From Chitinophagaceae bacterium IBVUCB1 (GTDB lineage Bacteria > Bacteroidota > Bacteroidia > Chitinophagales > Chitinophagaceae), in contig NFUW01000001.1 in the NCBI GenBank assembly GCA_002127285.1, positions 1,252,057 to 1,316,056 of the forward strand: a stretch of DNA of 64,000 bases, read 5' to 3'. This document shows, one piece after another, positions 1-64,000 of this stretch. The stretch's first letter is position 1. Every line of letters begins with the position of its first letter. Made by a program: the position numbers and the translations under genes. Under the pieces are notes generated by a model. That model searched no databases, was not told the DNA's origin, and saw only the letters and a list, made by a program, of their open reading frames with translations.

Positions 1-603
1 ATGTTTCTCACTTGTTGCAGCATGCTCAATTTGCGATAGCAGGCCTATATATTTTGCATTGTCGGGCAGTACGTCCGGATGCGCCAATTTACCTGCCAGA
101 TTAGGCACACCCTGCACATCTACCACCCAACATGCACCAAACCGTTGCAGCCTTTGGTAGTGTATGCCGCGTAGCAGGGCATCAACCATATCACCCAAGC
201 CGCTTTGTGCTACTACCTGATGTGTCATGATAATTGATGGAATATTTGGATGGTACATACCATACCTGTTATCTGAAATAATACCATCAAATTGATATTC
301 ACTTGCAGCACGGAGCAGCCATTCATGCTCTGTTTTGATTGTCTTTAACAATCGGGGTAATTGTTTAAACAGATTGAATAAAAAACCTACTGCACTTTTG
401 CTGTACCTGACATTGTATCCATCAGCATGTATTGTATGTATATCAGGAAATGTTTGGCAGATATAGGCTCGCTGCCAATCGTTTCCTGCAAATGTTACGG
501 TATGCCCTAAGCTTTGCAGGTAGTAGATAATGGGTACACAGCGGGTGGTATGCCCTAGTCCCCAGTCGAGCGGGGCGACAAGTATATGTTTAACTTTTTT
601 GAT
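1..603 (-). CDS. Glycosyltransferase (GT28/MurG-like), C-terminus beyond the window
   Basis: An open frame of about 200 codons runs off the left edge. The N-terminus reads KKVKHILVAPLDWGLGHTTR, the glycine-rich nucleotide-sugar transferase start seen in MurG/UDP-glycosyltransferase-like proteins of Bacteroidota. Later residues (SDNRYG, then SIIMTHQ) fit the acceptor-side Rossmann domain. The frame is closed by a stop just upstream, and there is no ATG, GTG or TTG before the conserved core. The best start is an ATC at 603-601. A perfect -7 box (TACTTTTG, read on the minus strand at 632-625) lies 21 nt upstream of it, the same spacing as for clpX, thyA and paaA here. Transfer of a hexose or amino sugar is inferred; the acceptor is unknown. 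Confidence 0.75.
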   Translation of the reverse strand, partial: MKKVKHILVAPLDWGLGHTTRCVPIIYYLQSLGHTVTFAGNDWQRAYICQTFPDIHTIHADGYNVRYSKSAVGFLFNLFKQLPRLLKTIKTEHEWLLRAASEYQFDGIISDNRYGMYHPNIPSIIMTHQVVAQSGLGDMVDALLRGIHYQRLQRFGACWVVDVQGVPNLAGKLAHPDVLPDNAKYIGLLSQIEHAATSEKH

Positions 604-624
604 TGCTCGGAATACTTAACTTTA

Positions 625-632
625 CAAAAGTA
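625..632 (-). promoter_or_regulatory. -7 promoter box for the GT28-like gene
   Basis: TACTTTTG on the minus strand matches the Bacteroidota consensus TAnnTTTG exactly and sits 21 nt before the proposed ATC start at 603. It lies in the divergent gap to the small lipoprotein gene at 645. Confidence 0.5.
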
Positions 633-644
633 GATGTGAAGCAC

Positions 645-788
645 ATGAAAAGAAACAAAAACTTTGTTTACTTGTTATTATTAGGCGGTTTGATGATGCT
701 GGCAGACAGCTGTGCCACTGGCAAAGGCTGTGGTTGCGGTTCAGACATCAACAGAGCGTATAATAAAACGCCTAAGCGTTTTCATTAA
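645..788 (+). CDS. Small putative lipoprotein, 47 aa
   Basis: The peptide starts MKRNKNFVYLLLLGG, a basic n-region and a hydrophobic stretch, then LADSC, an acceptable lipobox with Cys at about residue 24. The remainder is tiny, Cys/Gly-rich (GKGCGCGS) and ends in a basic tail. An in-frame start at 603 would add 14 residues in front of the signal peptide, so the ATG at 645 is preferred. I do not recognise the family. It may be a small lipid-anchored envelope protein. The short length keeps confidence moderate. Confidence 0.5.
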   Translation: MKRNKNFVYLLLLGGLMMLADSCATGKGCGCGSDINRAYNKTPKRFH

Positions 789-814
789 GTATAAACCTCT
801 AATGCAAGGTATGT

Positions 815-1057
815 ATGTGGAGCGGACAACAAAAAACATGGGTACATTATCGTAACGACATCATCGCCTCAGATGTTAATCTGGCTATATTCCTTTCGTC
901 ATACCTGCGGCAGGTCAGCATTCACAAACTGTATGTAAATTGTACAGAAGTAGCGGATTTGCAACGATACAAACTCATCAGGCATCCGCAAAAAGTAAAA
1001 ACAGCCATGAGAGAGCGCAGTAATATTCCTTTCGTATTTGCCCTTAATAAGAATTAA
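815..1057 (+). CDS. Hypothetical protein, 80 aa
   Basis: An 80-codon frame with no recognised family and no signal peptide or membrane segment. It is moderately basic with a mixed hydrophobic pattern (DVNLAIFLSSYLRQV). Codon use resembles the neighbouring genes. Its stop overlaps the stop of the convergent tatA gene by several bases, leaving no room for a terminator between them. It follows the small lipoprotein gene by 26 nt and could be co-transcribed with it. A role cannot be inferred. Confidence 0.5.
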   Translation: MWSGQQKTWVHYRNDIIASDVNLAIFLSSYLRQVSIHKLYVNCTEVADLQRYKLIRHPQKVKTAMRERSNIPFVFALNKN

Positions 1058-1239
1058 GGCTTCGATTCCCTGTCTTTATCTTCTGCTTCGTTCCCCTTTT
1101 TAGCGTCGTTAAATTCTTTGACACTCTGCCCGATGCCACGTGCTAAACCGGGTATTTTCTTTGCACCGAAAAGCACAATGATAATAACCAATATGATGAC
1201 AATTTCCCACACACCGGGTACGGAAAGCAGTATAGACAT
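1054..1239 (-). CDS. tatA: Sec-independent translocase subunit TatA/E
   Basis: The 61-residue product has the TatA layout: a short periplasmic N-terminus, one transmembrane helix (WEIVIILVIIIVLFGAKK), the FGxKKIPxLARGIG hinge, an amphipathic helix (QSVKEFNDA) and a charged tail. TatA multimerises to form the pore through which folded twin-arginine substrates cross the inner membrane. The ATG at 1239 gives the usual short N-terminus; earlier in-frame starts (ATG 1263, TTG 1272) would add up to 11 residues. The next genes, divergent from it, encode two proteins with twin-arginine leaders, which fits the export role. TatC is not in the window. Confidence 0.9.
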   Translation of the reverse strand: MSILLSVPGVWEIVIILVIIIVLFGAKKIPGLARGIGQSVKEFNDAKKGNEAEDKDRESKP

Positions 1240-1491
1240 AAGGTTTGTTTTACCGTTAATCATATAATTCAAAATAAATATACTATTCTTTATCAGGCAT
1301 TTTCATGCCTTTGAGGGAATAATATTGCAAAGAAAGCGAAAATTTTATGGCTTAAGGCTGTGAAAAACAGATTACATATATTAGATTTACTAAGCACTAA
1401 GTGCAGGGTTCTATCCGCTATGGTGGATGGCAGCCTGTCAACTTGATTTTTTTAAGAAGTACAGAGCCATATTATTTAGTAATAGCTACTT

Positions 1492-2184
1492 ATGAAAGAA
1501 GTAACAACGCAAGATCAAAAAGCACATGAAAATGCCTCTTTGTCGCGCAGAAAATTTTTGAATTACGCGGGTGCCATAGCTGGTGCGGGCATTTTGATTG
1601 CATCGTGCAAGAAAGAAGACGACCCCAAGCCGGTAGAAGAAGGTGCTATTGATTTGGGCTCAAATGACACAGGCCTGCTCAACTATGCATATCTGCTACA
1701 GCAATTGGAAGCAGCATTTTATATCGAAGTGGTAAAAAATCCATTTTCGGGCATGACGGATGCTGAAAAAGGTTTTTTCGTAGCCATGCGCGACCATGAA
1801 ATAGTGCACCGTGAGTTTTTCAAAAATTATTTGGGTACATCAGCCATACCGCCAAGTATTGAGAATGATTGGAGTTCTATAGACTTCAGCGTCAAAAAAA
1901 GCGTAATGGCTAAAGCAAAGTTTTTTGAAGAAACGGTAGTAGCCGGCATGAGTGGTATTTGCAAATTGCTGATAAGTGAAGAGCATATACAAATTGTAAG
2001 CAAAATGGCTGTGGTAGATGCAAGACATTCAGCCATCGTCAACAATTTTGTGTATCCCGATACGTTTGCGGAAAAGACAGATGGAAACGGAATGGATGTA
2101 CAACAAGACCCGCAAAGTTCGCTCGACATTACACGTCAGTTTTTCAAGAAAAGTATTTCAGGCAGCAATATGCCCAAATATTAA
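1492..2184 (+). CDS. Ferritin-like domain protein with Tat lipoprotein leader
   Basis: The 230-residue protein begins with a twin-arginine motif (LSRRKFLNYAG, Arg19-Arg20), a hydrophobic stretch and a lipobox (IASC, Cys39), so it should be folded in the cytoplasm, exported by Tat and lipid-anchored. From about residue 60 it is helical and resembles the Ferritin_2/desiccation-related family. Potential metal ligands include Glu73 (LEAAFY), Glu103 and His106 (DHEIVHREF) and His179 (DARHSA). The next gene is 12 nt downstream and encodes a relative, so the two probably form a pair. Metal binding or oxidative-stress protection is inferred from the family. Confidence 0.85.
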   Translation: MKEVTTQDQKAHENASLSRRKFLNYAGAIAGAGILIASCKKEDDPKPVEEGAIDLGSNDTGLLNYAYLLQQLEAAFYIEVVKNPFSGMTDAEKGFFVAMRDHEIVHREFFKNYLGTSAIPPSIENDWSSIDFSVKKSVMAKAKFFEETVVAGMSGICKLLISEEHIQIVSKMAVVDARHSAIVNNFVYPDTFAEKTDGNGMDVQQDPQSSLDITRQFFKKSISGSNMPKY

Positions 2185-2196
2185 TGTAAATAAGCA

Positions 2197-3009
2197 ATGA
2201 AACTTACAGATATATTAAAAGAATTAGAACAAGTGCAGTCAGAAGCTTTTGAAGAAAAAGCAGACAGAAGGCATATACTACGCAACCTTGGTTTTAAAGT
2301 TGCTAAAATAGCATCTCCATTTGCTATAGCAGGTCTTACAGTAAATAAAGTTGCTGCAAAGACAACCGATATTTTAGCTGAAGCCATAGTCTTCATGCTG
2401 AATATGAGTTATATGCAAGCTGATTTTTACAAACAAGCATTAGCAGTCGGAGGCTTAATACCCGATAGTCAAAAAGGAGGCTTTCAAAAAATATTGAAGG
2501 ATAAAAATGCACATATTGCTTATTGGATTTCCCATCTGAACAAGACAGGAAATGTAGTGCCTACTGTTCCTGCATATGATTTCACAGGGAAGGGCACCTT
2601 ACCTAAAACACTGTCTGATTATAAAGCGTTTCTAACATTGGCACATGCTATAGAGGATGCTGGTGTACGCATGTACCTTACTGGTATTGATATGCTTATC
2701 AGCAATAAAGCTTTCCGTTCAGATGCCATGAATATGGCTACAGTCAATGCTCGCCATGCGGCACATGTACGTTTGTTAAGAAGGAATACGGGCGTAGATA
2801 TGATGCCTTGGGTTAGCGGAACAGAAGCGTACTCTTTGGTAGGTGAAATTAAGAAAGCTTATCAAAACGAAGACAATACGAATCAGTTGAAAGTGAGTAC
2901 TGTTGGTATTAACGGTTTTGATATTTCTTTTAATGCCGCAACAGAAGCTTTTGACGAGAAGATGGGGTTAGCAGATGCTGAAATATTTATGCGCCCATTT
3001 ATTGTATAA
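2197..3009 (+). CDS. Ferritin-like domain protein, second of pair
   Basis: The 270-residue product carries a twin-arginine-like segment (ADRRHILRN, Arg24-Arg25) followed by a hydrophobic stretch (IASPFAIAGL), without an obvious lipobox. The rest is helical and resembles Ferritin_2. Helices with MQADFYKQAL, KNAHIAYWISHL, HAIEDAGVRMYL and NARHAAHVRLLRR supply acidic and histidine residues. The first helix has Gln-Ala-Asp where the partner has Leu-Glu-Ala-Ala, so the metal site may differ or be absent. It is translated 12 nt after its partner and ends at a strong bidirectional terminator. Confidence 0.8.
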   Translation: MKLTDILKELEQVQSEAFEEKADRRHILRNLGFKVAKIASPFAIAGLTVNKVAAKTTDILAEAIVFMLNMSYMQADFYKQALAVGGLIPDSQKGGFQKILKDKNAHIAYWISHLNKTGNVVPTVPAYDFTGKGTLPKTLSDYKAFLTLAHAIEDAGVRMYLTGIDMLISNKAFRSDAMNMATVNARHAAHVRLLRRNTGVDMMPWVSGTEAYSLVGEIKKAYQNEDNTNQLKVSTVGINGFDISFNAATEAFDEKMGLADAEIFMRPFIV

Positions 3010-3029
3010 CAGTTGCATATTACATAATT

Positions 3030-3056
3030 AAAAAAGAGGGCATAGCCCTCTTTTTT
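3030..3056. terminator. Bidirectional rho-independent terminator
   Basis: A 12-bp stem (AAAAAAGAGGGC paired with GCCCTCTTTTTT, loop ATA) lies between the convergent ends of the second ferritin-like gene and priA. A-rich and T-rich arms give a U-tract on either strand. Confidence 0.9.
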
Positions 3057-5502
3057 ATTGCGGGTCAATGTCTATTAATATCTGTAAAGCGTTGTTGCCG
3101 CGCTCACTTGTTATGTTTCGCCTTTCTGTGATGATGAGTTGCTTCACTTTATCAAGCACTTTATTATCGCGCTGACATTTTATCCATACTTCCTGTATAT
3201 ACTGATTGCGTATGCGGGCTACTAATGCAGGTACAGGTCCTTGTACCGCTACCCCTTTAATAGTAGCTACCGCCTGCGCCAATCGCATGGCTGCTTCTAC
3301 GGCTTTGGGTTCGTCTTTGTGTTTACAGCTTATTTTTATCAGCCTTGCAAATGGCGGGTAGGCAAAATATTCGCGGTATTTTATTTCCTGTTCGTAAAAC
3401 GCATCCACATCGTGCTGCTGCACCCATTGCAGCACGGGGTGTGCCAGATTGTGCCCCTGTATCAATACCGTACCTGCACCATCTGTACGACCTGCCCGCC
3501 CGCTTACCTGCTCCATCAGTTGGAAAGCGCGCTCATTCACACGAAAGTCGGGATAACTCAATAAACTATCTGCACTTAAAATACCTACCAGTGATACACC
3601 TGCAAAGTCCAATCCCTTCACCACCATCTGTGTGCCTATCAGTATATCTATTTTTCGTTTTTCTACTTCATCCAGCAATTGCTGCATACTTTGCTTGCCG
3701 CGCATGGTGTCTATATCCATGCGCGCGGTGCGTGCTTTGGGGAAGAGGCTTTGTATTTCTTCTTCTATCTTTTCCGTACCAAAGCTTTTGCTCTGTATGC
3801 GATTGCTGCCACAAGACGGGCAGGTATGTATAATGGCGGATTTCTGCCCGCAGTAGTGGCAATGCAGTTTATCGGTGCTTTTGTGATAGGTGAGCGACAC
3901 GGCGCAGTTTTTGCATTGCGGCACCCAGCCACACATGGTGCATAGCTGAAAAGGCGCATAGCCTCTTCGGTTTTGAAACAAAATAACTTGCTTCTTCTTC
4001 TCTAATGTATCTGCAATGGCTTTAAACAATTCGGGAGTTATGAGTTTGATGCCTTGTTGTCTGAATTGCTCTAATGTTGCAGCGTTTATCATGCCGATAG
4101 ATGGCATGTTTACACCCATGTAGCGCTCTTGCAGCCGCACATACGCATATTTGCCTTGCCTGGCATTATACAGGCTTTCTACAGATGGAGTAGCAGAGCC
4201 AAGTATGGTTTTGGCTTTATGCAGTGATGCAAGGTAGATGGCGGCATCGCGCGCGTGAAAGCGTGGTGCGGGGTCTTTCTGTTTGTAAGAGCCGTCATGC
4301 TCTTCGTCTGCAATGATTAAGCCCAACTGCTGGTAAGGCAGCCAAAGCGCGGAGCGCGGACCTATTACTACTTTGTACTTACCGAGCCTCACTTTCTCCC
4401 ATATCTCCACCCGCTCGTTATTGCTAAAGCGCGAATGATATACCCCCAATTCATCACCAAAATAAGCATACAGCCTGCTTACCAGTTGTGTTGTTAACCC
4501 TATTTCGGGTAGCAAAAACAAGGCTTGCTTGCCTTGCGCAATGCACTCTTTTATCTTGTGTATATAGATGAGTGTTTTACCACTACCCGTTACGCCTTGC
4601 AGCAGGGCTACATTTTTTTCATGCAAGCCTGTTGCCAGTTCATCATAAGCTATTTGCTGTGCAGGAGTAAAGTCTATGTCTTTATTTACTACCTCGCCCG
4701 TGTATTCCAGCCTGTCTGTCTCTCGCTCTTCTATCTTGAATATGCCCTTATCTGCCAGCGATTTGATTTGTGCCGCTGTAGCATGGCTGCGCTCTAACAG
4801 GTCGTACTGGCGCACTAATTTATTTTTAATGCTCAGTTCGGTATAAGCCATCAACACATCCAATTGCTTGGGTGCTCGTGCCAGTTCGTCAAAGAGTTGG
4901 TGCAGTGCTTTGTCATCACGGTATTTATTTGCAAGTGATATTACACGTTCTGTTTTAGGTTTGTATGCAGGCTCCAGTTCGTCGTATATCTGCACTACTT
5001 CTTTTTCCAGCAGTTCGTTCAGTACGGCAGTCAGGTGTCTGCTGCCTACTAATCCCCGCAGGTCGCTGATGCTCAGTTCTTTTCTGTTTTCTAATGCCTC
5101 TGCGGCCGGATATGCCGCATCACTCCATTCATATACCACATCATCGTGTACGGGAGCCCATTTCAGGGTGGTTTCGCCTATCAGCTTCAGGTGCGATGGC
5201 AATGCCGATTGCATCACCTCACCGGGTGTAGCAGCATAGTAATGCCCTATCCATTGCCAAAACCGTAATTGGGTATGATTGACGATAGGCTGCTCGTCAA
5301 TAATGCTTTTAATAGGTTTTACTTCGTAGGCTTCGGGTTTGTCATTATGTATCCTTGCTACAATGCCGGAGTATAGTTTGTTTCTGCCAAGTGATACCTC
5401 GACACGCATACCTTGTACAAGCAAGGGTTGCATTTCGTGAGGTATGCCGTATGTAAGTGCCTGCGGCAGGTTCAGCGGCAATATCACATCCGCAAACCGC
5501 AT
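3055..5502 (-). CDS. priA: Primosomal protein N' (PriA helicase)
   Basis: PriA recognises stalled or repaired replication forks and reloads the replisome; it is a 3'-to-5' superfamily 2 helicase. The start at 5502 (MRFADVILPLNLPQALTYGI) gives the usual PriA N-terminus and 815 residues; the frame is open to 5595, and ATGs at 5535 and 5595 would add a leader not typical of the family. Visible motifs are Walker A (GVTGSGKT), DEEH (IIADEEHDGSYKQ), the family GSATPS and GRAGR motifs, and the zinc-binding insertion with four Cys pairs (CTMCGW, CKNC, CHYCGQ, CPSCGS). No neighbour appears co-transcribed. Confidence 0.96.
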   Translation of the reverse strand: MRFADVILPLNLPQALTYGIPHEMQPLLVQGMRVEVSLGRNKLYSGIVARIHNDKPEAYEVKPIKSIIDEQPIVNHTQLRFWQWIGHYYAATPGEVMQSALPSHLKLIGETTLKWAPVHDDVVYEWSDAAYPAAEALENRKELSISDLRGLVGSRHLTAVLNELLEKEVVQIYDELEPAYKPKTERVISLANKYRDDKALHQLFDELARAPKQLDVLMAYTELSIKNKLVRQYDLLERSHATAAQIKSLADKGIFKIEERETDRLEYTGEVVNKDIDFTPAQQIAYDELATGLHEKNVALLQGVTGSGKTLIYIHKIKECIAQGKQALFLLPEIGLTTQLVSRLYAYFGDELGVYHSRFSNNERVEIWEKVRLGKYKVVIGPRSALWLPYQQLGLIIADEEHDGSYKQKDPAPRFHARDAAIYLASLHKAKTILGSATPSVESLYNARQGKYAYVRLQERYMGVNMPSIGMINAATLEQFRQQGIKLITPELFKAIADTLEKKKQVILFQNRRGYAPFQLCTMCGWVPQCKNCAVSLTYHKSTDKLHCHYCGQKSAIIHTCPSCGSNRIQSKSFGTEKIEEEIQSLFPKARTARMDIDTMRGKQSMQQLLDEVEKRKIDILIGTQMVVKGLDFAGVSLVGILSADSLLSYPDFRVNERAFQLMEQVSGRAGRTDGAGTVLIQGHNLAHPVLQWVQQHDVDAFYEQEIKYREYFAYPPFARLIKISCKHKDEPKAVEAAMRLAQAVATIKGVAVQGPVPALVARIRNQYIQEVWIKCQRDNKVLDKVKQLIITERRNITSERGNNALQILIDIDPQ

Positions 5503-5642
5503 ACCCTCTTGTTGAACGGCAAATAATGATGGCATAAGCTGCAAGTTAATCAGGTGCTGCGAGGATAGTAACACTGTCCTTAAAATTAAATACATGCCTC
5601 ACCAGCAACAATGTGCGTAAAAGCTATTTGTTTAATAAATCG

Positions 5643-5650
5643 TACCTTTG
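5643..5650 (+). promoter_or_regulatory. -7 promoter box for clpX
   Basis: TACCTTTG is an exact TAnnTTTG match 21 nt before the clpX ATG. Confidence 0.6.
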
Positions 5651-5671
5651 CCGACTAAACTATTGTAACGA

Positions 5672-6916
5672 ATGGCGAAGCCGTCTGAAAGAAAATGTTC
5701 CTTTTGCGACCGTGCCGAGGGCGATGTAAATATCCTCTTCACGGGCATGAAAGGCAATATATGTGACCAGTGCATAGAAAATGCCCATCATTTACTACAG
5801 GAAGCAAATGGCGAGATGAATAAACCACAAGCCGCTAAAGCTGACCTGACTCAACATAAACTGCATAAGCCGCGCGAAATAAAAGCATTTCTCGACCAAT
5901 ATGTAATAGGACAGGATGATGCCAAGAAAGTATTGGCAGTAGCCATGTATAATCACTACAAACGCCTGATGCACCCTGCGCAGGATGATGTAGAGATTGA
6001 AAAATCTAACATCATCATGGTAGGCGAAACGGGTACAGGTAAAACCCTGCTGGCAAAAAGCATTGCCCGTTTGCTGCAAGTGCCTTTCGCTATTGTAGAC
6101 GCTACCGTATTTACGGAAGCAGGTTATGTAGGCGAAGACGTAGAAAGCATCCTGTCGCGTTTGTTGCAATCTTGCAATTTTGATGTAGCTGCTGCCGAGC
6201 GTGGTATAGTATATATAGACGAGATAGATAAAATAGGCCGTAAAAGCGATAACCCGTCCATTACACGCGATGTGAGTGGCGAGGGCGTGCAGCAGGCTAT
6301 GCTGAAGCTGTTGGAAGGTTCTGAAGTATTAGTACCCCCACAAGGCGGGCGCAAGCACCCTGAGCAGAAGATGGTGAAGGTGAATACACAAAATATCCTC
6401 TTCATCTGTGGTGGTGCTTTTGAAGGGATAGATAAGATGATAGCACGCCGTGTGCAGACATCATCTATTGGCTACAAAGCCATCAAAGAAACAAACGAAA
6501 TAGACCGTGCTAACCTGCTGCAATATGTAAACGCGCAAGACCTGCGCACCTTCGGGCTGATACCTGAATTGCTGGGACGTTTGCCGGTTGTTACCTACCT
6601 GAACCCGCTGGACCCAAGCGCATTGAAGCGCATACTGACAGAGCCTAAAAACGCGCTCATTAAGCAATACAAACGCTTGTTTGAATACGAGGGCATCAAA
6701 CTGGAAGTAGAAGACGCAGCACTGGATTATATGGTAGAAAAAGCAGTACAGTTCAAACTGGGTGGACGTGGCCTGCGTGCTATCTGCGAAATGATATTGA
6801 CGGATGCCATGTTCGACCTGCCATCTGAAAAAAACGAAGAAGTTTTCTTCCTGTCACTCGACTATGCAAGGCAAATGCTGGAACACTCTAAACTGGATTA
6901 TCTGAAAGCCGCTTAA
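5672..6916 (+). CDS. clpX: ATP-dependent Clp protease ATP-binding subunit ClpX
   Basis: ClpX is the hexameric AAA+ unfoldase that feeds tagged substrates to ClpP. The 414 residues are the usual length. The N-terminal zinc domain shows CSFCDR and CDQC (positions about 9-12 and 32-35). The AAA+ module has Walker A (GETGTGKT, about 118), the pore loop region ([10 protein letters not shown]), Walker B ([10 protein letters not shown]) and the C-terminal GGRGLRAI sensor motif. clpP is not adjacent. The next gene, 33 nt downstream, encodes a small helical protein that may be co-transcribed. Confidence 0.97.
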
Positions 6917-6949
6917 CAAGATTTCTTAACCTTATAATAAGAACAGAAT

Positions 6950-7264
6950 ATGGAAAATAATTTGCTGGAACAACTGAAAGCCAAAGCAGGCCTGAACGAA
7001 GAACAGGCATTGAAAGCGGTGCAAACGATTGCCGAGTTTATCAAAGGCAAAGTACCACCTATGATGCACGGCATGATAGACAACTTTCTGACTGAGGATG
7101 AAAGCATTATGGATAAGATGAAAGACATGGCAGAAAGTGCAAAAGACAATATGGAAGGTTTTGCCAAAGAAGCAGGCGAAAAAATGAGTGAGTTTGGTGC
7201 AAAAGCACAAGATGCAACCAAAGACGCACTGGATAAGCTGAAAGGCTTTATGAAAAAAGATTAA
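6950..7264 (+). CDS. Small helical, methionine- and lysine-rich protein, 104 aa
   Basis: The product is almost wholly predicted helix, with about 10% Met and many Lys/Glu. An N-terminal segment (LLEQLKAKAGLNEEQALKAV) resembles the start of small DUF2267/DUF2780-like helical proteins. The C-terminal half is a repetitive amphipathic stretch (MKDMAESAKDNMEG, then GAKAQDATKDALDKL), reminiscent of stress-associated YtxH/CsbD-like proteins. There is no signal peptide. It lies 33 nt behind clpX and ahead of a terminator. Function unknown; a stress role is only a guess. Confidence 0.75.
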   Translation: MENNLLEQLKAKAGLNEEQALKAVQTIAEFIKGKVPPMMHGMIDNFLTEDESIMDKMKDMAESAKDNMEGFAKEAGEKMSEFGAKAQDATKDALDKLKGFMKKD

Positions 7265-7267
7265 TAC

Positions 7268-7294
7268 AATGCCCCTGCTATGTAGGCATTTTTT
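7268..7294 (+). terminator. Probable terminator after the clpX-linked gene
   Basis: AATGCC and GGCATT pair across an 11-nt loop and are followed by TTTT. It reaches the stop codon region of the convergent gene at 7293. Confidence 0.55.
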
Positions 7295-7679
7295 ACAAAG
7301 GATATTGCAGCACATAGTGCTGCTTTTCTTTTATATCGGGGTTGTATATCAATAGCCCAATACTGAATAAATCAATACTGATAATAAACCCTGGCGTGTC
7401 ATTACATAGTGTATTCCAAATAAGTGTATTCTCTTTTGTAGTATGAATATTTTTAACTCCCAAAACAAATAAGGAATCTCCGGGCTCAACATCAAATCCA
7501 TCACCTGCCCATTTAATTGCATCACCAAAATATTCGCTGATGCGTTGCTCTAATGTGAGGGTTGATTGCCTGCCTAAGCAATTATCTATAAAAGCATATA
7601 CAAAGGGTGAGTGTATGCCGTGCCTTGTTTTGGCTTTCCATCGGTATTGCAGGTACTGTATAAAGGCATGCAGCGTCAT
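7293..7679 (-). CDS. Core-less relative of class I SAM methyltransferases, 128 aa
   Basis: The N-terminus (YRWKAKTRHGIHSPFVYAFI) is the hallmark start of a class I methyltransferase family of about 250 residues common in Bacteroidota. The C-terminus (VKNIHTTKENTLIW, then IISIDLFSIGLLI) resembles the end of the same family, where DDIHWSKEM and TIDLFxxGLVFF are usual. The roughly 120 residues between, which should hold the glycine-rich SAM-binding loop and Rossmann strands, are missing, and the Asp-Asp of the DDIH motif is replaced. Catalysis is therefore unlikely. The ATG at 7679 overlaps the folA stop (TGATG), so it is translationally coupled to folA. An earlier ATG (7703) would lie inside folA. 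Confidence 0.7.
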   Translation of the reverse strand: MTLHAFIQYLQYRWKAKTRHGIHSPFVYAFIDNCLGRQSTLTLEQRISEYFGDAIKWAGDGFDVEPGDSLFVLGVKNIHTTKENTLIWNTLCNDTPGFIISIDLFSIGLLIYNPDIKEKQHYVLQYPL

Positions 7680-8185
7680 CAGATTTCTTTTATCCTTTCC
7701 CACTGCTGAAAGGTAAAATCGTAGGCGTGTTTTTCATCTGCCTGATGCGCTTCTTCCCATACTAGTTTCCAATGCGTATGGTCTATATGCGGAAAGAAAG
7801 CATGTGCGTCTTCTGTTGTGGTATGCACACGTGTCAGGTATAGCCTCTCTGCCATGTGTATAGTCTTTTCAAATATTACACCACCACCAATAATAAACCC
7901 TTCGTCGGTATTCTCCTGTTCCATACGGGCTATACCTTGTTCTATACTGTTGAACAGCAATACCCCTTCAGGCAATTGTAAGTCTTTTTGATGCGATACT
8001 ACTATGTGCAGCCTGTTTTTCAGCACACCACCCAACGACTCAAATGTTTTGCGTCCCATCAGCATGGGTTTGCCCAGCGTAGTGCGTTTGAAGAATTTTA
8101 AATCATCGGGCAGGTGCCATGGCAATTGATTATCTCTGCCAATGGCATGATTATCTGATATGGCTACGATTGCAGAGAGTATCAT
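7679..8185 (-). CDS. folA: Dihydrofolate reductase
   Basis: DHFR reduces dihydrofolate to tetrahydrofolate with NADPH, restoring the folate oxidised by thymidylate synthase. The 168 residues are of normal length. Motifs include MILSAIVAISDNHAIGRDNQ at the N-terminus, the LPWHLPDDLKFFK substrate loop with the catalytic acid, GRKTFESLG, and GGGVIFEKTI near the cofactor site. thyA lies 47 nt upstream on the same strand, the classic pairing. A -7 box is only 7 nt from the ATG, so folA may also have its own leaderless transcript. Confidence 0.97.
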   Translation of the reverse strand: MILSAIVAISDNHAIGRDNQLPWHLPDDLKFFKRTTLGKPMLMGRKTFESLGGVLKNRLHIVVSHQKDLQLPEGVLLFNSIEQGIARMEQENTDEGFIIGGGVIFEKTIHMAERLYLTRVHTTTEDAHAFFPHIDHTHWKLVWEEAHQADEKHAYDFTFQQWERIKEI

Positions 8186-8192
8186 TATAAAT

Positions 8193-8200
8193 CAAAAATA
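8193..8200 (-). promoter_or_regulatory. -7 promoter box close to folA start (leaderless type)
   Basis: TATTTTTG on the minus strand ends 7 nt before the folA ATG, so transcription should begin at or next to the start codon. Confidence 0.5.
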
Positions 8201-8232
8201 AAAAAGCAAAATCAGTGTTTACCTTATTTTTT

Positions 8233-9027
8233 TTATACCGCTACAGGGGCTTTTATATGTGGGTGTGCCTGATAGTTTTCGAGCGTAAAGTCTTCGTACC
8301 TGAAGCTGAACAGGTCTTTTACTTCAGGGTTCAGCTTCATGGTTGGCAGGGGGTAGGGGGTGCGCGTCAGTTGCAGTTTTGCCTGCTCTATATGATTGCT
8401 ATACAGGTGCACATCGCCAAAGGTATGCACAAACTCACCGTACTCAAGTCCGCACACCTGTGCTATCATCATCGTTAGCAGTGCGTACGATGCTATGTTG
8501 AAAGGCACGCCCAAAAACACATCGGCACTGCGCTGGTATAGCTGGCAGCTTAGCTTGCCGTTAGCCACATAAAACTGAAACAATGCATGACAAGGTGTGA
8601 GTGCCATTTTGTGCAGGTCTGCCACGTTCCATGCATTCACTATCATGCGGCGGCTATCGGGGTTGGTTTGTATCGTGTGCAGCAGTGTTTTTATCTGGTC
8701 GTACACCTGCCCGTCTGCACCTTGCCAGCTGCGCCATTGATGTCCATACACAGGGCCCAAATCACCATTGGCATCTGCCCATTCATCCCATATACCTACG
8801 CCGTTATCTTTCAGGTATTTGATATTGGTATCACCATTCAGAAACCATAACAGTTCGTAAATAATAGATTTCAGATGCAGTTTTTTGGTAGTAATCATCG
8901 GAAAACCATCTTGCAGGTTGAATCGCATCTGGTAACCAAAGCAACTGATAGTACCTGTGCCTGTACGGTCGCTTTTTTCAACGCCTGTATCCAATATATG
9001 CTGCAATAAATCTAAATAGGCTTGCAT
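8233..9027 (-). CDS. thyA: Thymidylate synthase
   Basis: ThyA methylates dUMP to dTMP using methylene-tetrahydrofolate. The 264-residue length equals that of the E. coli enzyme. Visible motifs are [17 protein letters not shown] near residue 20, the [11 protein letters not shown] helix, the nucleophile segment [11 protein letters not shown], the dUMP-binding [20 protein letters not shown] and the C-terminal APVAV. It heads the thyA-folA-(core-less methyltransferase) operon on the minus strand. Confidence 0.98.
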
Positions 9028-9430
9028 GGGTGTGTGAAAACTTTATAACAAAGGTAAACCTTGTCTATGGATAACTTAACAATTGAATACTTATGTTTTT
9101 CAATTAGTTTTGACTGATTAATTTTTTGTAATGCAATAAAGTGTAGAAAATATTACTTGGTAAGCAGATGTATTAAGAGAAAGAAAAGGCATAATGTACA
9201 TCTGACAAAATACGAAGATAGATTGCATAAACAGGTAATAGTAGCATTAAGGATAAGTATCAAATACAAAGCGGTTACAATTGTCATATTAACGGAAAAA
9301 TATTTCATAATAGAGTTCGCTTTTATCAATTATAGGGCAAAGAGTTAATTAGTATTAGTATGTAACTTGATGTGAAATGTATTATACTAATTTTTACTCC
9401 TAATATTATAACTATATAATCTTTTTTGAC
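9028..9430. other. AT-rich intergenic region
   Basis: This is a 403-bp gap of low GC between divergent genes. On the minus strand it holds the thyA -7 box. A 63-codon frame at 9157-9348 has poor composition and no family resemblance, and I do not call it. I see no tRNA, riboswitch or repeat. The promoter of the GT-C gene should lie in its right part, but I cannot place it with confidence. Confidence 0.5.
9049..9056 (-). promoter_or_regulatory. -7 promoter box for thyA
   Basis: TACCTTTG on the minus strand matches TAnnTTTG exactly and lies 21 nt before the thyA ATG. Confidence 0.6.
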
Positions 9431-10963
9431 TTGAAAAATTCAACCAATACACAGCCTAAAGAAATATTACACCGAGTATACCAAATTTTATTCTGGTTGA
9501 TATTGCTTACCGGTATTTCATTGCGCTTCTATCAACACTTAATGGGCAGAAGCCTTTGGGAAGATGAAGCCCACATTGCTCTGAACTTTATGAAGTTCGG
9601 ATATATAGGTCTCATGGCACCTTTAGAAAATTATCAGACAGCACCTATATTTTTCTTATGGTCGGTAGAAACATTTTGCAAGATTTTTGGACCGTCGGAG
9701 GTTTCTCTGAGAACTTTTCCATTTATAGTATCCCTACTTACTATGCCTCTTTTTTACTTTATGGTTAAGAGGCTTACGGGCAACACGCTAACAGCATTAA
9801 TATCTTTCCTGTTATTTGCAGTCAATATATCAATGATACATTACGCGTCCGAAGTGAAGTCCTATACCATCGATGTTTCTGTTTACATCTTAATAGTGTA
9901 TCTGCTGTTAACAGACAATCCTTTTGTTAAAAAAAACAATCCCTTATTGTTAAGCATCGCCGGGAGTTTATCTATAGTATATTCCAATGCATCTGTGGTA
10001 GTGTTGTTTTGTGCTGCACTATATATGATAGCTACCGGCTGGTCGAAAAGTTTATCAGAAAACAAGAAAACACTCATAGTAGGCATACCATCATCACAGA
10101 TAATGGTATTCAGTTCTTGGTTAATTGTTTGGCTTGTAAATTATTTCAGGTTCATACATAATCATCCCTACGGAGAGGGCATGAAGCAAATATGGTCTTG
10201 GACATTCTGCCCGACAGATATTTTCAGCAAAGAGTTTTCAGAGTTTATTAAAGCACGTATTGATGATACAATCTATACTGAGATGCTACTGTTTACAGAT
10301 AAATATTATTTCCCGCAAATATTGACAGCACTTGTAATATTTTCTATCGTATATAATGTGTACAAAAAAAACTGGACCTTGTTATTGTTTACCATACTGC
10401 CAATTGTCCTGCACCTCATTATGTCGATGTTTAAAATGTACCCGTTTTTTTTCAGATTTATATTATACCTGCTACCACCATTTATTATACTGGTGGTAAG
10501 TGGCTTGTCAGCTATCATACAATTAATGCCTAAGAAATTGGCGGCAGTATTAACTGTGCCAGTATGTCTGTTGTTTTCTTATTGTTGCTTATCCAAATCA
10601 GTTGAAGGCTTCCCGTTTTGGGATCGGGAAATTAAGCCCGTAATAAGCTATATCAACAAGAATTATCCCGATAAAACCATTGTTGTTACTACCCCTCTTA
10701 CATTATACACCTATTATATGGACAGGGGTATAGCACATAACAAAAATCTCATCCCCATAAAGTGGGGGTTAAAACCTGAAGAATATTACGTTAACGAAGT
10801 TGTCAAGCCCATACATAACACGTATCTGCTACTTTATTCAGTAGATGGTTTTGCAGATGGATATAAAGAGGTACTGAATAGTTTGAAAGCCAAAGGGCTA
10901 ATTATTAAACAGTTTGAATACAAAACATACGGAGTGGCTGAAGTAAGACCATTAGTGCAATAA
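9431..10963 (+). CDS. GT-C membrane glycosyltransferase (ArnT/PMT-like)
   Basis: A 510-residue polytopic membrane protein with about 11 hydrophobic segments. The first periplasmic loop carries WEDEAHIALN, the acidic DE motif of GT-C enzymes that use polyprenyl-phosphate sugars, followed by APIFFLWSVETFCKIFG, and a second loop has HYASEVKSYTID. The C-terminal part from about residue 405 is soluble. The apparent initiator is TTG at 9431; there is no nearby ATG. The next gene encodes a DPM1-like GT2, the enzyme type that makes the lipid-linked donor, so the two may work together on a glycan or a protein. Donor and acceptor are unknown. Confidence 0.85.
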   Translation: MKNSTNTQPKEILHRVYQILFWLILLTGISLRFYQHLMGRSLWEDEAHIALNFMKFGYIGLMAPLENYQTAPIFFLWSVETFCKIFGPSEVSLRTFPFIVSLLTMPLFYFMVKRLTGNTLTALISFLLFAVNISMIHYASEVKSYTIDVSVYILIVYLLLTDNPFVKKNNPLLLSIAGSLSIVYSNASVVVLFCAALYMIATGWSKSLSENKKTLIVGIPSSQIMVFSSWLIVWLVNYFRFIHNHPYGEGMKQIWSWTFCPTDIFSKEFSEFIKARIDDTIYTEMLLFTDKYYFPQILTALVIFSIVYNVYKKNWTLLLFTILPIVLHLIMSMFKMYPFFFRFILYLLPPFIILVVSGLSAIIQLMPKKLAAVLTVPVCLLFSYCCLSKSVEGFPFWDREIKPVISYINKNYPDKTIVVTTPLTLYTYYMDRGIAHNKNLIPIKWGLKPEEYYVNEVVKPIHNTYLLLYSVDGFADGYKEVLNSLKAKGLIIKQFEYKTYGVAEVRPLVQ

Positions 10964-11038
10964 GAAATGCTTTCATCCCATTAGACAATTAGGTGCAAGG
11001 TTTGTAATTTGCACACTACATTTTTAATACAGAATAAA

Positions 11039-11758
11039 ATGAGCTATACATTATCCATTGTAATACCCGCTTACAACGAAGGCAGAACCATTCACTTTAT
11101 TTTAGATAAAGTGAAGGCTGTTAATCTGATAGGTGGTGGTACAAAAGAAGTGATTATTGTAAACGACTGCTCTAAAGACAATACCGAAGAAGCGATATTG
11201 GCTTATAAAAATGCTAATCCGGAATTGGCTATTACTTATTATAAACACGAGGTGAACCAGGGCAAAGGCGCAGCTTTGCATACAGGTATCAGCAAAGCCA
11301 CAGGAGACTACGTTATAATACAGGATGCCGATCTTGAATACGACCCTGAAGAGTTTAATATATTAATGAAGCCGGTATTAGATGGCTTTGCAGATGTGGT
11401 GTATGGCTCTCGCTTTATGGGTGGTAATGCACATAGGATATTGTTCTTTTGGCACTCCATTGGCAACAGGTGGCTTACGATGGCTTCCAATATGTTTACC
11501 AATCTGAACCTGACGGATATGGAAACATGCTATAAACTCTTCAAAAGAGAGATGGTGCAAAGCCTTAAACTTCAGGAAAAACGATTTGGATTTGAACCCG
11601 AGGTTACCGCCAAAATATCACGCATTCCCAAGGTAAGGATATATGAAGTGGGCATATCTTATTATGGTCGTACATACGAAGAAGGGAAGAAAATAGGTAT
11701 GAAAGATGCTTTTCGTGCATTATATTGCATTATAAAGTATAATATATTTAATAAATAA
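11039..11758 (+). CDS. GT2 glycosyltransferase, polyprenyl-phosphate sugar synthase-like
   Basis: The 239-residue enzyme has the GT-A fold of dolichol-phosphate mannose synthase: LSIVIPAYNEGRTI at the N-terminus, IVNDCSKDNTEE, NQGKGAALHTGI, the metal-binding DADLEYDPEEF (Asp-x-Asp-like), VYGSRFMGG, and TDMETCYKLFKREMV in the acceptor region. It lacks the C-terminal membrane helices found in many relatives and probably acts peripherally at the inner membrane. The ATG at 11039 gives the normal start; a TTG at 11009 would place ten odd residues in front. Together with the GT-C gene upstream it could form a donor-making and donor-using pair. Confidence 0.9.
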   Translation: MSYTLSIVIPAYNEGRTIHFILDKVKAVNLIGGGTKEVIIVNDCSKDNTEEAILAYKNANPELAITYYKHEVNQGKGAALHTGISKATGDYVIIQDADLEYDPEEFNILMKPVLDGFADVVYGSRFMGGNAHRILFFWHSIGNRWLTMASNMFTNLNLTDMETCYKLFKREMVQSLKLQEKRFGFEPEVTAKISRIPKVRIYEVGISYYGRTYEEGKKIGMKDAFRALYCIIKYNIFNK

Positions 11759-11759
11759 T

Positions 11760-12272
11760 ATGCCTGTTATTTTGCCTGTAAAAGGCGTATCGCCTACCAT
11801 ACCCGATAGCTGTTTTGTAGCACCCAATGCTACAATTGTAGGTGATGTAGAGATGGGTGAGGATTGCAGCATATGGTTCAATGCAGTAGTACGCGGCGAT
11901 GTAAACAGCATACGACTGGGAAATAAAGTGAATGTGCAGGACGGCGCCTGCATACACTGCACCTACGAGAAGACCAAGACTAACATAGGAAATAACGTGT
12001 CTATAGGTCATAATGCCATAGTACATGGTTGTACGGTTGAGGATAATGTACTGATAGGCATGGGGGCTATTGTAATGGACAGGGTAAAAATAGGTGCTAA
12101 CAGCATAATAGCCGCAGGCGCAGTAGTGCTGGAAGATACGGAAGTGCCACCCGGCAGCATATTTGCAGGCGTACCCGCCAAAAAGGTAAAAGATATAAGC
12201 CAGGACCTATTGAAAGGTGAGGTAGAACGTATTGCTAATAATTATCTCATGTATAGTACTTGGTTTAAGTAA
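11760..12272 (+). CDS. Gamma-carbonic anhydrase family hexapeptide-repeat protein
   Basis: A 170-residue left-handed beta-helix protein with hexapeptide repeats throughout (FVAPNATIVGDVEMGEDCSI; TNIGNNVSIGHNAIVHG; VLIGMGAIVMDRVKIGANSI). Histidines in IHCTY and GHNAIVHG occupy the positions of the trimer-interface zinc ligands of the gamma-class carbonic anhydrase/YrdA/PaaY family. It starts one base after the GT2 stop. Enzymatic activity cannot be judged; many members are thioesterase-like or uncharacterised. PaaY-type members occur with phenylacetate genes, but the paa genes here are more than 40 kb away. Confidence 0.88.
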   Translation: MPVILPVKGVSPTIPDSCFVAPNATIVGDVEMGEDCSIWFNAVVRGDVNSIRLGNKVNVQDGACIHCTYEKTKTNIGNNVSIGHNAIVHGCTVEDNVLIGMGAIVMDRVKIGANSIIAAGAVVLEDTEVPPGSIFAGVPAKKVKDISQDLLKGEVERIANNYLMYSTWFK

Positions 12273-12329
12273 TATTTGCAGTTTACCACAAGTTTTTACT
12301 ATTTTGGTAAATATTCTTGTTGCAAACTA

Positions 12330-12360
12330 TTGCATACAAAGATATTTGGATATACATTTG
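12330..12360 (+). promoter_or_regulatory. Promoter of the OMP gene: -33 TTG and -7 TACATTTG
   Basis: TTG at 12330-12332 and an exact TAnnTTTG box at 12353-12360 are separated by 20 nt, the Bacteroidota -33/-7 arrangement. The ATG follows 32 nt later. Confidence 0.6.
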
Positions 12361-12392
12361 TTAAGTTAATTAAATCAAAACACGCGATCGAT

Positions 12393-13100
12393 ATGAAAAA
12401 ACTGATCCTTGCTTTGTTAGCCGTAGCTACAGTAGGTACTGCTAACGCACAAAAAAATACAATTCTCGTTTACGGAAACACAGGTGTTAATTGGGATAAG
12501 ACAGACAATGGCGCCGCAGGTACTAACGAAGGCACTAACTGGAATATTAACCCAGGTGTCGGTTTCCAATTCAACAATCATCTGACCGTGGGTGTACAGG
12601 GAGGCTATGGTGCTTGGAAAAACGTTAACAGCATACCCAATAGCAAAGCAACAAATACAGACAGGGAATGGACTGCCGGTGCATTCTTCCGTTATACTCA
12701 AAACTTCAACCCTACTTTCTTGTGGTGGGCTCAGGTTGACCTCGGTTATGTTTCTGGTAAAGAAACTAACGAAACAATAACTACAGTAGGTACAACTACT
12801 ACTGTTGCTAACGCAAGCGATATGTATAATGGCTTCCAAGCTATGATTACACCTGCTTTTGCGGTTAATGTAAATAAAGGCTTAGCATTAAACTTCGGCA
12901 TAGGCGGTTTGGGCTATCGTACTATTACTTATGATAAGGCAACTCGTACTGATAACAACTTCATGGTTACATTCGGTCAGCAGTTCCATGTAGGTATCTC
13001 TAAAAACTTCGGTTGCAAATGCGGCAAATCTCGTGGACACCGCGAACCAGGTATGGAGCACCGCAAAATGAAAAAAATGAATGATGATGATGACGAATAG
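12393..13100 (+). CDS. Outer-membrane beta-barrel protein
   Basis: The 235-residue product has a signal peptide (MKKLILALLAVATVGTANAQ, cleavage after Ala) and alternating beta-strands typical of an eight- to ten-stranded barrel (LTVGVQGGYGAW, GFQAMITPAFAVNV, NFMVTFGQQFHVGISKNFG). A short extension after the barrel is rich in Cys, His, Lys and Asp (CKCGKSRGH, then MNDDDDE). It has its own promoter and a strong terminator, so it is monocistronic. No ligand can be inferred; small OmpA/OmpW-type porin-like barrels are the nearest group. Confidence 0.85.
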   Translation: MKKLILALLAVATVGTANAQKNTILVYGNTGVNWDKTDNGAAGTNEGTNWNINPGVGFQFNNHLTVGVQGGYGAWKNVNSIPNSKATNTDREWTAGAFFRYTQNFNPTFLWWAQVDLGYVSGKETNETITTVGTTTTVANASDMYNGFQAMITPAFAVNVNKGLALNFGIGGLGYRTITYDKATRTDNNFMVTFGQQFHVGISKNFGCKCGKSRGHREPGMEHRKMKKMNDDDDE

Positions 13101-13122
13101 TCTCATCTGAAGATAATTCAAT

Positions 13123-13150
13123 AAAAGCCCCCGATTTTGGGGGCTTTTTT
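13123..13150 (+). terminator. Rho-independent terminator after the OMP gene
   Basis: AAAAGCCCCC and GGGGGCTTTTTT form a perfect stem around a GATTTT loop and end in a T-run. Confidence 0.92.
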
Positions 13151-13256
13151 ATTGCGCCACATACTACGGCAAGCACCTCTTTTTTGTAACTTTACAATCC
13201 CGAAATACTGCATCGGTAATACGCATGCGGTTTCTTATTAATTGAATAGATTGATT

Positions 13257-16200
13257 ATGTCTTATACGCCAAAGAATAAAGTTCGTATTGTAACTGCAGC
13301 CTCATTATTCGATGGGCACGATGCTGCTATCAACATCATGCGCAGGGTAATGCAAAGCAGCGGTGTAGAGGTAATACATCTTGGCCACGACCGCAGTGTG
13401 CAGGAAGTAGTGGACTGTGCCATACAGGAAGATGCCAATGCCATCGCCATGACATCCTATCAGGGTGGGCACGTAGAATACTTTAAGTACATGTACGACC
13501 TGCTGAAAGAGCGTGGCTGCGGGCATATCAAAATATTTGGTGGTGGTGGTGGTGTGATACTGCCTTCGGAAATAGATGAGTTGCATGCTTACGGCATCAC
13601 CCGCATCTATTCACCCGACGATGGCCGTGCTATGGGCTTGCAGGGTATGATTGACGACCTGATACAACAGAGCGACTATCCTACGGGTAACCAACTGAAT
13701 GGTGAAGTAGGGCATATTGCCGACAAAGAACCTAAATCTATAGCAAGGCTTATATCTGCTGCTGAGAATTACCATGACCTGCCTGAAACGCAGGCCATGC
13801 TAAAGAAGATAGAAGAAACAGCCGCTGCATCCAAAACGCCGGTATTAGGTATTACAGGTACAGGCGGTGCGGGCAAAAGCTCGCTGGTAGATGAACTGGT
13901 ACGCCGTTTCCTGCTCGATTTCAAAGACAAAAACATAGGTATCATTTCCGTTGACCCGTCGAAGAAGAAAACAGGCGGCGCGTTGCTGGGCGACCGCATC
14001 CGTATGAATGCCATCCGCAACCCGCGTGTATTCATGCGTTCGATGGCTACAAGGCAGAGCAACCTCGCTGTTTCTAAATATATAAGGGATGCCGTAAACA
14101 TATTGAAAGCAGCGCACTACGATTTAATCATACTCGAAACATCGGGCATCGGCCAGAGCGATACGCAGATAACCGACTACAGCGATATGAGCATGTATGT
14201 GATGACACCCGAATACGGTGCTGCCACACAGCTTGAAAAAATAGATATGCTGGACTATGCAGATATTGTAGTCATCAACAAATTTGACAAGCGTGGCGCG
14301 ATGGATGCACTGCGCGATGTAAAAAAACAATATCAGCGAAACCATAAACTATTTGACAAAGACCCCGATGAAATGCCTGTGTATGGCACAATCGCATCAC
14401 AGTTCAACGATCCGGGGACGAATACGATGTACAAATCGCTGATGGATATTGTGGTAAAGAAAACGAATGCACCTCTGCAATCGAACTTCGCCATCAGCGA
14501 TGAGATGAGCGAAAAAATATTCATCATACCGCCTGCACGTACCCGCTACCTGAGTGAGATTTCTGAAAACAACCGCAAGTACGATAAGTGGGCTAAAGAC
14601 CAATCAGCTATCGCTCAAAAGCTCTTCGGTCTGCAAAAGACAATTGAAACAATACAGGCAACGGATACGGAAGATAAAGACAGGCTGATAAAAACGCTGC
14701 ATGAGGTTTATGCCAAAACCGAAATGGAGCTGGACCCGAAGAATAAAAACCTGCTCCAAAACTGGGACAAGAAAAAACACCTGTTTACTGACGAGTATTA
14801 TGTATTTAAAGTGCGCGATAAGGAACTGAAAATAAAAACACATACAGAGTCTTTATCGCACACGCAAGTGCCCAAAGTAGCCGTACCTAAGTTTGAAGCA
14901 TGGGGAGAGATACTGTATTGGGCGTTGAGCGAAAATTTCCCCGGTGAGTTTCCTTACGCAGCAGGTATATACCCCTTTAAGCGCGAGGGTGAAGACCCTA
15001 CCCGTATGTTTGCAGGTGAGGGTGGCCCGGAACGTACCAATAAACGCTTCCACTATGTATCGCTCGGTATGCCTGCTAAGCGTCTTAGTACCGCTTTTGA
15101 TAGTGTAACGCTTTACGGACAAGACCCAGACCATCGCCCAGATATATATGGCAAAGTCGGCAATTCGGGCGTGAATGTTTGCTGTCTGGATGATGCGAAG
15201 AAATTATATAGTGGCTTCAATCTGGCAGACCCTAAGACATCTGTTTCTATGACCATCAATGGGCCTGCACCAACCATCACTGCCTTCTTTATGAATGCAG
15301 CGATAGACCAGCAGTGCGAGCTATACATAAAAGCAAACGGGCTGGAAGATGAAGTGAATAAAAAGATAGACGCTATATACAAAGAGAAAGGCGTGCCCCG
15401 ACCTACATACAATCCATCTGTATTTGGTGGTGGCGCAGTAGGTTCTTTGCCAGAGGGCAATGACGGGCTGGGCCTGATGCTGCTCGGTGTTACTGGCGAT
15501 CAGGTATTACCTGCAGATGTGTATGCAAAAATTAAAACAGACACGCTGAAAGCTGTACGCGGTACGGTGCAGGCCGACATATTGAAAGAAGACCAAGCGC
15601 AGAATACCTGTATATTTTCTACAGAGTTTTCGCTGCGTGTGATGGGTGATGTGCAACAATACTTTATTGATAAAGGTGTACGTAACTTCTACTCAGTATC
15701 TATCAGTGGCTACCACATTGCAGAGGCAGGTGCTAATCCTATTTCGCAATTGGCATTCACTATCAGCAACGGTTTTACCTTTGTAGAATACTACCTGAGC
15801 CGTGGTATGCATATAGACGATTTTGCACCCAACCTGTCATTCTTTTTCAGCAATGGTGTTGACCCTGAATACAGTGTAATAGGTCGTGTAGCCCGCCGTA
15901 TATGGGCAAAGGCCATGAAGTATAAATATGGCGGTAACGAACGCTCGCAGATGCTGAAGTATCACATACAAACATCAGGCCGTTCGCTGCATGCGCAAGA
16001 GATAGACTTCAACGATATACGCACAACACTGCAGGCTTTGTATGCTATATACGACAACTGCAACTCGCTGCATACAAACGCATACGACGAAGCCATCACT
16101 ACGCCAACAGAAGAAAGCGTGCGTCGTGCTATGGCTATCCAGCTTATCATAAACAAAGAGTTGGGGCTTGCTACCAACGAAAATCCATTGCAAGGTTCAT

Positions 16201-16658
16201 TTATCATAGAAGAATTGACAGATCTTGTAGAAGAAGCCGTACTGAGCGAGTTTGACCGTATTACAGAACGCGGTGGCGTATTAGGTGCAATGGAAACCAT
16301 GTATCAGCGTAGCAAAATACAAGAAGAAAGCTTGTACTACGAAACGCTGAAACACACGGGCGAATACCCTATCGTTGGTGTTAACACATTCCTTAGCAGC
16401 AAGGGTTCGCCAACAGTGATACCGCAGGAAGTAATACGCTCTACAACGGAAGAAAAAGAATTCCAGATAAGCACAGTACAAAACCTATGGAAGCGTAGTG
16501 GTGATGTAGGACAAGATGCACTGCGCACACTACAACAGGCAGCCATCCACAACAAGAATATATTTGAACAACTGATGGAAACCGTTAAGTACTGCTCACT
16601 GGGCCAGATAACCAAAGCACTCTTTGAAGTAGGCGGACAGTATAGAAGGAATATGTAA
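13257..16658 (+). CDS. icmF: Fused isobutyryl-CoA/acyl-CoA mutase with G-protein chaperone
   Basis: A 1133-residue B12-dependent mutase that fuses three modules. The N-terminal cobalamin domain (about 10-145) has [20 protein letters not shown] and a GGGGG run. A MeaB-like GTPase domain (about 190-410) has [17 protein letters not shown] and [20 protein letters not shown]. The C-terminal acyl-CoA-binding barrel (about 530-1120) has [20 protein letters not shown] and [12 protein letters not shown]. This order identifies IcmF rather than methylmalonyl-CoA mutase. It isomerises isobutyryl-CoA and butyryl-CoA, and related forms act on isovaleryl-CoA. The ATG at 13257 is chosen over an upstream TTG (13242). 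It appears monocistronic. Confidence 0.95.
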
Positions 16659-16680
16659 GTTTCAGATATTGAACATTATA

Positions 16681-16704
16681 ATAGCCTTGCAATCGCAAGG
16701 CTAT
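16681..16704 (+). terminator. Hairpin after icmF, terminator-like but without T-run
   Basis: A perfect 10-bp stem, ATAGCCTTGC and GCAAGGCTAT around AATC, lies 22 nt after the icmF stop. No U-tract follows. Confidence 0.5.
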
Positions 16705-16805
16705 AACTCCTTATTACGCGATAATTTTCACCGATAATTTTTGCCTATTAACCGACTATCGCTCCTGTTTTGCCGAAATAGGTTTTTATACTGAAATGTC
16801 AATTT

Positions 16806-16813
16806 TAGCTTTG
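16806..16813 (+). promoter_or_regulatory. -7 promoter box for the TonB-receptor gene
   Basis: TAGCTTTG, an exact TAnnTTTG match, lies 27 nt before the ATG at 16841. Confidence 0.55.
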
Positions 16814-16840
16814 CACCGTAAATACCGATAATGTAATCTG

Positions 16841-18994
16841 ATGAAACTACTTTTATTCATTCCCTTAGTGATATTATCTGCTACCACATGGGCACAAACC
16901 GCTGTAAGTGGTAAGGTTACCGATGAAACCGGAAAGCCTGTGATAGGTGCCAGCGTATATCTGGATAACACGCTGGATGGTGGCACCAGCGATAGCAGCG
17001 GCAATTTTAAGTTTACCACTACCGAAACCGGAAGTCAAACCATTGTAGCCAGTGAAGTGAGCCACGAAAATACTGGTATGCCTGTTAACATAGCAGGTGC
17101 TGTGTCTGGTATAGTGTTGAAAATGAAAACCACATCGCGAGAGTTGGAAAATTTTGTTATTACAGCAGGTTCGTACGAGGCATCAAATAATAATAAGACG
17201 GTACTTACATCTCTTGATATTGTAACAACTGCTGGTTCGCAGGCAGATGTGGTTCGTGCTATACAAACACTACCCGGCACACAACAACAAGGCACACAAG
17301 CAGGCCTGTTTGTACGTGGTGGCGATGCAAGCGAGGCAGCCGTAATAGTTGATGGCATGATAGCGCAAAATGCATTTCTTACCACAGCCCCTGGTGTAGC
17401 AGCACGCAGCCGTTTCGGGCCATTTCAATTCAAGGGTATTGCATTCAGTAGTGGTGGCTACAGCGCACGCTACGGACAGGCACTATCGTCTGTACTAGAG
17501 CTAAACAGCAATGATATGCCCGATAAAAGCACTATCAATCTGGGTGTTAATATGGCCGGTGTATATGCAAGCGGTTCCAAGCTTTTCAAAAAAACAAGTA
17601 TCGAGGCATCTGCCAACTATAATAATCTGCAACCTTTTTACGGCATTGCCAAAACCAATGTTGAGTTTTACGACGTACCCAAAGGCGGTGGCGGTTCATT
17701 GAAGTTCAACTGGCAGCCCAATAAAAAAGGCATCTTTAAAGCACTTGTAAATTATACTACTTTCCGCAGTGGTACACGTGTACCCGAACCATCAGATGCT
17801 ACTAAAACGCTCGATTTCGGGTTGCTATCTCAAAACGTGTACGGTATCGTATCCTATAAACAAACGCTGAAAGAAAAATGGCAGCTATTCACCGCGGCAT
17901 CTTATAGCTACAACCACGATGATATTAATTGGAGTGGTATCGGTTCGCTCAACAAAGACGACCGTACGCAGTTTCGTGGTGAGTTGAAAAATTACACAAC
18001 AACACGCCTCAACATTACGGCAGGTACAGAAGTACAGCATTTCATGTACGACCGCACTTTCGGCGCATGGAATACAAACTTTACCGAAACACAAATAGCA
18101 GGCTATGCAGAAGCCGACTGGTCTGTAAAAAACTGGCTAGGCATCAAACCCGGTGTACGTTATGAGCATAGTGTATTGCTGAAACAAGATGTTGTAATGC
18201 CACGCCTTGCTATGGGCATTAAGTCAGGCTTATACGGCCAGTTTTCAGTAGCAGGGGGCATGTTCTATCAAACGATAGACCAGCAATACCTGATGGCAGG
18301 CTATAGGCCAAAAATGCAGCAGGCAGTGCATTACATAGCCAGTTATCAGTATATGCATAATGACAGGACCTTGCGGATAGAGGGTTATTACAAAAGCTAC
18401 GACCAATTGGTACGCGAGTACACTACAAAAACCTTTGATGCCAACTCTTTTCGTTTCCCTAACCCTTACACACATCCTGCCGATAATTCAGGTTATGGAT
18501 ATGCTACAGGCGCAGAGCTTTTCTGGCGAGATAAAAAATCTATCAAAAATGCAGATTATTGGATTTCATATAGCTTTATTGATACCCGTAGGTTTTTCAA
18601 AAACTATCTTGCATCTGCACAACCAGACTTCATTGCTAATCACAACCTGAATGTAGTTACCAAATACTTTATTGAAAAACTGCAGACACAAATAAACCTG
18701 ACATATAGTTATTCATCAGGCCGCCCTTACTACAATCCTTTGAGTACAGGCTTTATGACAGACCGTACCCCCGATTTTCATAACCTCTCTCTCAATACTA
18801 ATTACCTACGCTCAATAGGCAAATGGTTTACGGTAATATATGCGGGCATAGATAATCTAACCAATCAGAAAAATATCTTCGGATACCGCTACGACAGTGC
18901 TAATAACAGGTACGAGATACGCCCAGCCATTTACCGCTCTGTGTTTGTAGGCATCAACTTTTCACTCACGGCTTTTGATAAAGACGAATTATAA
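16841..18994 (+). CDS. TonB-dependent outer-membrane receptor
   Basis: The 717-residue protein has a signal peptide (ending TTWAQ), a carboxypeptidase-regulatory-like domain (about 20-105, VSGKVTDETGKPVIGASVYL), a plug (about 120-235, VVRAIQTLPGTQQQG, LFVRGGDASEAAVIVDGM) and a barrel to the C-terminal NFSLTAF. It imports a nutrient too large for porins using TonB energy. It is smaller than SusC proteins and has no SusD partner. Instead a helical secreted protein follows 27 nt downstream. The substrate is unknown; small receptors of this type often handle metals or small chelates. Confidence 0.93.
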   Translation: MKLLLFIPLVILSATTWAQTAVSGKVTDETGKPVIGASVYLDNTLDGGTSDSSGNFKFTTTETGSQTIVASEVSHENTGMPVNIAGAVSGIVLKMKTTSRELENFVITAGSYEASNNNKTVLTSLDIVTTAGSQADVVRAIQTLPGTQQQGTQAGLFVRGGDASEAAVIVDGMIAQNAFLTTAPGVAARSRFGPFQFKGIAFSSGGYSARYGQALSSVLELNSNDMPDKSTINLGVNMAGVYASGSKLFKKTSIEASANYNNLQPFYGIAKTNVEFYDVPKGGGGSLKFNWQPNKKGIFKALVNYTTFRSGTRVPEPSDATKTLDFGLLSQNVYGIVSYKQTLKEKWQLFTAASYSYNHDDINWSGIGSLNKDDRTQFRGELKNYTTTRLNITAGTEVQHFMYDRTFGAWNTNFTETQIAGYAEADWSVKNWLGIKPGVRYEHSVLLKQDVVMPRLAMGIKSGLYGQFSVAGGMFYQTIDQQYLMAGYRPKMQQAVHYIASYQYMHNDRTLRIEGYYKSYDQLVREYTTKTFDANSFRFPNPYTHPADNSGYGYATGAELFWRDKKSIKNADYWISYSFIDTRRFFKNYLASAQPDFIANHNLNVVTKYFIEKLQTQINLTYSYSSGRPYYNPLSTGFMTDRTPDFHNLSLNTNYLRSIGKWFTVIYAGIDNLTNQKNIFGYRYDSANNRYEIRPAIYRSVFVGINFSLTAFDKDEL

Positions 18995-19021
18995 ACTAAA
19001 TAATCAATAAAAATAAAATCA

Positions 19022-19675
19022 ATGACACGCTACATCATCGCAACGGCTATCGCAGCATTCAGCTATGTAAACTGCCAGGCACAAGACTACAACGAAACCT
19101 TAAAGAAAGCATTTGTAGCTTTTGACACTACAATGGATTACCAAAAGAAAGTAGAAGCAAGTAACAAGCTGAACCTTATTGCCAAAAAGTGGAATACCGA
19201 ATGGACATCGCACTTCTACAATGCTTATGCTAAAGCTCAACTATCGTACATGGAAAAAGAAGAGGCAAAAAAAGATGCTTATGTTGACGAAGCAGAAAAA
19301 GAACTGGGTGAGGCCGTAACCATCATAGGAAAAGATAATGATGAAACATTGGTGATGGCAGCTCTGGTAGCTAATGCACGTATGGCTGTAAAACCACAGG
19401 CGCGTTGGCAGAAGTACGGCAAACTGTTTGAAGACAACCTGCAAAAGGCAAAAGAAATAAACGCCGAAAACCCTCGTATATACTATCTGGCAGGCACAAG
19501 CAAATTCTTTACACCTAAGATGTTTGGTGGTGGTAAAAAACCTGCATTGGAATATTTTGAAAAAGCAGAGGGCTTTTTTGCTAAAGAAACAGATGCCGAC
19601 ATGAGCAAACCTTGGTGGGGTAAAATGCAGAACAGCTTTTTCCTGAAAGAATGTAAGAAAGAAGATAAGGAATAA
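19022..19675 (+). CDS. Secreted helical (TPR-like) protein paired with the TonB receptor
   Basis: The 217-residue product has a signal peptide (MTRYIIATAIAAFSYVNCQA) and helical pairs that resemble TPR units (WTSHFYNAYAKAQLSYM, NPRIYYLAGTSKFFTPKMFG), ending in a charged tail. It is 27 nt downstream of the receptor and ends at a strong terminator, so the two form an operon. I recognise the general type, secreted helical proteins beside TonB receptors in Bacteroidota, but not a named family. A periplasmic accessory role is inferred from position only. Confidence 0.8.
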   Translation: MTRYIIATAIAAFSYVNCQAQDYNETLKKAFVAFDTTMDYQKKVEASNKLNLIAKKWNTEWTSHFYNAYAKAQLSYMEKEEAKKDAYVDEAEKELGEAVTIIGKDNDETLVMAALVANARMAVKPQARWQKYGKLFEDNLQKAKEINAENPRIYYLAGTSKFFTPKMFGGGKKPALEYFEKAEGFFAKETDADMSKPWWGKMQNSFFLKECKKEDKE

Positions 19676-19710
19676 TATACGCCGGATTTTTCAACAGTTC
19701 GGTATTGACG

Positions 19711-19740
19711 AAAAACGGTTACAAAATGTAACCGTTTTTT
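19711..19740 (+). terminator. Rho-independent terminator
   Basis: CGGTTACA and TGTAACCG pair around AAA, with A5 before and T6 after the stem. Confidence 0.9.
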
Positions 19741-19790
19741 GTTGCCTGAAGAATATATTAAACGTATTTTTCAGATACAGAATAACAAAG

Positions 19791-22076
19791 ATGAAAATCA
19801 ATGTGAATAGAGTAGCGATTATCTTAATTGCCTTGTGCGCCTTCGCGTTAGGTATGAAGCAACTGCGTGAGCCGGATATTTGGTGGCAATTGCTGGCAGG
19901 CAGGTGGATGATTGATAATGGTGCTGTTACACACACCGATGTCTTTTCTTATACTATGCAAGGCGCAAAGTGGATAAATGTAAAATGGCTGTACGAGGTA
20001 TGCATCGCTTTCTTTGAAAAAGGATTGGGGCCAGAAGCAGTTATTTTATTACAATCATTGGTGAATGTAGCCATTGTCTATTTGCTATACCGCATCATCG
20101 TTTGTATTGCAAAGCAAACTGGCAAACAACCATCTGTATTTACCATTGCTATATCACTATTGGTTTTCCTTGCCATCTGCGAATATCGTATGGCAGGCCG
20201 CCCCGAAATGATAAGCCATTTATTGGCGGCTGCATATATCTACATCTTGTGGAGAAGACCGCAATTATCATGGAAAGCCATTATATGGCTGGTGACTTTG
20301 CAGTGTGTATGGGCTAATATGCACGAGGGTTATCCCGTAGGTATCGTTATCATAGGCACCATGTTTAGCGGTAGCATCTTGTCTTTTTTCATCACAAAAG
20401 AAAAAGCGGTATTGCAACAAGCGATGCGCATAGGTGCGGTGCTGGTACTGGCCGTATTAGCTATACTTTGCAACCCCAACGGCATTGTACTATGGCAGCA
20501 GCCTTTTGAAATATACAGACAGGTATGGGCTAACAAATACACTACCGAATTATATGCCTATACCGATGTGCAGTATTGGACGTTGCAGGCAAAATGGCAT
20601 ATAATCGTTTTGGTTTTGGTAACAATTTATTGGGTAATAGAAATACAGAAAGCAGTAAAACATAAAACCATCCATCAGCTTTTTACACCTGCACTTACTA
20701 CCCATCTGTTGCTGATACCTCTTACTGCTTACTTGTCTTTAACTGCCAACCGAAACATACCTTTTGCGCAAATACTCTTGATACCCTCTTTGCCATTTGC
20801 GATGATGGCATTGGCTAACATAAGCATGATACGTGCTAATAAATTATTTAAATCCATCTCTGCAAAAGCAGGAATCATTGCAATTGTTGTTGGTATCAGT
20901 TTTTATGTGTCTATTGTCGGCAATGCATTTTACAAATACACCAATAGCCCCAATAAATACGGCATGCAAACCAACATACTCAAAAACCCGACAGGTGCGG
21001 TTGATTTCATCCGTCAGCACAATATAAAAGGCAGGGCATTTTCAGATTACTTCGTGTCGTCTTATTTATTGTGGAGCATGTACCCCGATTTTAAATCGTA
21101 CATAGACCTGCGCGATTTGGATGTCTTTCCTGTAAAGTTTTTTGATGAATATTTCAGCCTGTATCAGCAGCCCGAAAAGTTTAAACAGTTAGATGCCAAA
21201 TATAATTTCAATTATGTGGTGTTGAACGCATCCCAATTAGCGGGCATTCAGTTCGATTTATATTGGAATCAAGGCTACAATCTTGTATATGTGGATCCAG
21301 TATCGGTCATATTCCTGAAACAAAACGAACAAAACAAACCCATCAACAGCAATACGGCTATTCAAAAACTATTTTCTTGGCCTGCCATACCCGATAACAG
21401 TGCTTGGGCATCTGGGCTCACACGTATCTTCAACCCGCTATACCACAATGATGAAGAAGATGAAGAAGCGCTGCAACATGTATATGCATCCAGATTTTAT
21501 AATCAGATACAAAACTATAAGCTCTCTTTACAAGTATTGAAAAACGCACCTACCGACAATGTAAAGTCTTTAGTAGCATTGGGTAATACCTACCTGCAAT
21601 ATGCCGGTGCAGTCAGTAACCCGACAGAAAAAAAATCAAAAGTAGATAGTGCTGAAATATACCTGACACAAGCATTGGAAACAGACAATGATGAAAAAAC
21701 AGTCTATAGCAATCTCGGCTCGTTATATGCATTGAAAGGCGATTATGAAAGTGCCGCATCATACATCAGCACCTATTTGCAAATGGATAAGACAGGTGAT
21801 TATATGTATTACCTCTATGGCTACTGCAACCGTGCTTTGTGGAAGAAAGGGGATGCTGATAAACTCGATGAGGTAATACCTGCCATGCAGGCATCGCTGC
21901 GGCTGAACCCGCAAAACGGCAAAGCGCATCTGTATATGGCAGAGGCATTTATGGCACAAAACGATAACGATGAGGCAAGAAAACAATTGAAACTCGCCAT
22001 ACAATCGGGCAACCCTTGGCTACCCGATGAGCAACAATTAGTAGATAAATTGAAACAACAATTTGGCGTTCAGTAA
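19791..22076 (+). CDS. Polytopic membrane protein with C-terminal TPR domain
   Basis: The 761-residue protein has about 11 membrane segments in its first 390 residues, then a soluble domain. The first loop reads LREPDIWWQLLAGRWMIDNG, a motif of GT-C-like membrane proteins where the Asp may be catalytic. A middle domain (about 395-520) contains GRAFSDYFVSSYLLW and LDVFPVKFFDEYF. The C-terminal 170 residues are TPR-like (VYSNLGSLYALKGDYESAA, AHLYMAEAFMAQNDNDEAR). The combination suggests a glycosyltransferase-like or envelope-assembly protein with a periplasmic scaffold, but function is unknown. Confidence 0.85.
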   Translation: MKINVNRVAIILIALCAFALGMKQLREPDIWWQLLAGRWMIDNGAVTHTDVFSYTMQGAKWINVKWLYEVCIAFFEKGLGPEAVILLQSLVNVAIVYLLYRIIVCIAKQTGKQPSVFTIAISLLVFLAICEYRMAGRPEMISHLLAAAYIYILWRRPQLSWKAIIWLVTLQCVWANMHEGYPVGIVIIGTMFSGSILSFFITKEKAVLQQAMRIGAVLVLAVLAILCNPNGIVLWQQPFEIYRQVWANKYTTELYAYTDVQYWTLQAKWHIIVLVLVTIYWVIEIQKAVKHKTIHQLFTPALTTHLLLIPLTAYLSLTANRNIPFAQILLIPSLPFAMMALANISMIRANKLFKSISAKAGIIAIVVGISFYVSIVGNAFYKYTNSPNKYGMQTNILKNPTGAVDFIRQHNIKGRAFSDYFVSSYLLWSMYPDFKSYIDLRDLDVFPVKFFDEYFSLYQQPEKFKQLDAKYNFNYVVLNASQLAGIQFDLYWNQGYNLVYVDPVSVIFLKQNEQNKPINSNTAIQKLFSWPAIPDNSAWASGLTRIFNPLYHNDEEDEEALQHVYASRFYNQIQNYKLSLQVLKNAPTDNVKSLVALGNTYLQYAGAVSNPTEKKSKVDSAEIYLTQALETDNDEKTVYSNLGSLYALKGDYESAASYISTYLQMDKTGDYMYYLYGYCNRALWKKGDADKLDEVIPAMQASLRLNPQNGKAHLYMAEAFMAQNDNDEARKQLKLAIQSGNPWLPDEQQLVDKLKQQFGVQ

Positions 22077-22081
22077 CTTTG
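22074..22081 (+). promoter_or_regulatory. -7 promoter box overlapping the end of the upstream gene
   Basis: TAACTTTG begins inside the stop codon of the membrane/TPR gene and lies 20 nt before the ATG at 22102, so the small downstream gene can be transcribed alone. Confidence 0.55.
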
Positions 22082-22101
22082 TATAATAAAATACAACCGA
22101 C

Positions 22102-22401
22102 ATGAAAAAGTTGATTCTTCTGTTCGTTTTATTTAGCATTGGCACGACTACCAATGCGCAAGACTTCAAAGCGATGCAGCGTTCGCAAGAAAAAACCATT
22201 AAAACTGCTTACAAGAAAAAGAAAGTAACTGAAGTAGAATATGAGAAGCTGATGCGGGAACAAGAGGTAATAAAACAAACGATAGAAAAATACGAAGCAG
22301 ATAAAAATTTAGACCCTCACGAAAAGAATGTGATTCAGGATAAGCTGGACAGAGCAGAACGCAGATTGAAGCGATACAAAACCAACTCTGAGAGATATTG
22401 A
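22102..22401 (+). CDS. Small secreted coiled-coil protein, 99 aa
   Basis: The signal peptide (MKKLILLFVLFSIGTTTNAQ) is followed by about 79 mature residues that are nearly all charged and helical (EVEYEKLMREQEVIKQTIEKY, KLDRAERRLKRY), suggesting a periplasmic coiled coil. I recognise no family. It has its own -7 box and terminator. A structural or chaperone-like role would be a guess. Confidence 0.75.
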   Translation: MKKLILLFVLFSIGTTTNAQDFKAMQRSQEKTIKTAYKKKKVTEVEYEKLMREQEVIKQTIEKYEADKNLDPHEKNVIQDKLDRAERRLKRYKTNSERY

Positions 22402-22404
22402 CAT

Positions 22405-22433
22405 AATAAGAGCCGCTTTCAGCGGCTCTTATT
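22405..22433. terminator. Bidirectional rho-independent terminator
   Basis: A perfect 13-bp stem (AATAAGAGCCGCT and its complement) around TTC separates two convergent genes. Confidence 0.88.
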
Positions 22434-22437
22434 ATTT

Positions 22438-24864
22438 TTAAAACTCTACTATAAATCCGATAGTCGGTATTATCACCGCTTCCGTTTCTCGTAGTATCAG
22501 CGGTACGGCATTGCTGCCATCATTGCGTACCGGCTGCCCGTCTGTAGTTTGGAAAGCAGTATTATCTGCGGTGCGCTGGAAGGTATAACGCGGGTATTCG
22601 GGCTGTACGCTGCCATATACATTCGTTACATCCAGAAACAAATCGAGGCTCCATTTCTTATAATTCCATTTCTTATCCAGCCTGATGTCCATTGAATGGA
22701 AAGAACCCAAACGCAATTGATTGAACTGGCTGAAATCGTTGATTCCCACGCCTGTAGATAAGTAATTGCGTTGCGATGCTGCCATGTCAAAAGGAGTATA
22801 AGGCGCACCACCCTGATAGCGAAACTTCACACCCAATTCGTAATTGCGCCTGAATTTGTATCCGCCAATGAAAGACAATAGATGTGTATTATCCCATGAA
22901 GCGGGTGTGTACAAGCCATTGGCATTGGTAAACTCGCTCTTGTAATAAGTGTAAGAAAGAATGGCAAAAATATTTTTGGTGAATTTTTGCTGAAACTGAA
23001 ACTCCAAGCCATAGCTGCGTCCTTTGCCTGTAGATGTTACAGGTTCATTACCCAACACGCTGAAATCGCCGCCTTTGTTGGCAAGGGATATACCATCTAC
23101 TGCCGATATGGGGTAGAAGTCGTACATCTTATAAAAGCCCTCTACCGTAAAGCGCATACCTGCTTTGGGTATAAATTCAAAACCTGCTACTGCGTGGTCG
23201 CTCTGTATATAACGGCTGTTTTGGTTTACAGATACACCCGCTGTCTGAAAGCCCAATACCGTATATGTAGGCATTTTATAATACCTGCCTAGCGATGCGT
23301 TGAATTTCAAATTCTCAATCACAAGCAACGATGCTGCTAATCTTGGCGATAAGGTGTTGCCGAGATTATTACCATCTGTTGTAAAGCTGTTGCCATCTGT
23401 ACGCAACCCGAACGACAGGTTCAGCCTGTCTTTGAACAAGCTACGTGCTACTTGTGCAAATGCACCGTAACGCCACAAGTTCAGCGATGTGTTGGCGTTG
23501 ATGATGAATGCGGGTTGCAGCAATTGTCCGTTTGCATCCTTTATCTCTGCACGTACTCTGCTAAATACTTCATTTTCAAACTGTCCGTATTGTGCTACCA
23601 CACCCCAGCTATAGCTCCAGTTGTTGTAGAATTTATTAAACTCAAAGCGCATTTTATTTTCCGCTTCCGTACTGCGTATGCGAAGTATGCGCTGGCTTTC
23701 AATGGGGTTTTGATTGTCTTCAAACCTGTCCAATTGGTTGTTCAACATGTTGCGGCTGAGTGTCAGGTTCCAATAGCCTTTTTTCATCAACCCTTTCAAT
23801 CCATAACCATTTGTATAGTTCCACTGCTTGATGGTTGGGTTGCTCCTGATGACGTAAATATTTTCCGGCGTTTGCTCTTTGGGTGTCAGAAAACTGAAAT
23901 CATCTATTGCACCGATGCCGAGTGTGTAGAATGAAAGGTTTTTATTGATTTTATAATCGAGCTTGTATTGAAAATCCCAGTACGATGGCTGGATGGGTAC
24001 TTGCAGTGCCTGAAACAGGAATTGCAAGTAAGAACGCCTTGCCGATGCAAGGAAAGACAGTTTATTATTGATAGGCCCGTCTGCCGTTACAGCTACTTCC
24101 GTTGCGCTCAGCCTCACGTTGCCTTGCACTTTATCAGGGTTGGCTTTACGTTGTTTCATCTGCAATACACCCGATAGCGGGTTGTCGTACTTAGACGGGA
24201 ATGCACTGGTATAGAGTGTTACATCTTCTATAAAAGAAATATTGACGATACCTGTAGGCCCGCCCGCACTACCTTGCGTAGCAAAGTGGTTGATAACAGG
24301 CACTTCAATACCATCTAAATAATACACGTTTTCGTTGGGTGCGCCACCGCGTATTATCAGGTCATTTCTGTAGCCACCAACCGAACCCGACGTTCCACCC
24401 ACACCGGGGAATGCCTGTATAACGCGCGATACGTCGAAGTTACCGCCGGGGTTACTTTTTATCTCTTGTGCCGATAATGATTGAATGGATAATGGCGTTT
24501 CCGCGCTTTTCTGAAAAGGGTTGGTACGCACCACTACTTCGTTCAGGCTGATGTTATTGGCTTCCATCTCTATGCCCAGCACCTGCGCGTTGCCCGACGT
24601 TACAACCACATTATATATCACTTGTGGCTTATAGTCCAAAGCCTGCACTTTCAGATTGTAGGTTTTAGGGGGTATGTTGTCCAGCCTGAAATTGCCATCT
24701 ACATCCGTTACAGTGCCCTTGGTAGTACCTTCAAGCGTTACACTAACGCTCGGTATGGGTTCCTGCGTCTTCTTGTCTTTGATTGTACCGTTAATGACAC
24801 CCGTAGGTTGGGCTATGGTTAAAAAACTAATATGTAACAGCGCAACGAGTAAAAATGACTTCAT
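22438..24864 (-). CDS. TonB-dependent outer-membrane receptor
   Basis: The 808-residue receptor has a signal peptide (to about residue 19), a carboxypeptidase-regulatory-like domain (about 22-105, INGTIKDKKTQEPIPSVSV), a plug (about 115-240, RVIQAFPGVGGTSGS, LIIRGGAPNENVYYLDGIEV) and a barrel ending in IIPTIGFIVEF. It resembles the FecA/CirA-like single receptors rather than SusC. No partner gene adjoins it on the same strand, so its substrate cannot be inferred. It has no clear relation to the first receptor beyond family. Confidence 0.93.
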   Translation of the reverse strand: MKSFLLVALLHISFLTIAQPTGVINGTIKDKKTQEPIPSVSVTLEGTTKGTVTDVDGNFRLDNIPPKTYNLKVQALDYKPQVIYNVVVTSGNAQVLGIEMEANNISLNEVVVRTNPFQKSAETPLSIQSLSAQEIKSNPGGNFDVSRVIQAFPGVGGTSGSVGGYRNDLIIRGGAPNENVYYLDGIEVPVINHFATQGSAGGPTGIVNISFIEDVTLYTSAFPSKYDNPLSGVLQMKQRKANPDKVQGNVRLSATEVAVTADGPINNKLSFLASARRSYLQFLFQALQVPIQPSYWDFQYKLDYKINKNLSFYTLGIGAIDDFSFLTPKEQTPENIYVIRSNPTIKQWNYTNGYGLKGLMKKGYWNLTLSRNMLNNQLDRFEDNQNPIESQRILRIRSTEAENKMRFEFNKFYNNWSYSWGVVAQYGQFENEVFSRVRAEIKDANGQLLQPAFIINANTSLNLWRYGAFAQVARSLFKDRLNLSFGLRTDGNSFTTDGNNLGNTLSPRLAASLLVIENLKFNASLGRYYKMPTYTVLGFQTAGVSVNQNSRYIQSDHAVAGFEFIPKAGMRFTVEGFYKMYDFYPISAVDGISLANKGGDFSVLGNEPVTSTGKGRSYGLEFQFQQKFTKNIFAILSYTYYKSEFTNANGLYTPASWDNTHLLSFIGGYKFRRNYELGVKFRYQGGAPYTPFDMAASQRNYLSTGVGINDFSQFNQLRLGSFHSMDIRLDKKWNYKKWSLDLFLDVTNVYGSVQPEYPRYTFQRTADNTAFQTTDGQPVRNDGSNAVPLILRETEAVIIPTIGFIVEF

Positions 24865-24956
24865 AATCTTAATGTGAAACTAATAAACATATTCAAGCCA
24901 AAAAGGTTGAACATCGGCACGATAAAAAACTGCTGATATTATTGCATTTTTACACC

Positions 24957-26348
24957 ATGAACTGGCAGAGCCTTTACAGCGCAAAGAGAACGGGCGACAG
25001 AGAAGATAAAAACGCCAACCCCGATAGTGTCCGCACCTCTTTTTTAAGAGATTATGACCGCATCATATTCTCGTCTGCTTTTCGCCGCCTGCAAAACAAA
25101 ACACAGGTGTTCCCCCTGCCCGGCCCCGTGTTTGTGCACAACAGGCTGACACATAGTCTTGAGGTAGCATCCGTTGGGCGTTCATTGGGCAAGGCGGTTG
25201 GCGATGCCATTGCAGCTAAATACAAAGATGAAACCGAAGACTTTACAGAATTTTATAAATACGAATTGCCAAGCGTAATAGCGGCAGCTTGTTTGGCACA
25301 TGATATAGGCAACCCACCATTCGGTCATTCGGGCGAGGATGCTATCCGAACTTTTTTCAGGGAGCTGGATGGTGATACCAAAAAAATAATTCACGATAGC
25401 CTTACTAATAATCAACGCAGGGATTTTGAATATTTTGAAGGTAATGCCAATGCGCTGCGCACACTCACCAATAATTTCAACGAGCAGGAAGCGGGCGGCT
25501 ACAGGCTTACTTATAGCACTTTAGCGTCTATCGTTAAATATCCGTCTTCTTCGTCAGAGGGTTTTGATAAAAGCACGGGGTTGATTGCCACTAAAAAATC
25601 GGGCTATTTTGATAGTGAAATATCTTTGTTCGATAAGATTGCACAAACTTTCGCTTTGCCTGAAACAGATGGCTACAACCATGTGTATGCCCGCCACCCG
25701 TTTGTGTACCTTACAGAGGCAGCAGATGATATTTGCTACCGTATTATAGACCTTGAAGACGCGCATCGTATGCACATCGTATCGTTGCAAAAAATAAAGG
25801 ATTTGTTTTATCCTTTCTTTGAAAAAGAAACGGGCTACGATGGTATAGAATATGTTAGCCGAAAGGTGGATAATCTGGTAGATGACAATCAGAAAGTACA
25901 GTTCATCCGTGCCAAATGGATAGGTTTAATGGTGGGTAAACTCGCTGCATTGTTTATGCAACACGAAGAGACATTGCTGAACGGCATCTTACAAAAAGAC
26001 CTGCTATCTTGCCTGCCCGATGAATATACCGCGCTGATAAAAGACATCAACACCTATTCTTACAATCATGTGTATAATTACAAATCGGTAGTAGAAATAG
26101 AAATAGCGGGCTACAACCTGATTGGCGGCTTGCTGCAAGAGTTTGTACATGCGGTGCTGCATCCATCGCATAGCAAATCGGGCAAGGTGATACAACTGGT
26201 ATCAAAGCAATTCCCCATAACGCAGCAAAGAGCAAACGTATATGCCGATGTACAATCGGTAGTAGATTTTATTGCCGGCATGACGGATTTATATGCCATA
26301 GACCTGTACCGGAAAATGACGGGCATCAGCATCCCCCAGTTGCGATAA
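24957..26348 (+). CDS. dgt: Deoxyguanosinetriphosphate triphosphohydrolase (HD domain)
   Basis: The enzyme cleaves dGTP (or other dNTPs in relatives) to deoxynucleoside and triphosphate. The 463-residue product shows SAFRRLQNKTQVF, the first HD-motif histidine in RLTHSLEVA, and the His-Asp pair in CLAHDIGNPPFGHSGE, the hallmark of Dgt. A later AADDICYRIIDLEDA fits the last metal ligand. The ATG at 24957 (MNWQSLYSAKR) is preferred to the TTG at 24942. It is followed by a terminator-like hairpin. Confidence 0.93.
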   Translation: MNWQSLYSAKRTGDREDKNANPDSVRTSFLRDYDRIIFSSAFRRLQNKTQVFPLPGPVFVHNRLTHSLEVASVGRSLGKAVGDAIAAKYKDETEDFTEFYKYELPSVIAAACLAHDIGNPPFGHSGEDAIRTFFRELDGDTKKIIHDSLTNNQRRDFEYFEGNANALRTLTNNFNEQEAGGYRLTYSTLASIVKYPSSSSEGFDKSTGLIATKKSGYFDSEISLFDKIAQTFALPETDGYNHVYARHPFVYLTEAADDICYRIIDLEDAHRMHIVSLQKIKDLFYPFFEKETGYDGIEYVSRKVDNLVDDNQKVQFIRAKWIGLMVGKLAALFMQHEETLLNGILQKDLLSCLPDEYTALIKDINTYSYNHVYNYKSVVEIEIAGYNLIGGLLQEFVHAVLHPSHSKSGKVIQLVSKQFPITQQRANVYADVQSVVDFIAGMTDLYAIDLYRKMTGISIPQLR

Positions 26349-26376
26349 ACATTTATTAATCTTCTGTGAAAAAACA

Positions 26377-26405
26377 AGCCTGTTCGTGCAGGCTATTCTT
26401 TTTCA
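26377..26405 (+). terminator. Probable terminator after dgt
   Basis: AGCCTG and CAGGCT pair around TTCGTG, followed by ATTCTTTTT. It ends just before the next promoter. Confidence 0.6.
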
Positions 26406-26407
26406 CC

Positions 26408-26415
26408 TACTTTTG
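26408..26415 (+). promoter_or_regulatory. -7 promoter box next to the SDR start (leaderless type)
   Basis: TACTTTTG ends only 4 nt before the ATG at 26420, so the transcript should start at or within the initiation codon. Confidence 0.55.
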
Positions 26416-26419
26416 GCGC

Positions 26420-27190
26420 ATGGCAAAAACAGTATTGATAACAGGCAGCACCAGTGGCATAGGCTTAGCCATAGCGAGAGCATATGCAGCACAAGGAAAC
26501 AATATCGTCTTTAACGGATTGGAAACCAATGGTGCGGAAATAGCGCAGCAGGTGGCAGATGAATACGGCATTCAGCATATTTTTTCGCCCGCCAATATGC
26601 TGCAACCCGATGCGATTAAAAGCATGGTAGCTGAGGCAGAAGCCAAATTTGGCGGCGTAGATATATTGATAAACAATGCAGGTATACAATTCGTATCGCC
26701 CATCGAAGATTTCCCTGCCGATAAGTGGAATGCCATCATTGGCATCAACCTGACGGCTGCTTTCCATACCACACAAGCTGTTTGGAAAGGTATGAAAGCG
26801 CGTGGCTGGGGGCGTATTATCAATATCGCATCGGCGCATGGCTTGGTGGCATCCGAGTTTAAGAGTGCTTATGTAGCATCTAAACACGGTATTATCGGTT
26901 TTACAAAAACCATCGCGCTGGAAGGTGCACCTTATGGCATCACTGCCAATTCCATTTGCCCCGGCTATGTGCATACACCCATCATAGATAAACAGATTGG
27001 CGACCAGATGAAAGCGCACAATATGAGTCGCGAAGATGTGATTGAAAAAATAATGCTTGATAAGCAGGCACTCAAGGAGTTTATACCCGTTGAGGCTATC
27101 GCGCAGGCTGCTATATATTTGTCATCAGACAGTGCGGCACAAATAACAGGCGTGGCACTACCTATAGAGGGTGGATGGAGCGCGCAATAA
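26420..27190 (+). CDS. SDR dehydrogenase, 3-hydroxybutyrate dehydrogenase-like
   Basis: The 256-residue classical short-chain dehydrogenase has TGSTSGIGLAIARAY (NAD-binding), NNAGIQFVSPIEDFP, and the catalytic Ser-Tyr-Lys (IASAHGLVASEFKSAYVASKHG). The text around INIASAHGLVAS, NSICPGYVHTP and the C-terminal PIEGGWSAQ matches D-3-hydroxybutyrate dehydrogenases, which interconvert 3-hydroxybutyrate and acetoacetate. The ATG at 26420 gives the normal start; the frame extends to 26366 through the preceding hairpin. An alpha/beta hydrolase follows 10 nt later, consistent with a short catabolic operon. Confidence 0.88.
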   Translation: MAKTVLITGSTSGIGLAIARAYAAQGNNIVFNGLETNGAEIAQQVADEYGIQHIFSPANMLQPDAIKSMVAEAEAKFGGVDILINNAGIQFVSPIEDFPADKWNAIIGINLTAAFHTTQAVWKGMKARGWGRIINIASAHGLVASEFKSAYVASKHGIIGFTKTIALEGAPYGITANSICPGYVHTPIIDKQIGDQMKAHNMSREDVIEKIMLDKQALKEFIPVEAIAQAAIYLSSDSAAQITGVALPIEGGWSAQ

Positions 27191-27200
27191 TTGATATAAC

Positions 27201-28052
27201 ATGAATCATTTTCCTGCTCACGACAGCACAACGATAGACAGCAATAATACCCACCTGCACTACATCACCTACAATAGTGGCAAAAAACCATTGTTGATGC
27301 TGCACGGGCTTACAGCCAATGCACACGCTTTTGACGGCTTGGTAGCGCGTGGACTGACGAACGACTTCAGTATCATCAGCCCCGACCAGCGTGGACGTGG
27401 CCTGAGTGGCTACCCCGCGTTTGCCTACAGCATACCAGACCATGCAGAGGACATCATCAATCTGCTGAACCATTTGGGTATTGATAAGATAAACATAGCA
27501 GGTCATTCATTTGGCGGGCTGATGAGTTTTTACCTTGCTGCCAATTTCCCTGAAAGGATAGAGAAAGTAGTGATACTGGATGCTGCGGCAGAGATGAATC
27601 CTAACTCGCTGGAGATGCTGCAACCTACACTCGGCAGGCTCGACAAACAGTTTGCTTCATGGGATGATTACTTGCACGAAATAAAATCGGCACCATACAA
27701 TACATTTTGGGAGCCAGCTATGGAGCGTTACTATCGTGCCGATGTAAAGCCTACCGAAGATGGCGGTGTAACACCCCGTCCAGTATTAGCAAACATCATA
27801 CAAGTAGCCATGAACGTAGGTTCTACGGAGTGGGATTGCCATGTGCGCGAAGTAAAACAACCTACCCTGCTCATCAACGGGCTGGATGAATACACGCTCG
27901 GCGAGCCTTTGCTGCCTGAATGTAAAGCTATAGAAACGGTAGAACTGATGTCCAGTGCAGAATACAAAGCCGTGGATGGCAATCATCACACCATGCTATA
28001 TGGCGATGGTGCAAAACAAATCGTTACAGCTATCAGAGATTTTTTGCAATAA
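27201..28052 (+). CDS. Alpha/beta hydrolase
   Basis: The 283-residue protein has the alpha/beta-hydrolase fold: LLMLHGLTANAHAFD (oxyanion hole), SPDQRGRGLSGYP, the nucleophile elbow GHSFGG (Ser at about 101), a downstream acid in LINGLDEYTLG and a catalytic His near VDGNHHTMLYG. Possible substrates include esters, lactones and C-C bonds. It lies 10 nt behind the SDR gene, suggesting a common pathway, but no substrate can be named. Confidence 0.88.
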   Translation: MNHFPAHDSTTIDSNNTHLHYITYNSGKKPLLMLHGLTANAHAFDGLVARGLTNDFSIISPDQRGRGLSGYPAFAYSIPDHAEDIINLLNHLGIDKINIAGHSFGGLMSFYLAANFPERIEKVVILDAAAEMNPNSLEMLQPTLGRLDKQFASWDDYLHEIKSAPYNTFWEPAMERYYRADVKPTEDGGVTPRPVLANIIQVAMNVGSTEWDCHVREVKQPTLLINGLDEYTLGEPLLPECKAIETVELMSSAEYKAVDGNHHTMLYGDGAKQIVTAIRDFLQ

Positions 28053-28066
28053 AGCCACTTCGCCCG

Positions 28067-28074
28067 TAGCTTTG
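28067..28074 (+). promoter_or_regulatory. -7 promoter box close to queA start
   Basis: TAGCTTTG ends 8 nt before the ATG at 28083, indicating a very short or absent leader. Confidence 0.55.
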
Positions 28075-28082
28075 CCGCAATT

Positions 28083-29303
28083 ATGAGCGCGCAGCACCCT
28101 GCTACATTAAAGATTGAAGATTACACCTATCATCTGCCCGATGAACGCATAGCCCGTTATCCGCTTACGGAGCGCGACGCGAGTAAACTACTGATATACC
28201 AATCGGGGCTTTTGGAAGAAAGCACTTACCGTCATATAGCCGATTATCTTCCATCAAATACGCTCTTGGTTTTTAACCAAACCAAAGTAGTGAATGCAAG
28301 GCTGTTGTTTACAAAAGATACAGGCGGCATCATCGAGATATTTTGTCTTGAGCCGCATAGCCAATACCCCGAAATACAAACCGCCCTGTTGCAAAAAAAT
28401 AAAGTGTGGTGGCAATGTATGGTGGGCGGTGCCAGCAAATGGAAGCATGGCATGGTATTAACCGTAGCACACGAAACCCCTGACTTTACACTATCTGCAA
28501 CAGTTATAGAAAAACAACAAGGCGCATTTACTATAGAGTTTACATGGGATGCTGACATCACATTCGCAGAAGTATTGCATTATATAGGCAAAGTACCCAT
28601 ACCACCCTACCTGCATCGCGATGCGGAACAAGGCGATGAACTGCGCTACCAAACCATCTATGCAAAGGAAGAGGGCAGCGTAGCCGCACCCACCGCAGGG
28701 CTGCATTTTACAGATGCGGTTTTTAAAAGTTTTGAAGCAAAAAATATAACCACGTCATTTGTAACGCTGCATGTAGGGGCTGGCACTTTCAAGCCGGTGA
28801 AGAGCGAAACGATGGCGGAGCATGATATGCACACCGAATGGATTGAAGTAGATGTTGCTGCCATACAATCGCTGCTGCAACACGATGGCAATATAGTAGC
28901 CGTTGGCACTACCTCTATGCGCACTCTCGAAAGCCTGTATTGGATTGGCGCGAAGTTGTTGGCTGGTATGTCTATAGCAGGCGATGTAGCCGTTACCCAA
29001 TGGGAACCTTACGAGCTACCCGCTACGGCTACAGCACAACAAGCATTGCAGGCTATAGCCGATTATCTAGCGGCAAATAATCTGCAACGCCTCATCACCC
29101 GCACGCAAATACTGATAGCCCCAAGCTACCAATGCAGGGTAATAAAAGGATTGATTACGAATTTCCATCAGCCTCAATCTACCCTTCTGCTATTGGTAGC
29201 TGCCATTACCAATGGCAACTGGCAGGCTATATACAATCATGCGCTGGATAACGATTACCGCTTCCTGAGCTATGGCGATGGCAGCCTGATATGGGTAGAT
29301 TAA
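28083..29303 (+). CDS. queA: S-adenosylmethionine:tRNA ribosyltransferase-isomerase (QueA), long form
   Basis: QueA transfers the ribosyl moiety of SAM to preQ1 in tRNA during queuosine synthesis. Motifs include IARYPLTERDASKLL, LLVFNQTKVVNARL, YAKEEGSVAAPTAGLHFT, VTLHVGAGTFKPV and the C-terminal TNFHQPQSTLLLLVAA and RFLSYGDGSLI. At 406 residues it is about 50 longer than E. coli QueA, the excess lying in the middle beta-barrel and before the last motif (a region around KLLAGMSIAGDVAV). Such longer relatives occur in Bacteroidota and may not all be canonical QueA, so the exact activity is slightly uncertain. nadC follows 65 nt downstream with its own promoter. Confidence 0.88.
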   Translation: MSAQHPATLKIEDYTYHLPDERIARYPLTERDASKLLIYQSGLLEESTYRHIADYLPSNTLLVFNQTKVVNARLLFTKDTGGIIEIFCLEPHSQYPEIQTALLQKNKVWWQCMVGGASKWKHGMVLTVAHETPDFTLSATVIEKQQGAFTIEFTWDADITFAEVLHYIGKVPIPPYLHRDAEQGDELRYQTIYAKEEGSVAAPTAGLHFTDAVFKSFEAKNITTSFVTLHVGAGTFKPVKSETMAEHDMHTEWIEVDVAAIQSLLQHDGNIVAVGTTSMRTLESLYWIGAKLLAGMSIAGDVAVTQWEPYELPATATAQQALQAIADYLAANNLQRLITRTQILIAPSYQCRVIKGLITNFHQPQSTLLLLVAAITNGNWQAIYNHALDNDYRFLSYGDGSLIWVD

Positions 29304-29340
29304 TAAATGGTTATCATTACAGGGTGTATCAGGTATTTAG

Positions 29341-29348
29341 TAGCTTTG
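29341..29348 (+). promoter_or_regulatory. -7 promoter box for nadC
   Basis: TAGCTTTG lies 20 nt before the TTG start of nadC. Confidence 0.55.
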
Positions 29349-29368
29349 CTGCCTAAATTACAAGCCTC

Positions 29369-30208
29369 TTGACAACGCACGAATTTATAGCAGCCGCCCT
29401 GCGCGAAGACATTGGTACGGGCGACCACTCAACCCTATCTTCCATAGCCCCCGATGCGATGGGCAAAGCCGTGCTGAAAGTAAAAGAAGATGGCATACTG
29501 GCGGGTGTGCAATTGGCGCAGGATATTTTTCATTTCCTTGAACCCGAAGCCGTATTCACTATATACAAACAAGACGGCGATGCAGTAAAGTATGGCGATG
29601 TGGCATTTGAAGTATCTGCCAAAGTACATACCATATTGCAAGCAGAACGCCTGTCGCTCAATTGTATGCAGCGCATGAGCGGTATTGCCACACTTACCAA
29701 CCAATACGTGCAAAAACTGAAAAGCTATAAAACCCGCATACTCGATACACGCAAAACAACGCCCATGTTCCGTACTTATGAAAAGCTGGCGGTAAAAATT
29801 GGCGGTGGCGAAAATCACCGCATGGGCTTGTACGATATGGTGATGCTGAAAGATAACCATATAGATTTTTGTGGTGGTATAGCAAAAGCAATCGCTAAAA
29901 CAAATGCATACCTGCAAGCCAATAAGCTCGATTTAAAAATAGAAGTAGAAACCCGCAACATAGAAGATGTAAAACGTGTATTGGCAGTTGGTGGCATACA
30001 CCGCATCATGCTCGATAATTACACACCCGAACAATTAGCCGAGGCAGTAAAATTGATAGACGGTAAATACGAAACAGAAGCATCGGGCGGCATAACGATA
30101 GAAAACATAGAAGCCTACGCCGCAACGGGTGTAGATTTCATTTCCGTAGGGGCTATCATACACCATGCTACGAGTATGGACCTAAGCCTTAAAGCACAAC
30201 TTTCATGA
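29369..30208 (+). CDS. nadC: Nicotinate-nucleotide pyrophosphorylase (carboxylating)
   Basis: NadC converts quinolinate and PRPP to nicotinate mononucleotide in de novo NAD synthesis. The 279 residues show LREDIGTGDHST, ERLSLNCMQRMSGIAT, TRKTTPMFRTYEKLAVKIGG, GENHRMGLYDMVMLKDNH and the C-terminal EASGGITIENI and SVGAIIHHA. The initiator is TTG at 29369, supported by the -7 box spacing. Its stop overlaps the next ATG (ATGA), so the diacylglycerol-kinase-like gene is translationally coupled. Confidence 0.96.
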   Translation: MTTHEFIAAALREDIGTGDHSTLSSIAPDAMGKAVLKVKEDGILAGVQLAQDIFHFLEPEAVFTIYKQDGDAVKYGDVAFEVSAKVHTILQAERLSLNCMQRMSGIATLTNQYVQKLKSYKTRILDTRKTTPMFRTYEKLAVKIGGGENHRMGLYDMVMLKDNHIDFCGGIAKAIAKTNAYLQANKLDLKIEVETRNIEDVKRVLAVGGIHRIMLDNYTPEQLAEAVKLIDGKYETEASGGITIENIEAYAATGVDFISVGAIIHHATSMDLSLKAQLS

Positions 30209-31083
30209 GCAAGAAACACCTTGTATTTATCATCAACCCCAAATCGGGTGTTGACAGGCAGAAAGCCATACAACACGCTATAGATACCACGCTCGATTTC
30301 AACCAATTCACTTATGAGATACAACATACCCAATATGCCAAGCATGGCATAGAACTGGCAAAACTGGCGGCTGCAAATGGTGCACATGCCGTAGTAGCTG
30401 TTGGCGGCGATGGCTCTGTCAACGATGTAGTAAATGGCTTGCTGGGTACAGATACGGCACTCGCCATCATACCCAAAGGCAGTGGTAACGGTATGGCACG
30501 TACCATGGGCATACCACTGAAAGAAGAGCAGGCAATCAAGCTCATCAACAAAGGCAACATTACGCTAATGGATATTGGCTATGCCAACGGGCAGCCATTT
30601 ATCAGCAATGCAGGTGTGGCTTTCGATGCGCTTATATCGCGCAAATTTGCCAAGAGCGTAAGGCGTGGCTTCGCCATGTATAGCTGGTTAGTTACCAAAT
30701 ACATGTGGCTATACAAAGCATGGAAGTGGAACATAACGGTTGACGGCAAAGACCTTAGTACCAAAGCATTCATCATTACCGTTGCCAATGGCAGGCAGTT
30801 TGGCTACAACTTTCAGATAGCACCCGATGCCAACTGGACGGATGGTTTGTTTGACGTTGTTATCGTAAAAGATTTTCCGCGCATACTGGGCGGCATCATC
30901 ACCCTGCGCGCAATGACAGGTACAATTACCAAGAGCCCCTATGTACAACACTACCGTGCTAAGGAAGTAATTATCTCTCACCCGCAACTGCGCCTGATGC
31001 AAACCGATGGTGATGCGCACGATTGCGAAAGTGAAATCAGGTTTACCATCCGCAAGGGTTTGCAGAAAGTCATTACGCCGTAG
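30205..31083 (+). CDS. Diacylglycerol kinase-family lipid kinase
   Basis: The 292-residue protein belongs to the DagK/LCB5/YegS family: FIINPKSG at the N-terminus, AVGGDGSVNDVVNGL (the GGDGT nucleotide motif), IIPKGSGNGMARTMG and a beta-rich C-terminal domain (QTDGDAH) containing the usual acidic motif. It phosphorylates a membrane lipid such as diacylglycerol or a sphingoid base; Bacteroidota make sphingolipids, so either is possible. Its 3' end overlaps the convergent acyltransferase by 11 nt. Confidence 0.9.
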   Translation: MSKKHLVFIINPKSGVDRQKAIQHAIDTTLDFNQFTYEIQHTQYAKHGIELAKLAAANGAHAVVAVGGDGSVNDVVNGLLGTDTALAIIPKGSGNGMARTMGIPLKEEQAIKLINKGNITLMDIGYANGQPFISNAGVAFDALISRKFAKSVRRGFAMYSWLVTKYMWLYKAWKWNITVDGKDLSTKAFIITVANGRQFGYNFQIAPDANWTDGLFDVVIVKDFPRILGGIITLRAMTGTITKSPYVQHYRAKEVIISHPQLRLMQTDGDAHDCESEIRFTIRKGLQKVITP

Positions 31084-31933
31084 GGCGTTGGTGCTTCCAT
31101 CTTCTATGTGTCCACATATAGTTGGCTGGCTGATAGCGTATCTGTTTTTCTAAGTGCTTTACATAAGCGTGTACAATATCTTCTGCCTGCATGGCAGATG
31201 CATCATCGCACAAGCGTTCCATCGTTAGTTGATAATGCCCGCGTTTTGTTTTCACGATATTGCTAAGCACAATGGCTGCTTTGTTCTTTTGCGCCATATA
31301 AGCTAGCCCTACAAAAAATGGTGCATCACGGTGCAGAAAGTTCACCCACAATACATTATTCAGGTTCGATGGGTTTTGGTCGGCTATCAACCCAAGCACA
31401 TGCAGCTTTTGTTGCAGCATGGCAAAAGCCTCTTTCCTTGCTTTCATCGAAATCATCATGCCACCTGCACGGTTGCGCAGTTTCAGTACAAACCTGTCAA
31501 ACGCCTTATTTTCAAGTGGCAGATATACCCCTGCCATCTGCTGGCGTATGTTCAGTTGGCTTACCACATTTGCCCACTCCCAGTTAAAGCAATGCCCCAT
31601 CAGCACATAAGCATTTCGGTTTTCCTGACGCAGTTGCTCCAGTATATCCCAATTGCCCGTAAAGCGGCGCGTCAGTTCTTTGTTCGATACGCTCAGCAGT
31701 TTCAGCATCTCTATCCACTGGTCGCAAAAGCTTTTGTAGAAATCTTTGGTAATGGCATTAATCGCCGCCTCGTCTTTGTCCGGAAAAGCATGGCGTAGGT
31801 TATCCATCACCACATCTGCACGGTACCTGAATACCCTGTACAGCAACAGGCACAATACGTCTGAAATTACATACAATACCCGTAAAGGCAGTGCAGCAAT
31901 GGGGTACAGCAGTATCAGCAGCAGGTAATACAT
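31073..31933 (-). CDS. Lipid A biosynthesis lauroyl/myristoyl acyltransferase (LpxL/HtrB-like)
   Basis: The 286-residue product has an N-terminal membrane anchor (YLLLILLYPIAALPL), then the HX4(D/E) catalytic motif as GHCFNWEWAN (about 118), MAGVYLPLENKAFDRFVLKLRNR and ADQNPSN, all typical of late lipid A acyltransferases that add secondary acyl chains in the inner membrane. Its start is preceded at 7 nt by a perfect -7 box. The stop lies within the end of the opposing lipid kinase gene. Confidence 0.9.
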   Translation of the reverse strand: MYYLLLILLYPIAALPLRVLYVISDVLCLLLYRVFRYRADVVMDNLRHAFPDKDEAAINAITKDFYKSFCDQWIEMLKLLSVSNKELTRRFTGNWDILEQLRQENRNAYVLMGHCFNWEWANVVSQLNIRQQMAGVYLPLENKAFDRFVLKLRNRAGGMMISMKARKEAFAMLQQKLHVLGLIADQNPSNLNNVLWVNFLHRDAPFFVGLAYMAQKNKAAIVLSNIVKTKRGHYQLTMERLCDDASAMQAEDIVHAYVKHLEKQIRYQPANYMWTHRRWKHQRPTA

Positions 31934-31940
31934 CGGGCTG

Positions 31941-31948
31941 CAAAGTTA
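31941..31948 (-). promoter_or_regulatory. -7 promoter box close to the acyltransferase start (leaderless type)
   Basis: TAACTTTG on the minus strand ends 7 nt before the ATG at 31933. Confidence 0.55.
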
Positions 31949-32009
31949 CAGATTCGGCTACTATCTCATCATTATCCTGTTTTGCATTTCTAATACCATA
32001 TATAAGCCT

Positions 32010-32017
32010 TAATTTTG
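32010..32017 (+). promoter_or_regulatory. -7 promoter box for the FAH-family gene
   Basis: TAATTTTG lies 22 nt before the ATG at 32040. Confidence 0.5.
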
Positions 32018-32039
32018 CTGCCTCAAACACTGATGTAAG

Positions 32040-33044
32040 ATGAAACTGGTTACCTATTCAAAAAACGGTAAAGAACAATTGGCTTTTTTGGTAAACGAAA
32101 AGCTGTATGATACAAACGCTGCCAACGCCGCACTGCCTGCTACCATTATGCCCATGCTCAATGACTGGGAAGCATTGGTAGATGTAGCCCGCAAAGCGGA
32201 AGACGATATTAAAAGCGGTAAGCTAAGCCTTGATGGCATGGCATACAATAGTGCCGTTGTGATGGCACCCGTACCCAACCCCACATCCTGCCGCGATGGT
32301 TATGCTTTTCGTCAGCACGTAGCAGCCGCGCGCCGCAACCGCAAAGTGGATATGATAACCGAGTTCGACCAGTATCCTATCTTCTACTTTACCAACCATA
32401 ATGCCATACAAGGCCCAGGCGATATTGTTTGTATGCCTGACCATTTTCAGAAGTTGGATTTTGAATTGGAAGCATCCGTAGTGCTTTGCAAAAAAGGCAG
32501 AAACATAAAAGCGTCTGAAGCAGATAAATACATAGCGGGCTATATGATAATGAACGACATGAGCGCGCGCACCCTGCAGATGGAAGAAATGCTGCTGAAC
32601 CTCGGCCCTGCTAAAGGTAAAGACTTCAGCACCGTGATAGGCCCCGTGCTGGTAACCCCCGACGAACTGGAAGCATACAAAATACCTGCCAAGCCCAATC
32701 ATACAGGCAATAACTACAACCTGGTTATGAAGTGCTGGGTAAATGGTGTACAGGTGAGCGAGGGTAATATGGGCGATATGGACTGGACGTTTGCGGAAAT
32801 TATAGAACGCTGCGCGTACGGTGTTGACGTGCTGCCCGGCGATGTGATAGGCAGCGGCACGGTAGGTACAGGCTGTTTCTTAGAACTGAACGGCACAGGC
32901 CTGCTCAACGACCCAAGCTACAAAGTGCAGTGGCTGCAACCCGGTGATGTAGTAGAAATGGAAATAGACGGACTTGGAAAACTCCGCAATACCATTGTAG
33001 CCGAAAAAACCGACTGGAGTATATTGGGCTTGAAGAAGATGTAA
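32040..33044 (+). CDS. Fumarylacetoacetate hydrolase family protein
   Basis: The 334-residue protein matches the FAH fold: PNPTSCRDGYAFRQHV, the metal-binding acidic pair in LDFELEASVVLCKKGRNI (after a PGD loop), YMIMNDMSARTLQMEE, GKDFSTVIGPVLVT, VLPGDVIGSGTVGTGCFLEL and the terminal VEMEIDGLGKLRN. The family cleaves C-C bonds of beta-diketo acids or isomerises and decarboxylates ring-cleavage products. Fumarylacetoacetase of tyrosine breakdown is likely, but no other tyrosine genes adjoin. It is followed 7 nt later by an unrelated small gene. Confidence 0.88.
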   Translation: MKLVTYSKNGKEQLAFLVNEKLYDTNAANAALPATIMPMLNDWEALVDVARKAEDDIKSGKLSLDGMAYNSAVVMAPVPNPTSCRDGYAFRQHVAAARRNRKVDMITEFDQYPIFYFTNHNAIQGPGDIVCMPDHFQKLDFELEASVVLCKKGRNIKASEADKYIAGYMIMNDMSARTLQMEEMLLNLGPAKGKDFSTVIGPVLVTPDELEAYKIPAKPNHTGNNYNLVMKCWVNGVQVSEGNMGDMDWTFAEIIERCAYGVDVLPGDVIGSGTVGTGCFLELNGTGLLNDPSYKVQWLQPGDVVEMEIDGLGKLRNTIVAEKTDWSILGLKKM

Positions 33045-33051
33045 ATACAAT

Positions 33052-33447
33052 ATGTTTATCAGGTTCATTACAGAGTTCAAGAATGAATATGATGAAATTG
33101 AAACTGGCGTGTTTCAGGCAGTAGGGTATTTATGTAGAACAGATGTGATGTATGATTATGATAAAAAACATTTGATGGAGATTCGTGGTTGGTTTAATGC
33201 AAACCTTGAGAAACCAACACGTTTTTCTAAATCATTGAAGAAGAATGCACCTAAAGTTTCTTTGGCATGGTTCAAAAGCACTGCTACTGAACATCTAAAA
33301 CGCATGTATGAAATGAAGGTAATAATAGAAAAGTATGATATTACTGTATTAGTTATTAAAAGAGAAAATCCTGGCTATATAGTTTACGAAGATGATTTTC
33401 AGGTTTCAACTTTACCACACAAAGATGACAAGCATCTTGCGAAATAA
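33052..33447 (+). CDS. Hypothetical protein, 131 aa
   Basis: The gene starts 7 nt after the FAH-family stop. The product has no signal peptide or membrane helix and no recognised motif; it is basic with alternating strand and helix (IRFITEFKNEYDEIETGVF, MKVIIEKYDITVLVIKR). Composition is more AT-rich than its neighbours, as is the region to 34.3 kb, which suggests later acquisition. A REP-like element begins immediately after its stop codon. Confidence 0.65.
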   Translation: MFIRFITEFKNEYDEIETGVFQAVGYLCRTDVMYDYDKKHLMEIRGWFNANLEKPTRFSKSLKKNAPKVSLAWFKSTATEHLKRMYEMKVIIEKYDITVLVIKRENPGYIVYEDDFQVSTLPHKDDKHLAK

Positions 33448-33449
33448 CC

Positions 33450-33521
33450 CCTTCTCGTCCCCGTTTGTAACGGGGGATGCGTAGGTACAGCGTTTCAAAC
33501 GCTATACACAACCCCATTCAG
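33450..33521. repeat. REP-like double-hairpin repeat, copy 1
   Basis: A 72-bp element with two inverted repeats: CCCCG TTTGTAA CGGGG (33459-33475) and AGCGTTT C AAACGCT (33489-33503). A second copy in the same orientation lies at 34163-34232. Confidence 0.8.
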
Positions 33522-33551
33522 TTATTTGGCACTTTTATATATTTTCAGGAT

Positions 33552-34135
33552 ATGTTCACATACAAAGAACCCGAGGGTGGGCTACCACTTGTACCATTAA
33601 ACGAAGCTGAAAAACACCATTTGCAGACAATTTTCTTTACAAGATTACGAACGTTTTTTTGGTGTACTTTGTTATGTTCGCATGGCTTACTTGGGATTCT
33701 TTTACATTGTCAGACAAAAAAATGTATCAGACATCTTATCGAACTAAAGATGGTACGTATGTAAAGCGAAACGGCGGAGACTATGAAATTTTTGGTCATG
33801 ACCTGACAGTTATTGAAACATATTGGTTAACCCGCGCACCCATCATATTATTACTATCAATTTCAGGTAGTGTTTTATTCTACAGGCGTATATATAATTA
33901 TCGGAAGGACTTAAAGCTCGGGATGAAAGAAAAAGTATCATATACCATCATACGCAAATCCCATTTCCCTATGACCAATCAGTATTATTTCAGTTTCGAT
34001 AACCCCGATTATATGCACTACGAAGTAGATGCAGATTTATTTTATTCAATGAATGAGGGAGATGCTGTAGTTATTTACAGAGGTAAATACTCCAATCATG
34101 TATTTGAAAAAGATGCCAGATTTACTTTGATGTAA
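33552..34135 (+). pseudogene. Membrane protein gene split by a -1 frameshift at a T7 run
   Basis: The first frame starts MFTYKEPEGGLPLV at 33552 and reads to RLRTFF at 33659, then drifts into a poor frame ending at 33764. The second frame, open from the same point, reads VYFVMFAWLTWDSFTLSDKK and continues to 34135. A -1 shift at the seven T residues (33654-33660) joins them into a protein of about 194 residues with two membrane segments (FFLVYFVMFAWLTW and IILLLSISGSVLFY) and a soluble C-terminus. This could be a mutation, a homopolymer read error or a slippery-site frameshift. The gene lies between the two REP-like copies. No family recognised. Confidence 0.65.
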
Positions 34136-34162
34136 CAGATTCAGCGCAGTACTTTTTAACAT

Positions 34163-34232
34163 CCTTCTCGTCCCCGTTTGTATCGGGGATGCAAAGGCAC
34201 TGCGTTTTAAACGCATATACAAATCCATTCAG
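34163..34232. repeat. REP-like double-hairpin repeat, copy 2
   Basis: A 70-bp relative of the element at 33450: CCCCG TTTGTAT CGGGG (34172-34188) and TGCGTTT T AAACGCA (34201-34215). The outer pair of the second stem is T-A here and A-T in copy 1, a compensatory change. Confidence 0.8.
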
Positions 34233-34253
34233 CCATTGAGCCATTCAGCCATT
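34225..34253. repeat. 13-bp direct repeat
   Basis: CCATTCAGCCATT occurs twice, separated by GAG, at the end of REP-like copy 2 and upstream of purL. Confidence 0.6.
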
Positions 34254-34330
34254 TTCTCACAAATACATTAACGAAATACATATAAAACCCACACTGCCAA
34301 GTTTCTACTTTCAACTCTCTACTTTATACT

Positions 34331-34338
34331 TAAATTTG
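34331..34338 (+). promoter_or_regulatory. -7 promoter box next to the purL start (leaderless type)
   Basis: TAAATTTG ends 4 nt before the purL ATG. Confidence 0.6.
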
Positions 34339-34342
34339 CGCC

Positions 34343-36553
34343 ATGCAAGCAGCTACTCTCGAGCAAGCGGTCAAACTGGGCCTACGCGAAGAAGAATTTG
34401 AACATATAAAGCAAATATTGGGGCGTACCCCCAATTTCAACGAAACAGCCATGTACTCCGTTATGTGGAGCGAACATTGCAGTTATAAAAACTCCATTAC
34501 CCAACTCAAAACCCTGCCCCGCGATGGCGAGCGCCTGCTGGTAAAAGCAGGGGAAGAAAACGCCGGTTTGGTTGACATTGGCGACGGGTTGGGTTGCGTA
34601 TTCAAGATAGAGTCTCACAACCACCCATCGGCTATTGAGCCGTTTCAGGGTGCTGCTACAGGTGTTGGTGGTATTCACCGCGATATTTTTACAATGGGTG
34701 CACGTCCTATCGCATCGCTCAACTCACTGCGCTTTGGCAAGCTGGATAACCCCAAAACCAAATGGCTGCTGAAAGGTGTGGTAAAAGGCATTGGCCACTA
34801 CGGCAACTGCTTTGGTGTACCCACCGTTGCAGGCGAAATATATTTTGACGGCTGCTACCAGACCAATCCATTGGTTAATGCGATGAGCGTGGGTGTGGTA
34901 AAAGCAGGACAAACGGTTTCGGCTACATCGCACGGTGCAGGTAATGCCGTGTTTATAGTAGGTGCAGCTACGGGCAAAGACGGCATTGGTGGTGCATCTT
35001 TCGCATCGGCAGATATTACGGAAGACAGTGTTAACGACTTGCCAGCCGTACAAGTGGGCGACCCGTTTGAAGAAAAGAAACTATTGGAAGCCTGCCTCGA
35101 GGTGATACCTACGGGCGCGTTGATAGGCATGCAGGATATGGGTGCTGCTGGCATTACCTGCTCTTGTAGCGAGATGAGTGCGAAAGGTGAACATGGTATG
35201 ATTATCCATCTGGATAAAGTACCTACCCGACAACACAATATGCAGCCTTGGGAAATGCTGCTGAGCGAAAGTCAGGAGCGTATGCTGATAGTAGTGAAGA
35301 AAGGGCGCGAGGCGGAAGTAAAAAAGATTTTTGATAAGTGGGATATACATTGTGTGCAGATAGGCGAGGTAACCGAAGACCAAAACCTGAAGTACTATAT
35401 GAATGGCGAACTGGTAGCCGATGTGCCTGCACATAGTTTGGTGCTGGGCGGCGGCGCACCCGTTTATACACGAGAGTACGAAGAGCCTAAATACTTAGCG
35501 CAAATCAAAGCATTCAATCAGGATACAGTGGCTATCCCTGCCGACCTGACTGCCGTAGCAATGGAACTGGTGCAACTGCCCACCATTGCCAGCAAGCGTT
35601 GGGTGTACGAGCAGTACGATAGCATGGTAGGCACGGGCAATACACAAACCAACGAGCCAAGCGATGCCGCCGTAGTGCGTGTGCACGGTTCTGCCAAAGG
35701 TATAGCCATGACGACCGACTGCAATAGCCGCTATGTATATGCAGACCCGTACAAAGGTGGTATGATAGCCGTGAGCGAAGCCGCGCGAAACATCGTGTGC
35801 AGCGGTGGCTTACCAGTAGCCATTACCAACTGCCTCAACTTTGGTAACCCGTACAATAAAGAAGTATATTATCAGTTTGTACACGCCATACGCGGTATGG
35901 GCGACGCCTGCCGCAAGTTGGGCACACCCGTTACGGGTGGCAACGTCAGCTTCTACAACCAGAGTAGCGACGACGGCCCCGTATATCCTACGCCCACAAT
36001 TGGTATGGTAGGTGTGCTGGATAACCTTGACCAGAAGATGACGATGTACTTCAAAAATGATGGTGATGCGATATATGTGATAGGACAAAACCGCAACGAT
36101 ATTAATTGTTCTGAATACCTGTACAACGTATTGGGCGTATCACATAGCCCCGCCCCGCATTTCGATTTGGAAGAAGAATATGCTCTGCAAGATGTAGTGC
36201 TGAAAGTAGTACGCGAAAAGCTGGTAAACAGCGCGCACGATACCGCAGAGGGCGGGCTGTTTGTAGCATTGGTAGAAAGTGCCATGCAAAAAAACATGGG
36301 CTTTGAAATAAGCACCGATAGCAACATACGCAAAGACGCATTCCTGTTTGGCGAGGCGCAGAGCCGTGTGGTAGTAAGTGTGAGTGCAGACAAAGCAGCC
36401 GCTTTTGAAGCCGCGTTGGGCAACCATCCGTATAGCAAAATAGGAACAGTAAAAGCAGGTGGCAACATGCGCATAGACAATGCAGACTGGGGCTACATCA
36501 AAGACTGGAAAGAAGCCTACGATACGGCAATAGAGAAATTGCTGAACGTATAA
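34343..36553 (+). CDS. purL: Phosphoribosylformylglycinamidine synthase subunit PurL (small type)
   Basis: PurL converts FGAR to FGAM with ATP and ammonia supplied through PurQ/PurS. At 736 residues it is the short, multi-subunit form, not the 1300-residue fusion. Motifs: MWSEHCSYKNS, FKIESHNHPSAIEPFQGAAT, GVGGIHRDIFTMGARPIA, IGMQDMGAAGITCS, PVTGGNVSFYNQ and SAHDTAEGGLFVAL. Its -7 box lies 4 nt from the ATG. purQ and purS are not in the window. A palindromic terminator-like sequence follows the stop. Confidence 0.97.
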   Translation: MQAATLEQAVKLGLREEEFEHIKQILGRTPNFNETAMYSVMWSEHCSYKNSITQLKTLPRDGERLLVKAGEENAGLVDIGDGLGCVFKIESHNHPSAIEPFQGAATGVGGIHRDIFTMGARPIASLNSLRFGKLDNPKTKWLLKGVVKGIGHYGNCFGVPTVAGEIYFDGCYQTNPLVNAMSVGVVKAGQTVSATSHGAGNAVFIVGAATGKDGIGGASFASADITEDSVNDLPAVQVGDPFEEKKLLEACLEVIPTGALIGMQDMGAAGITCSCSEMSAKGEHGMIIHLDKVPTRQHNMQPWEMLLSESQERMLIVVKKGREAEVKKIFDKWDIHCVQIGEVTEDQNLKYYMNGELVADVPAHSLVLGGGAPVYTREYEEPKYLAQIKAFNQDTVAIPADLTAVAMELVQLPTIASKRWVYEQYDSMVGTGNTQTNEPSDAAVVRVHGSAKGIAMTTDCNSRYVYADPYKGGMIAVSEAARNIVCSGGLPVAITNCLNFGNPYNKEVYYQFVHAIRGMGDACRKLGTPVTGGNVSFYNQSSDDGPVYPTPTIGMVGVLDNLDQKMTMYFKNDGDAIYVIGQNRNDINCSEYLYNVLGVSHSPAPHFDLEEEYALQDVVLKVVREKLVNSAHDTAEGGLFVALVESAMQKNMGFEISTDSNIRKDAFLFGEAQSRVVVSVSADKAAAFEAALGNHPYSKIGTVKAGGNMRIDNADWGYIKDWKEAYDTAIEKLLNV

Positions 36554-36559
36554 AAAACT

Positions 36560-36583
36560 AAAGGGCTGCAATTGCAGCCCTTT
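36560..36583. terminator. Palindromic terminator-like hairpin after purL
   Basis: AAAGGGCTGCAA and TTGCAGCCCTTT form a 24-bp perfect palindrome a few bases after the purL stop; a short T-run follows (TTTGTTAATT). Confidence 0.7.
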
Positions 36584-36602
36584 GTTAATTAATTTATTAA
36601 TT

Positions 36603-37130
36603 ATGCCCCCTTTTGAATATAGCATATCGCATACTTGTAGTGTCTGTGGGAACACCGATTATTTTGAAGTATCTAAAAGAGAAGCAGCATTTAATTTAAT
36701 CCCCTATAATGGGAAAGATCAAATTCCATGTTCTAATTGCGGTTCAAAAGAATTTAAATCTTGGGGTGGCAGCACACCAGAGTTAAGTAAAGATTTATTC
36801 TATGAATGGGCATCTAATGAAAATTTGAGTTTTTTAAGTCAGGATGAAGATATATTTATTGCCGATGAAAAGTATTACGACATTATACTGGAATTAATTG
36901 ACGATAAGAATACACTGCCAAGTAAAAAACAAGAATTATATAGTGCTCTATGTGTAATGGTTTATGATGAGAATATACGTATGGAATACGATAACGTAAC
37001 TTCATCACCATTCCAAACTAAAGTACTAATGGAATTACAAAAACGACAGTTAGAGTTGGTAAAGTGCTATGTTTACGATTATATAAAAGATGTTGTTTAC
37101 CCTTTAATAGGTTTGGATAAATTGCAATAA
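36603..37130 (+). CDS. Zinc-ribbon hypothetical protein, 175 aa
   Basis: The N-terminus has two Cys pairs (HTCSVCGNTDYF at about 9-12 and IPCSNCGSKEF at about 36-39), a likely zinc ribbon. The rest is acidic and helical with no known motif. The ATG at 36603 is chosen because the upstream in-frame start (36582) lies in the purL terminator. It is AT-rich relative to purL. No family recognised; it may bind zinc and another macromolecule. Confidence 0.7.
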   Translation: MPPFEYSISHTCSVCGNTDYFEVSKREAAFNLIPYNGKDQIPCSNCGSKEFKSWGGSTPELSKDLFYEWASNENLSFLSQDEDIFIADEKYYDIILELIDDKNTLPSKKQELYSALCVMVYDENIRMEYDNVTSSPFQTKVLMELQKRQLELVKCYVYDYIKDVVYPLIGLDKLQ

Positions 37131-37169
37131 AAATGTCGGAAGTGAAGAATTAATATTCCGCCTGTCATG

Positions 37170-37183
37170 CCGCCGAAAGGCGG
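37170..37183. repeat. Short GC-rich hairpin
   Basis: CCGCC GAAA GGCGG, a tetraloop hairpin in the convergent gap between the zinc-ribbon gene and folB. It may act as a terminator; no T-run follows. Confidence 0.45.
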
Positions 37184-37219
37184 TATCTTATTCCCTTTCA
37201 AGCGTCCTCACTCAAAACT

Positions 37220-37558
37220 CTACCCTTCCCAACACACTTGCGAATAAGCGGCAGGCGTATCTAATCGCGGGTGTAGTTTGCGGATGCACACTTTTATTTT
37301 TTCGGCATCGGCAAATGCGGATTTTATAGCTGCATGTATTTGCTGCACCAGTTCTTCCAGTGTTTCTTTATCAGGGGTAAAGGCATCGGCTACTATACGG
37401 TTGATGATGGCATAGTCTATAAACGGCCACGCACTGCCCGCCTCGGTGCGCACCCATACATCCACATCGGTTTCAAACGTATTAGGCTCCGTCTTTTCTA
37501 TGGCATACATGCCAATGGGTGCTACCACCCTGATGCCGTGCAACGATACAGTAAGCAT
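37220..37558 (-). CDS. folB: Dihydroneopterin aldolase-family protein
   Basis: FolB cleaves dihydroneopterin to hydroxymethyl-dihydropterin and glycolaldehyde in folate synthesis. The 112-residue product fits the family: VSLHGIRVVAPIGMYAIEK, the central FIDYAIINRIV (usual DY motif) and the C-terminal KVCIRKLHPRL with the conserved Lys. The usual HG of the N-terminal loop is IG, so the His is lost, while the following Glu is kept. Its -7 box lies 4 nt from the ATG. Confidence 0.8.
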   Translation of the reverse strand: MLTVSLHGIRVVAPIGMYAIEKTEPNTFETDVDVWVRTEAGSAWPFIDYAIINRIVADAFTPDKETLEELVQQIHAAIKSAFADAEKIKVCIRKLHPRLDTPAAYSQVCWEG

Positions 37559-37562
37559 GGTG

Positions 37563-37570
37563 CAAAGCTA
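37563..37570 (-). promoter_or_regulatory. -7 promoter box next to the folB start (leaderless type)
   Basis: TAGCTTTG on the minus strand ends 4 nt before the folB ATG. Confidence 0.6.
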
Positions 37571-37586
37571 CACACTGCGGCGCATA

Positions 37587-39113
37587 TTATTTAAAACGCA
37601 CATCGGCAGAGTAGGGTGCTACCGTTACCTCGTACTTGCGTGGCGTTATCCGCCCGAATGGGGGCGCGGCGTTGAAGATGGTATAATATCCGTTTTTGCC
37701 TGCACAACTGCTAACGTGGTGTGGTGGCGGGCCATTGCTGCCATTATTGATGCTGGCTACATACAGCACATTGTTGCGGTCATCTACCGTAATGCCGTGA
37801 GGCTGGTTAAACTCACCCGTATTGGCATCTATGGTATAGGTTGTCGCGTTCAGGTCTTGATAATTGAAGATGAAAACCGAACCCGTATAGCGGCTTGCAC
37901 CCAAACTATCGGTACAGGTAATGTAGGCGTATGGTTGTTTTTTAGACAGGGCTATCTCTTGCGGCTGTATGCCCACATTGCTAAATGTTTTCAGTACCGC
38001 GTTGGTGCGTGCATCCAGCACTTTCACCTCATTAGTACCTTGGCAGGTTACTATCAGCTTGCTGCCATCGGGTGTCAGCATCACCTCGTGCGGGTCTGGC
38101 TGGTTGGGTTGCTTGCCTGTTAACGCTACGGCAGGCTGCCCATTCAGGCTAAGTTTTTGTATCAGGTTGAAGTCGGTAATGCTGGTAGGCATTTTATATA
38201 TCGTATTGCCAAATTGGGCAGATACATACAGCGTATCAAAGCTCTGCGTAGCAGCCACCCCATGCGGAAAGTTCATTTTATCAAAATACTTTTCCAGCGA
38301 AAAAGCAGACGCATTATACTTCACTACACCGCCCCCTATGTTGTAGTCGCACACCAACACGCTTTTATTGTCGGGGGTTACATAGAGTATGTTCCAAGAT
38401 GGGGCAGATGTGTTAGAACTTAATAACACTTCCTTATCCATCGCATCGGTACTGGTATTGATGCGTTGCAGGTATCGCCCTGCCGTAAAGCATACATAGG
38501 CATTTTGCCCGTCGGGCGAAACACGAACTGCGTGCGGCGATTCTATCTTCGCGCCATCTTTACCCACTTTAATATATCGCATCACTACTTTTCGCTCCCC
38601 GTCTATCACGGCTACCAAATCGCAGCCCTGTTGTGTCAGGTATATCTTTTGTCTTGTGGCGGCATTATCGGCAAAGGGTATTTTACCATTGCGGTCGGGC
38701 GCGCCTGCGGCTATCCAGTTGCGGATGGTGTTATACTCATCTTTGCTTAGCGCGCTGCCTGCATCTTTGGGTGGCATCCTGTCAGATTCCGGTGGCACAG
38801 CACCATTGGCAGTATCTGTATTGATGTAATAAAGTATGGGGCTGTTTTCTGCGCTGTAAGGTACTATGGCAGCACCATGATTGCCGCCGTTAAACATCTC
38901 GTCCCATGTGTCCATACGCAGGTTGCCCGCAGCGGTATAGCTGGCAGCATTGTGGCAGCCCGATGTAGCACATTTATTGCTGATGATTTTGCCCACGTCA
39001 TCGGGCAAACCACCATAGTCGTTTACGGGAGCAATGTAGGGCTTGTGCTTGCAGGCATAGAATGCAGCCGCAAGGCTCAGCAAAATGATAACAGCAGATA
39101 TGCGCTTTGTCAT
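37587..39113 (-). CDS. Cytochrome-domain/beta-propeller lipoprotein
   Basis: The 508-residue product has a lipoprotein signal (LSLAAAFYAC, Cys at about 21). The next 130 residues resemble the c-type cytochrome domain of surface lipoproteins, with a heme-like motif CATSGCH, in which four residues separate the cysteines instead of two, and a distal Met in RMPPKDAG. The remaining 350 residues are a YVTN/NHL-like propeller (VRVSPDGQNAYVCFTAGRY, VMLTPDGSKLIVTCQGTNE, ITVDDRNNVLYVASINNG). An outer-membrane-linked electron-transfer or binding role is inferred. It stands alone on the strand. Confidence 0.85.
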   Translation of the reverse strand: MTKRISAVIILLSLAAAFYACKHKPYIAPVNDYGGLPDDVGKIISNKCATSGCHNAASYTAAGNLRMDTWDEMFNGGNHGAAIVPYSAENSPILYYINTDTANGAVPPESDRMPPKDAGSALSKDEYNTIRNWIAAGAPDRNGKIPFADNAATRQKIYLTQQGCDLVAVIDGERKVVMRYIKVGKDGAKIESPHAVRVSPDGQNAYVCFTAGRYLQRINTSTDAMDKEVLLSSNTSAPSWNILYVTPDNKSVLVCDYNIGGGVVKYNASAFSLEKYFDKMNFPHGVAATQSFDTLYVSAQFGNTIYKMPTSITDFNLIQKLSLNGQPAVALTGKQPNQPDPHEVMLTPDGSKLIVTCQGTNEVKVLDARTNAVLKTFSNVGIQPQEIALSKKQPYAYITCTDSLGASRYTGSVFIFNYQDLNATTYTIDANTGEFNQPHGITVDDRNNVLYVASINNGSNGPPPHHVSSCAGKNGYYTIFNAAPPFGRITPRKYEVTVAPYSADVRFK

Positions 39114-39276
39114 AACGTATTGCAGGGTTGTTACTTAAAGATAAGACAATAGCCTGATAGATGATAATATACTAACAACGGTCAATAACCCATAGTTAAT
39201 AGTTGCGGATTAAAATACCATTAGAAATTGCTGCAAGCTCTGCAAGCAGAGTATTATCTTGCACAGGTTTTTATTA

Positions 39277-40674
39277 ATGGCTCCCCGCTTTATATTATTT
39301 AGCTTATTGTTCATGGCTTGCCTGTATGTGCAGGCTCAGCCCGATACGGCAAGTTTTGTACGCATCGAAAAGCTAGTTATCCGCAAAATCAACATAGAGG
39401 GTAACAGGCGTACACGCGCCAGCATAATACTGCGGGAGATGAGTGTGGCAGAAGGCGACACATTATCAAAAGGCAAGCTGCCCGAGTTGTTAGAAATAAA
39501 CAGACAAAGGATTTTCAACCTGCCGCTTTTTACCGAAGTAATCGTTTCTGCTGTTACGGTAAATGACAGCATGATTGATTGGTTGGTAAAAGTGCGCGAG
39601 CAGTGGTACATATTACCCGAGGTAACCATCAAACTGGCCGACCGCAACATCAATACATGGATAAAGGAGCAGGGTGGCGATATACGCCGTGCCAATTTGG
39701 GTGTAGCATTTAAGCACCGCAATTTCAGGGGCAATTTAGAAGAATTAAGTGCTACCGTACAGATTGGCTATACGCAAAAATTCGGTATCGAGTACTTCAG
39801 GCCATATATTGATAAAAGACAACAACATGGTTTAGGCGCATCGTTTTTCTTTTCTCAAAACGAGGAAACCTTTTTTAATACCAACCGTAATAAATGGCAG
39901 TTTGTAAAAAAGCCCGGCCTGTATATTATCCGGCATTTTGAAGCAGCAGCATTGTATGTGCATCGTCCGGGTTATGCCAACAAACACGCCATAGAGATAC
40001 GTTACCGAAGTTTTAGAGCCAATGATACAATCGTCAGGTTAAATAGAGACTATTATAAAGATGGCAGTACAAGTTTGCAACTGATGGAGTTTACCTATCG
40101 GTACGACCTGAATAAAGTTGACAACTGGAACTATCCGCTTAACGGGCTGAAAGTAGTGGGTACGGCATGTATAAGAGCCGGAATACAAGGTTTTGGTTTT
40201 CAAAGTTACATCGGTGCAGAGGTTGGCTACTTCAAGCGGTTAGGCCGCAAATGGTTATGGTCAGAAATACTGCGTGGCAGGCTTACGATGCCAGACGATA
40301 TGCCCTATGTATTCCGCTACGCGATGGGCAATGGCAGCGAGTATGTTCGTGGGTACGAGTATTATGTGATAGATGGCACGCAATATGGCTTGCTGCGTAC
40401 CAACCTGAAATATGAGCTGCTGAATACTGCCATCCGCAATTTCCCCATCAGGTATTTGGCAGTCATACCCATCCGCATCTACCCCAAAATATTTGCCGAT
40501 GTAGGTTATGCAGCCAACCCGCAGGCAGGTACCAGCTTCCTCAACAATAGGGGGTTGGCGGGTTATGGCTTCGGGGTAGATATTGTTTCTGCCTACGACT
40601 TCAAGCTGCGGTTGGAATATACATTCAACCACTTGGGGCAAAAAGGTTTATTTTTGCATACAAACAGCGAATAA
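39277..40674 (+). CDS. BamA/TamA-family outer-membrane protein
   Basis: The 465-residue protein has a signal peptide (to about residue 23, VQAQ) and one POTRA-like domain (about 32-115, INIEGNRRTRASIILREMS, LFTEVIVSAVTVND). It then has a 16-strand-type barrel with GYEYYVIDGTQYGLL and RLRLEYTFNHLGQKG at the C-terminal end, the place of the family beta-signal. It is much shorter than BamA (normally five POTRA domains), so it is a single-POTRA relative of Omp85 proteins. A role in protein or lipid insertion is plausible. The ATG at 39277 is preferred to a TTG at 39259. Confidence 0.87.
   Translation: MAPRFILFSLLFMACLYVQAQPDTASFVRIEKLVIRKINIEGNRRTRASIILREMSVAEGDTLSKGKLPELLEINRQRIFNLPLFTEVIVSAVTVNDSMIDWLVKVREQWYILPEVTIKLADRNINTWIKEQGGDIRRANLGVAFKHRNFRGNLEELSATVQIGYTQKFGIEYFRPYIDKRQQHGLGASFFFSQNEETFFNTNRNKWQFVKKPGLYIIRHFEAAALYVHRPGYANKHAIEIRYRSFRANDTIVRLNRDYYKDGSTSLQLMEFTYRYDLNKVDNWNYPLNGLKVVGTACIRAGIQGFGFQSYIGAEVGYFKRLGRKWLWSEILRGRLTMPDDMPYVFRYAMGNGSEYVRGYEYYVIDGTQYGLLRTNLKYELLNTAIRNFPIRYLAVIPIRIYPKIFADVGYAANPQAGTSFLNNRGLAGYGFGVDIVSAYDFKLRLEYTFNHLGQKGLFLHTNSE
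40649..40656 (+). promoter_or_regulatory. -7 promoter box for nadK, inside the upstream gene
   Basis: TATTTTTG lies within the last codons of the BamA-like gene and 25 nt before the nadK ATG. Confidence 0.5.
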
Positions 40675-40681
40675 TTACAAT

Positions 40682-41560
40682 ATGTTGGTAGCACTCTATA
40701 ACAGGACATTTGAAGAACAGGACATCCCGACGCTTCAACGTATTGTAGCCATGCTCGAAAGCCATAATATTCAACTGGTTTTCTACAAAGAATTTCACGA
40801 GCGCATCAGCCCCCACCTCAACCTGAAAAACCCGCCACGCTTATTTGCAGGCAAGGCAGATTTGCCCCCTAATACCGATATGCTCTTCAGCCTCGGCGGC
40901 GATGGTACCCTGCTCGATACCATATCTTTTGTAGGTGGCGGCAGCATACCGCTTATCGGCATCAATCTGGGCAGGCTGGGCTTTCTGGCTGCCATACCAG
41001 AGGAAGAAGTTGAAGCAGCCATCCAATCGCTGGTGCGCGGCTCTTATACGCTGGAAAAAAGAACGCTCATTCACCTCGATAGCAGCATACCCCTCTTTGA
41101 CGGCGCACCCTACGCGCTCAATGAGTTTACTATTCACCGCAAAGACTCATCGTCCATGATTAAAATACACACCTACCTGAACGGTGAGTTTATGAATACC
41201 TACTGGGCAGATGGCTTGGTGGTGGCTACGCCTACAGGCTCTACGGGTTATTCGCTTAGTTGTGGCGGTCCGGTGGTCTTTCCGCAAACATCCAGCTTCA
41301 TCATCACGGCCGTTGCGCCACACAACCTCAATACCCGCCCCGTAGTAGTACCCGATGATAATGTCATATCTTTTGAGGTAGAAGGACGCACGGAGCAGTT
41401 TCTCTGTACCCTCGATTCAAGAACCGAAATCATTACCAGCGGTGTGCAGTTGGCGGTCAAAAAAGAAAGTTTTACCATATCACTCGTTCGCCCCGACGAG
41501 CACAATTTCCTCAATACCATCCGTCAAAAACTATACTGGGGGGTTGACAAACGTAATTGA
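40682..41560 (+). CDS. nadK: NAD kinase
   Basis: NadK phosphorylates NAD to NADP. The 292-residue enzyme shows MLFSLGGDGTLLDTISFV (GGDGT motif), the NLGRLGFLAAIP loop, an NEFTIHR segment, and the ATPTGSTGYSLSCGGPVV motif with the family NE/D motif close by. The ATG at 40682 fits the -7 box inside the end of the preceding gene and the normal protein length; the frame itself is open to 40583. Eight bases separate it from the BamA-like stop. Confidence 0.95.
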   Translation: MLVALYNRTFEEQDIPTLQRIVAMLESHNIQLVFYKEFHERISPHLNLKNPPRLFAGKADLPPNTDMLFSLGGDGTLLDTISFVGGGSIPLIGINLGRLGFLAAIPEEEVEAAIQSLVRGSYTLEKRTLIHLDSSIPLFDGAPYALNEFTIHRKDSSSMIKIHTYLNGEFMNTYWADGLVVATPTGSTGYSLSCGGPVVFPQTSSFIITAVAPHNLNTRPVVVPDDNVISFEVEGRTEQFLCTLDSRTEIITSGVQLAVKKESFTISLVRPDEHNFLNTIRQKLYWGVDKRN

Positions 41561-41587
41561 CATCAAAACAATAAACCGTTACATTTG
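41557..41587 (+). promoter_or_regulatory. Promoter: -33 TTG and -7 TACATTTG
   Basis: TTG at 41557-41559 overlaps the nadK stop, and TACATTTG at 41580-41587 follows after 20 nt. The spacing equals that of the promoter at 12330. The ATG is 19 nt downstream. Confidence 0.6.
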
Positions 41588-41606
41588 TAGTTATACCATC
41601 AGCTAT

Positions 41607-42473
41607 ATGCAAAAAGCAACCGCCATCATATTACTCCTCTTATTGCTGCTTACGGGTAGCAAGGCGCAGGCTCAGAGTTTCTTTACAGGGCAGGAGTATG
41701 GCTTTGCGGTAGGCGGCTCTCAATACTTTGGCGATCTGAACGACAATTACGGTTTTGCCTATGTGCGCCCCGCAGGCGGTGTTTTTGCCCGCATACACCT
41801 GAGCCCCTATGTGGCTACCCGCTTTTCTGCCAACTACACCAAAGTAGGCTACGACGATGCTTTTTCATCAAACTCATATAACAAAAAGCGCAACCTCAAC
41901 TTCCGTAGCGATATTGTAGAAGTGGCTTTCCAAACTGAGTTCAACTTCATGCGTTTCAGTACGGGCGAATTGCATAGCCGCTTTACGCCTTATATTACTT
42001 TGGGTGTAGGGGCATTTTACTACAACCCCTATACATCTTACAACGGTGTGCGCTACAACCTGCGGCAGGTAGGCACCGAAGGCCAATTTGTAGGCTACGA
42101 GGGCAGGATATACAGCAACTTCAATATCTGCTTCCCGATGGGGCTGGGCGTGAAATATTGGGTAGCTCCGGGTGTTAACATCGGGTGCGAAGTGGTACAC
42201 CGCCTTACGCTTACCGATTATCTGGATGATGTTAGCACTACTTACGTGGACCGTAAACTATTTGAAGCAGGCGACCCCGGCAACCCGCCGGTAGCCTACT
42301 ACCTGCAAGACCGCTCTATAGAAAAAGGTGGCGACCCGTTAGGGCGCGATGGCAAACAGCGCGGCAACAGCGCCACTAAAGACCAATACATGATGCTCCT
42401 CTTCAACCTTTCTTTCCAGTTCAAAACATACAAATGCCCTGCGTATCTGAAAGAGGGGTACTTTATGTATTAA
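41607..42473 (+). CDS. DUF6089-type outer-membrane protein
   Basis: The 288-residue product has a signal peptide (MQKATAIILLLLLLLTGSKA) followed by a beta-barrel in the style of DUF6089/PorT-like proteins, with EYGFAVGGSQYFGDLNDNY at the N-terminus, GVGAFYYNPYTSY and GLGVKYWVAPGVNIGCEV, ending LFNLSFQFKTYKCP. The frame is open further upstream, but the -7 box and the signal peptide fix the start at 41607. Relatives are associated with the gliding/secretion machinery or the envelope, but no specific role is clear. Confidence 0.82.
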   Translation: MQKATAIILLLLLLLTGSKAQAQSFFTGQEYGFAVGGSQYFGDLNDNYGFAYVRPAGGVFARIHLSPYVATRFSANYTKVGYDDAFSSNSYNKKRNLNFRSDIVEVAFQTEFNFMRFSTGELHSRFTPYITLGVGAFYYNPYTSYNGVRYNLRQVGTEGQFVGYEGRIYSNFNICFPMGLGVKYWVAPGVNIGCEVVHRLTLTDYLDDVSTTYVDRKLFEAGDPGNPPVAYYLQDRSIEKGGDPLGRDGKQRGNSATKDQYMMLLFNLSFQFKTYKCPAYLKEGYFMY

Positions 42474-42485
42474 TACCGAACACTT

Positions 42486-42708
42486 ATGAATATTTTTGAA
42501 AAACTATCCAACCCAGTTTACTTTTCTAAATTCGGCAATCGATTAACGGTTGTCATAGAGTATATTATCACTTTTGCTTTGGGGCTATCTTATTGATGTT
42601 TCAATCAGCAACAATAAGTCTTCATTAGTAGTACTCTGGGCATTCTATATTATGCTTAGCGTGTATAATTTGTTCAGAGCTATCATTAAATTGAGGCAGA
42701 TGAAATAA
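42486..42708 (+). pseudogene. Small two-helix membrane protein gene with a G-run frameshift
   Basis: The first frame reads MNIFEKLSNPVYFSKFGNRL and a helix, then stops at 42594. If one G of GGGG (42581-42584) is removed, the frame continues as ALGYLIDVSISNNKSSLVVL to a second helix (WAFYIMLSVYNLFRAII) and stops at 42708. The joined product is about 73 residues, ending KLRQMK. This is the signature of a one-base insertion, a read error, or a decayed gene. It lies between the DUF6089 gene and the convergent lipoprotein gene, which ends 2 bp away. No family recognised. Confidence 0.65.
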
Positions 42709-42709
42709 T

Positions 42710-43177
42710 CTACTGAAACACATTCAGCTTTTTCTTGCCCTCGTATTGGATGGGTATGTTTACCATAATGCCCTTGCCTGCTTTTACATTGCCCGTCAGC
42801 CTGATGCTGACTTCTTCATTAGCTAATAAAGACATGGCATTGGGTAGTATATTCTTCAAGTCTGCCACTAATGTTACAGGTAGTAAAAACGTACTGGATG
42901 CAGGCACCTGAAACTTTTCAGTAAGCATGGCATGGCCAGCCAGTTTGTTGTTGATGTACAAATCCACATTGGCATCTTTAAGCATCATGCCATATTTGTT
43001 GGGGTTGTAAAACTGTACGTCCATACCTACTTCGGGGCGCAGGCTTATCTTGTTTACCCTGAAGTTTTTTACATCCTGATACACCAAATCTTTAGGGCTG
43101 GCACATGCTGCCAGCAAGATGATACAGAATACAGTAATGCAGCTTAGAGAGATGGTATATAGGGTTCTCAAATTCAC
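42710..43177 (-). CDS. LEA type 2/WHy-domain lipoprotein
   Basis: The 155-residue product has a signal peptide with a lipobox (ILLAAC, Cys at about 25) and a beta-sandwich WHy/LEA-2 domain (VQFYNPNKYGMMLKDANVDL, VPASSTFLLPVTLVADL), ending with IPIQYEGKKKLNV. The initiator is GTG at 43177; no ATG is in frame nearby. It lies 8 nt behind the transketolase subunit gene and is probably co-transcribed. The domain is linked to desiccation and stress in other organisms; here the function is unknown. Confidence 0.82.
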   Translation of the reverse strand: MNLRTLYTISLSCITVFCIILLAACASPKDLVYQDVKNFRVNKISLRPEVGMDVQFYNPNKYGMMLKDANVDLYINNKLAGHAMLTEKFQVPASSTFLLPVTLVADLKNILPNAMSLLANEEVSIRLTGNVKAGKGIMVNIPIQYEGKKKLNVFQ

Positions 43178-43185
43178 TACAGTCT

Positions 43186-44142
43186 TTATTTGCGCTTCAT
43201 TACTTTTTCTACCGCTGCTACAATGTTGCCTTTGCCAAGCCCGTATTTTTCAAGCAGGTCGGTAGGTGTACCACTTTCGCCGAAAGTATCATTTACTGCA
43301 ACATACTCTTGCGGAGCAGGATAGTTGCGTGCCAATATTTGTGCTACGCTATCGCCCAGCCCGCCATTGGCCTGGTGTTCTTCGGCAGTTACCACGCAGC
43401 CTGTTTTCTTTACAGATTGCAATATAGCAGCTTCGTCCAGCGGCTTGATGGTGTGCATATTGATAAGCTCTACAGATATGCCCTTAGCTGCCAGTTCTTT
43501 GGCGGCTTCTACAGCCGTCCATACAAGGTGGCCACATGCTATGATGGTAACGTCTGTACCCTCTGCCAATATTTGTGCTTTGCCAATTACAAACTCCTGT
43601 TCAGGTGTAGTAAAGTTGGCCCACTTGGGACGACCGAAACGCAGGTAAACAGGACCGTTGTATTCTGCAACAGCAATTGTTGCCGCTTTGGTCTGGTTAA
43701 AGTCGCAAGGAACAATCACCGTCATCCCCGGCAACATTTTCATCATACCTATATCTTCCAATACCTGATGGGTAGCACCGTCTTCGCCCAGCGTCAGCCC
43801 CGCGTGCGATGCACATATTTTTACATTCTTACCGCTATAAGCTATAGACTGGCGTATCTGGTCGTACACGCGGCTGGTGCTGAAGTTGGCGAACGTAGTG
43901 GTGAAAGGTACTTTGCCACCAATCGTCATACCTGCAGCCACGCCCATCATATTAGCCTCTGCAATACCACACTGGATATACCTTTCAGGAAACTCCTTCA
44001 TAAACTGGTTCAGCTTCAGCGAGCCTGCCAGATCTGCCGTAAGGGCTACTACATTGGGGTTGCGGCGTGCGGCTTCTACTATACCCTCACCAAACCCCGA
44101 GCGGGTATCTTTTTCATTCAGTATGTTGATGTCTTGTATCAT
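43186..44142 (-). CDS. Transketolase, C-terminal subunit (split type)
   Basis: The 318-residue product corresponds to the pyrimidine-binding and C-terminal domains of transketolase: RSGFGEGIVEAARRNPNVV, ALTADLAGS, YIQCGIAEANMMGVAAGM with the catalytic Glu, and the C-terminal GLGDSVAQILARNYP. The N-terminal thiamine-diphosphate subunit normally sits beside it in split transketolases, but no such gene lies in this window. It is followed by the WHy-domain lipoprotein gene. Confidence 0.93.
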   Translation of the reverse strand: MIQDINILNEKDTRSGFGEGIVEAARRNPNVVALTADLAGSLKLNQFMKEFPERYIQCGIAEANMMGVAAGMTIGGKVPFTTTFANFSTSRVYDQIRQSIAYSGKNVKICASHAGLTLGEDGATHQVLEDIGMMKMLPGMTVIVPCDFNQTKAATIAVAEYNGPVYLRFGRPKWANFTTPEQEFVIGKAQILAEGTDVTIIACGHLVWTAVEAAKELAAKGISVELINMHTIKPLDEAAILQSVKKTGCVVTAEEHQANGGLGDSVAQILARNYPAPQEYVAVNDTFGESGTPTDLLEKYGLGKGNIVAAVEKVMKRK

Positions 44143-44162
44143 TATATCGGCTAATATGGGCG

Positions 44163-44170
44163 CAAAAATA
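44163..44170 (-). promoter_or_regulatory. -7 promoter box for the transketolase subunit
   Basis: TATTTTTG on the minus strand lies 20 nt before the ATG at 44142. Confidence 0.55.
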
Positions 44171-44177
44171 AGTTTTT

Positions 44178-44326
44178 CAGTTGGCAGTTTTTCAGTTATC
44201 AGTTTGCAATTTTCAGTTTGCTGTTAATTCAGTTCTCAATTTACGGCTTGCAGTTTTCAGTACCGTATTTTTTATATATGAATGCAAATCGATAACTACC
44301 AATTGCCAACTGAAAACTGCCAACTG
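44178..44326. repeat. Inverted repeat pair of a CAGTT-rich sequence
   Basis: A 20-bp sequence at 44178-44197 (CAGTTGGCAGTT-core) recurs as its complement at 44308-44326 with one base difference. Between them are further CAGTTT and TCAGTT units, a pattern frequent in Bacteroidota intergenic regions. The right arm abuts the SUI1-gene stop. Confidence 0.6.
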
Positions 44327-44665
44327 CTATTTGGTCTGTACATATCCCCAATCCTTTAGCCATGCCACCACTTTTTCTTTATAATCGCCCTGTATCAGTA
44401 TCAGCCCGTCTTTGGCGCTACCACCTGCACCACATTTGGTTTTCAGTTGTTTGCCCAGCATCTCTAAGTCTTCTGCCGTACCAGCAAAGCCCTCTACCAG
44501 CGTTACTATCTTGCCTGCCCGTTGTTTGCTGTCCAGTTTTACACGCAGCTTCTGTTTGTCTTTGGGCAGTGTTTCGTCTGCGGGCTCTTCGGGGTAGTCG
44601 TTATAGTAATCGTTGTTGGTGCTATATACGAGCCCGTCGGGGCGGGGTTTGTTCTTTTTGTTCAT
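44327..44665 (-). CDS. Translation initiation factor SUI1-family protein (YciH-like)
   Basis: The 112-residue product has the SUI1/eIF1 domain in its C-terminal 65 residues: LRVKLDSKQRAGKIVTLVEGF, MLGKQLKTKCGAGGSAKDG and ILIQGDYKEKVVAWLKDWGY. The N-terminal part is acidic and low in complexity. Bacterial YciH-type SUI1 proteins act as accessory fidelity factors in initiation. A near-match -7 box (TATTTTTA) lies 4-5 nt upstream of the ATG at 44665, so the mRNA may be leaderless. Confidence 0.9.
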   Translation of the reverse strand: MNKKNKPRPDGLVYSTNNDYYNDYPEEPADETLPKDKQKLRVKLDSKQRAGKIVTLVEGFAGTAEDLEMLGKQLKTKCGAGGSAKDGLILIQGDYKEKVVAWLKDWGYVQTK

Positions 44666-44680
44666 GGTGTAAAAATACAC

Positions 44681-45144
44681 TTAAATCACTGCCTGTGGCA
44701 AGCAGGCTCTAAAGGAAGGCTCTATCCTTTTGTTGCAATTCATGATGTTTTGTGAAAAACGCAACAAAACGCAACAAATTAAGTTTCGAGCATACTGATA
44801 ACTGATTTGCTAAACAAGGCCTTTTTCAAAGAGCTTCTTACTATAGCAAATATACGCATTTTTATCTTATTATAATGTAATTATTTTTACCGCAAAGATG
44901 CTAAGGCGCAAAGTCTGACTTGGGTACTAATGCCGGGCAGATGTCTCACTGCGTTCAGTATAGCAGGTGGTGGTAGTTATTGAGTATGCTTGGCGCGCAT
45001 TCACATCCCTCTAATACTGCTGTGCGCAGCATCGGTCTCCCTTCAAAGGGAGAAATTTTTAACAATGGTGCAGAATAAGTAATACAATGTGTTTGCCAAG
45101 TAATAATGTAATTTTGAATATGCTTGAATTGGCATATTCCATGT
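44681..45144. other. Long intergenic region with Bacteroidota-type repeats
   Basis: This 464-bp stretch between divergent genes holds no convincing gene. It contains AACGCAACAA units in tandem (about 44757-44778), an ACCGCAAAGATGCTAAGGCG sequence (about 44890) like the repeats common in this phylum, a palindrome TCTCCCTTCAAAGGGAGA (45036-45053), and the Crp/Fnr promoter near its right end. No RNA gene is apparent. Confidence 0.5.
45109..45116 (+). promoter_or_regulatory. -7 promoter box for the Crp/Fnr gene
   Basis: TAATTTTG lies 28 nt before the ATG at 45145. Confidence 0.5.
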
Positions 45145-45744
45145 ATGGTACTTACGGATAAATTGATAACGTATTTCAACAAAATAATGCCACTGACAGA
45201 TAGTGAGGCGCAGGCTATTGCCGATAGTGTGTGTATTGGTAAGTATAAAAATGGCGATTTGCTATTGAAGGAAGGGCAGATTGCCTCTGAATGTTATTTT
45301 GTATTGAAGGGCTGTGTGCGACAGTACTATATGATAGACGGTGAAGAAAAAACAAGCAATTTCTATACCGAAGAACAATGGGTTGTTTCATTCACCAGTT
45401 TCATACAACAGCAACCAGCCGACCACTACCTGGAATGTATTGAAGATACAATACTGGTAGTGGGTAACGAGCAACGAGAAGAAGATATGTACAGAGCCAA
45501 TAGCAAGTTTGAAACTATATCGCGGATGGTGTTGGAAAAAATAATCAGCGAACAACAGGCTTTGCAGGCAAGGTATGTAACCGACACCCCCGAACAACGC
45601 TATCTGCATTTACTGCAAAGCAACCCGCAACTTGTGCAGCGTGTGCCGCTATACCAGCTTGCAAGCTATATAGGCGTAAAACCGGAATCGCTGAGCAGAA
45701 TACGTAAACGCATTACAGACAGAAGTAGGACTACGAAAGTGTAA
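45145..45744 (+). CDS. Crp/Fnr-family transcriptional regulator
   Basis: The 199-residue protein has a cyclic-nucleotide-binding-type sensor domain (about 20-110, YKNGDLLLKEGQIASECYFV, FVLKGCVRQYYM) and a helix-turn-helix at the C-terminus (PLYQLASYIGVKPESLSRIR). It has no Cys cluster, so it is not an FNR-type iron-sulfur sensor. The ATG at 45145 is preferred to the TTG at 45124. It is convergent with, and overlaps by 14 nt, a DUF4386 membrane gene. The target genes are unknown. Confidence 0.88.
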   Translation: MVLTDKLITYFNKIMPLTDSEAQAIADSVCIGKYKNGDLLLKEGQIASECYFVLKGCVRQYYMIDGEEKTSNFYTEEQWVVSFTSFIQQQPADHYLECIEDTILVVGNEQREEDMYRANSKFETISRMVLEKIISEQQALQARYVTDTPEQRYLHLLQSNPQLVQRVPLYQLASYIGVKPESLSRIRKRITDRSRTTKV

Positions 45745-46351
45745 CCTGATTTTTTGGATTACGAAAGCCTTTTAGCAGCATCCACATACCCGATACCAAC
45801 TCGAACAATCCGCCGGGTACTGCTAACGCTATACCATAAGGATAACCAATTAGCTCTGCCACGCAGCCAACAACAAGAAGTGCATAGCCAATAATACCCC
45901 ATAATGATAACCATCGGGGTAATAATACGGCTTTGAATAATATACTACAACAGATAATGCCACCGAATCCTAATGCAATCATACCTGTCTGATACATGAG
46001 GTAGTTTAGTTTTTTAGCAATGATTGTAAATATCTCCGTATCTATAGCGCTGCTTAGCATTGTATCATGTGGCAACAACAGAAACACCGTCCCGGCCATC
46101 AACAATATGCCCTCTGTAATGCGAAGTGCCAGATATGCCGATGCGCCTGCTTTGCTTTGCGTAGCCAATGTAGGGTATAACAATGCTGCAATTGCTATGA
46201 CTGATAACGAGTTAGCTATCTGCAATATACCACCCATAGCAATGCTTATCTTGCTGTAGGGGCTTGCCAATAATGCATTACCTGCCATATAGCACACCAT
46301 TGCCAATATAAACAGAGCACCAGCTATACGAATGTGTAGTTTGTTTTCCAT
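45731..46351 (-). CDS. DUF4386-family membrane protein
   Basis: The 206-residue product has about six membrane segments (AGALFILAMVCYMAG, TEGILLMAGTVFLLL, GFGGIICCSILF, WGIIGYALLVVG) and fits the DUF4386 family often next to regulators. The ATG at 46351 fits a -7 box only 6 nt away (TAATTTTG); the frame is open to 46402. Its 3' end overlaps the Crp/Fnr gene. No function is known. Confidence 0.8.
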   Translation of the reverse strand: MENKLHIRIAGALFILAMVCYMAGNALLASPYSKISIAMGGILQIANSLSVIAIAALLYPTLATQSKAGASAYLALRITEGILLMAGTVFLLLPHDTMLSSAIDTEIFTIIAKKLNYLMYQTGMIALGFGGIICCSILFKAVLLPRWLSLWGIIGYALLVVGCVAELIGYPYGIALAVPGGLFELVSGMWMLLKGFRNPKNQVTLS

Positions 46352-46357
46352 CAGCAG

Positions 46358-46365
46358 CAAAATTA
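46358..46365 (-). promoter_or_regulatory. -7 promoter box close to DUF4386 start (leaderless type)
   Basis: TAATTTTG on the minus strand ends 6 nt before the ATG at 46351. Confidence 0.55.
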
Positions 46366-46486
46366 TGGTAGGTGTATGGTGTGGTTGCTTGACAATTGTC
46401 AAGAATTACAAAAGGTTTTAAACCAAGATGCTTGAAGCAAGTACAGGTATAAGCCCAATTGCAACAGATTCCGTAACTTCATTGTA

Positions 46487-46981
46487 ATGAAACGGAAGTT
46501 ATTATATACGCTGGCGGCATTATGGATATGTATCAATCTGCAAGCCCAAGAGGTGAAGAACGGGCTGACGTGGTACACGGATGTAATGCAGGTGCAACAA
46601 CTGAGCGAAAAGACGAAGAAACCCGTATTCGCTTTCTTTACAGGCAGCGACTGGTGTGGTTGGTGCCACAAGTTGCAGGCGGCCGTGTTTAACAAGCAAG
46701 GCTTTAAAGACTGGGCTAAGAAAAATGTGATATTGCTGGAGCTCGACTATCCGCGCAACAAACAACTACCCGAAAAACTGCAAAAGCAGAATGCGGAATT
46801 GCAGCAGTTTTTTCAGGTGCAGGGCTACCCTACGGTGTGGATGTTTTACATTGTAAAAGACAAGGCATCGGGCAAATTTAATATCAGTGCATTGGGTTCG
46901 CTTGGATACCCGCGTGCAGAGCAGGGTAAGGAAGCAGATGCTTTTATCACTAATGCCAATCAGATATTGAAGAATAAATAA
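46487..46981 (+). CDS. Exported thioredoxin-like protein
   Basis: The 164-residue product has a signal peptide (ending ICINLQAQ) and a thioredoxin fold with the active site SDWCGWCHKLQ (CGWC), then FQVQGYPTVWMF containing the cis-proline. It resembles DUF255-like/thioredoxin-7 periplasmic disulfide reductases that act in redox homeostasis or cytochrome maturation. Its stop is 3 nt from the convergent pirin stop, so no terminator separates them. Confidence 0.9.
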   Translation: MKRKLLYTLAALWICINLQAQEVKNGLTWYTDVMQVQQLSEKTKKPVFAFFTGSDWCGWCHKLQAAVFNKQGFKDWAKKNVILLELDYPRNKQLPEKLQKQNAELQQFFQVQGYPTVWMFYIVKDKASGKFNISALGSLGYPRAEQGKEADAFITNANQILKNK

Positions 46982-46984
46982 CCT

Positions 46985-47950
46985 CTACCTGTTCACCACA
47001 TCAGGGTTACCCATTTTGCCTGCGTTGTAGTCATTTATGCATTGTATGATTTGCGCTTCGGTATTCATTACAAACGGGCCGTAAGAATAGACTACTTCGT
47101 TTAAAGGTTGCCCACCGAGCAAAAACAGTTCTGCTCCTTCTTCGCTATATATGTTTATGTTATCTGCACCACGCTTGTATAGTACCAACTGATTGGGCTT
47201 AATGATGTTTTGCCCTTCTACTTCCAGCTTGCCGTTTACGAGGTATATAAATGCATTATGGTCGGGGTTGACGGCTATATCTAATCTTGCCTGTTTGTTC
47301 AGCTTCAGGTAATAATAAAACGCGGGGGTGTATGTTTTTACGGTTGACTTATAACCCATCAAATCGCCCAATACTACACGGCCTGTATAGTCTTTGTGTA
47401 CAATGGCTGGCATATTGGCATCGTTATACACCGTAGTGCTTGGGGCATCATGCTTGTGTGCCGATGGTATGTTGAGCCATATCTGGAAACCATGAATTTT
47501 GCCACCTTCTTTTTTCAGTTGCTCCCCGCTTTCTTCCATGTGTATGGCACCACGCCCGCTGTTGAACATCATGTACTCGCCTGTTTGTATCTGAAAATCG
47601 TAATCGAGGCTGTCTTTGTGATGCCCGCTGCCCGACAGGAAGTAAGTAGTGGGTATAACGCCTGCATGCGGGTGCGCAGGTACTTTCAGCGCAGTGCTGC
47701 CGGGCTTTAAATCTACAGGGCCAAACTCATCAAAGAATACAAATGGCGACACATAGTCTGTATGGTTGCCTGCAAAAGCGCGCATCACGGGCAGTGTGCC
47801 TACCATGGTAGCATCTGCATCCAGTATGCGGTGTATCTGCCTGTTGCGGCGGTTGCTGTACATACCGCTCTGCCCGAAAATGAATGACGGTGCTGCAACA
47901 GATGCACCCAGTATAGCTGACCCTTTAATGAATTTTCTCCTGCTCATCAT
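46985..47950 (-). CDS. Pirin-family cupin protein with a Tat signal
   Basis: The 321-residue protein begins MMSRRKFIKGSAILGASVAA, a textbook twin-arginine leader, and then has the pirin bicupin: the metal-binding HPHAG motif and the GRGAIHMEES motif in the N-terminal cupin. Pirins are normally cytoplasmic (quercetinase or regulator roles), so export is unusual. No lipobox follows the leader. A near-match -7 box (TAACTTTA) lies 4 nt upstream of the ATG. Confidence 0.9.
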   Translation of the reverse strand: MMSRRKFIKGSAILGASVAAPSFIFGQSGMYSNRRNRQIHRILDADATMVGTLPVMRAFAGNHTDYVSPFVFFDEFGPVDLKPGSTALKVPAHPHAGVIPTTYFLSGSGHHKDSLDYDFQIQTGEYMMFNSGRGAIHMEESGEQLKKEGGKIHGFQIWLNIPSAHKHDAPSTTVYNDANMPAIVHKDYTGRVVLGDLMGYKSTVKTYTPAFYYYLKLNKQARLDIAVNPDHNAFIYLVNGKLEVEGQNIIKPNQLVLYKRGADNINIYSEEGAELFLLGGQPLNEVVYSYGPFVMNTEAQIIQCINDYNAGKMGNPDVVNR

Positions 47951-48055
47951 ACCCTAAAGTTAGGCAGATATAATAAAGAAATCGCTCAATTAATGTTTAT
48001 ACATCAATAGGATATGATTATTAAGAATGTACTGCTTTCTGTCTATTGCTTACTA

Positions 48056-50314
48056 TCAGCGCACAAGTGTAATATCGCCTTTCCATGTTTGCTCTTTCAG
48101 TCCGTTCCATTCTTTGTAGCCTATGCGTATCATGTAATAATAAACGCCTGTTTCGGCTGGCTTGCCGTTGAGTGTGCCATCCCACCCGTCTCGCGGGTTG
48201 ATGCTATTGTATACTTGTTGCCCCCAACGGTTGTATATGATGATGCGGAAAGCTGTAACGCCAGCAATATCGCCTACCAAATGAGCGATGTCATTCATCC
48301 CGTCTCCGTTGGGAGAAAAAGCAGACGGGAACCAAATATGACAGTTTTTGAAATCTACATATACTGTATCGCTGACTGTGCCGCATCGGTTTTGCAGTGT
48401 TACGGCATACATGCCGGCAGTGTTTACGTCTTTACTGCTATCGCTACTGCCATCCATCCACCAGAAACGATAGTCTATGCCTTTTACTATGCCTCGCGGC
48501 AAGAATAGAGATTTGCCAACACAAATGCTGCTATCGTTGCCAAGCCATATTTGTGGTTGTGGTATCAGCGATATGTGTACGCTGTCTGTAGCCACACAGT
48601 CATCGTCGCGCACACGGAGACTGTACGTACCCGTATCGGTTATGCTGATAAACTCGGTGGTATCGCCCGTACTCCAAAGATAACGGCTGCCTAAGGGCTG
48701 CACATTACAATACAATACCATCTTGGTGTGTTGGCATACCGAGGTATCATTGCCGATAAAAACATTGGGCGGCGGCCTGCGTGTAATGGTAATCGTATCG
48801 TACACGCTGCAGCCATCGTTGGTGATGCGCAGCCAGTAAGTGCCTGGTTGTGATACGGTAATAGCAGGTGCTGTGCTGCCTGTACTCCAATATGCAGTGC
48901 CGATGGTATTTTGCCTGTTGCTCAGCTGTATGGCAATATCCTCGCAAATGGCGGTATCGTTGCCTATGGCTGCATATAGTGTAGGCTTGATAAGAACATG
49001 GAAAGTATCAATATAATCGAAACAGCTATCCGTGATTTTTACGGTGTACATCCCCGATGCTGCAACCATTAAATAATTGTTGGTACTGCTATCTTGCCAC
49101 TGATATTTTTCGTGCCCTATGGGGGCTTGTATTTTGTATAAGGGGGTACTGCATACTACCGTATCGTGCGTATTGCCTGCTATGAAAGATTTTTCGTCGA
49201 GAAAGCGAATAGCTTGCGGCAGATTGAATAAACCTGCAGTAGTATTGGCCAGAGCGATGGCTTGTAGTGTGAATGTGCAACCGGGGAACATGATATGTGG
49301 GCTACTAACACAACTCAGGTATTTTTGGCCAAAAGAGGCTATGTAGATATTGTTATCGGGCCCGGCCTGCGGTGCACCGATATCTACGCTGGCAGAAAAG
49401 ACAGTTTGCCGTGATGCTAGTATGGTGGATGGGGTGGTTTGGTTCAGGTCGTACTGATATAGTTTGCGGCTGCTGTGCGCGGTAGCAAAGAGTTTTTTAC
49501 TGTCAAAAGAAAACTCGCAGCCATAAAACTCATCTTTACCTATTACAGAGTCTATAATAGCACCACCCGATACGTTGCCCGTACTTACATCAAAATCGTG
49601 CAGTGCCAGATAGCTGATTTTGCCTGTGCCGTTCCATGTAGTTACTGCCAGCTTTTTGGTATTGCGCGCAAGCTTTACCATTGTAAGCCCGTTGCTGCCC
49701 CTGGTATATGCTTTTTGGGATATTACCCTGTTGCCGTCTATGCCCGATGGTGTAATGCGTATCAGGTTGAACTCGTTTGTATTCTTCTTGATGGTAACGA
49801 GCCATGTTTGGCTACAGGCATTGATGGATGTCATGGCCTCTGTCAGGTTGCTGTCTATAATTATCCCTTTTTCTCCGGATACAACATCGCCCATGCCGCC
49901 ATTGAGGCTCATATCTACAACGGAGTAGCGCAGATAAGATTGGGTATCTCCCAGATGCGCCATTGTGAAAATGTAATACTTATTCGTATCGAGCGGGAAG
50001 GGTATGATGAGCGAACCTTGTGCAGATGTACCCGTAACATCTGTACCTATACCCACACCATTGGGCATTACATAGTGCATGGTGTCGTAAACCAGCCTGC
50101 CGTCTGTATAAAACAATAATTTGCCCGTGCGGCGATGAGATACGGTGGCGCAATTTTCTTCGGAGAAGATGGCCGTTTTATAGGCTACAGAACCAGATGG
50201 TGTAAAGCGAAAGCCCGCTAATTGACCGAAACACCAATTGCTGTTTTGCAACTGTGCCACACACGCTGTAGTGTATGCTGTAAACAACCATATAAGCCAT
50301 GCTCTGCGCAGCAC
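48056..50314 (-). CDS. Secreted multidomain protein with gliding-motility C-terminal domain
   Basis: The 752-residue product has a signal peptide (ending TTACVAQ). A seven-bladed propeller-like region covers about 30-370. Three or four PKD/Ig-like repeats follow (GNDTAICEDIAIQL, GNDTSVCQHTKMVL, GNDSSICVGKSLFL, each about 90 residues). The C-terminal 85 residues are a gliding-motility-associated sorting domain (FPSAFSPNGDGMNDIAHL, FRIIIYNRWGQQVYNS, WKGDITLVR), used for type IX secretion and surface anchoring. The start codon is GTG at 50314. It is a surface protein probably involved in adhesion; SprA, encoded 11 kb away, is a T9SS component. Confidence 0.9.
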   Translation of the reverse strand: MLRRAWLIWLFTAYTTACVAQLQNSNWCFGQLAGFRFTPSGSVAYKTAIFSEENCATVSHRRTGKLLFYTDGRLVYDTMHYVMPNGVGIGTDVTGTSAQGSLIIPFPLDTNKYYIFTMAHLGDTQSYLRYSVVDMSLNGGMGDVVSGEKGIIIDSNLTEAMTSINACSQTWLVTIKKNTNEFNLIRITPSGIDGNRVISQKAYTRGSNGLTMVKLARNTKKLAVTTWNGTGKISYLALHDFDVSTGNVSGGAIIDSVIGKDEFYGCEFSFDSKKLFATAHSSRKLYQYDLNQTTPSTILASRQTVFSASVDIGAPQAGPDNNIYIASFGQKYLSCVSSPHIMFPGCTFTLQAIALANTTAGLFNLPQAIRFLDEKSFIAGNTHDTVVCSTPLYKIQAPIGHEKYQWQDSSTNNYLMVAASGMYTVKITDSCFDYIDTFHVLIKPTLYAAIGNDTAICEDIAIQLSNRQNTIGTAYWSTGSTAPAITVSQPGTYWLRITNDGCSVYDTITITRRPPPNVFIGNDTSVCQHTKMVLYCNVQPLGSRYLWSTGDTTEFISITDTGTYSLRVRDDDCVATDSVHISLIPQPQIWLGNDSSICVGKSLFLPRGIVKGIDYRFWWMDGSSDSSKDVNTAGMYAVTLQNRCGTVSDTVYVDFKNCHIWFPSAFSPNGDGMNDIAHLVGDIAGVTAFRIIIYNRWGQQVYNSINPRDGWDGTLNGKPAETGVYYYMIRIGYKEWNGLKEQTWKGDITLVR

Positions 50315-50399
50315 TTGAAAAAGGGTTTGTATTAGTGAAGTACTAAGTTACGCCAAATATTAACCCAAAGACAATGTATGGTATTAAAGTTTGATTAGA

Positions 50400-50423
50400 A
50401 TTGCTATTGTCGTAAATAGCAAT
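50400..50423. repeat. 9-bp inverted repeat with 6-nt loop
   Basis: ATTGCTATT GTCGTA AATAGCAAT lies upstream of the T9SS-sorted protein gene. It has no T-run and may be a 5' leader structure or an operator. Confidence 0.45.
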
Positions 50424-50435
50424 AATACGCTATTA

Positions 50436-50465
50436 ATAAAAAACCTCTTGCGGGTGGCAAGAGGT
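50436..50465 (-). terminator. Terminator of the DUF2795-like gene
   Basis: ACCTCTTG and CAAGAGGT pair around a 7-nt loop; read on the minus strand the stem is followed by a run of six T. Confidence 0.8.
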
Positions 50466-50487
50466 ATAAAATTATTTCTTCGCTTAC

Positions 50488-50709
50488 TTAGTACTCATCT
50501 TCATTAAAGAAGAAGTCTTCCTGCGTAGGATAGTCGGGCCATATATCTTCAATGCCCTCGTATATTTCGCCCTCGTCATCCAGCTCTTGCAGGTTTTCTA
50601 CCACCTCGAGCGGTGCACCCGAACGGATGGCATAATCAATCAGTTCGTCTTTGGTAGCAGGCCAAGGCGCGTCTTCTAAGTGTGATGCTAATTCTAATGT
50701 CCAAAACAT
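50488..50709 (-). CDS. DUF2795 small acidic protein, 73 aa
   Basis: The 73-residue product matches the DUF2795 family: LASHLEDAPWPATKDELIDYAI (a helix-loop-helix segment), then VVENLQELDDEGEIYEGIEDIWPDYP and an acidic tail (FFFNEDEY). No localisation signal. A -7 box (TACATTTG) lies 33 nt upstream, and a nearer near-match (TAATTTG) 5 nt upstream. The family is widespread in Bacteroidota; function unknown. Confidence 0.88.
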   Translation of the reverse strand: MFWTLELASHLEDAPWPATKDELIDYAIRSGAPLEVVENLQELDDEGEIYEGIEDIWPDYPTQEDFFFNEDEY

Positions 50710-50742
50710 ATTACAAATTATTTATTTTTATCGCTTATTCCG

Positions 50743-50750
50743 CAAATGTA
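50743..50750 (-). promoter_or_regulatory. -7 promoter box for the DUF2795 gene
   Basis: TACATTTG on the minus strand lies 33 nt before the ATG. Confidence 0.45.
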
Positions 50751-50893
50751 AGTTTTCAATCAACAATAACAAATTTTCTGCTCTTAAGGTTATCCTATGT
50801 TTTGTCCCCAACAGATAAACGCTGCGGGGGTGTTTGGTATTACAATATAATTGCAGGATTTTTACAACTATTACTAAAGGCAGTAAACAGCCC

Positions 50894-51544
50894 ATGCTTG
50901 TTGCAGAAAATCTCATCAAAAACTATACCGACCTGCGGGTGGTAAACGGCGTGAGCCTGCAAGTGCCGCGTGGCGAAATCGTATCGGTTACCGGCCCATC
51001 GGGTGCGGGTAAAAGCACGCTGCTGCACCTGCTGGGTGCATTGGATAAACCCGACAGCGGCAGGGTGTTGATAGATGGTACGGATGTCTTTACCCTCTCT
51101 GCCAGGCGGCAGGCTGCTTTCAGAAACAAGCACATCGGTTTTGTATTTCAGTTTCATCACCTGCTGCCCGAGTTTAGCGCAGTAGAAAATGTGGCTGTGC
51201 CGCTATGGATAGCGGGACAAGGGCGCAAGCAGGCATTAGACAATGCTGCGGCTATGCTGCAAATAGTAGGGCTGGGGCAGCGGTTAGATAATAAACCGAG
51301 CGAGCTATCGGGCGGCGAGCAGCAGCGGGTAGCCATAGCCCGCGCATTGGTAAATAAACCAAGCATTGTGATGGCAGACGAACCTACGGGCAACCTTGAC
51401 AGTGCCAATGCCAAAGCCATACACGAATTGTTTATAGAGCTACGCAACAGGCTGAACCAGACTTTTATAATGATAACCCACAACGATGAGCTGGCTGCCA
51501 TGACGGATAGAATCGTTATGATGAAAGACGGCAAGGTGGTGTAG
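50894..51544 (+). CDS. lolD: LolD-like ABC transporter ATP-binding protein
   Basis: The 216-residue ATPase of the MacB/LolD class has Walker A (GPSGAGKST), the Q-loop (FVFQFHHLLPEF), the signature LSGGEQQRVAIARAL and Walker B (IVMADEPTGNLDS). In LolCDE it powers release of lipoproteins from the inner membrane; no lolC/E gene is adjacent, so it may serve a distant permease. The ATG at 50894 gives the standard start (MLVAENLIKNY); the frame extends to 50834. Confidence 0.9.
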   Translation: MLVAENLIKNYTDLRVVNGVSLQVPRGEIVSVTGPSGAGKSTLLHLLGALDKPDSGRVLIDGTDVFTLSARRQAAFRNKHIGFVFQFHHLLPEFSAVENVAVPLWIAGQGRKQALDNAAAMLQIVGLGQRLDNKPSELSGGEQQRVAIARALVNKPSIVMADEPTGNLDSANAKAIHELFIELRNRLNQTFIMITHNDELAAMTDRIVMMKDGKVV

Positions 51545-51553
51545 GGGTGAAAC

Positions 51554-51607
51554 GCAAATCAGGAGATTTGCTGCCGGTGTGGCGTAGTCAGAGGCTATGC
51601 CACACCG
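51554..51607. terminator. Double hairpin after lolD
   Basis: GCAAATC AGGA GATTTGC (51554-51571) is followed by a 13-bp stem with a 7-nt loop (51575-51607, CGGTGTGGCGTAG and its complement). There is no T-run, so it could equally be a REP-like element. Confidence 0.5.
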
Positions 51608-51654
51608 ATATAAAGAAGTTTATTATAGTTTTAAGAACAAATACGGTTCAATAA

Positions 51655-52239
51655 ATGAAAATTGCAATAGACTATGTCTTAATGATTTTTTTATTGTCAA
51701 TATTTGGAATTGCATGTAAAGAAAAATCAAATGCTTATCACAATGACTGTATTACTACAGACGTAAAGAAATCATCTGAAAATTTCATTAATTGTTTTAG
51801 AGATTTAGGTGGGTGTGAAGATAATTTTGAAGAGCATTTAGATAATTACTGTTATTGCGAAGCCTCATGTTTTAATGTTTATGAACTTTCATCTAGACAG
51901 GAGTTTTATTTAATTGAAATATTAAAGGGAGTGGGGAAAACTGGGAAAGATTATTGGATTATAAGAAAATTACAAGCGAAGTGGAAATCAATAAATTACT
52001 TCACGGGTTATTTGACTTGCATTTTACCGCGCAAAGATTTTCCATCAGATATAATTTTCAAATCTGAGACTGATAATGGTAATATAACTATTCGATTAAC
52101 CCTAAGAGGTAAGTATTATATTCGAAAAGCAATCATAGACGTTGAAGGGTCAGATGTTACTTCTTCTAACAAGCAGGATCTTTTGATAAAATACAATTTA
52201 AGTTCGGGAAACTTTGGTATTAGCAGAGAGGAATATTAG
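51655..52239 (+). CDS. Hypothetical lipoprotein, 194 aa, cysteine-containing
   Basis: The signal peptide ends in a lipobox (SIFGIAC, Cys at about 21). The mature part has several Cys residues (DCITT, INCFRDLGGCEDNF, YCYCEASCFNVY), suggesting disulfides. The C-terminal 70 residues look like a small beta domain. The gene is AT-rich compared with its neighbours and lies between two inverted repeats. I recognise no family. Confidence 0.7.
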   Translation: MKIAIDYVLMIFLLSIFGIACKEKSNAYHNDCITTDVKKSSENFINCFRDLGGCEDNFEEHLDNYCYCEASCFNVYELSSRQEFYLIEILKGVGKTGKDYWIIRKLQAKWKSINYFTGYLTCILPRKDFPSDIIFKSETDNGNITIRLTLRGKYYIRKAIIDVEGSDVTSSNKQDLLIKYNLSSGNFGISREEY

Positions 52240-52270
52240 CTATAGTAGCTTTTCTTGCTATACAAGTATG

Positions 52271-52297
52271 CTATGTTGATGAAGAACATCAACATAG
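52271..52297. repeat. 11-bp perfect inverted repeat, loop AAGAA
   Basis: CTATGTTGATG AAGAA CATCAACATAG lies 31 nt after the hypothetical lipoprotein stop. No T-run; likely a terminator-like or processing hairpin. Confidence 0.55.
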
Positions 52298-52507
52298 GCG
52301 TTAAGATTGTATATTAAAGATACGAAATATGCACCCTGAAAACGGGCAGTTACCAGGAATTTGGTACTTGAAAAATAGAATTTGATTTTAGGGTTTAGCG
52401 ATTAGGATTTAGTGTTTATAGATTAGGATTTAACCATATATAAAAGCCCTTTACAGGTTAAGTTTTAAAGAATTTGAGGGCATACTTCGTCTTTTAGTCA
52501 AAAAGTA

Positions 52508-52515
52508 TATTTTTG
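52508..52515 (+). promoter_or_regulatory. -7 promoter box for acpP
   Basis: TATTTTTG lies 24 nt before the acpP ATG. Confidence 0.55.
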
Positions 52516-52539
52516 CAGCATAAAATAAATGCATTAGCC

Positions 52540-52776
52540 ATGTCTGAAATTGCAAATCGCGTTAAAAAGATTATCGTTGATAAACTGGGTGTTGACGAAT
52601 CTGAAGTAACAAATGAGGCGAGTTTTACAAACGATCTGGGAGCAGACTCTCTGGATACTGTAGAGCTTATCATGGAGTTTGAAAAAGAATTCAACATCTC
52701 TATTCCTGATGAGCAGGCTGAAACCATCACAACTGTTGGCCAGGCTGTATCTTATCTGGAAGAAAACGTAAAGTAA
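52540..52776 (+). CDS. acpP: Acyl carrier protein
   Basis: The 78-residue ACP carries growing fatty acids on phosphopantetheine. The DSL attachment site is in [20 protein letters not shown] (Ser at about 38), and the helices match the family. The ATG at 52540 ([12 protein letters not shown]) is preferred; an in-frame TTG at 52513 would add a basic leader and overlap the promoter. It precedes fabF by 34 nt. Confidence 0.97.
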
Positions 52777-52810
52777 TCAATCAAGCTATTCAGTAACTGA
52801 AATTGTTTCA

Positions 52811-54070
52811 ATGAATTCACCGTTCAAACGCGTTGTCGTTACGGGTATCGGCGCCCTTACGCCCATAGGTAATACTGCTCCTGCATATTGGGAAGGCCTT
52901 ATCAATGGTGTTTCGGGTGCCGATTTCATTACCAATTTTGATGCTGCGAAGTTCAAAACAAGGTTTGCCTGCGAAATCAAAGGGTTCAATCCCGAAGATT
53001 TTATGGAGAAAAAAGAAGCCCGCAAGCTAGACCGTTTTGCACAACTGGCTATTGTTGCTGCCGACGAGGCAGTGAAACATGCCAAGCTGGATGACCCCAA
53101 CCTGAATAAAGACCGCATAGGCGTTATTTGGGCATCGGGCATTGGCGGCATGATTACGTTTATAGAAGAAATGACGGCATATAACGCCGGCGATGGTACA
53201 CCACGCTTCAATCCTTTCTTCATTCCCAAGCTGATACTGGATATTGCCGCAGGGCATATTTCTATGCGCTACAGCTTTCGCGGGCCCAACTTTGCTACGG
53301 TAAGTGCCTGCGCATCTGCCACCAATGGTTTGATAGATGCGTTGACGTACATACGCCTCGGCAAGGCCGATGCGATAGTAACAGGTGGCTCTGAAGCGGT
53401 TGTAACGCAATCGGGTATCGGCGGCTTCAATGCCATGAAGGCACTGAGCGAACGCAACGACGACCCCAAAACTGCCAGCCGTCCGTTTGATGTGGACCGC
53501 GATGGGTTTGTATTGGGCGAGGGTGCAGGTGCCATCATACTGGAAGAGTTGGAACATGCCAAGCAACGCGGGGCTACAATATATGCAGAGGTAGCAGGCG
53601 GCGGTATGAGTGCAGACGCGTATCACCTGACAGCCCCACACCCCGAGGGTTTGGGCGTTATCAACGTGATGCACAACGCGCTGAACGATGCCGGCATGAA
53701 GCCTGAAGATATTGATTACATCAACGTACACGGTACATCTACCCCATTGGGCGATGTGGCAGAGGTGAAAGCCATACAACAAGTATTTGGCGAGCATGCT
53801 TATAACCTGAACATCAGTGCTACCAAGTCTATGACTGGGCACTTGCTGGGCGCCGCAGGTGGTATAGAAGCCATTGCAGCTATACAGTCTGTAGTGCACG
53901 ATATAGTTCCCCCAACTATCAACCATCATACAGCAGACCCTGCATTGGATGCGAAGCTGAACTTTACATTCCACACTGCGCAGAAGCGTACTGTACGTGC
54001 TGCACTGAGCAATACATTCGGTTTTGGCGGGCACAATGCGTCTATCATCTTCAAAAAATACGAAGAGTAG
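52811..54070 (+). CDS. fabF: Beta-ketoacyl-ACP synthase II
   Basis: FabF condenses acyl-ACP with malonyl-ACP to elongate fatty acids. The 419-residue protein starts FKRVVVTGIGALTPIG and has the nucleophile in VSACASATNG (Cys at about 165), the histidines in NVHGTSTPLGD and SMTGHLLGAAGGIEA, and the C-terminal SNTFGFGGHNASI. It follows acpP by 34 nt and precedes rnc by 3 nt, the usual acpP-fabF-rnc order. Confidence 0.98.
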   Translation: MNSPFKRVVVTGIGALTPIGNTAPAYWEGLINGVSGADFITNFDAAKFKTRFACEIKGFNPEDFMEKKEARKLDRFAQLAIVAADEAVKHAKLDDPNLNKDRIGVIWASGIGGMITFIEEMTAYNAGDGTPRFNPFFIPKLILDIAAGHISMRYSFRGPNFATVSACASATNGLIDALTYIRLGKADAIVTGGSEAVVTQSGIGGFNAMKALSERNDDPKTASRPFDVDRDGFVLGEGAGAIILEELEHAKQRGATIYAEVAGGGMSADAYHLTAPHPEGLGVINVMHNALNDAGMKPEDIDYINVHGTSTPLGDVAEVKAIQQVFGEHAYNLNISATKSMTGHLLGAAGGIEAIAAIQSVVHDIVPPTINHHTADPALDAKLNFTFHTAQKRTVRAALSNTFGFGGHNASIIFKKYEE

Positions 54071-54073
54071 CGC

Positions 54074-54793
54074 GTGCGCAGGTTCACGTCACGAATCTTA
54101 CATTTTTTTTCTCCCAACAAAGAGTTGGTGCGACAGTTGGAGCACTTGCTGGGTTATACCCCAAAGCATTTGCCATACTATCAACTGGCACTGATGCACC
54201 GCAGCAAAATTGAAGAGCTGCAGCAAAACAATGAACGCCTTGAGTATCTGGGCGACGCCATGCTTGGCTCTATCGTTGCGGAATATCTTTTTAAAAAATA
54301 TCCTACCCAACCCGAAGGCTACCTGACAGAACTACGCAGCCGCATTGTGCGCCGCGAAACGATGAACAATGTAGCCCTGCGCATGGGCTTGCACAAAATG
54401 GTGCAGTATAACCAAAACGACCGAGGGCTGAGCCGAAGCCACATATTCGGCAATGCGCTGGAAGCCTTGATAGGCGCGGTGTATCTGGATCAGGGCTTTT
54501 CTAAAACGCGCACTTTTATACTGAATCAGGTAATAAAGCCCTATATAGATATTGAAGTGCTGGAAAGCACCGATACCAATTATAAAAACAAACTGCTAAG
54601 CTGGGCGCAGCGCAATGGCAAAGAACTGAGCTTTGATAGTGTGGACGAAAAGCTGGAAGGCACACGCAAAGTTTTTACCATCGCCATCAACATAGGTGGT
54701 GAGCAAGTGGCAACGGGTACGGGCTTTAATAAAAAAGAAGCTGGGCAAGTAGCTGCGCAGAAGGCATTGGAAGTGCTGGGGGTGGGTAATTGA
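54074..54793 (+). CDS. rnc: Ribonuclease III
   Basis: RNase III cuts double-stranded RNA in rRNA and mRNA processing. The 239-residue protein contains the signature NERLEYLGDAMLGSIVAEYL (about 54), the second catalytic acid in FGNALEALIGAVYLDQG, and a C-terminal dsRNA-binding domain (YKNKLLSWAQRNGKELSF, ending VAAQKALEVLG). The initiator is GTG, 3 nt after fabF. Confidence 0.96.
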   Translation: MRRFTSRILHFFSPNKELVRQLEHLLGYTPKHLPYYQLALMHRSKIEELQQNNERLEYLGDAMLGSIVAEYLFKKYPTQPEGYLTELRSRIVRRETMNNVALRMGLHKMVQYNQNDRGLSRSHIFGNALEALIGAVYLDQGFSKTRTFILNQVIKPYIDIEVLESTDTNYKNKLLSWAQRNGKELSFDSVDEKLEGTRKVFTIAINIGGEQVATGTGFNKKEAGQVAAQKALEVLGVGN

Positions 54794-54897
54794 ACCGGGA
54801 TTAATCTGATTGACGGATTTGCCTGGATTAATGCTATTTCTGAATTGCAAAAATTAAAGAACCTGTAAATCCTTTAATCCTAATTAATCATGGTTCA

Positions 54898-55389
54898 TCA
54901 ATGACATTTAAAATGTTCGAAGGGTTCTTTGCAGTCGAGGCATTTGTAGAGCGATTTGCAAGACGTGGGGCCGAATCGGCTTACGAGTTCGGTATGCTCG
55001 CTATGGCAGCGTGGGCAGGGTATATTATCATCCTCAAACAAGCCAAGCGGGTTGTCTGATGTTTTGCGTACGGGTGGTGCAATGCCATATTCTTTCAGCT
55101 TGCGTTTGCCGTCTTCGCTCATCCAGTCTGTCGTCCATGCAGGGCTTAGCTGCTGCTCAATATGTACTCTTTTGAAACCGCGGCTTAGTAATGCCATGCG
55201 TATATTGATGCCAATTACATCCATGGCAGGGCAGCCGCTGTAGGTGGGCGTTATTACTATCGTTACTTCGTCATCTGCAATACGCACATCTCTCACAATA
55301 CCCAAATCCAATATGGTAAGTACAGGTACTTCGGGATCTGTAACCTGTTGCAGCCATTGGTATATTTGCGCTTTTATATCGGTTGTCAT
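54898..55389 (-). CDS. paaD: 1,2-phenylacetyl-CoA epoxidase subunit PaaD
   Basis: The 163-residue product has the DUF59/MIP18-like domain (VTDPEVPVLTILDLGIVRDV, TPTYSGCPAMDVI) and a C-terminal zinc ribbon (IPCPRCHSEHTELVSRFG, CLDCKEPFEHFKC). PaaD is thought to help mature or assemble the PaaABCE epoxidase. It is the last gene of the paa set here and starts 1 nt after the stop of the large membrane protein gene, so the two are coupled. Confidence 0.93.
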   Translation of the reverse strand: MTTDIKAQIYQWLQQVTDPEVPVLTILDLGIVRDVRIADDEVTIVITPTYSGCPAMDVIGINIRMALLSRGFKRVHIEQQLSPAWTTDWMSEDGKRKLKEYGIAPPVRKTSDNPLGLFEDDNIPCPRCHSEHTELVSRFGPTSCKSLYKCLDCKEPFEHFKCH

Positions 55390-55390
55390 A

Positions 55391-57682
55391 CTATTTTCCT
55401 GTTGTGAAGATATGGTTATTTACCATTGTAAATGGCTGTCTGATGCTTATCACAAGGCTATTATCAGGGCGTAGCATTATTTCATCAATCGCTATAAAAT
55501 CATTTTTTTTATTGCCAGCTCCATATACAGTACACACCATAATCTCGGTGCCAAAAGGCATATTGACTTTCGCCGAGGCTCTCATCCACATTTTATAACT
55601 ATCGGCACTGCTTTTTGTAAATACTTTATCGAGCCGTAGCAAGTTTCCGTGTTTGTCATAATATTTCAGGTTGAATTCCGGGCTCTTGTAATCGGCATCG
55701 CTTACTAAGGTCCAAGCAGAAAATTCGTATAAAACGTTTTGTGAAGCGTTCTGTATCTTCCATACTGCAAACGTGTCTGACATGCCTATTCGGTGCAAGG
55801 CTGCGCCGTTTCCGATAAGTGTGGTTAATGTGGTTTTTTCGTCAAAAGAACGACTATAAACGATATTTACTGTGCCTATTGCAGTATCATTAGCATGCAT
55901 TTGCTGCATTATCCTAACGGCACTATCGCGCATCGCATTGTCTGCAGCCATCAGCCTGGCAGGATAGCAAGTATACACAGACGCGCCGTCAACTGTACCC
56001 AAATACGTTGAATGGTCTATCAGGTATTGTTCATCATGCATCATGGGTTCTGCAGGGTAATGCAAGAGCAGAAAAGGCTTTTGCGAATTGGTAGTATTAA
56101 GCAAAGGTTTGCTGGCAAAGGGGCCGCCAGCTATCCTCACCTGATTGAATGCTTGCAGCCATGAACTGCGCGACATGGAAGCATTTACAAGCGGCAAGCC
56201 TGTACTCGTTGCTGCCTGCATTCCGTTTGTAAGGGCATACGTTGCTTGCTCTCCCATCCATATTTTTTCTGAACCGATGTGCGAAAACGGAACGACGATG
56301 ATAGCTTGAAAACTATCGCTGGTATAAGCATGTTCTTTCAAAAAATCACCTAAATCTTTTTTGCCCCAGTAATGGAATTTGAGGTAGTTATAACCCGCAG
56401 ATGCTAATTTACCTCGAACCTCTTGCATATAACCATATGCTTCGATACCCCAAATTGCCGTACTAACGAATATTATGGTATTTAATAACAAACGTTTGGT
56501 AGTACTTTCAGCATAAGCTTTGTACGCTTGAAACATCCATACAGCCATAAATATGGTGGTGATATAATAGTATATCCAAACAAACCGACCTATGGTACGG
56601 AATTGTCTGAAGAGGGATAAATAATCCATCAGCCATTCCATATTCCAGATAAAAGGAACACCCATTGCCATCAACAAACTGCAAAGGGATATCAGCAACC
56701 ATTTGTTGTGTACTGTATGCTTGCGGCTTGCAGGTAATAACAATGCTATGATGTATACTAAGAGTAAAACAATGGGTATTACACCGATATATGCAAAGCC
56801 TTCTGCACTGATGTAGAACCTGTTCTTAATCAACTGCATAACAGGAGAGTATGGAGAGCTGAGTAGATCTGCTTTTACAGTAAAATACGACATAGTGCCG
56901 TGCGGGTATTTAGTTCTGTCGGTTACAGGGTCTGTAATGAAAGAAAAAAGCCTTACAGCCATTAAAACAAATGCCACCGAAGCAAATAATGGGATGATAT
57001 GTTTTATTTTTTGCATAATGCTATGCCCCGACAGGCAATAATGTGCAAATGCATAAAAACAAACCAATAAAAAACTAACAGCAATAAAATATGGGTGGAT
57101 AAACGCCATGAGTAGGCTCAGCAGCAAGATATATAGCGCATATTTCAGCCGACTGCTATTGTCGTAACGTACCATCCAATATATAATAGCCGGTATTACA
57201 AAAAGATAAGACAAAGCATAATGACCCCCGGTGATACGGAATACCTGTGGCGACATGGCTATGATGCATACCGATAATACGACGGCCAACCATCGTGGCA
57301 TGCCAAAATAGTGCAGGGTTTTATGTACATAATAAATGCCTGCAATAAAGGATGCTATCATTGCGCTATTGAACACGGCAACTACCCCAGCTTTACTAAG
57401 CCCTGCATGTTGATGCAAAAGCAGCATGATGTAAGAAAAAGCAGGCTGCCCGTCTGCATACATAATATGTTCTCCGTATGGATAATTGAGGCCGGAGAAG
57501 TGCATACTTGTATCGTGTAATACATGGTAGATAAAGCTGTAATAATTTTTGACACCATCGTAGCTGTTCGATACTATAGCATGAGAGAGATGGGTAAGAA
57601 GTGGTGAAAAGAAGCCATACGTGACTATCAATGAGAAAATGACAGCAATAACAAAAACTGCCTTTTCAGTACTTGGCTTCAT
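55391..57682 (-). CDS. Large polytopic membrane protein, GT-C-like, 763 aa
   Basis: The product has about 12 membrane segments (for example AVFVIAVIFSLIVTYGFF and YALYILLLSLLMAFIHPYFI), with a first periplasmic loop (HAIVSNSYDGVKNYYSFIYH) containing an Asp in the GT-C style, and a soluble C-terminal domain from about residue 440 (DSFQAIIVVPFSHIGSEKIW). I cannot assign a family with confidence; a lipid-linked glycan transferase is plausible. It lies between paaC and paaD, its stop 1 nt before the paaD start, although no link to phenylacetate is known. Confidence 0.78.
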   Translation of the reverse strand: MKPSTEKAVFVIAVIFSLIVTYGFFSPLLTHLSHAIVSNSYDGVKNYYSFIYHVLHDTSMHFSGLNYPYGEHIMYADGQPAFSYIMLLLHQHAGLSKAGVVAVFNSAMIASFIAGIYYVHKTLHYFGMPRWLAVVLSVCIIAMSPQVFRITGGHYALSYLFVIPAIIYWMVRYDNSSRLKYALYILLLSLLMAFIHPYFIAVSFLLVCFYAFAHYCLSGHSIMQKIKHIIPLFASVAFVLMAVRLFSFITDPVTDRTKYPHGTMSYFTVKADLLSSPYSPVMQLIKNRFYISAEGFAYIGVIPIVLLLVYIIALLLPASRKHTVHNKWLLISLCSLLMAMGVPFIWNMEWLMDYLSLFRQFRTIGRFVWIYYYITTIFMAVWMFQAYKAYAESTTKRLLLNTIIFVSTAIWGIEAYGYMQEVRGKLASAGYNYLKFHYWGKKDLGDFLKEHAYTSDSFQAIIVVPFSHIGSEKIWMGEQATYALTNGMQAATSTGLPLVNASMSRSSWLQAFNQVRIAGGPFASKPLLNTTNSQKPFLLLHYPAEPMMHDEQYLIDHSTYLGTVDGASVYTCYPARLMAADNAMRDSAVRIMQQMHANDTAIGTVNIVYSRSFDEKTTLTTLIGNGAALHRIGMSDTFAVWKIQNASQNVLYEFSAWTLVSDADYKSPEFNLKYYDKHGNLLRLDKVFTKSSADSYKMWMRASAKVNMPFGTEIMVCTVYGAGNKKNDFIAIDEIMLRPDNSLVISIRQPFTMVNNHIFTTGK

Positions 57683-57899
57683 GGCATTAAGTTAATGAAT
57701 TTTTTGGGTGTGGGATGCGATGGAGTTTGTAACAATATTCGTAGTTATTAATCCTAAGTATGTATTCTTCTCGTAAATCGCAGCTTACCTATATGTGTCT
57801 GTAATAACTATAATCAATAATGGTAAGTACAGATGATTTACGGTCTATTACTTGCTACAGACATTGGTGTGTTTTAGGTTTCTGGACGCACTTATTTAT
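57683..57899. other. Intergenic region inside the paa cluster
   Basis: A 217-bp AT-rich gap between the GT-C-like gene and the TonB-domain gene. I see no gene, hairpin or promoter of note; its presence argues against unbroken co-transcription. Confidence 0.5.
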
Positions 57900-58310
57900 T
57901 TAATTGTCATTTTCAATCCGCCAAGTAAATGGTTGAGTATAACGTACTTTGACTGGCTTATCATTCATTCGACCAGGCTTCCATTTTGGCATACCTTTAA
58001 TAAGTCGTATAGCCTCACGTTCTAACGAGGCTCCGTATTTTATTCGATCGCCAACAATCATAATACTATCTAACGAACCATCTGTATTTACTATAAACCC
58101 AACATTTACTCTTCCTTGAATTCCTTTATCTCTAGCATCAGGTGGGTATCTCAAATTTTCAATAAAATATTGATTGACATTAAAAGGAGGTTCAGGCATC
58201 ACTTCTGCATACCTATATATAGTATCGGTTATTGGCATTTCTTCGTCTATCTCTTGTGCAAACAAATTAATGTTTGTAAAAAGCATTGCCAGAAACAAAA
58301 TGTATTTCAT
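57900..58310 (-). CDS. Secreted TonB C-terminal-domain protein, 136 aa
   Basis: A signal peptide (MKYILFLAMLFTNINLFAQ) is followed by about 30 residues and then a TonB C-terminal domain (YPPDARDKGIQGRVNVGFIV, REAIRLIKGMPKWKPGRMND). The N-terminal anchor and the proline-rich linker of a true TonB are missing, so it is periplasmic and cannot energise receptors as a standard TonB. The start at 58310 is preferred to one 9 codons upstream, which would fall inside paaC. It lies 20 nt after the paaC stop. Confidence 0.85.
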   Translation of the reverse strand: MKYILFLAMLFTNINLFAQEIDEEMPITDTIYRYAEVMPEPPFNVNQYFIENLRYPPDARDKGIQGRVNVGFIVNTDGSLDSIMIVGDRIKYGASLEREAIRLIKGMPKWKPGRMNDKPVKVRYTQPFTWRIENDN

Positions 58311-58330
58311 AACATAAGTTTTATTGATGA

Positions 58331-59173
58331 TTACCACTCCATGTCAGGATATGCGCGTTGCATAAATTGCATTTCTGCCAGTATGTAGCCGAGGTGTTCG
58401 CTATGGCGGCATTCTTTGCCACCGCTATGCATCCATGTGTTGGTTGGTAGTGTTAGCGTGGCTTCTTCTAAAACTGTATTCACTCGTTGCTGCCACTGTG
58501 TTTTGATGGCAGCAATATCTACACCTATACCATCTGCAAGGGCTGTTTTGTCTACAACAGTTGTTTCAAACAATTCACCTGTATAAGCCCAATAGCTATC
58601 AAGTGCTTCCTGCACACGCGCTTTGCTTTCATCTGTACCATCGCCAAGGCGTATCATCCACTCGCTGCTCCAGCGCAGGTGGTAGGTTACTTCTTTCAAC
58701 GATTTTTCGGCAACGGCTGCTAATACAACGTCTTTACTGTTTTGCAGTGCAGCATAAAAATAGAAATTGAATGTATCGTACAGAAAAGAACGCACTACGG
58801 TGTATGCCCAGTCTTTATTAGGCTGTTCTGCCAGTAGTGCATTGCGAAAGTCCCAGCCATCGCGCAGATAGGCAAGGTCGTCTTCGTCTATGTTCTCGCC
58901 TTTAGTTATTTTGTTTTGGAGTGCGGTAGAAGAAAACAATGTTTTCTGTTCGTCAGCAGGTAGTGCATTAAACATATCTGCTGCGTGCTGATATAGTGAG
59001 CGAGCCTGCCCCAGGTGGTCGAGCGCGGTATTGGTAAGTGCAATATCCTGCTCCAGTATTGGCCCATGCCCGCACCACTCGCTGATGCGGTGGCCAAGTA
59101 TCAGTGCATTGTCTGCAATCTGTAATGTGTAAAGTAGCCGATTAGTTGACTGGTTGACTGGTTGATTTGTCAT
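58331..59173 (-). CDS. paaC: 1,2-phenylacetyl-CoA epoxidase subunit PaaC
   Basis: PaaC is the structural subunit of the diiron epoxidase that converts phenylacetyl-CoA to its 1,2-epoxide. The 280 residues contain GHRISEWCGHGPILEQDIAL, LDHLGQARSLYQHAADMF and a C-terminal GGKECRHSEHLGYILAEMQF. The first nine residues (MTNQPVNQSTN) are encoded by a repeat-like sequence shared with the flank of the upstream inserted gene. The ATG overlaps the stop of the four-helix-bundle gene (ATGA). Confidence 0.95.
   Translation of the reverse strand: MTNQPVNQSTNRLLYTLQIADNALILGHRISEWCGHGPILEQDIALTNTALDHLGQARSLYQHAADMFNALPADEQKTLFSSTALQNKITKGENIDEDDLAYLRDGWDFRNALLAEQPNKDWAYTVVRSFLYDTFNFYFYAALQNSKDVVLAAVAEKSLKEVTYHLRWSSEWMIRLGDGTDESKARVQEALDSYWAYTGELFETTVVDKTALADGIGVDIAAIKTQWQQRVNTVLEEATLTLPTNTWMHSGGKECRHSEHLGYILAEMQFMQRAYPDMEW
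59141..59170. repeat. Flanking inverted repeat, left arm
   Basis: On the + strand this reads ATTAGTTGACTGGTTGA and continues with a second GTTGACTGG unit. It matches, in inverse orientation and imperfectly, the sequence at 59561-59585, on the other side of the four-helix-bundle gene. It also encodes the PaaC N-terminus. Confidence 0.65.
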
Positions 59174-59559
59174 TCCTTGTTATTTATATTATTGCGTAAG
59201 AAAGTGATGTATCCGTTCAGCAATTTACCTGTATCATCAACTTTACTTTCTATGCTGCTTATTTCTTCCTTTGATAAATATTTGCAATCCATTACATCTA
59301 TCAGATGATTTTGGACTTCACTCAATGAACCTCTTGCCTGTATGCAAAAATGTGATTGCTCTTTGTAGGTATATCTGCCATGCCCTTCTGCAATATTTGC
59401 ACATATAGACCTTGATGCTCTTATTAGTTGGTCTGCTAACCTAAATCTTTCATCTGCAGGCAAGCGCTTCGCTAATTCATACACTTCATTTTTCAATGCT
59501 CGTGCTACTTGCCATACAGTCAATTCAGTAAAACTTTGGTATGGTTTATTATCGTTCAA
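59170..59559 (-). CDS. Four-helix-bundle protein (23S rRNA intervening-sequence type)
   Basis: The 129-residue protein belongs to the family found in 23S rRNA intervening sequences: SFTELTVWQVARALKNEVYE, ADQLIRASRSICANIAEGHG, EQSHFCIQARGSLSEVQNHL. The fold is known but the function is not. It lies inside the paa operon between paaB and paaC, overlaps the paaC start by 4 nt, and begins with TTG. Imperfect inverted repeats flank it, so it looks like an insertion cassette. Confidence 0.88.
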   Translation of the reverse strand: MNDNKPYQSFTELTVWQVARALKNEVYELAKRLPADERFRLADQLIRASRSICANIAEGHGRYTYKEQSHFCIQARGSLSEVQNHLIDVMDCKYLSKEEISSIESKVDDTGKLLNGYITFLRNNINNKE

Positions 59560-59560
59560 A

Positions 59561-59585
59561 TTAACTAATCAACAAGTCAACAAAT
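59561..59585. repeat. Flanking inverted repeat, right arm
   Basis: On the minus strand this reads ATTTGTTGACTTGTTGA and continues TTAGTTAA. It resembles the left arm at 59141-59170 (ATTAGTTGACTGGTTGA). Confidence 0.65.
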
Positions 59586-59597
59586 AAACAAGCATGA

Positions 59598-59963
59598 CTA
59601 CATATGCTTCAACTCGTCCGGCAAATCGTAGAACGTTGGGTGGCGATATACTTTATCGTTTGCCGGTTCGTACATAGATGCCGCTTCAAAAGGGTCTGAT
59701 GCATGTATGTATTTGCTCTCTACCACCCATATGCTTATACCTTCCATGCGGCGGGTATATACATCGCGTGCGTTTTCTATTGCCATCTGTGCATCTGCAG
59801 CATGCAGGCTGCCCGCATGTTTGTGGTCGAGTCCTGCTTTGCTGCGTATAAACACTTCCCACAAAGGCCATTCGCCTGCTGTGTTGTGTGTGCCGCTGCT
59901 GCCTGCTGCCTGTTCTTTATCGCCGTAGTCGCCGTAGAGGTTTTTATTTATAAACTGGTTCAT
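59598..59963 (-). CDS. paaB: 1,2-phenylacetyl-CoA epoxidase subunit PaaB
   Basis: The 121-residue small subunit of the epoxidase complex shows GEWPLWEVFIRSKAGLDHKH, ADAQMAIENARDVYTRR and ISIWVVESKYIHAS. A 35-residue N-terminal lead (KNLYGDYGDKEQAAGSSG) is longer than in some homologues. It is 23 nt behind paaA. The inserted four-helix-bundle gene begins 38 nt after its stop. Confidence 0.95.
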   Translation of the reverse strand: MNQFINKNLYGDYGDKEQAAGSSGTHNTAGEWPLWEVFIRSKAGLDHKHAGSLHAADAQMAIENARDVYTRRMEGISIWVVESKYIHASDPFEAASMYEPANDKVYRHPTFYDLPDELKHM

Positions 59964-59986
59964 TACAAATCTTGATTGTGTGTTTG

Positions 59987-60943
59987 TTATGCTGCTTTTA
60001 CTTCTTTATTCTCTTTGCGTGCTTTGCGTTTTTCGGCATGTGCCATAGCTGCATCTCGCACCCATGCACCGTTTTCCCAAGCTTTTTTGCGAGCTTCGAG
60101 GCGTTCTTTATTGCATGGACCGTTACCTTTTACTACGTTCCAAAACTCGTCCCAATTAATAGGGCCGAAGTCGTAGTGTCCACGCTCTTCGTTCCATTTC
60201 AAATCAGGGTCTGGTACGGTAAGTCCTATCAGTTTAGCTTGTTCTACCGTTACGTCTATAAACTTCTGACGCAGTTCGTCGTTGGTAAAACGTTTTATAC
60301 GCCAGCGCATGCTTTGTGCAGTATGCGGACTATCAGCATCGCTAGGACCAAACATCATGATAGATGGCCACCACCAACGGTTGAGTGCATCTTGTGCCAT
60401 CTTTTTTTGTACGTCCGTACCGTTTGCCAACGTCATCATGATTTCAAAACCCTGACGCTGATGAAAACTCTCCTCTTTGCACACACGTACCATAGCCCGC
60501 GCATACGGTCCGTACGATGTGCGGCAAAGCGGCACTTGATTCATGATGGCAGCACCGTCAACCAACCAGCCTATAGCACCCATATCGGCCCAGGTAAGCG
60601 ATGGATAGTTGAATATAGAAGAGTATTTAGCCTTGCCGGTATGCAGTTGGTCATACATCTCATCGCGGGTAATGCCGAGTGTTTCGGCTGCACTATATAG
60701 ATACAGACCATGTCCGCCTTCATCCTGAACTTTTGCCAGCAGCACTGCTTTGCGGCGCAGGCTTGGGGCACGGGTTATCCAGTTGCCCTCGGGTAGCATA
60801 CCCACAATCTCGCTGTGTGCATGCTGAGATATTTGGCGGATGAGTGTTTTGCGGTAGTCATCCGGCATCCAATCTCTGGGTTCTATCATCACCTCATTAT
60901 CTATCTTGGCATCAAAATGCTCCTGAAAAGAATGCACTGTCAT
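59987..60943 (-). CDS. paaA: 1,2-phenylacetyl-CoA epoxidase catalytic subunit PaaA
   Basis: PaaA carries the diiron centre. The 318 residues contain [20 protein letters not shown] and [18 protein letters not shown] (Glu-x-x-His metal motifs), [18 protein letters not shown] and [20 protein letters not shown], all typical of PaaA. It is the first gene of the operon on the minus strand, with a -7 box 21 nt upstream. The reductase gene paaE is not in the window. Confidence 0.96.
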
Positions 60944-60964
60944 CTATTACAGATTTTAAGATTA

Positions 60965-60972
60965 CAAAGATA
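60965..60972 (-). promoter_or_regulatory. -7 promoter box for paaA
   Basis: TATCTTTG on the minus strand lies 21 nt before the paaA ATG. Confidence 0.6.
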
Positions 60973-61013
60973 ACAATTAGGGGGTAAAGATGTTTATAGC
61001 TTATGTCATAGTG

Positions 61014-64000
61014 TTATTGCGCAAATATAAAGCGCAATGTAACACCTGCACGGGTAGTAGTGATGGGGAACGAGGTAGAAATATACGGTATGCTCTGCCT
61101 GCGGTCGTAATAGAAACGAAGCGTTAGTTTATCACTTACGATGTAGTCTATAGTGGGCGAAATAGAAATTACTTTCTGTCCGCGTGTGATGATGCTCTGA
61201 TTTTGAGCCAGGTAGTTGTTGGTGCTTTTATCATCACGAAGGCCAATATCAACTTTGATATTCAGGTCATTTTTCAGCTTGCGCACACCAAATACTTCAA
61301 ATGGCAGTACTAACCCGCGTACCCGGTAACCTGCACCAATAATGTATTCTGTGCTATTCGTTTCGCTTACCTGATAATCTATCATACTGAGGCTGACGGT
61401 ACGTGTTTTACGATAATTGAAACTTACAGACATGCCATTTCGGAATGCGCCATCTACACCAAAAAGCGGGTTGAGTGACTCACTGATTGTAATATTGGGT
61501 ACCTGATAGAACGGCACAAAATTGCCTGAGTTAGAGTCGAGAAACGATGGGAAGCCAACACTGAAAATGTCCTGATAGAATAATGCAGATACAAAGCTGT
61601 TCATAGACAGTGATCCGGTGTATCCGTGGTTCAGCACAAGATTATTCATGGCACTATTGATAAACGGTATTTTAGTGAGACCGGTATATGCTACACGCCA
61701 ATTGGGCATGGGTAAATAATTGCGGAACGGGTTGCTGCGTATATTATTTCCGCTTTGGTGGTCTACAAGGCCAACCTTGCCTGCATTTCTGCCGGTATAG
61801 GCAGCAATGAAAGATGGTACCAACACATCTTGCGAATAAGCGGTATAACCTTTTTTGTAATTCGGGTCGTTAGGGTCTGTTACACCATTGCTATATGGGT
61901 TTTGTCTGCTAAGCCTCTCAGATATTACTTGCCTGTTATTTGCGAATTCCCTGAACGGACCATTATCAACATTCGACTCGCTGAACATAGTGCTAAGCCC
62001 TATGAAAGATGATGTGAAAGAGCCGGTTTCGTAAGGGTTGTTATGGGTAAACTGCCCGTTTCCAGATAATGAAGTATCCTTAAACAACTCGCTGAGCGAT
62101 TTGCTGAATGACCTGTTGATGGTCAGGTCTATCCTGAAATCTTTAATAGGTTCAACTGTGGTAAGTATGTTAAGTGTTTGGGCATATTGCTGTTGAAATT
62201 GGGAGTTAAAAAGAGAATCTCTGCTTAGCCTGTTTTGTGCAGCCTGGGCCATAAGCCAGGTTCTGTCTGGTTGCATACCATATATATATCCCCAGCCGGG
62301 TGCCCCGCTTGATGTGTTCATGCCCAGGAAGCGTGTACTATCCATAAAGCCCGGTAATGTAGAGCCGGCATTTTCTGAAATATTTACAGTAGCACGCTTA
62401 ACCATTGTGAGTAGTCTGCCAGTAAAGCGTTCCATATCTGTAACTTCTAACGGGGTGTTCTTGCGTTTCAGCTTCGCTGCTTTTTTATCCTGTTTTTTCT
62501 TTGCCTTATCGGCTTTTATTTTAGCTAGTTCTTCAGCTTTTTGGGCTTTGCGTGCAGAGTCGAGTTGGGCATTGGTCATGTTGCCTGCTTTTTCGGCAAT
62601 GGTATTGCCTTTCAGCTTGCTTACAGTATCTTTTGCGAGTACTTTTTTGGCAAATTTATCTTGTTTGTCTTTACCTCGCAGGTCTTTAATAGCACTGTTT
62701 TTATCATCTTTTTTACCAGCATTCATTTTGGGTTGGTTCACGGTGCGCAGCCATTTGTTTTTATTGTATAGCTGCGAAAATTGTAATTCGAGGTTGGCCT
62801 GCCTTGTGTTGGTATTGCCGAGTGTATTGCCCAATGAACGTGCTAACTGTGATGCTGCCGTCCAAGAATAGGTAGCACCATATTGCAAGCGTAAGTTTGT
62901 CCAGTCGAAAGCAGGTATTTTTTGTAAGGGCAAGTTGTAGCTTGCCTGAAAATCCTGCGTATAGTTTGTATTTCGACCAAACGACAGCACTTCGTTCCAG
63001 AGGCTGTCGCGTTGGGCATCTGTGTTTACTCTGCCGTATGGCTCATCAACGCGCGAGTTATTAATGGCTCTGTAGCTGAAAGATAAAGAGCGTGTAAGCT
63101 CCCACCGCAATTCATATTCTCGTCTCCATGTGAAGTTTTTAAAATAGGTAGGTTGCACGTTGAGCGGGCCATCCGATACGTTGCGTATCAGGGTTTCGTT
63201 CATGGTTTTATTCAGGTCTGTACGGAAGGTGAAGTTTGAAGGCAGCAGCGATACATTAAAATCTTTCACTAAAGAGAGCCATTTTGATTTTGATTTGATA
63301 AATCTTTTGAACGGTTCGATAGACTTTGTTTTGATATTGTAGGTATAGCCAAGACCGATACGATGATTCAGCAATTCATCGGATTCAATTATCGGGTTGC
63401 GCTTGAACTGCCTGTTGTATGCATAGCTTACGTCAAAGTTTTTAACACTCCATGGCATTACTGTAGCATTTTGCTTTTCGGGGTTGCCAAGAATGCGGAC
63501 GTTGGAAAAGTTGAGGCTTGTTATAGTGGTATAGTCTTGAGCAACTTTCCTCATAGAGTCTCTATGTGCATTGTCTCGGGCACTATTCAGCTTGTCTTTG
63601 TATTTCACATCAAAATCGTAGGGATCGAACTGGGGGTTGCTTACATTTTCCGAAAACCCTACAAACACGGGTAATTGAACGCCCCATTTGCGTGGCATTA
63701 GTTTTCCCATATTCAGGTTGGTAGATGCATTATACTGGTAGAAGTTATCTCTGAATCGTTGGTTCAATTTCTGGTCAATATTGCCATAGCCATTTGTATG
63801 CATACTACCGGCAAGGTTTACAGAGCCTAAGTCTGCAAGCTGGATAGCTACCTTGCCCGACGCTGCATATCCCGGGGTTTCGTTGAGCCCAACTAATCGA
63901 AGTTCGTTAAACCAGATTTCGCCGCATTTTGCCAAGCCGTCGTCTGCAGGGGTCTGGTTTGTTTTTTTAGGATTTGTAACACCTAACAATATCGTTTTAG
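61014..64000 (-). CDS. sprA: Cell surface protein SprA, C-terminal part (5' end beyond the window)
   Basis: SprA (Sov) is the giant outer-membrane barrel of the type IX secretion translocon, usually 2300-2500 residues; about 995 residues are visible, from GEIWFNELRLVGLNETPGYA to TRAGVTLRFIFAQ. Evidence is the alternating beta-strand pattern (NLRLQYGATYSWTAASQL, KVGLVDHQSGNNIRSNPFRN, KLTLRFYYDRRQSIPYISTS) and the typical C-terminal Gln. A Lys/Ala-rich segment of about 100 residues (codons around 62440-62740) interrupts the barrel. The T9SS-sorted protein at 48 kb is a plausible client. Confidence 0.93.
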   Translation of the reverse strand, partial: KTILLGVTNPKKTNQTPADDGLAKCGEIWFNELRLVGLNETPGYAASGKVAIQLADLGSVNLAGSMHTNGYGNIDQKLNQRFRDNFYQYNASTNLNMGKLMPRKWGVQLPVFVGFSENVSNPQFDPYDFDVKYKDKLNSARDNAHRDSMRKVAQDYTTITSLNFSNVRILGNPEKQNATVMPWSVKNFDVSYAYNRQFKRNPIIESDELLNHRIGLGYTYNIKTKSIEPFKRFIKSKSKWLSLVKDFNVSLLPSNFTFRTDLNKTMNETLIRNVSDGPLNVQPTYFKNFTWRREYELRWELTRSLSFSYRAINNSRVDEPYGRVNTDAQRDSLWNEVLSFGRNTNYTQDFQASYNLPLQKIPAFDWTNLRLQYGATYSWTAASQLARSLGNTLGNTNTRQANLELQFSQLYNKNKWLRTVNQPKMNAGKKDDKNSAIKDLRGKDKQDKFAKKVLAKDTVSKLKGNTIAEKAGNMTNAQLDSARKAQKAEELAKIKADKAKKKQDKKAAKLKRKNTPLEVTDMERFTGRLLTMVKRATVNISENAGSTLPGFMDSTRFLGMNTSSGAPGWGYIYGMQPDRTWLMAQAAQNRLSRDSLFNSQFQQQYAQTLNILTTVEPIKDFRIDLTINRSFSKSLSELFKDTSLSGNGQFTHNNPYETGSFTSSFIGLSTMFSESNVDNGPFREFANNRQVISERLSRQNPYSNGVTDPNDPNYKKGYTAYSQDVLVPSFIAAYTGRNAGKVGLVDHQSGNNIRSNPFRNYLPMPNWRVAYTGLTKIPFINSAMNNLVLNHGYTGSLSMNSFVSALFYQDIFSVGFPSFLDSNSGNFVPFYQVPNITISESLNPLFGVDGAFRNGMSVSFNYRKTRTVSLSMIDYQVSETNSTEYIIGAGYRVRGLVLPFEVFGVRKLKNDLNIKVDIGLRDDKSTNNYLAQNQSIITRGQKVISISPTIDYIVSDKLTLRFYYDRRQSIPYISTSFPITTTRAGVTLRFIFAQ

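Follow-up and report, generated by a model that had tools for sequence, protein, structure and literature searches.

The stretch of DNA analysed here, called the window below, comprises 64,000 nucleotides from Chitinophagaceae bacterium IBVUCB1 (G000). Between paaB and paaC it holds a small gene for a four-helix-bundle (4HB) protein, flanked by two arrays of short repeats (Table 1). The 4HB ORF clearly passes the cut-offs of both family models, PF05635 (23S_rRNA_IVP; 118.7 bits, cut-off 33.8) and TIGR02436 (105.9 bits, cut-off 24). An earlier, sequence-only reading of this locus had recognised a gene of the 23S-intervening-sequence type between paaB and paaC, with a stop codon that overlaps the PaaC ATG as ATGA, and both statements hold. 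It had also described inverted repeats on the two sides of the gene. These are present, if imperfect (29 nt each at 59141-59169 and 59557-59585, 83% complementary), but they are arrays of tandem octamers (GTTGANNN) and not simple repeats, and the one upstream of the 4HB gene reaches further than had been assumed. The arm beside paaC is indeed coded into the N-terminus of PaaC, where it accounts for residues 2-11 and not for the first nine.

Table 1. Features of the 4HB cassette and its host genes (positions within the window)
Feature	Position	Strand	Basis
paaC (PF05138, TIGR02158), downstream host gene	58331..59173	(-)	profile matches
3' arm: complementary octamer array, equal to PaaC residues 2-11 (TNQPVNQSTN)	59141..59170	(-)	
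ATGA overlap of the 4HB stop (TGA, 59172-59170) with the PaaC ATG (59173-59171)	59170..59173	(-)	
4HB gene (PF05635 / TIGR02436), 129 aa, TTG start	59170..59559	(-)	ORF list and profile search
5' arm, preceding the 4HB gene on its coding strand: octamer array TTGTTTAT-TTGTTGAC-TTGTTGAT-TAGTTAAT-TTG	59557..59591	(-)	
paaB (PF06243, TIGR02157), upstream host gene	59598..59963	(-)	profile matches

The TTG start of the 4HB gene consists of the last bases of its own upstream arm. No other ORF of at least 60 aa, and no transposase gene, lies between the two ends. GTTGACTGGTTGACTGGTTGA occurs once in the window when up to three mismatches are allowed (0/100 shuffles). The arms pair in both predicted RNA structures of the cassette; the fold of the whole element is not unusually stable (z -1.36, with 10 of 100 shuffles equally good). 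The 4HB protein is not basic (pI 6.8), and its paa copy is under purifying selection (dN/dS 0.02-0.04 among G000, G002 and G008, at saturated dS). PaaC of IBVUCB1 begins MTNQPVNQSTN-RLLYTLQ, and the three cassette-bearing members of the genus (G000, G002, G008) share the start MTNQ(P/Q)VNQST(N/S); in three relatives of the genus without the cassette the protein begins MNQL(L/T)YTLQ. In G002 and G008 the 4HB stop codon is TAG, two bases ahead of the PaaC ATG.

Repeat arms accompany most members of the family that were examined. From IBVUCB1 and relatives of its order 93 family loci were collected, mostly the best-scoring among the matches listed from 99 genomes, and arms and periods were analysed at 91 of them (the flanks of L010 and L019 are too short; runs of N inflate the score of L030 and L130, which are among the 91). 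When lags 4-13 were compared across the two flanks, the best period was 7 at 63 and 8 at 13 of the 91 loci. An array of period 7 or 8 was present on at least one side in 71/91 and on both sides in 29/91, compared with 5 of 177 control windows in the far flanks (600-760 bp away). The complementarity of left and right arm exceeded the 95th percentile of mismatched-locus pairs at 73 and the 99th percentile at 53 of the 91 loci. Both arms of one locus generally carry the same unit, which differs from locus to locus (GGATGTT, AGCTTTG, AAGTATT, GTCCATG, GTTGATTA and others), and arms of period 7 hold a median of 4.4-4.6 units. The arms are also skewed in composition. Among loci with arrays on both sides, to which this analysis was confined (34/89 in the order and 33/80 in the genome_contigs collection), left arms have more G than C in 30/34 and 28/33 cases, and right arms more C than G in 28/34 and 28/33.

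The pattern extends far beyond the order. Of 589 confirmed loci in the genome_contigs collection the best 80 were scanned across phyla, and 79 were used (one has a short flank): period 7 or 8 was best in 74/79, and the arms exceeded the 95th percentile in 59/79 and the 99th in 33/79. Armed examples come from Ignavibacteriae, Clostridia, Planctomycetota, Acidobacteria, Omnitrophica, Akkermansia and Betaproteobacteria; clear arms were not found at, for example, L248 (Alphaproteobacteria), L312 (Acidobacteria) and L301 (Methanophagales). Both samples are biased towards strong family members, being ordered by score or the best of 589. In viral contigs, 28 of 39 loci were used, after 11 near-duplicates or partial matches had been set aside by eye; their period was 7 or 8 in 27/28, and arm complementarity exceeded the 95th percentile at 26 and the 99th at 8 of the 28. 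Ten loci from cyanobacterial plasmids, out of 26 records matched, had period 7 in nine cases and 8 in one, and 6/10 had arms above the 99th percentile.

The repeat unit tends to follow the type of protein. The comparison covered 89 loci (without L010 and L019, and without L127 and L129, which are paa orthologues of L001), of which 57 qualified. Period 8 was found at 5/5 qualifying loci of the cluster to which the paa protein belongs against 4/52 in the other clusters (Fisher 3e-5). Between genomes, unit similarity is 0.12-0.19 below 50% protein identity, 0.23 at 50-60% and 0.46 above 60% (33 pairs). Mantel tests gave r 0.16 between genomes (P 0.005, 1557 pairs) and r 0.28 within genomes (P 0.047, 39 pairs). 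This association shows at least a co-inheritance of protein and unit, and the weak overall correlation could mean that the arms simply travel with the gene.

Arrays and protein also occur together when the arrays lie elsewhere in the genome, and this comparison in trans tests their link more strongly. IBVUCB1 has 26 strict GTTGANNN triplets, overlaps and cassette arms included, and none of the reversed control pattern. Over 59 genomes, such arrays (at least three, above control) are present in 15, a protein of the same type as that at paa (own-type, E up to 1e-23) in 10 and both in nine (Fisher P 3.6e-6), where the protein cut-off and the array cut-offs, three for GTTGANNN and seven for TAAGTNN, were set after the lists had been viewed. 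When only the 44 genomes from outside the genus are counted, each of the four with arrays also has the own-type protein (P 3.7e-5). G063 (10 matches, control 10) and genomes with one or two matches were counted as array-less. G075, likewise outside the genus, has the protein and no GTTGANNN arrays, and four members of the genus (G001, G003, G005, G013) have neither. All six genomes that have arrays but lack the protein are members of the genus and group with carriers on the PaaABC tree, with weak support; they are explained only if a loss of the gene is assumed. For the core TAAGTNN, G017 has 705 matches, G024 has 10, G004, G010 and G011 have eight each and G077 has seven, counts that include the arms of the 4HB genes themselves. 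Five of these six genomes carry a 4HB gene with this core in its arms, and in G077 only the right flank shows it. G021 has a 4HB gene with TAAGTNN arms and only four matches (control 4). The reversed control of this pattern is not neutral, as it matches other heptamer arrays itself (G035, G030, G033).

Many of the dispersed arrays form hairpins without a gene, and in IBVUCB1, which has a single 4HB gene, gene-less arrays outnumber it. The 21 hairpins examined in G018, G021 and G000 have three to six units per arm and loops of 10-73 nt; only the convergent order was sought, and 15 paired regions among the 20 fetched were chosen because the pattern listing showed pairs there. Close pairs on opposite strands were convergent in 13 cases and divergent in none among the 67 G018 matches listed. 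The 86 matches in IBVUCB1 (up to three mismatches) include, at distances of up to 500 bp, six convergent pairs and no divergent pair; the paa cassette is one of the six. Spacer bases inside the hairpins match little above chance (in the outer register 0.51 where shuffling gives 0.43, P 2e-4; in the best register 0.66 where shuffling gives 0.62, P 0.047), so the cores appear to be kept as motifs more than as paired stems. A simple stem for RNase III was rejected on these weak spacer matches and on a total fold energy that lies within that of the shuffles. Since the sister genomes G010 and G011 have most of the compared arrays and hairpins in common, turnover of the hairpins must be slow, and their transposition slow or stopped.

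Occupied and empty sites exist next to each other among close relatives. The PaaC search in 59 genomes, IBVUCB1 included, returned 30 loci, 29 of them with a paaB-paaC junction, and five of these junctions hold a 4HB gene: G000, G002 and G008 in the genus, and G021 and G024 in other genera (the gene of G024 matches in two pieces). On the tree of PaaA, PaaB and PaaC the occupied G002 stands next to the empty G006 with 99% support, and the occupied G000 is found with the empty G004 (unrooted split 100). The junction measures 454 bp in G002 and 44 bp in G006. A recent gain at paa was rejected. The 4HB gene has diverged at third positions (0.37-0.44) no less than PaaC (0.26-0.41), with dS at saturation, therefore the paa copy is old. 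G004 and G012 have the empty type of junction in common and G006 is the sister of G002, therefore losses or an exchange with empty alleles must be assumed.

A second site is occupied in G011, where a cassette of 416 bp with octamer arms of the TTTGACAA type lies between the genes for the flavoprotein and the iron-sulfur subunit of succinate dehydrogenase/fumarate reductase (Pfam). Its sister G010, with flanks that are 96-97% identical, has 78 unrelated bases at this junction. Without the cassette, the junction measures 27-31 bp in G014, G009, G007 and G006, 37 bp in G004 and, from coordinates, 31 bp in G002; in IBVUCB1, 722 bp including another ORF separate the matches to the two subunits. The sequence A(A/G)ATATTCC that precedes the iron-sulfur subunit gene is retained in G014, G009, G007, G006, G004 and G000 and is gone in G011 as well as in its sister G010. 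At a third site, G009 has a 4HB gene within 569 bp, compared with 131 bp in its sister G014. G011 has a further 4HB gene near paa (C150:8744), and the contig of G010 ends before the corresponding site.

No target-site duplication was seen at the paaB-paaC junction (G000/G004, G002/G006) or at the succinate-dehydrogenase site, where G011 was compared with G010 and other genomes. Because the compared junctions differ in their old sequence, and not only by an added cassette, insertion was accompanied by a replacement of the junction. A clean insertion with target duplication, at least as far as the two compared sites are concerned, was therefore rejected, and with it the idea of the sequence-only reading that the cassette places itself cleanly inside operons. 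Its other expectations fared better. Empty sites were found in close relatives, as were arms beside other family members at most loci examined, although with a unit that changes from type to type. IBVUCB1 itself, with its single 4HB gene, offers no second family member beside which arms could stand, but the octamer arrays do recur in it. The proposed supply of a downstream start codon is true of paa, where PaaC takes its start and N-terminus from the cassette in three occupied genus members, but the iron-sulfur subunit gene of G011 retains its native ATG. That the locus is a cassette is supported, and its presence and absence at one site between close relatives (G002/G006, G011/G010) fit a mobile element in the broad sense; it is the movement that we infer, and the paa copy is an old one under purifying selection.

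The cassettes lie between gene pairs that are unrelated to each other. By an ORF heuristic, applied in the order to 91 loci (L127 and L129 left out), 82 of them with both neighbours, the 4HB gene is in sense with co-directional neighbours in 72/76 cases, and in 60/61 cases in genome_contigs (best of 589). In viral contigs it is in sense in only 1/18, many of these contigs being GC-rich, where both strands are open and the heuristic is unreliable. Two viral loci were identified by Pfam matches of the neighbours: the 4HB gene is antisense between the portal and prohead protease genes in L208 and between the capsid E and head decoration genes in L200. Because the orientation is reversed in viral contigs, expression of the 4HB gene from a host operon is not universal. 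Xcc0516 as sole query had no match in 50,697 phage records, so that the viral-contig copies may lie in prophages or in mislabelled contigs. Seven of the ten plasmid loci are in sense between co-directional neighbours and two are antisense, while at the tenth the neighbouring genes lie on opposite strands; the sense loci include cas6-4HB-cas4 twice and cas10-4HB-cmr3. Ribonucleotide reductase genes are another setting of insertion. According to the available text of PMC3936711, 18 such genes in cas loci are counted among the functions associated with CRISPR-Cas. The arms of the three cas-locus genes examined here suggest that these are insertions.

Taken together, we give a probability of about one half to the reading that the cassette is a selfish element of the intervening-sequence type whose protein recognises its own repeat. 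It would be a minimal element of the 23S-IVS kind that lives in protein-coding operons and consists of one small 4HB gene, bordered on either side by inverted arrays whose unit is 7 or 8 nt long. The protein of IBVUCB1 matches 2gsc at 3.9e-11, this structure and the related 2rld contain five chains each, and a homopentamer is cited in the available text of PMC4990558. The 4HB protein would most likely form a pentameric ring. Each subunit of the ring would recognise one unit of the tandem repeat, probably in the form of a single strand or a hairpin, and the subtype of the protein would set core and period of the repeat (here GTTGA plus three free bases). The repeat hairpin, with or without the gene, would be what the host machinery copies in trans into intergenic junctions, through either DNA or RNA; this proposal would explain why gene-less hairpins are numerous even where the genome has a single gene. 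Chromosomal 4HB genes would be expressed from the host operon, with arms that supply the 4HB start codon and, in some cases, the one of the gene that follows. Several observations count against this reading: no movement was observed, most hairpins compared are common to G010 and G011, junctions are replaced in a way that the proposed mechanism does not explain, G075 and six members of the genus depart from the pairing of arrays and protein, orientation is reversed in viral contigs, the RNA fold is not exceptional, the protein is not basic, and some family members show no clear arms.

It is rather unlikely that we are dealing with a stable regulatory module instead, in which the 4HB ring would bind the arms in mRNA and control translation of its own gene and of the next one, while the gene-less arrays would be the targets of its regulon. 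TRAP, which binds tandem trinucleotides, is a model for such a module. One would then expect arms at start codons, as seen for the 4HB TTG and the PaaC ATG, constant cores with variable spacers, a pattern of protein binding sites, a sense orientation within operons and purifying selection as at paa. TAACTGA repeats directly before start codons in Beggiatoaceae, as given in the available text of PMC4679880, would be in line with this. However, a regulon would keep its targets, whereas the sites differ between sisters, and the insertions interrupt gene pairs without relation to each other (paa, succinate dehydrogenase, cas6-cas4, cas10-cmr3, ribonucleotide reductase, phage head), with antisense copies in viral contigs and at two of the ten plasmid loci.

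Even less probable is that the mobile part is the repeats, which would belong to another enzyme, with the 4HB protein as passenger or regulator. A Y1/HUH transposase could be such an enzyme, as in REP-RAYT pairs, and IBVUCB1 has one strong Y1 match besides gene-less arrays that are more numerous than the gene. Nevertheless, the cassette carriers G002 and G011 have no Y1 match, and it is the 4HB protein that is tracked both by the similarity of the units and by the presence of the arrays.

We consider it still less probable that the cassette moves by retro-mobility together with a reverse transcriptase, as its relatedness to Avd of the diversity-generating retroelements might suggest. The protein of IBVUCB1 does score against bAvd (20.3 bits, cut-off 40) and DivGenRetAVD (28.1 bits, cut-off 80), both below the cut-offs, and a sense bias and hairpin arms would suit an RNA intermediate, but there is no RVT_1 match in the whole genome of IBVUCB1 or in G002, unless transfer predates a loss. 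Neither a reverse transcriptase nor a Y1 transposase is present in all seven genomes searched, and both were rejected as required partners. The least probable reading is that the 4HB gene is simply an accessory member of the paa operon and that slippage of a native CAACTA sequence gave rise to its arms: the native PaaC start already reads AATCAACTA, the copy is old, with a divergence at least that of PaaC, and two of the five occupied junctions belong to other genera, but nothing was seen that ties the 4HB gene to phenylacetate, the family occurs with other units in unrelated operons across phyla, and the succinate-dehydrogenase copy already disfavours it.

The selfish-cassette reading could be extended to a mobile class that crosses phyla, although we hold this extension with more reserve, as a tentative proposal. 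Such a class would combine a non-catalytic ring protein with a cognate 7- or 8-nt hairpin, each subtype with its own repeat and one unit per subunit, and would spread gene-less hairpins, in some genomes by the hundred. The heptamer arrays seen in cyanobacteria, Xanthomonas, Beggiatoa and Bacteroidota might then derive from it, as might the 23S-IVP genes in cas loci, as hitchhikers.

Several known systems resemble parts of this picture. REP/RAYT systems and MITEs combine one coding copy with many dispersed palindromic copies, as is the case here, but the cassette has no transposase, and its repeats are tandem 7- or 8-mers whose unit changes between protein types. The 23S IVS of Coxiella is described in the available text of PMC4990558 as a selfish element of 428 nt that is excised by RNase III and contains an S23p ORF and an inverted-repeat stem, and the same text cites 23S IVS in Leptospira and others. 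The paa cassette likewise has an S23p-family ORF inside inverted-repeat arms, but lies between paaB and paaC and not in a 23S rRNA gene. Tandem GACAGAT heptamers directly before the S23p start, in numbers that vary between strains, are presented there as strain variation and not as a rule, whereas here gene-less hairpins are dispersed and the unit tends to follow the protein. Avd resembles PF05635 in sequence and structure (4DWL, 2GSC; available text of PMC10053308); the paa cassette differs in that its genome has no RVT_1 match and its protein misses the cut-offs of the Avd models.

The arrays, too, have been described before. Xanthomonas campestris (Xcc) has 186 GGGAATC arrays, the majority with four units, and 70 convergent pairs, according to the available text of PMC4692102, in which they are studied as G-quadruplexes and no role in gene regulation is identified. 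These pairs have the same anatomy as the gene-less hairpins described here, and X. campestris encodes the 4HB protein Xcc0516 (2gsc); the terms 'xcc05' and 'four-helix' are absent from the main text of that paper. TAACTGA heptamers are reported from Beggiatoaceae, Cyanobacteria and Bacteroidetes, with a patchy distribution for which the available text of PMC4679880 finds no evident mechanism of transfer. They are heptamers like those studied here and mostly adjoin start codons in Beggiatoaceae, but they are direct repeats, and S1, Csp or Csr are the proposed binders. The terms 'four helix' and 'intervening' are absent from its main text. The individual pieces, such as the Coxiella IVS heptamers and the Xanthomonas GGGAATC pairs, are thus already in print; we found no joint account of repeat arrays and the 4HB family, which is weak evidence, as preprints are not covered and subscription papers only thinly.

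In the available literature PF05635 is a widespread family whose function is called unknown, and heptamer repeat arrays, a peculiarity of bacterial genomes, have received little study. Both are tied together by one prediction, namely that the repeat unit in the arms of a cassette is the one bound by its protein. If true, this would explain why '23S rRNA intervening sequence proteins' appear in CRISPR, succinate-dehydrogenase, paa, phage-head and ribonucleotide-reductase clusters without belonging there, and it serves as a warning that function should not be inferred from the neighbourhood of a 4HB gene. The arms of such genes in many phyla may account for many of the scattered short repeats in bacteria, and the natural pairs of protein and repeat could yield a readable recognition code.

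The paaB-paaC junction is possibly a hot spot. Junctions of this gene pair that are free of the four-helix-bundle (4HB, PF05635) gene often carry other inverted short repeats, identified by eye, of the GGAATT, TTTTGACT, GTGAAAAG and CTCACG types (loci L068-L070, L072, L084, L086 and L091). After paaC, the window encodes a small TonB_C-domain protein, and a similar gene follows paaC in genome G009. The succinate-dehydrogenase subunit junction of IBVUCB1 itself (G000) holds an unrelated ORF-bearing insertion, with 722 bp separating the two matches.

There are also repeats and cassettes next to phage genes. In IBVUCB1, a single GTTGANNN array, adjoined by AACTG-type heptamers, stops a few bases 5' of the ATG start codon of a gene for the large subunit of a phage terminase (Terminase_3). 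On two viral contigs, 4HB cassettes lie amid phage head genes, a position similar to that of morons. At three loci on plasmids of cyanobacteria, a 4HB gene accompanied by 7/8-mer arrays splits a cas gene pair.

Features at the paa, succinate-dehydrogenase, phage and cas loci
Feature	Locus	Coordinates	Strand	Flanking genes
Small TonB_C-domain gene	window	57900-58337	-	paaC
Similar TonB_C-domain gene	G009, L098	8854-9270		paaC
ORF-bearing insertion	G000:C2	764045-764768		succinate-dehydrogenase subunits
Single GTTGANNN array	G000:C2 (L036)	1419768-1419820	read as complement	Terminase_3
4HB cassette	L200		antisense	capsid E, decoration D
4HB cassette	L208		antisense	portal, prohead protease
4HB genes	L389, L390, L394			cas6-cas4 (two), cas10-cmr3 (one)

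The heptamer arrays show an apparent burst in G017, a genome of the same family as IBVUCB1: TAAGTNNTAAGTNNTAAGT was matched 705 times in its whole 4.7 Mb (overlaps counted), as against 244 matches of the reversed pattern. Since this reversed control is itself abundant in G035 (207 matches), G030 (88 matches), G033 and G074, these sequences point to a further family of heptamer arrays.
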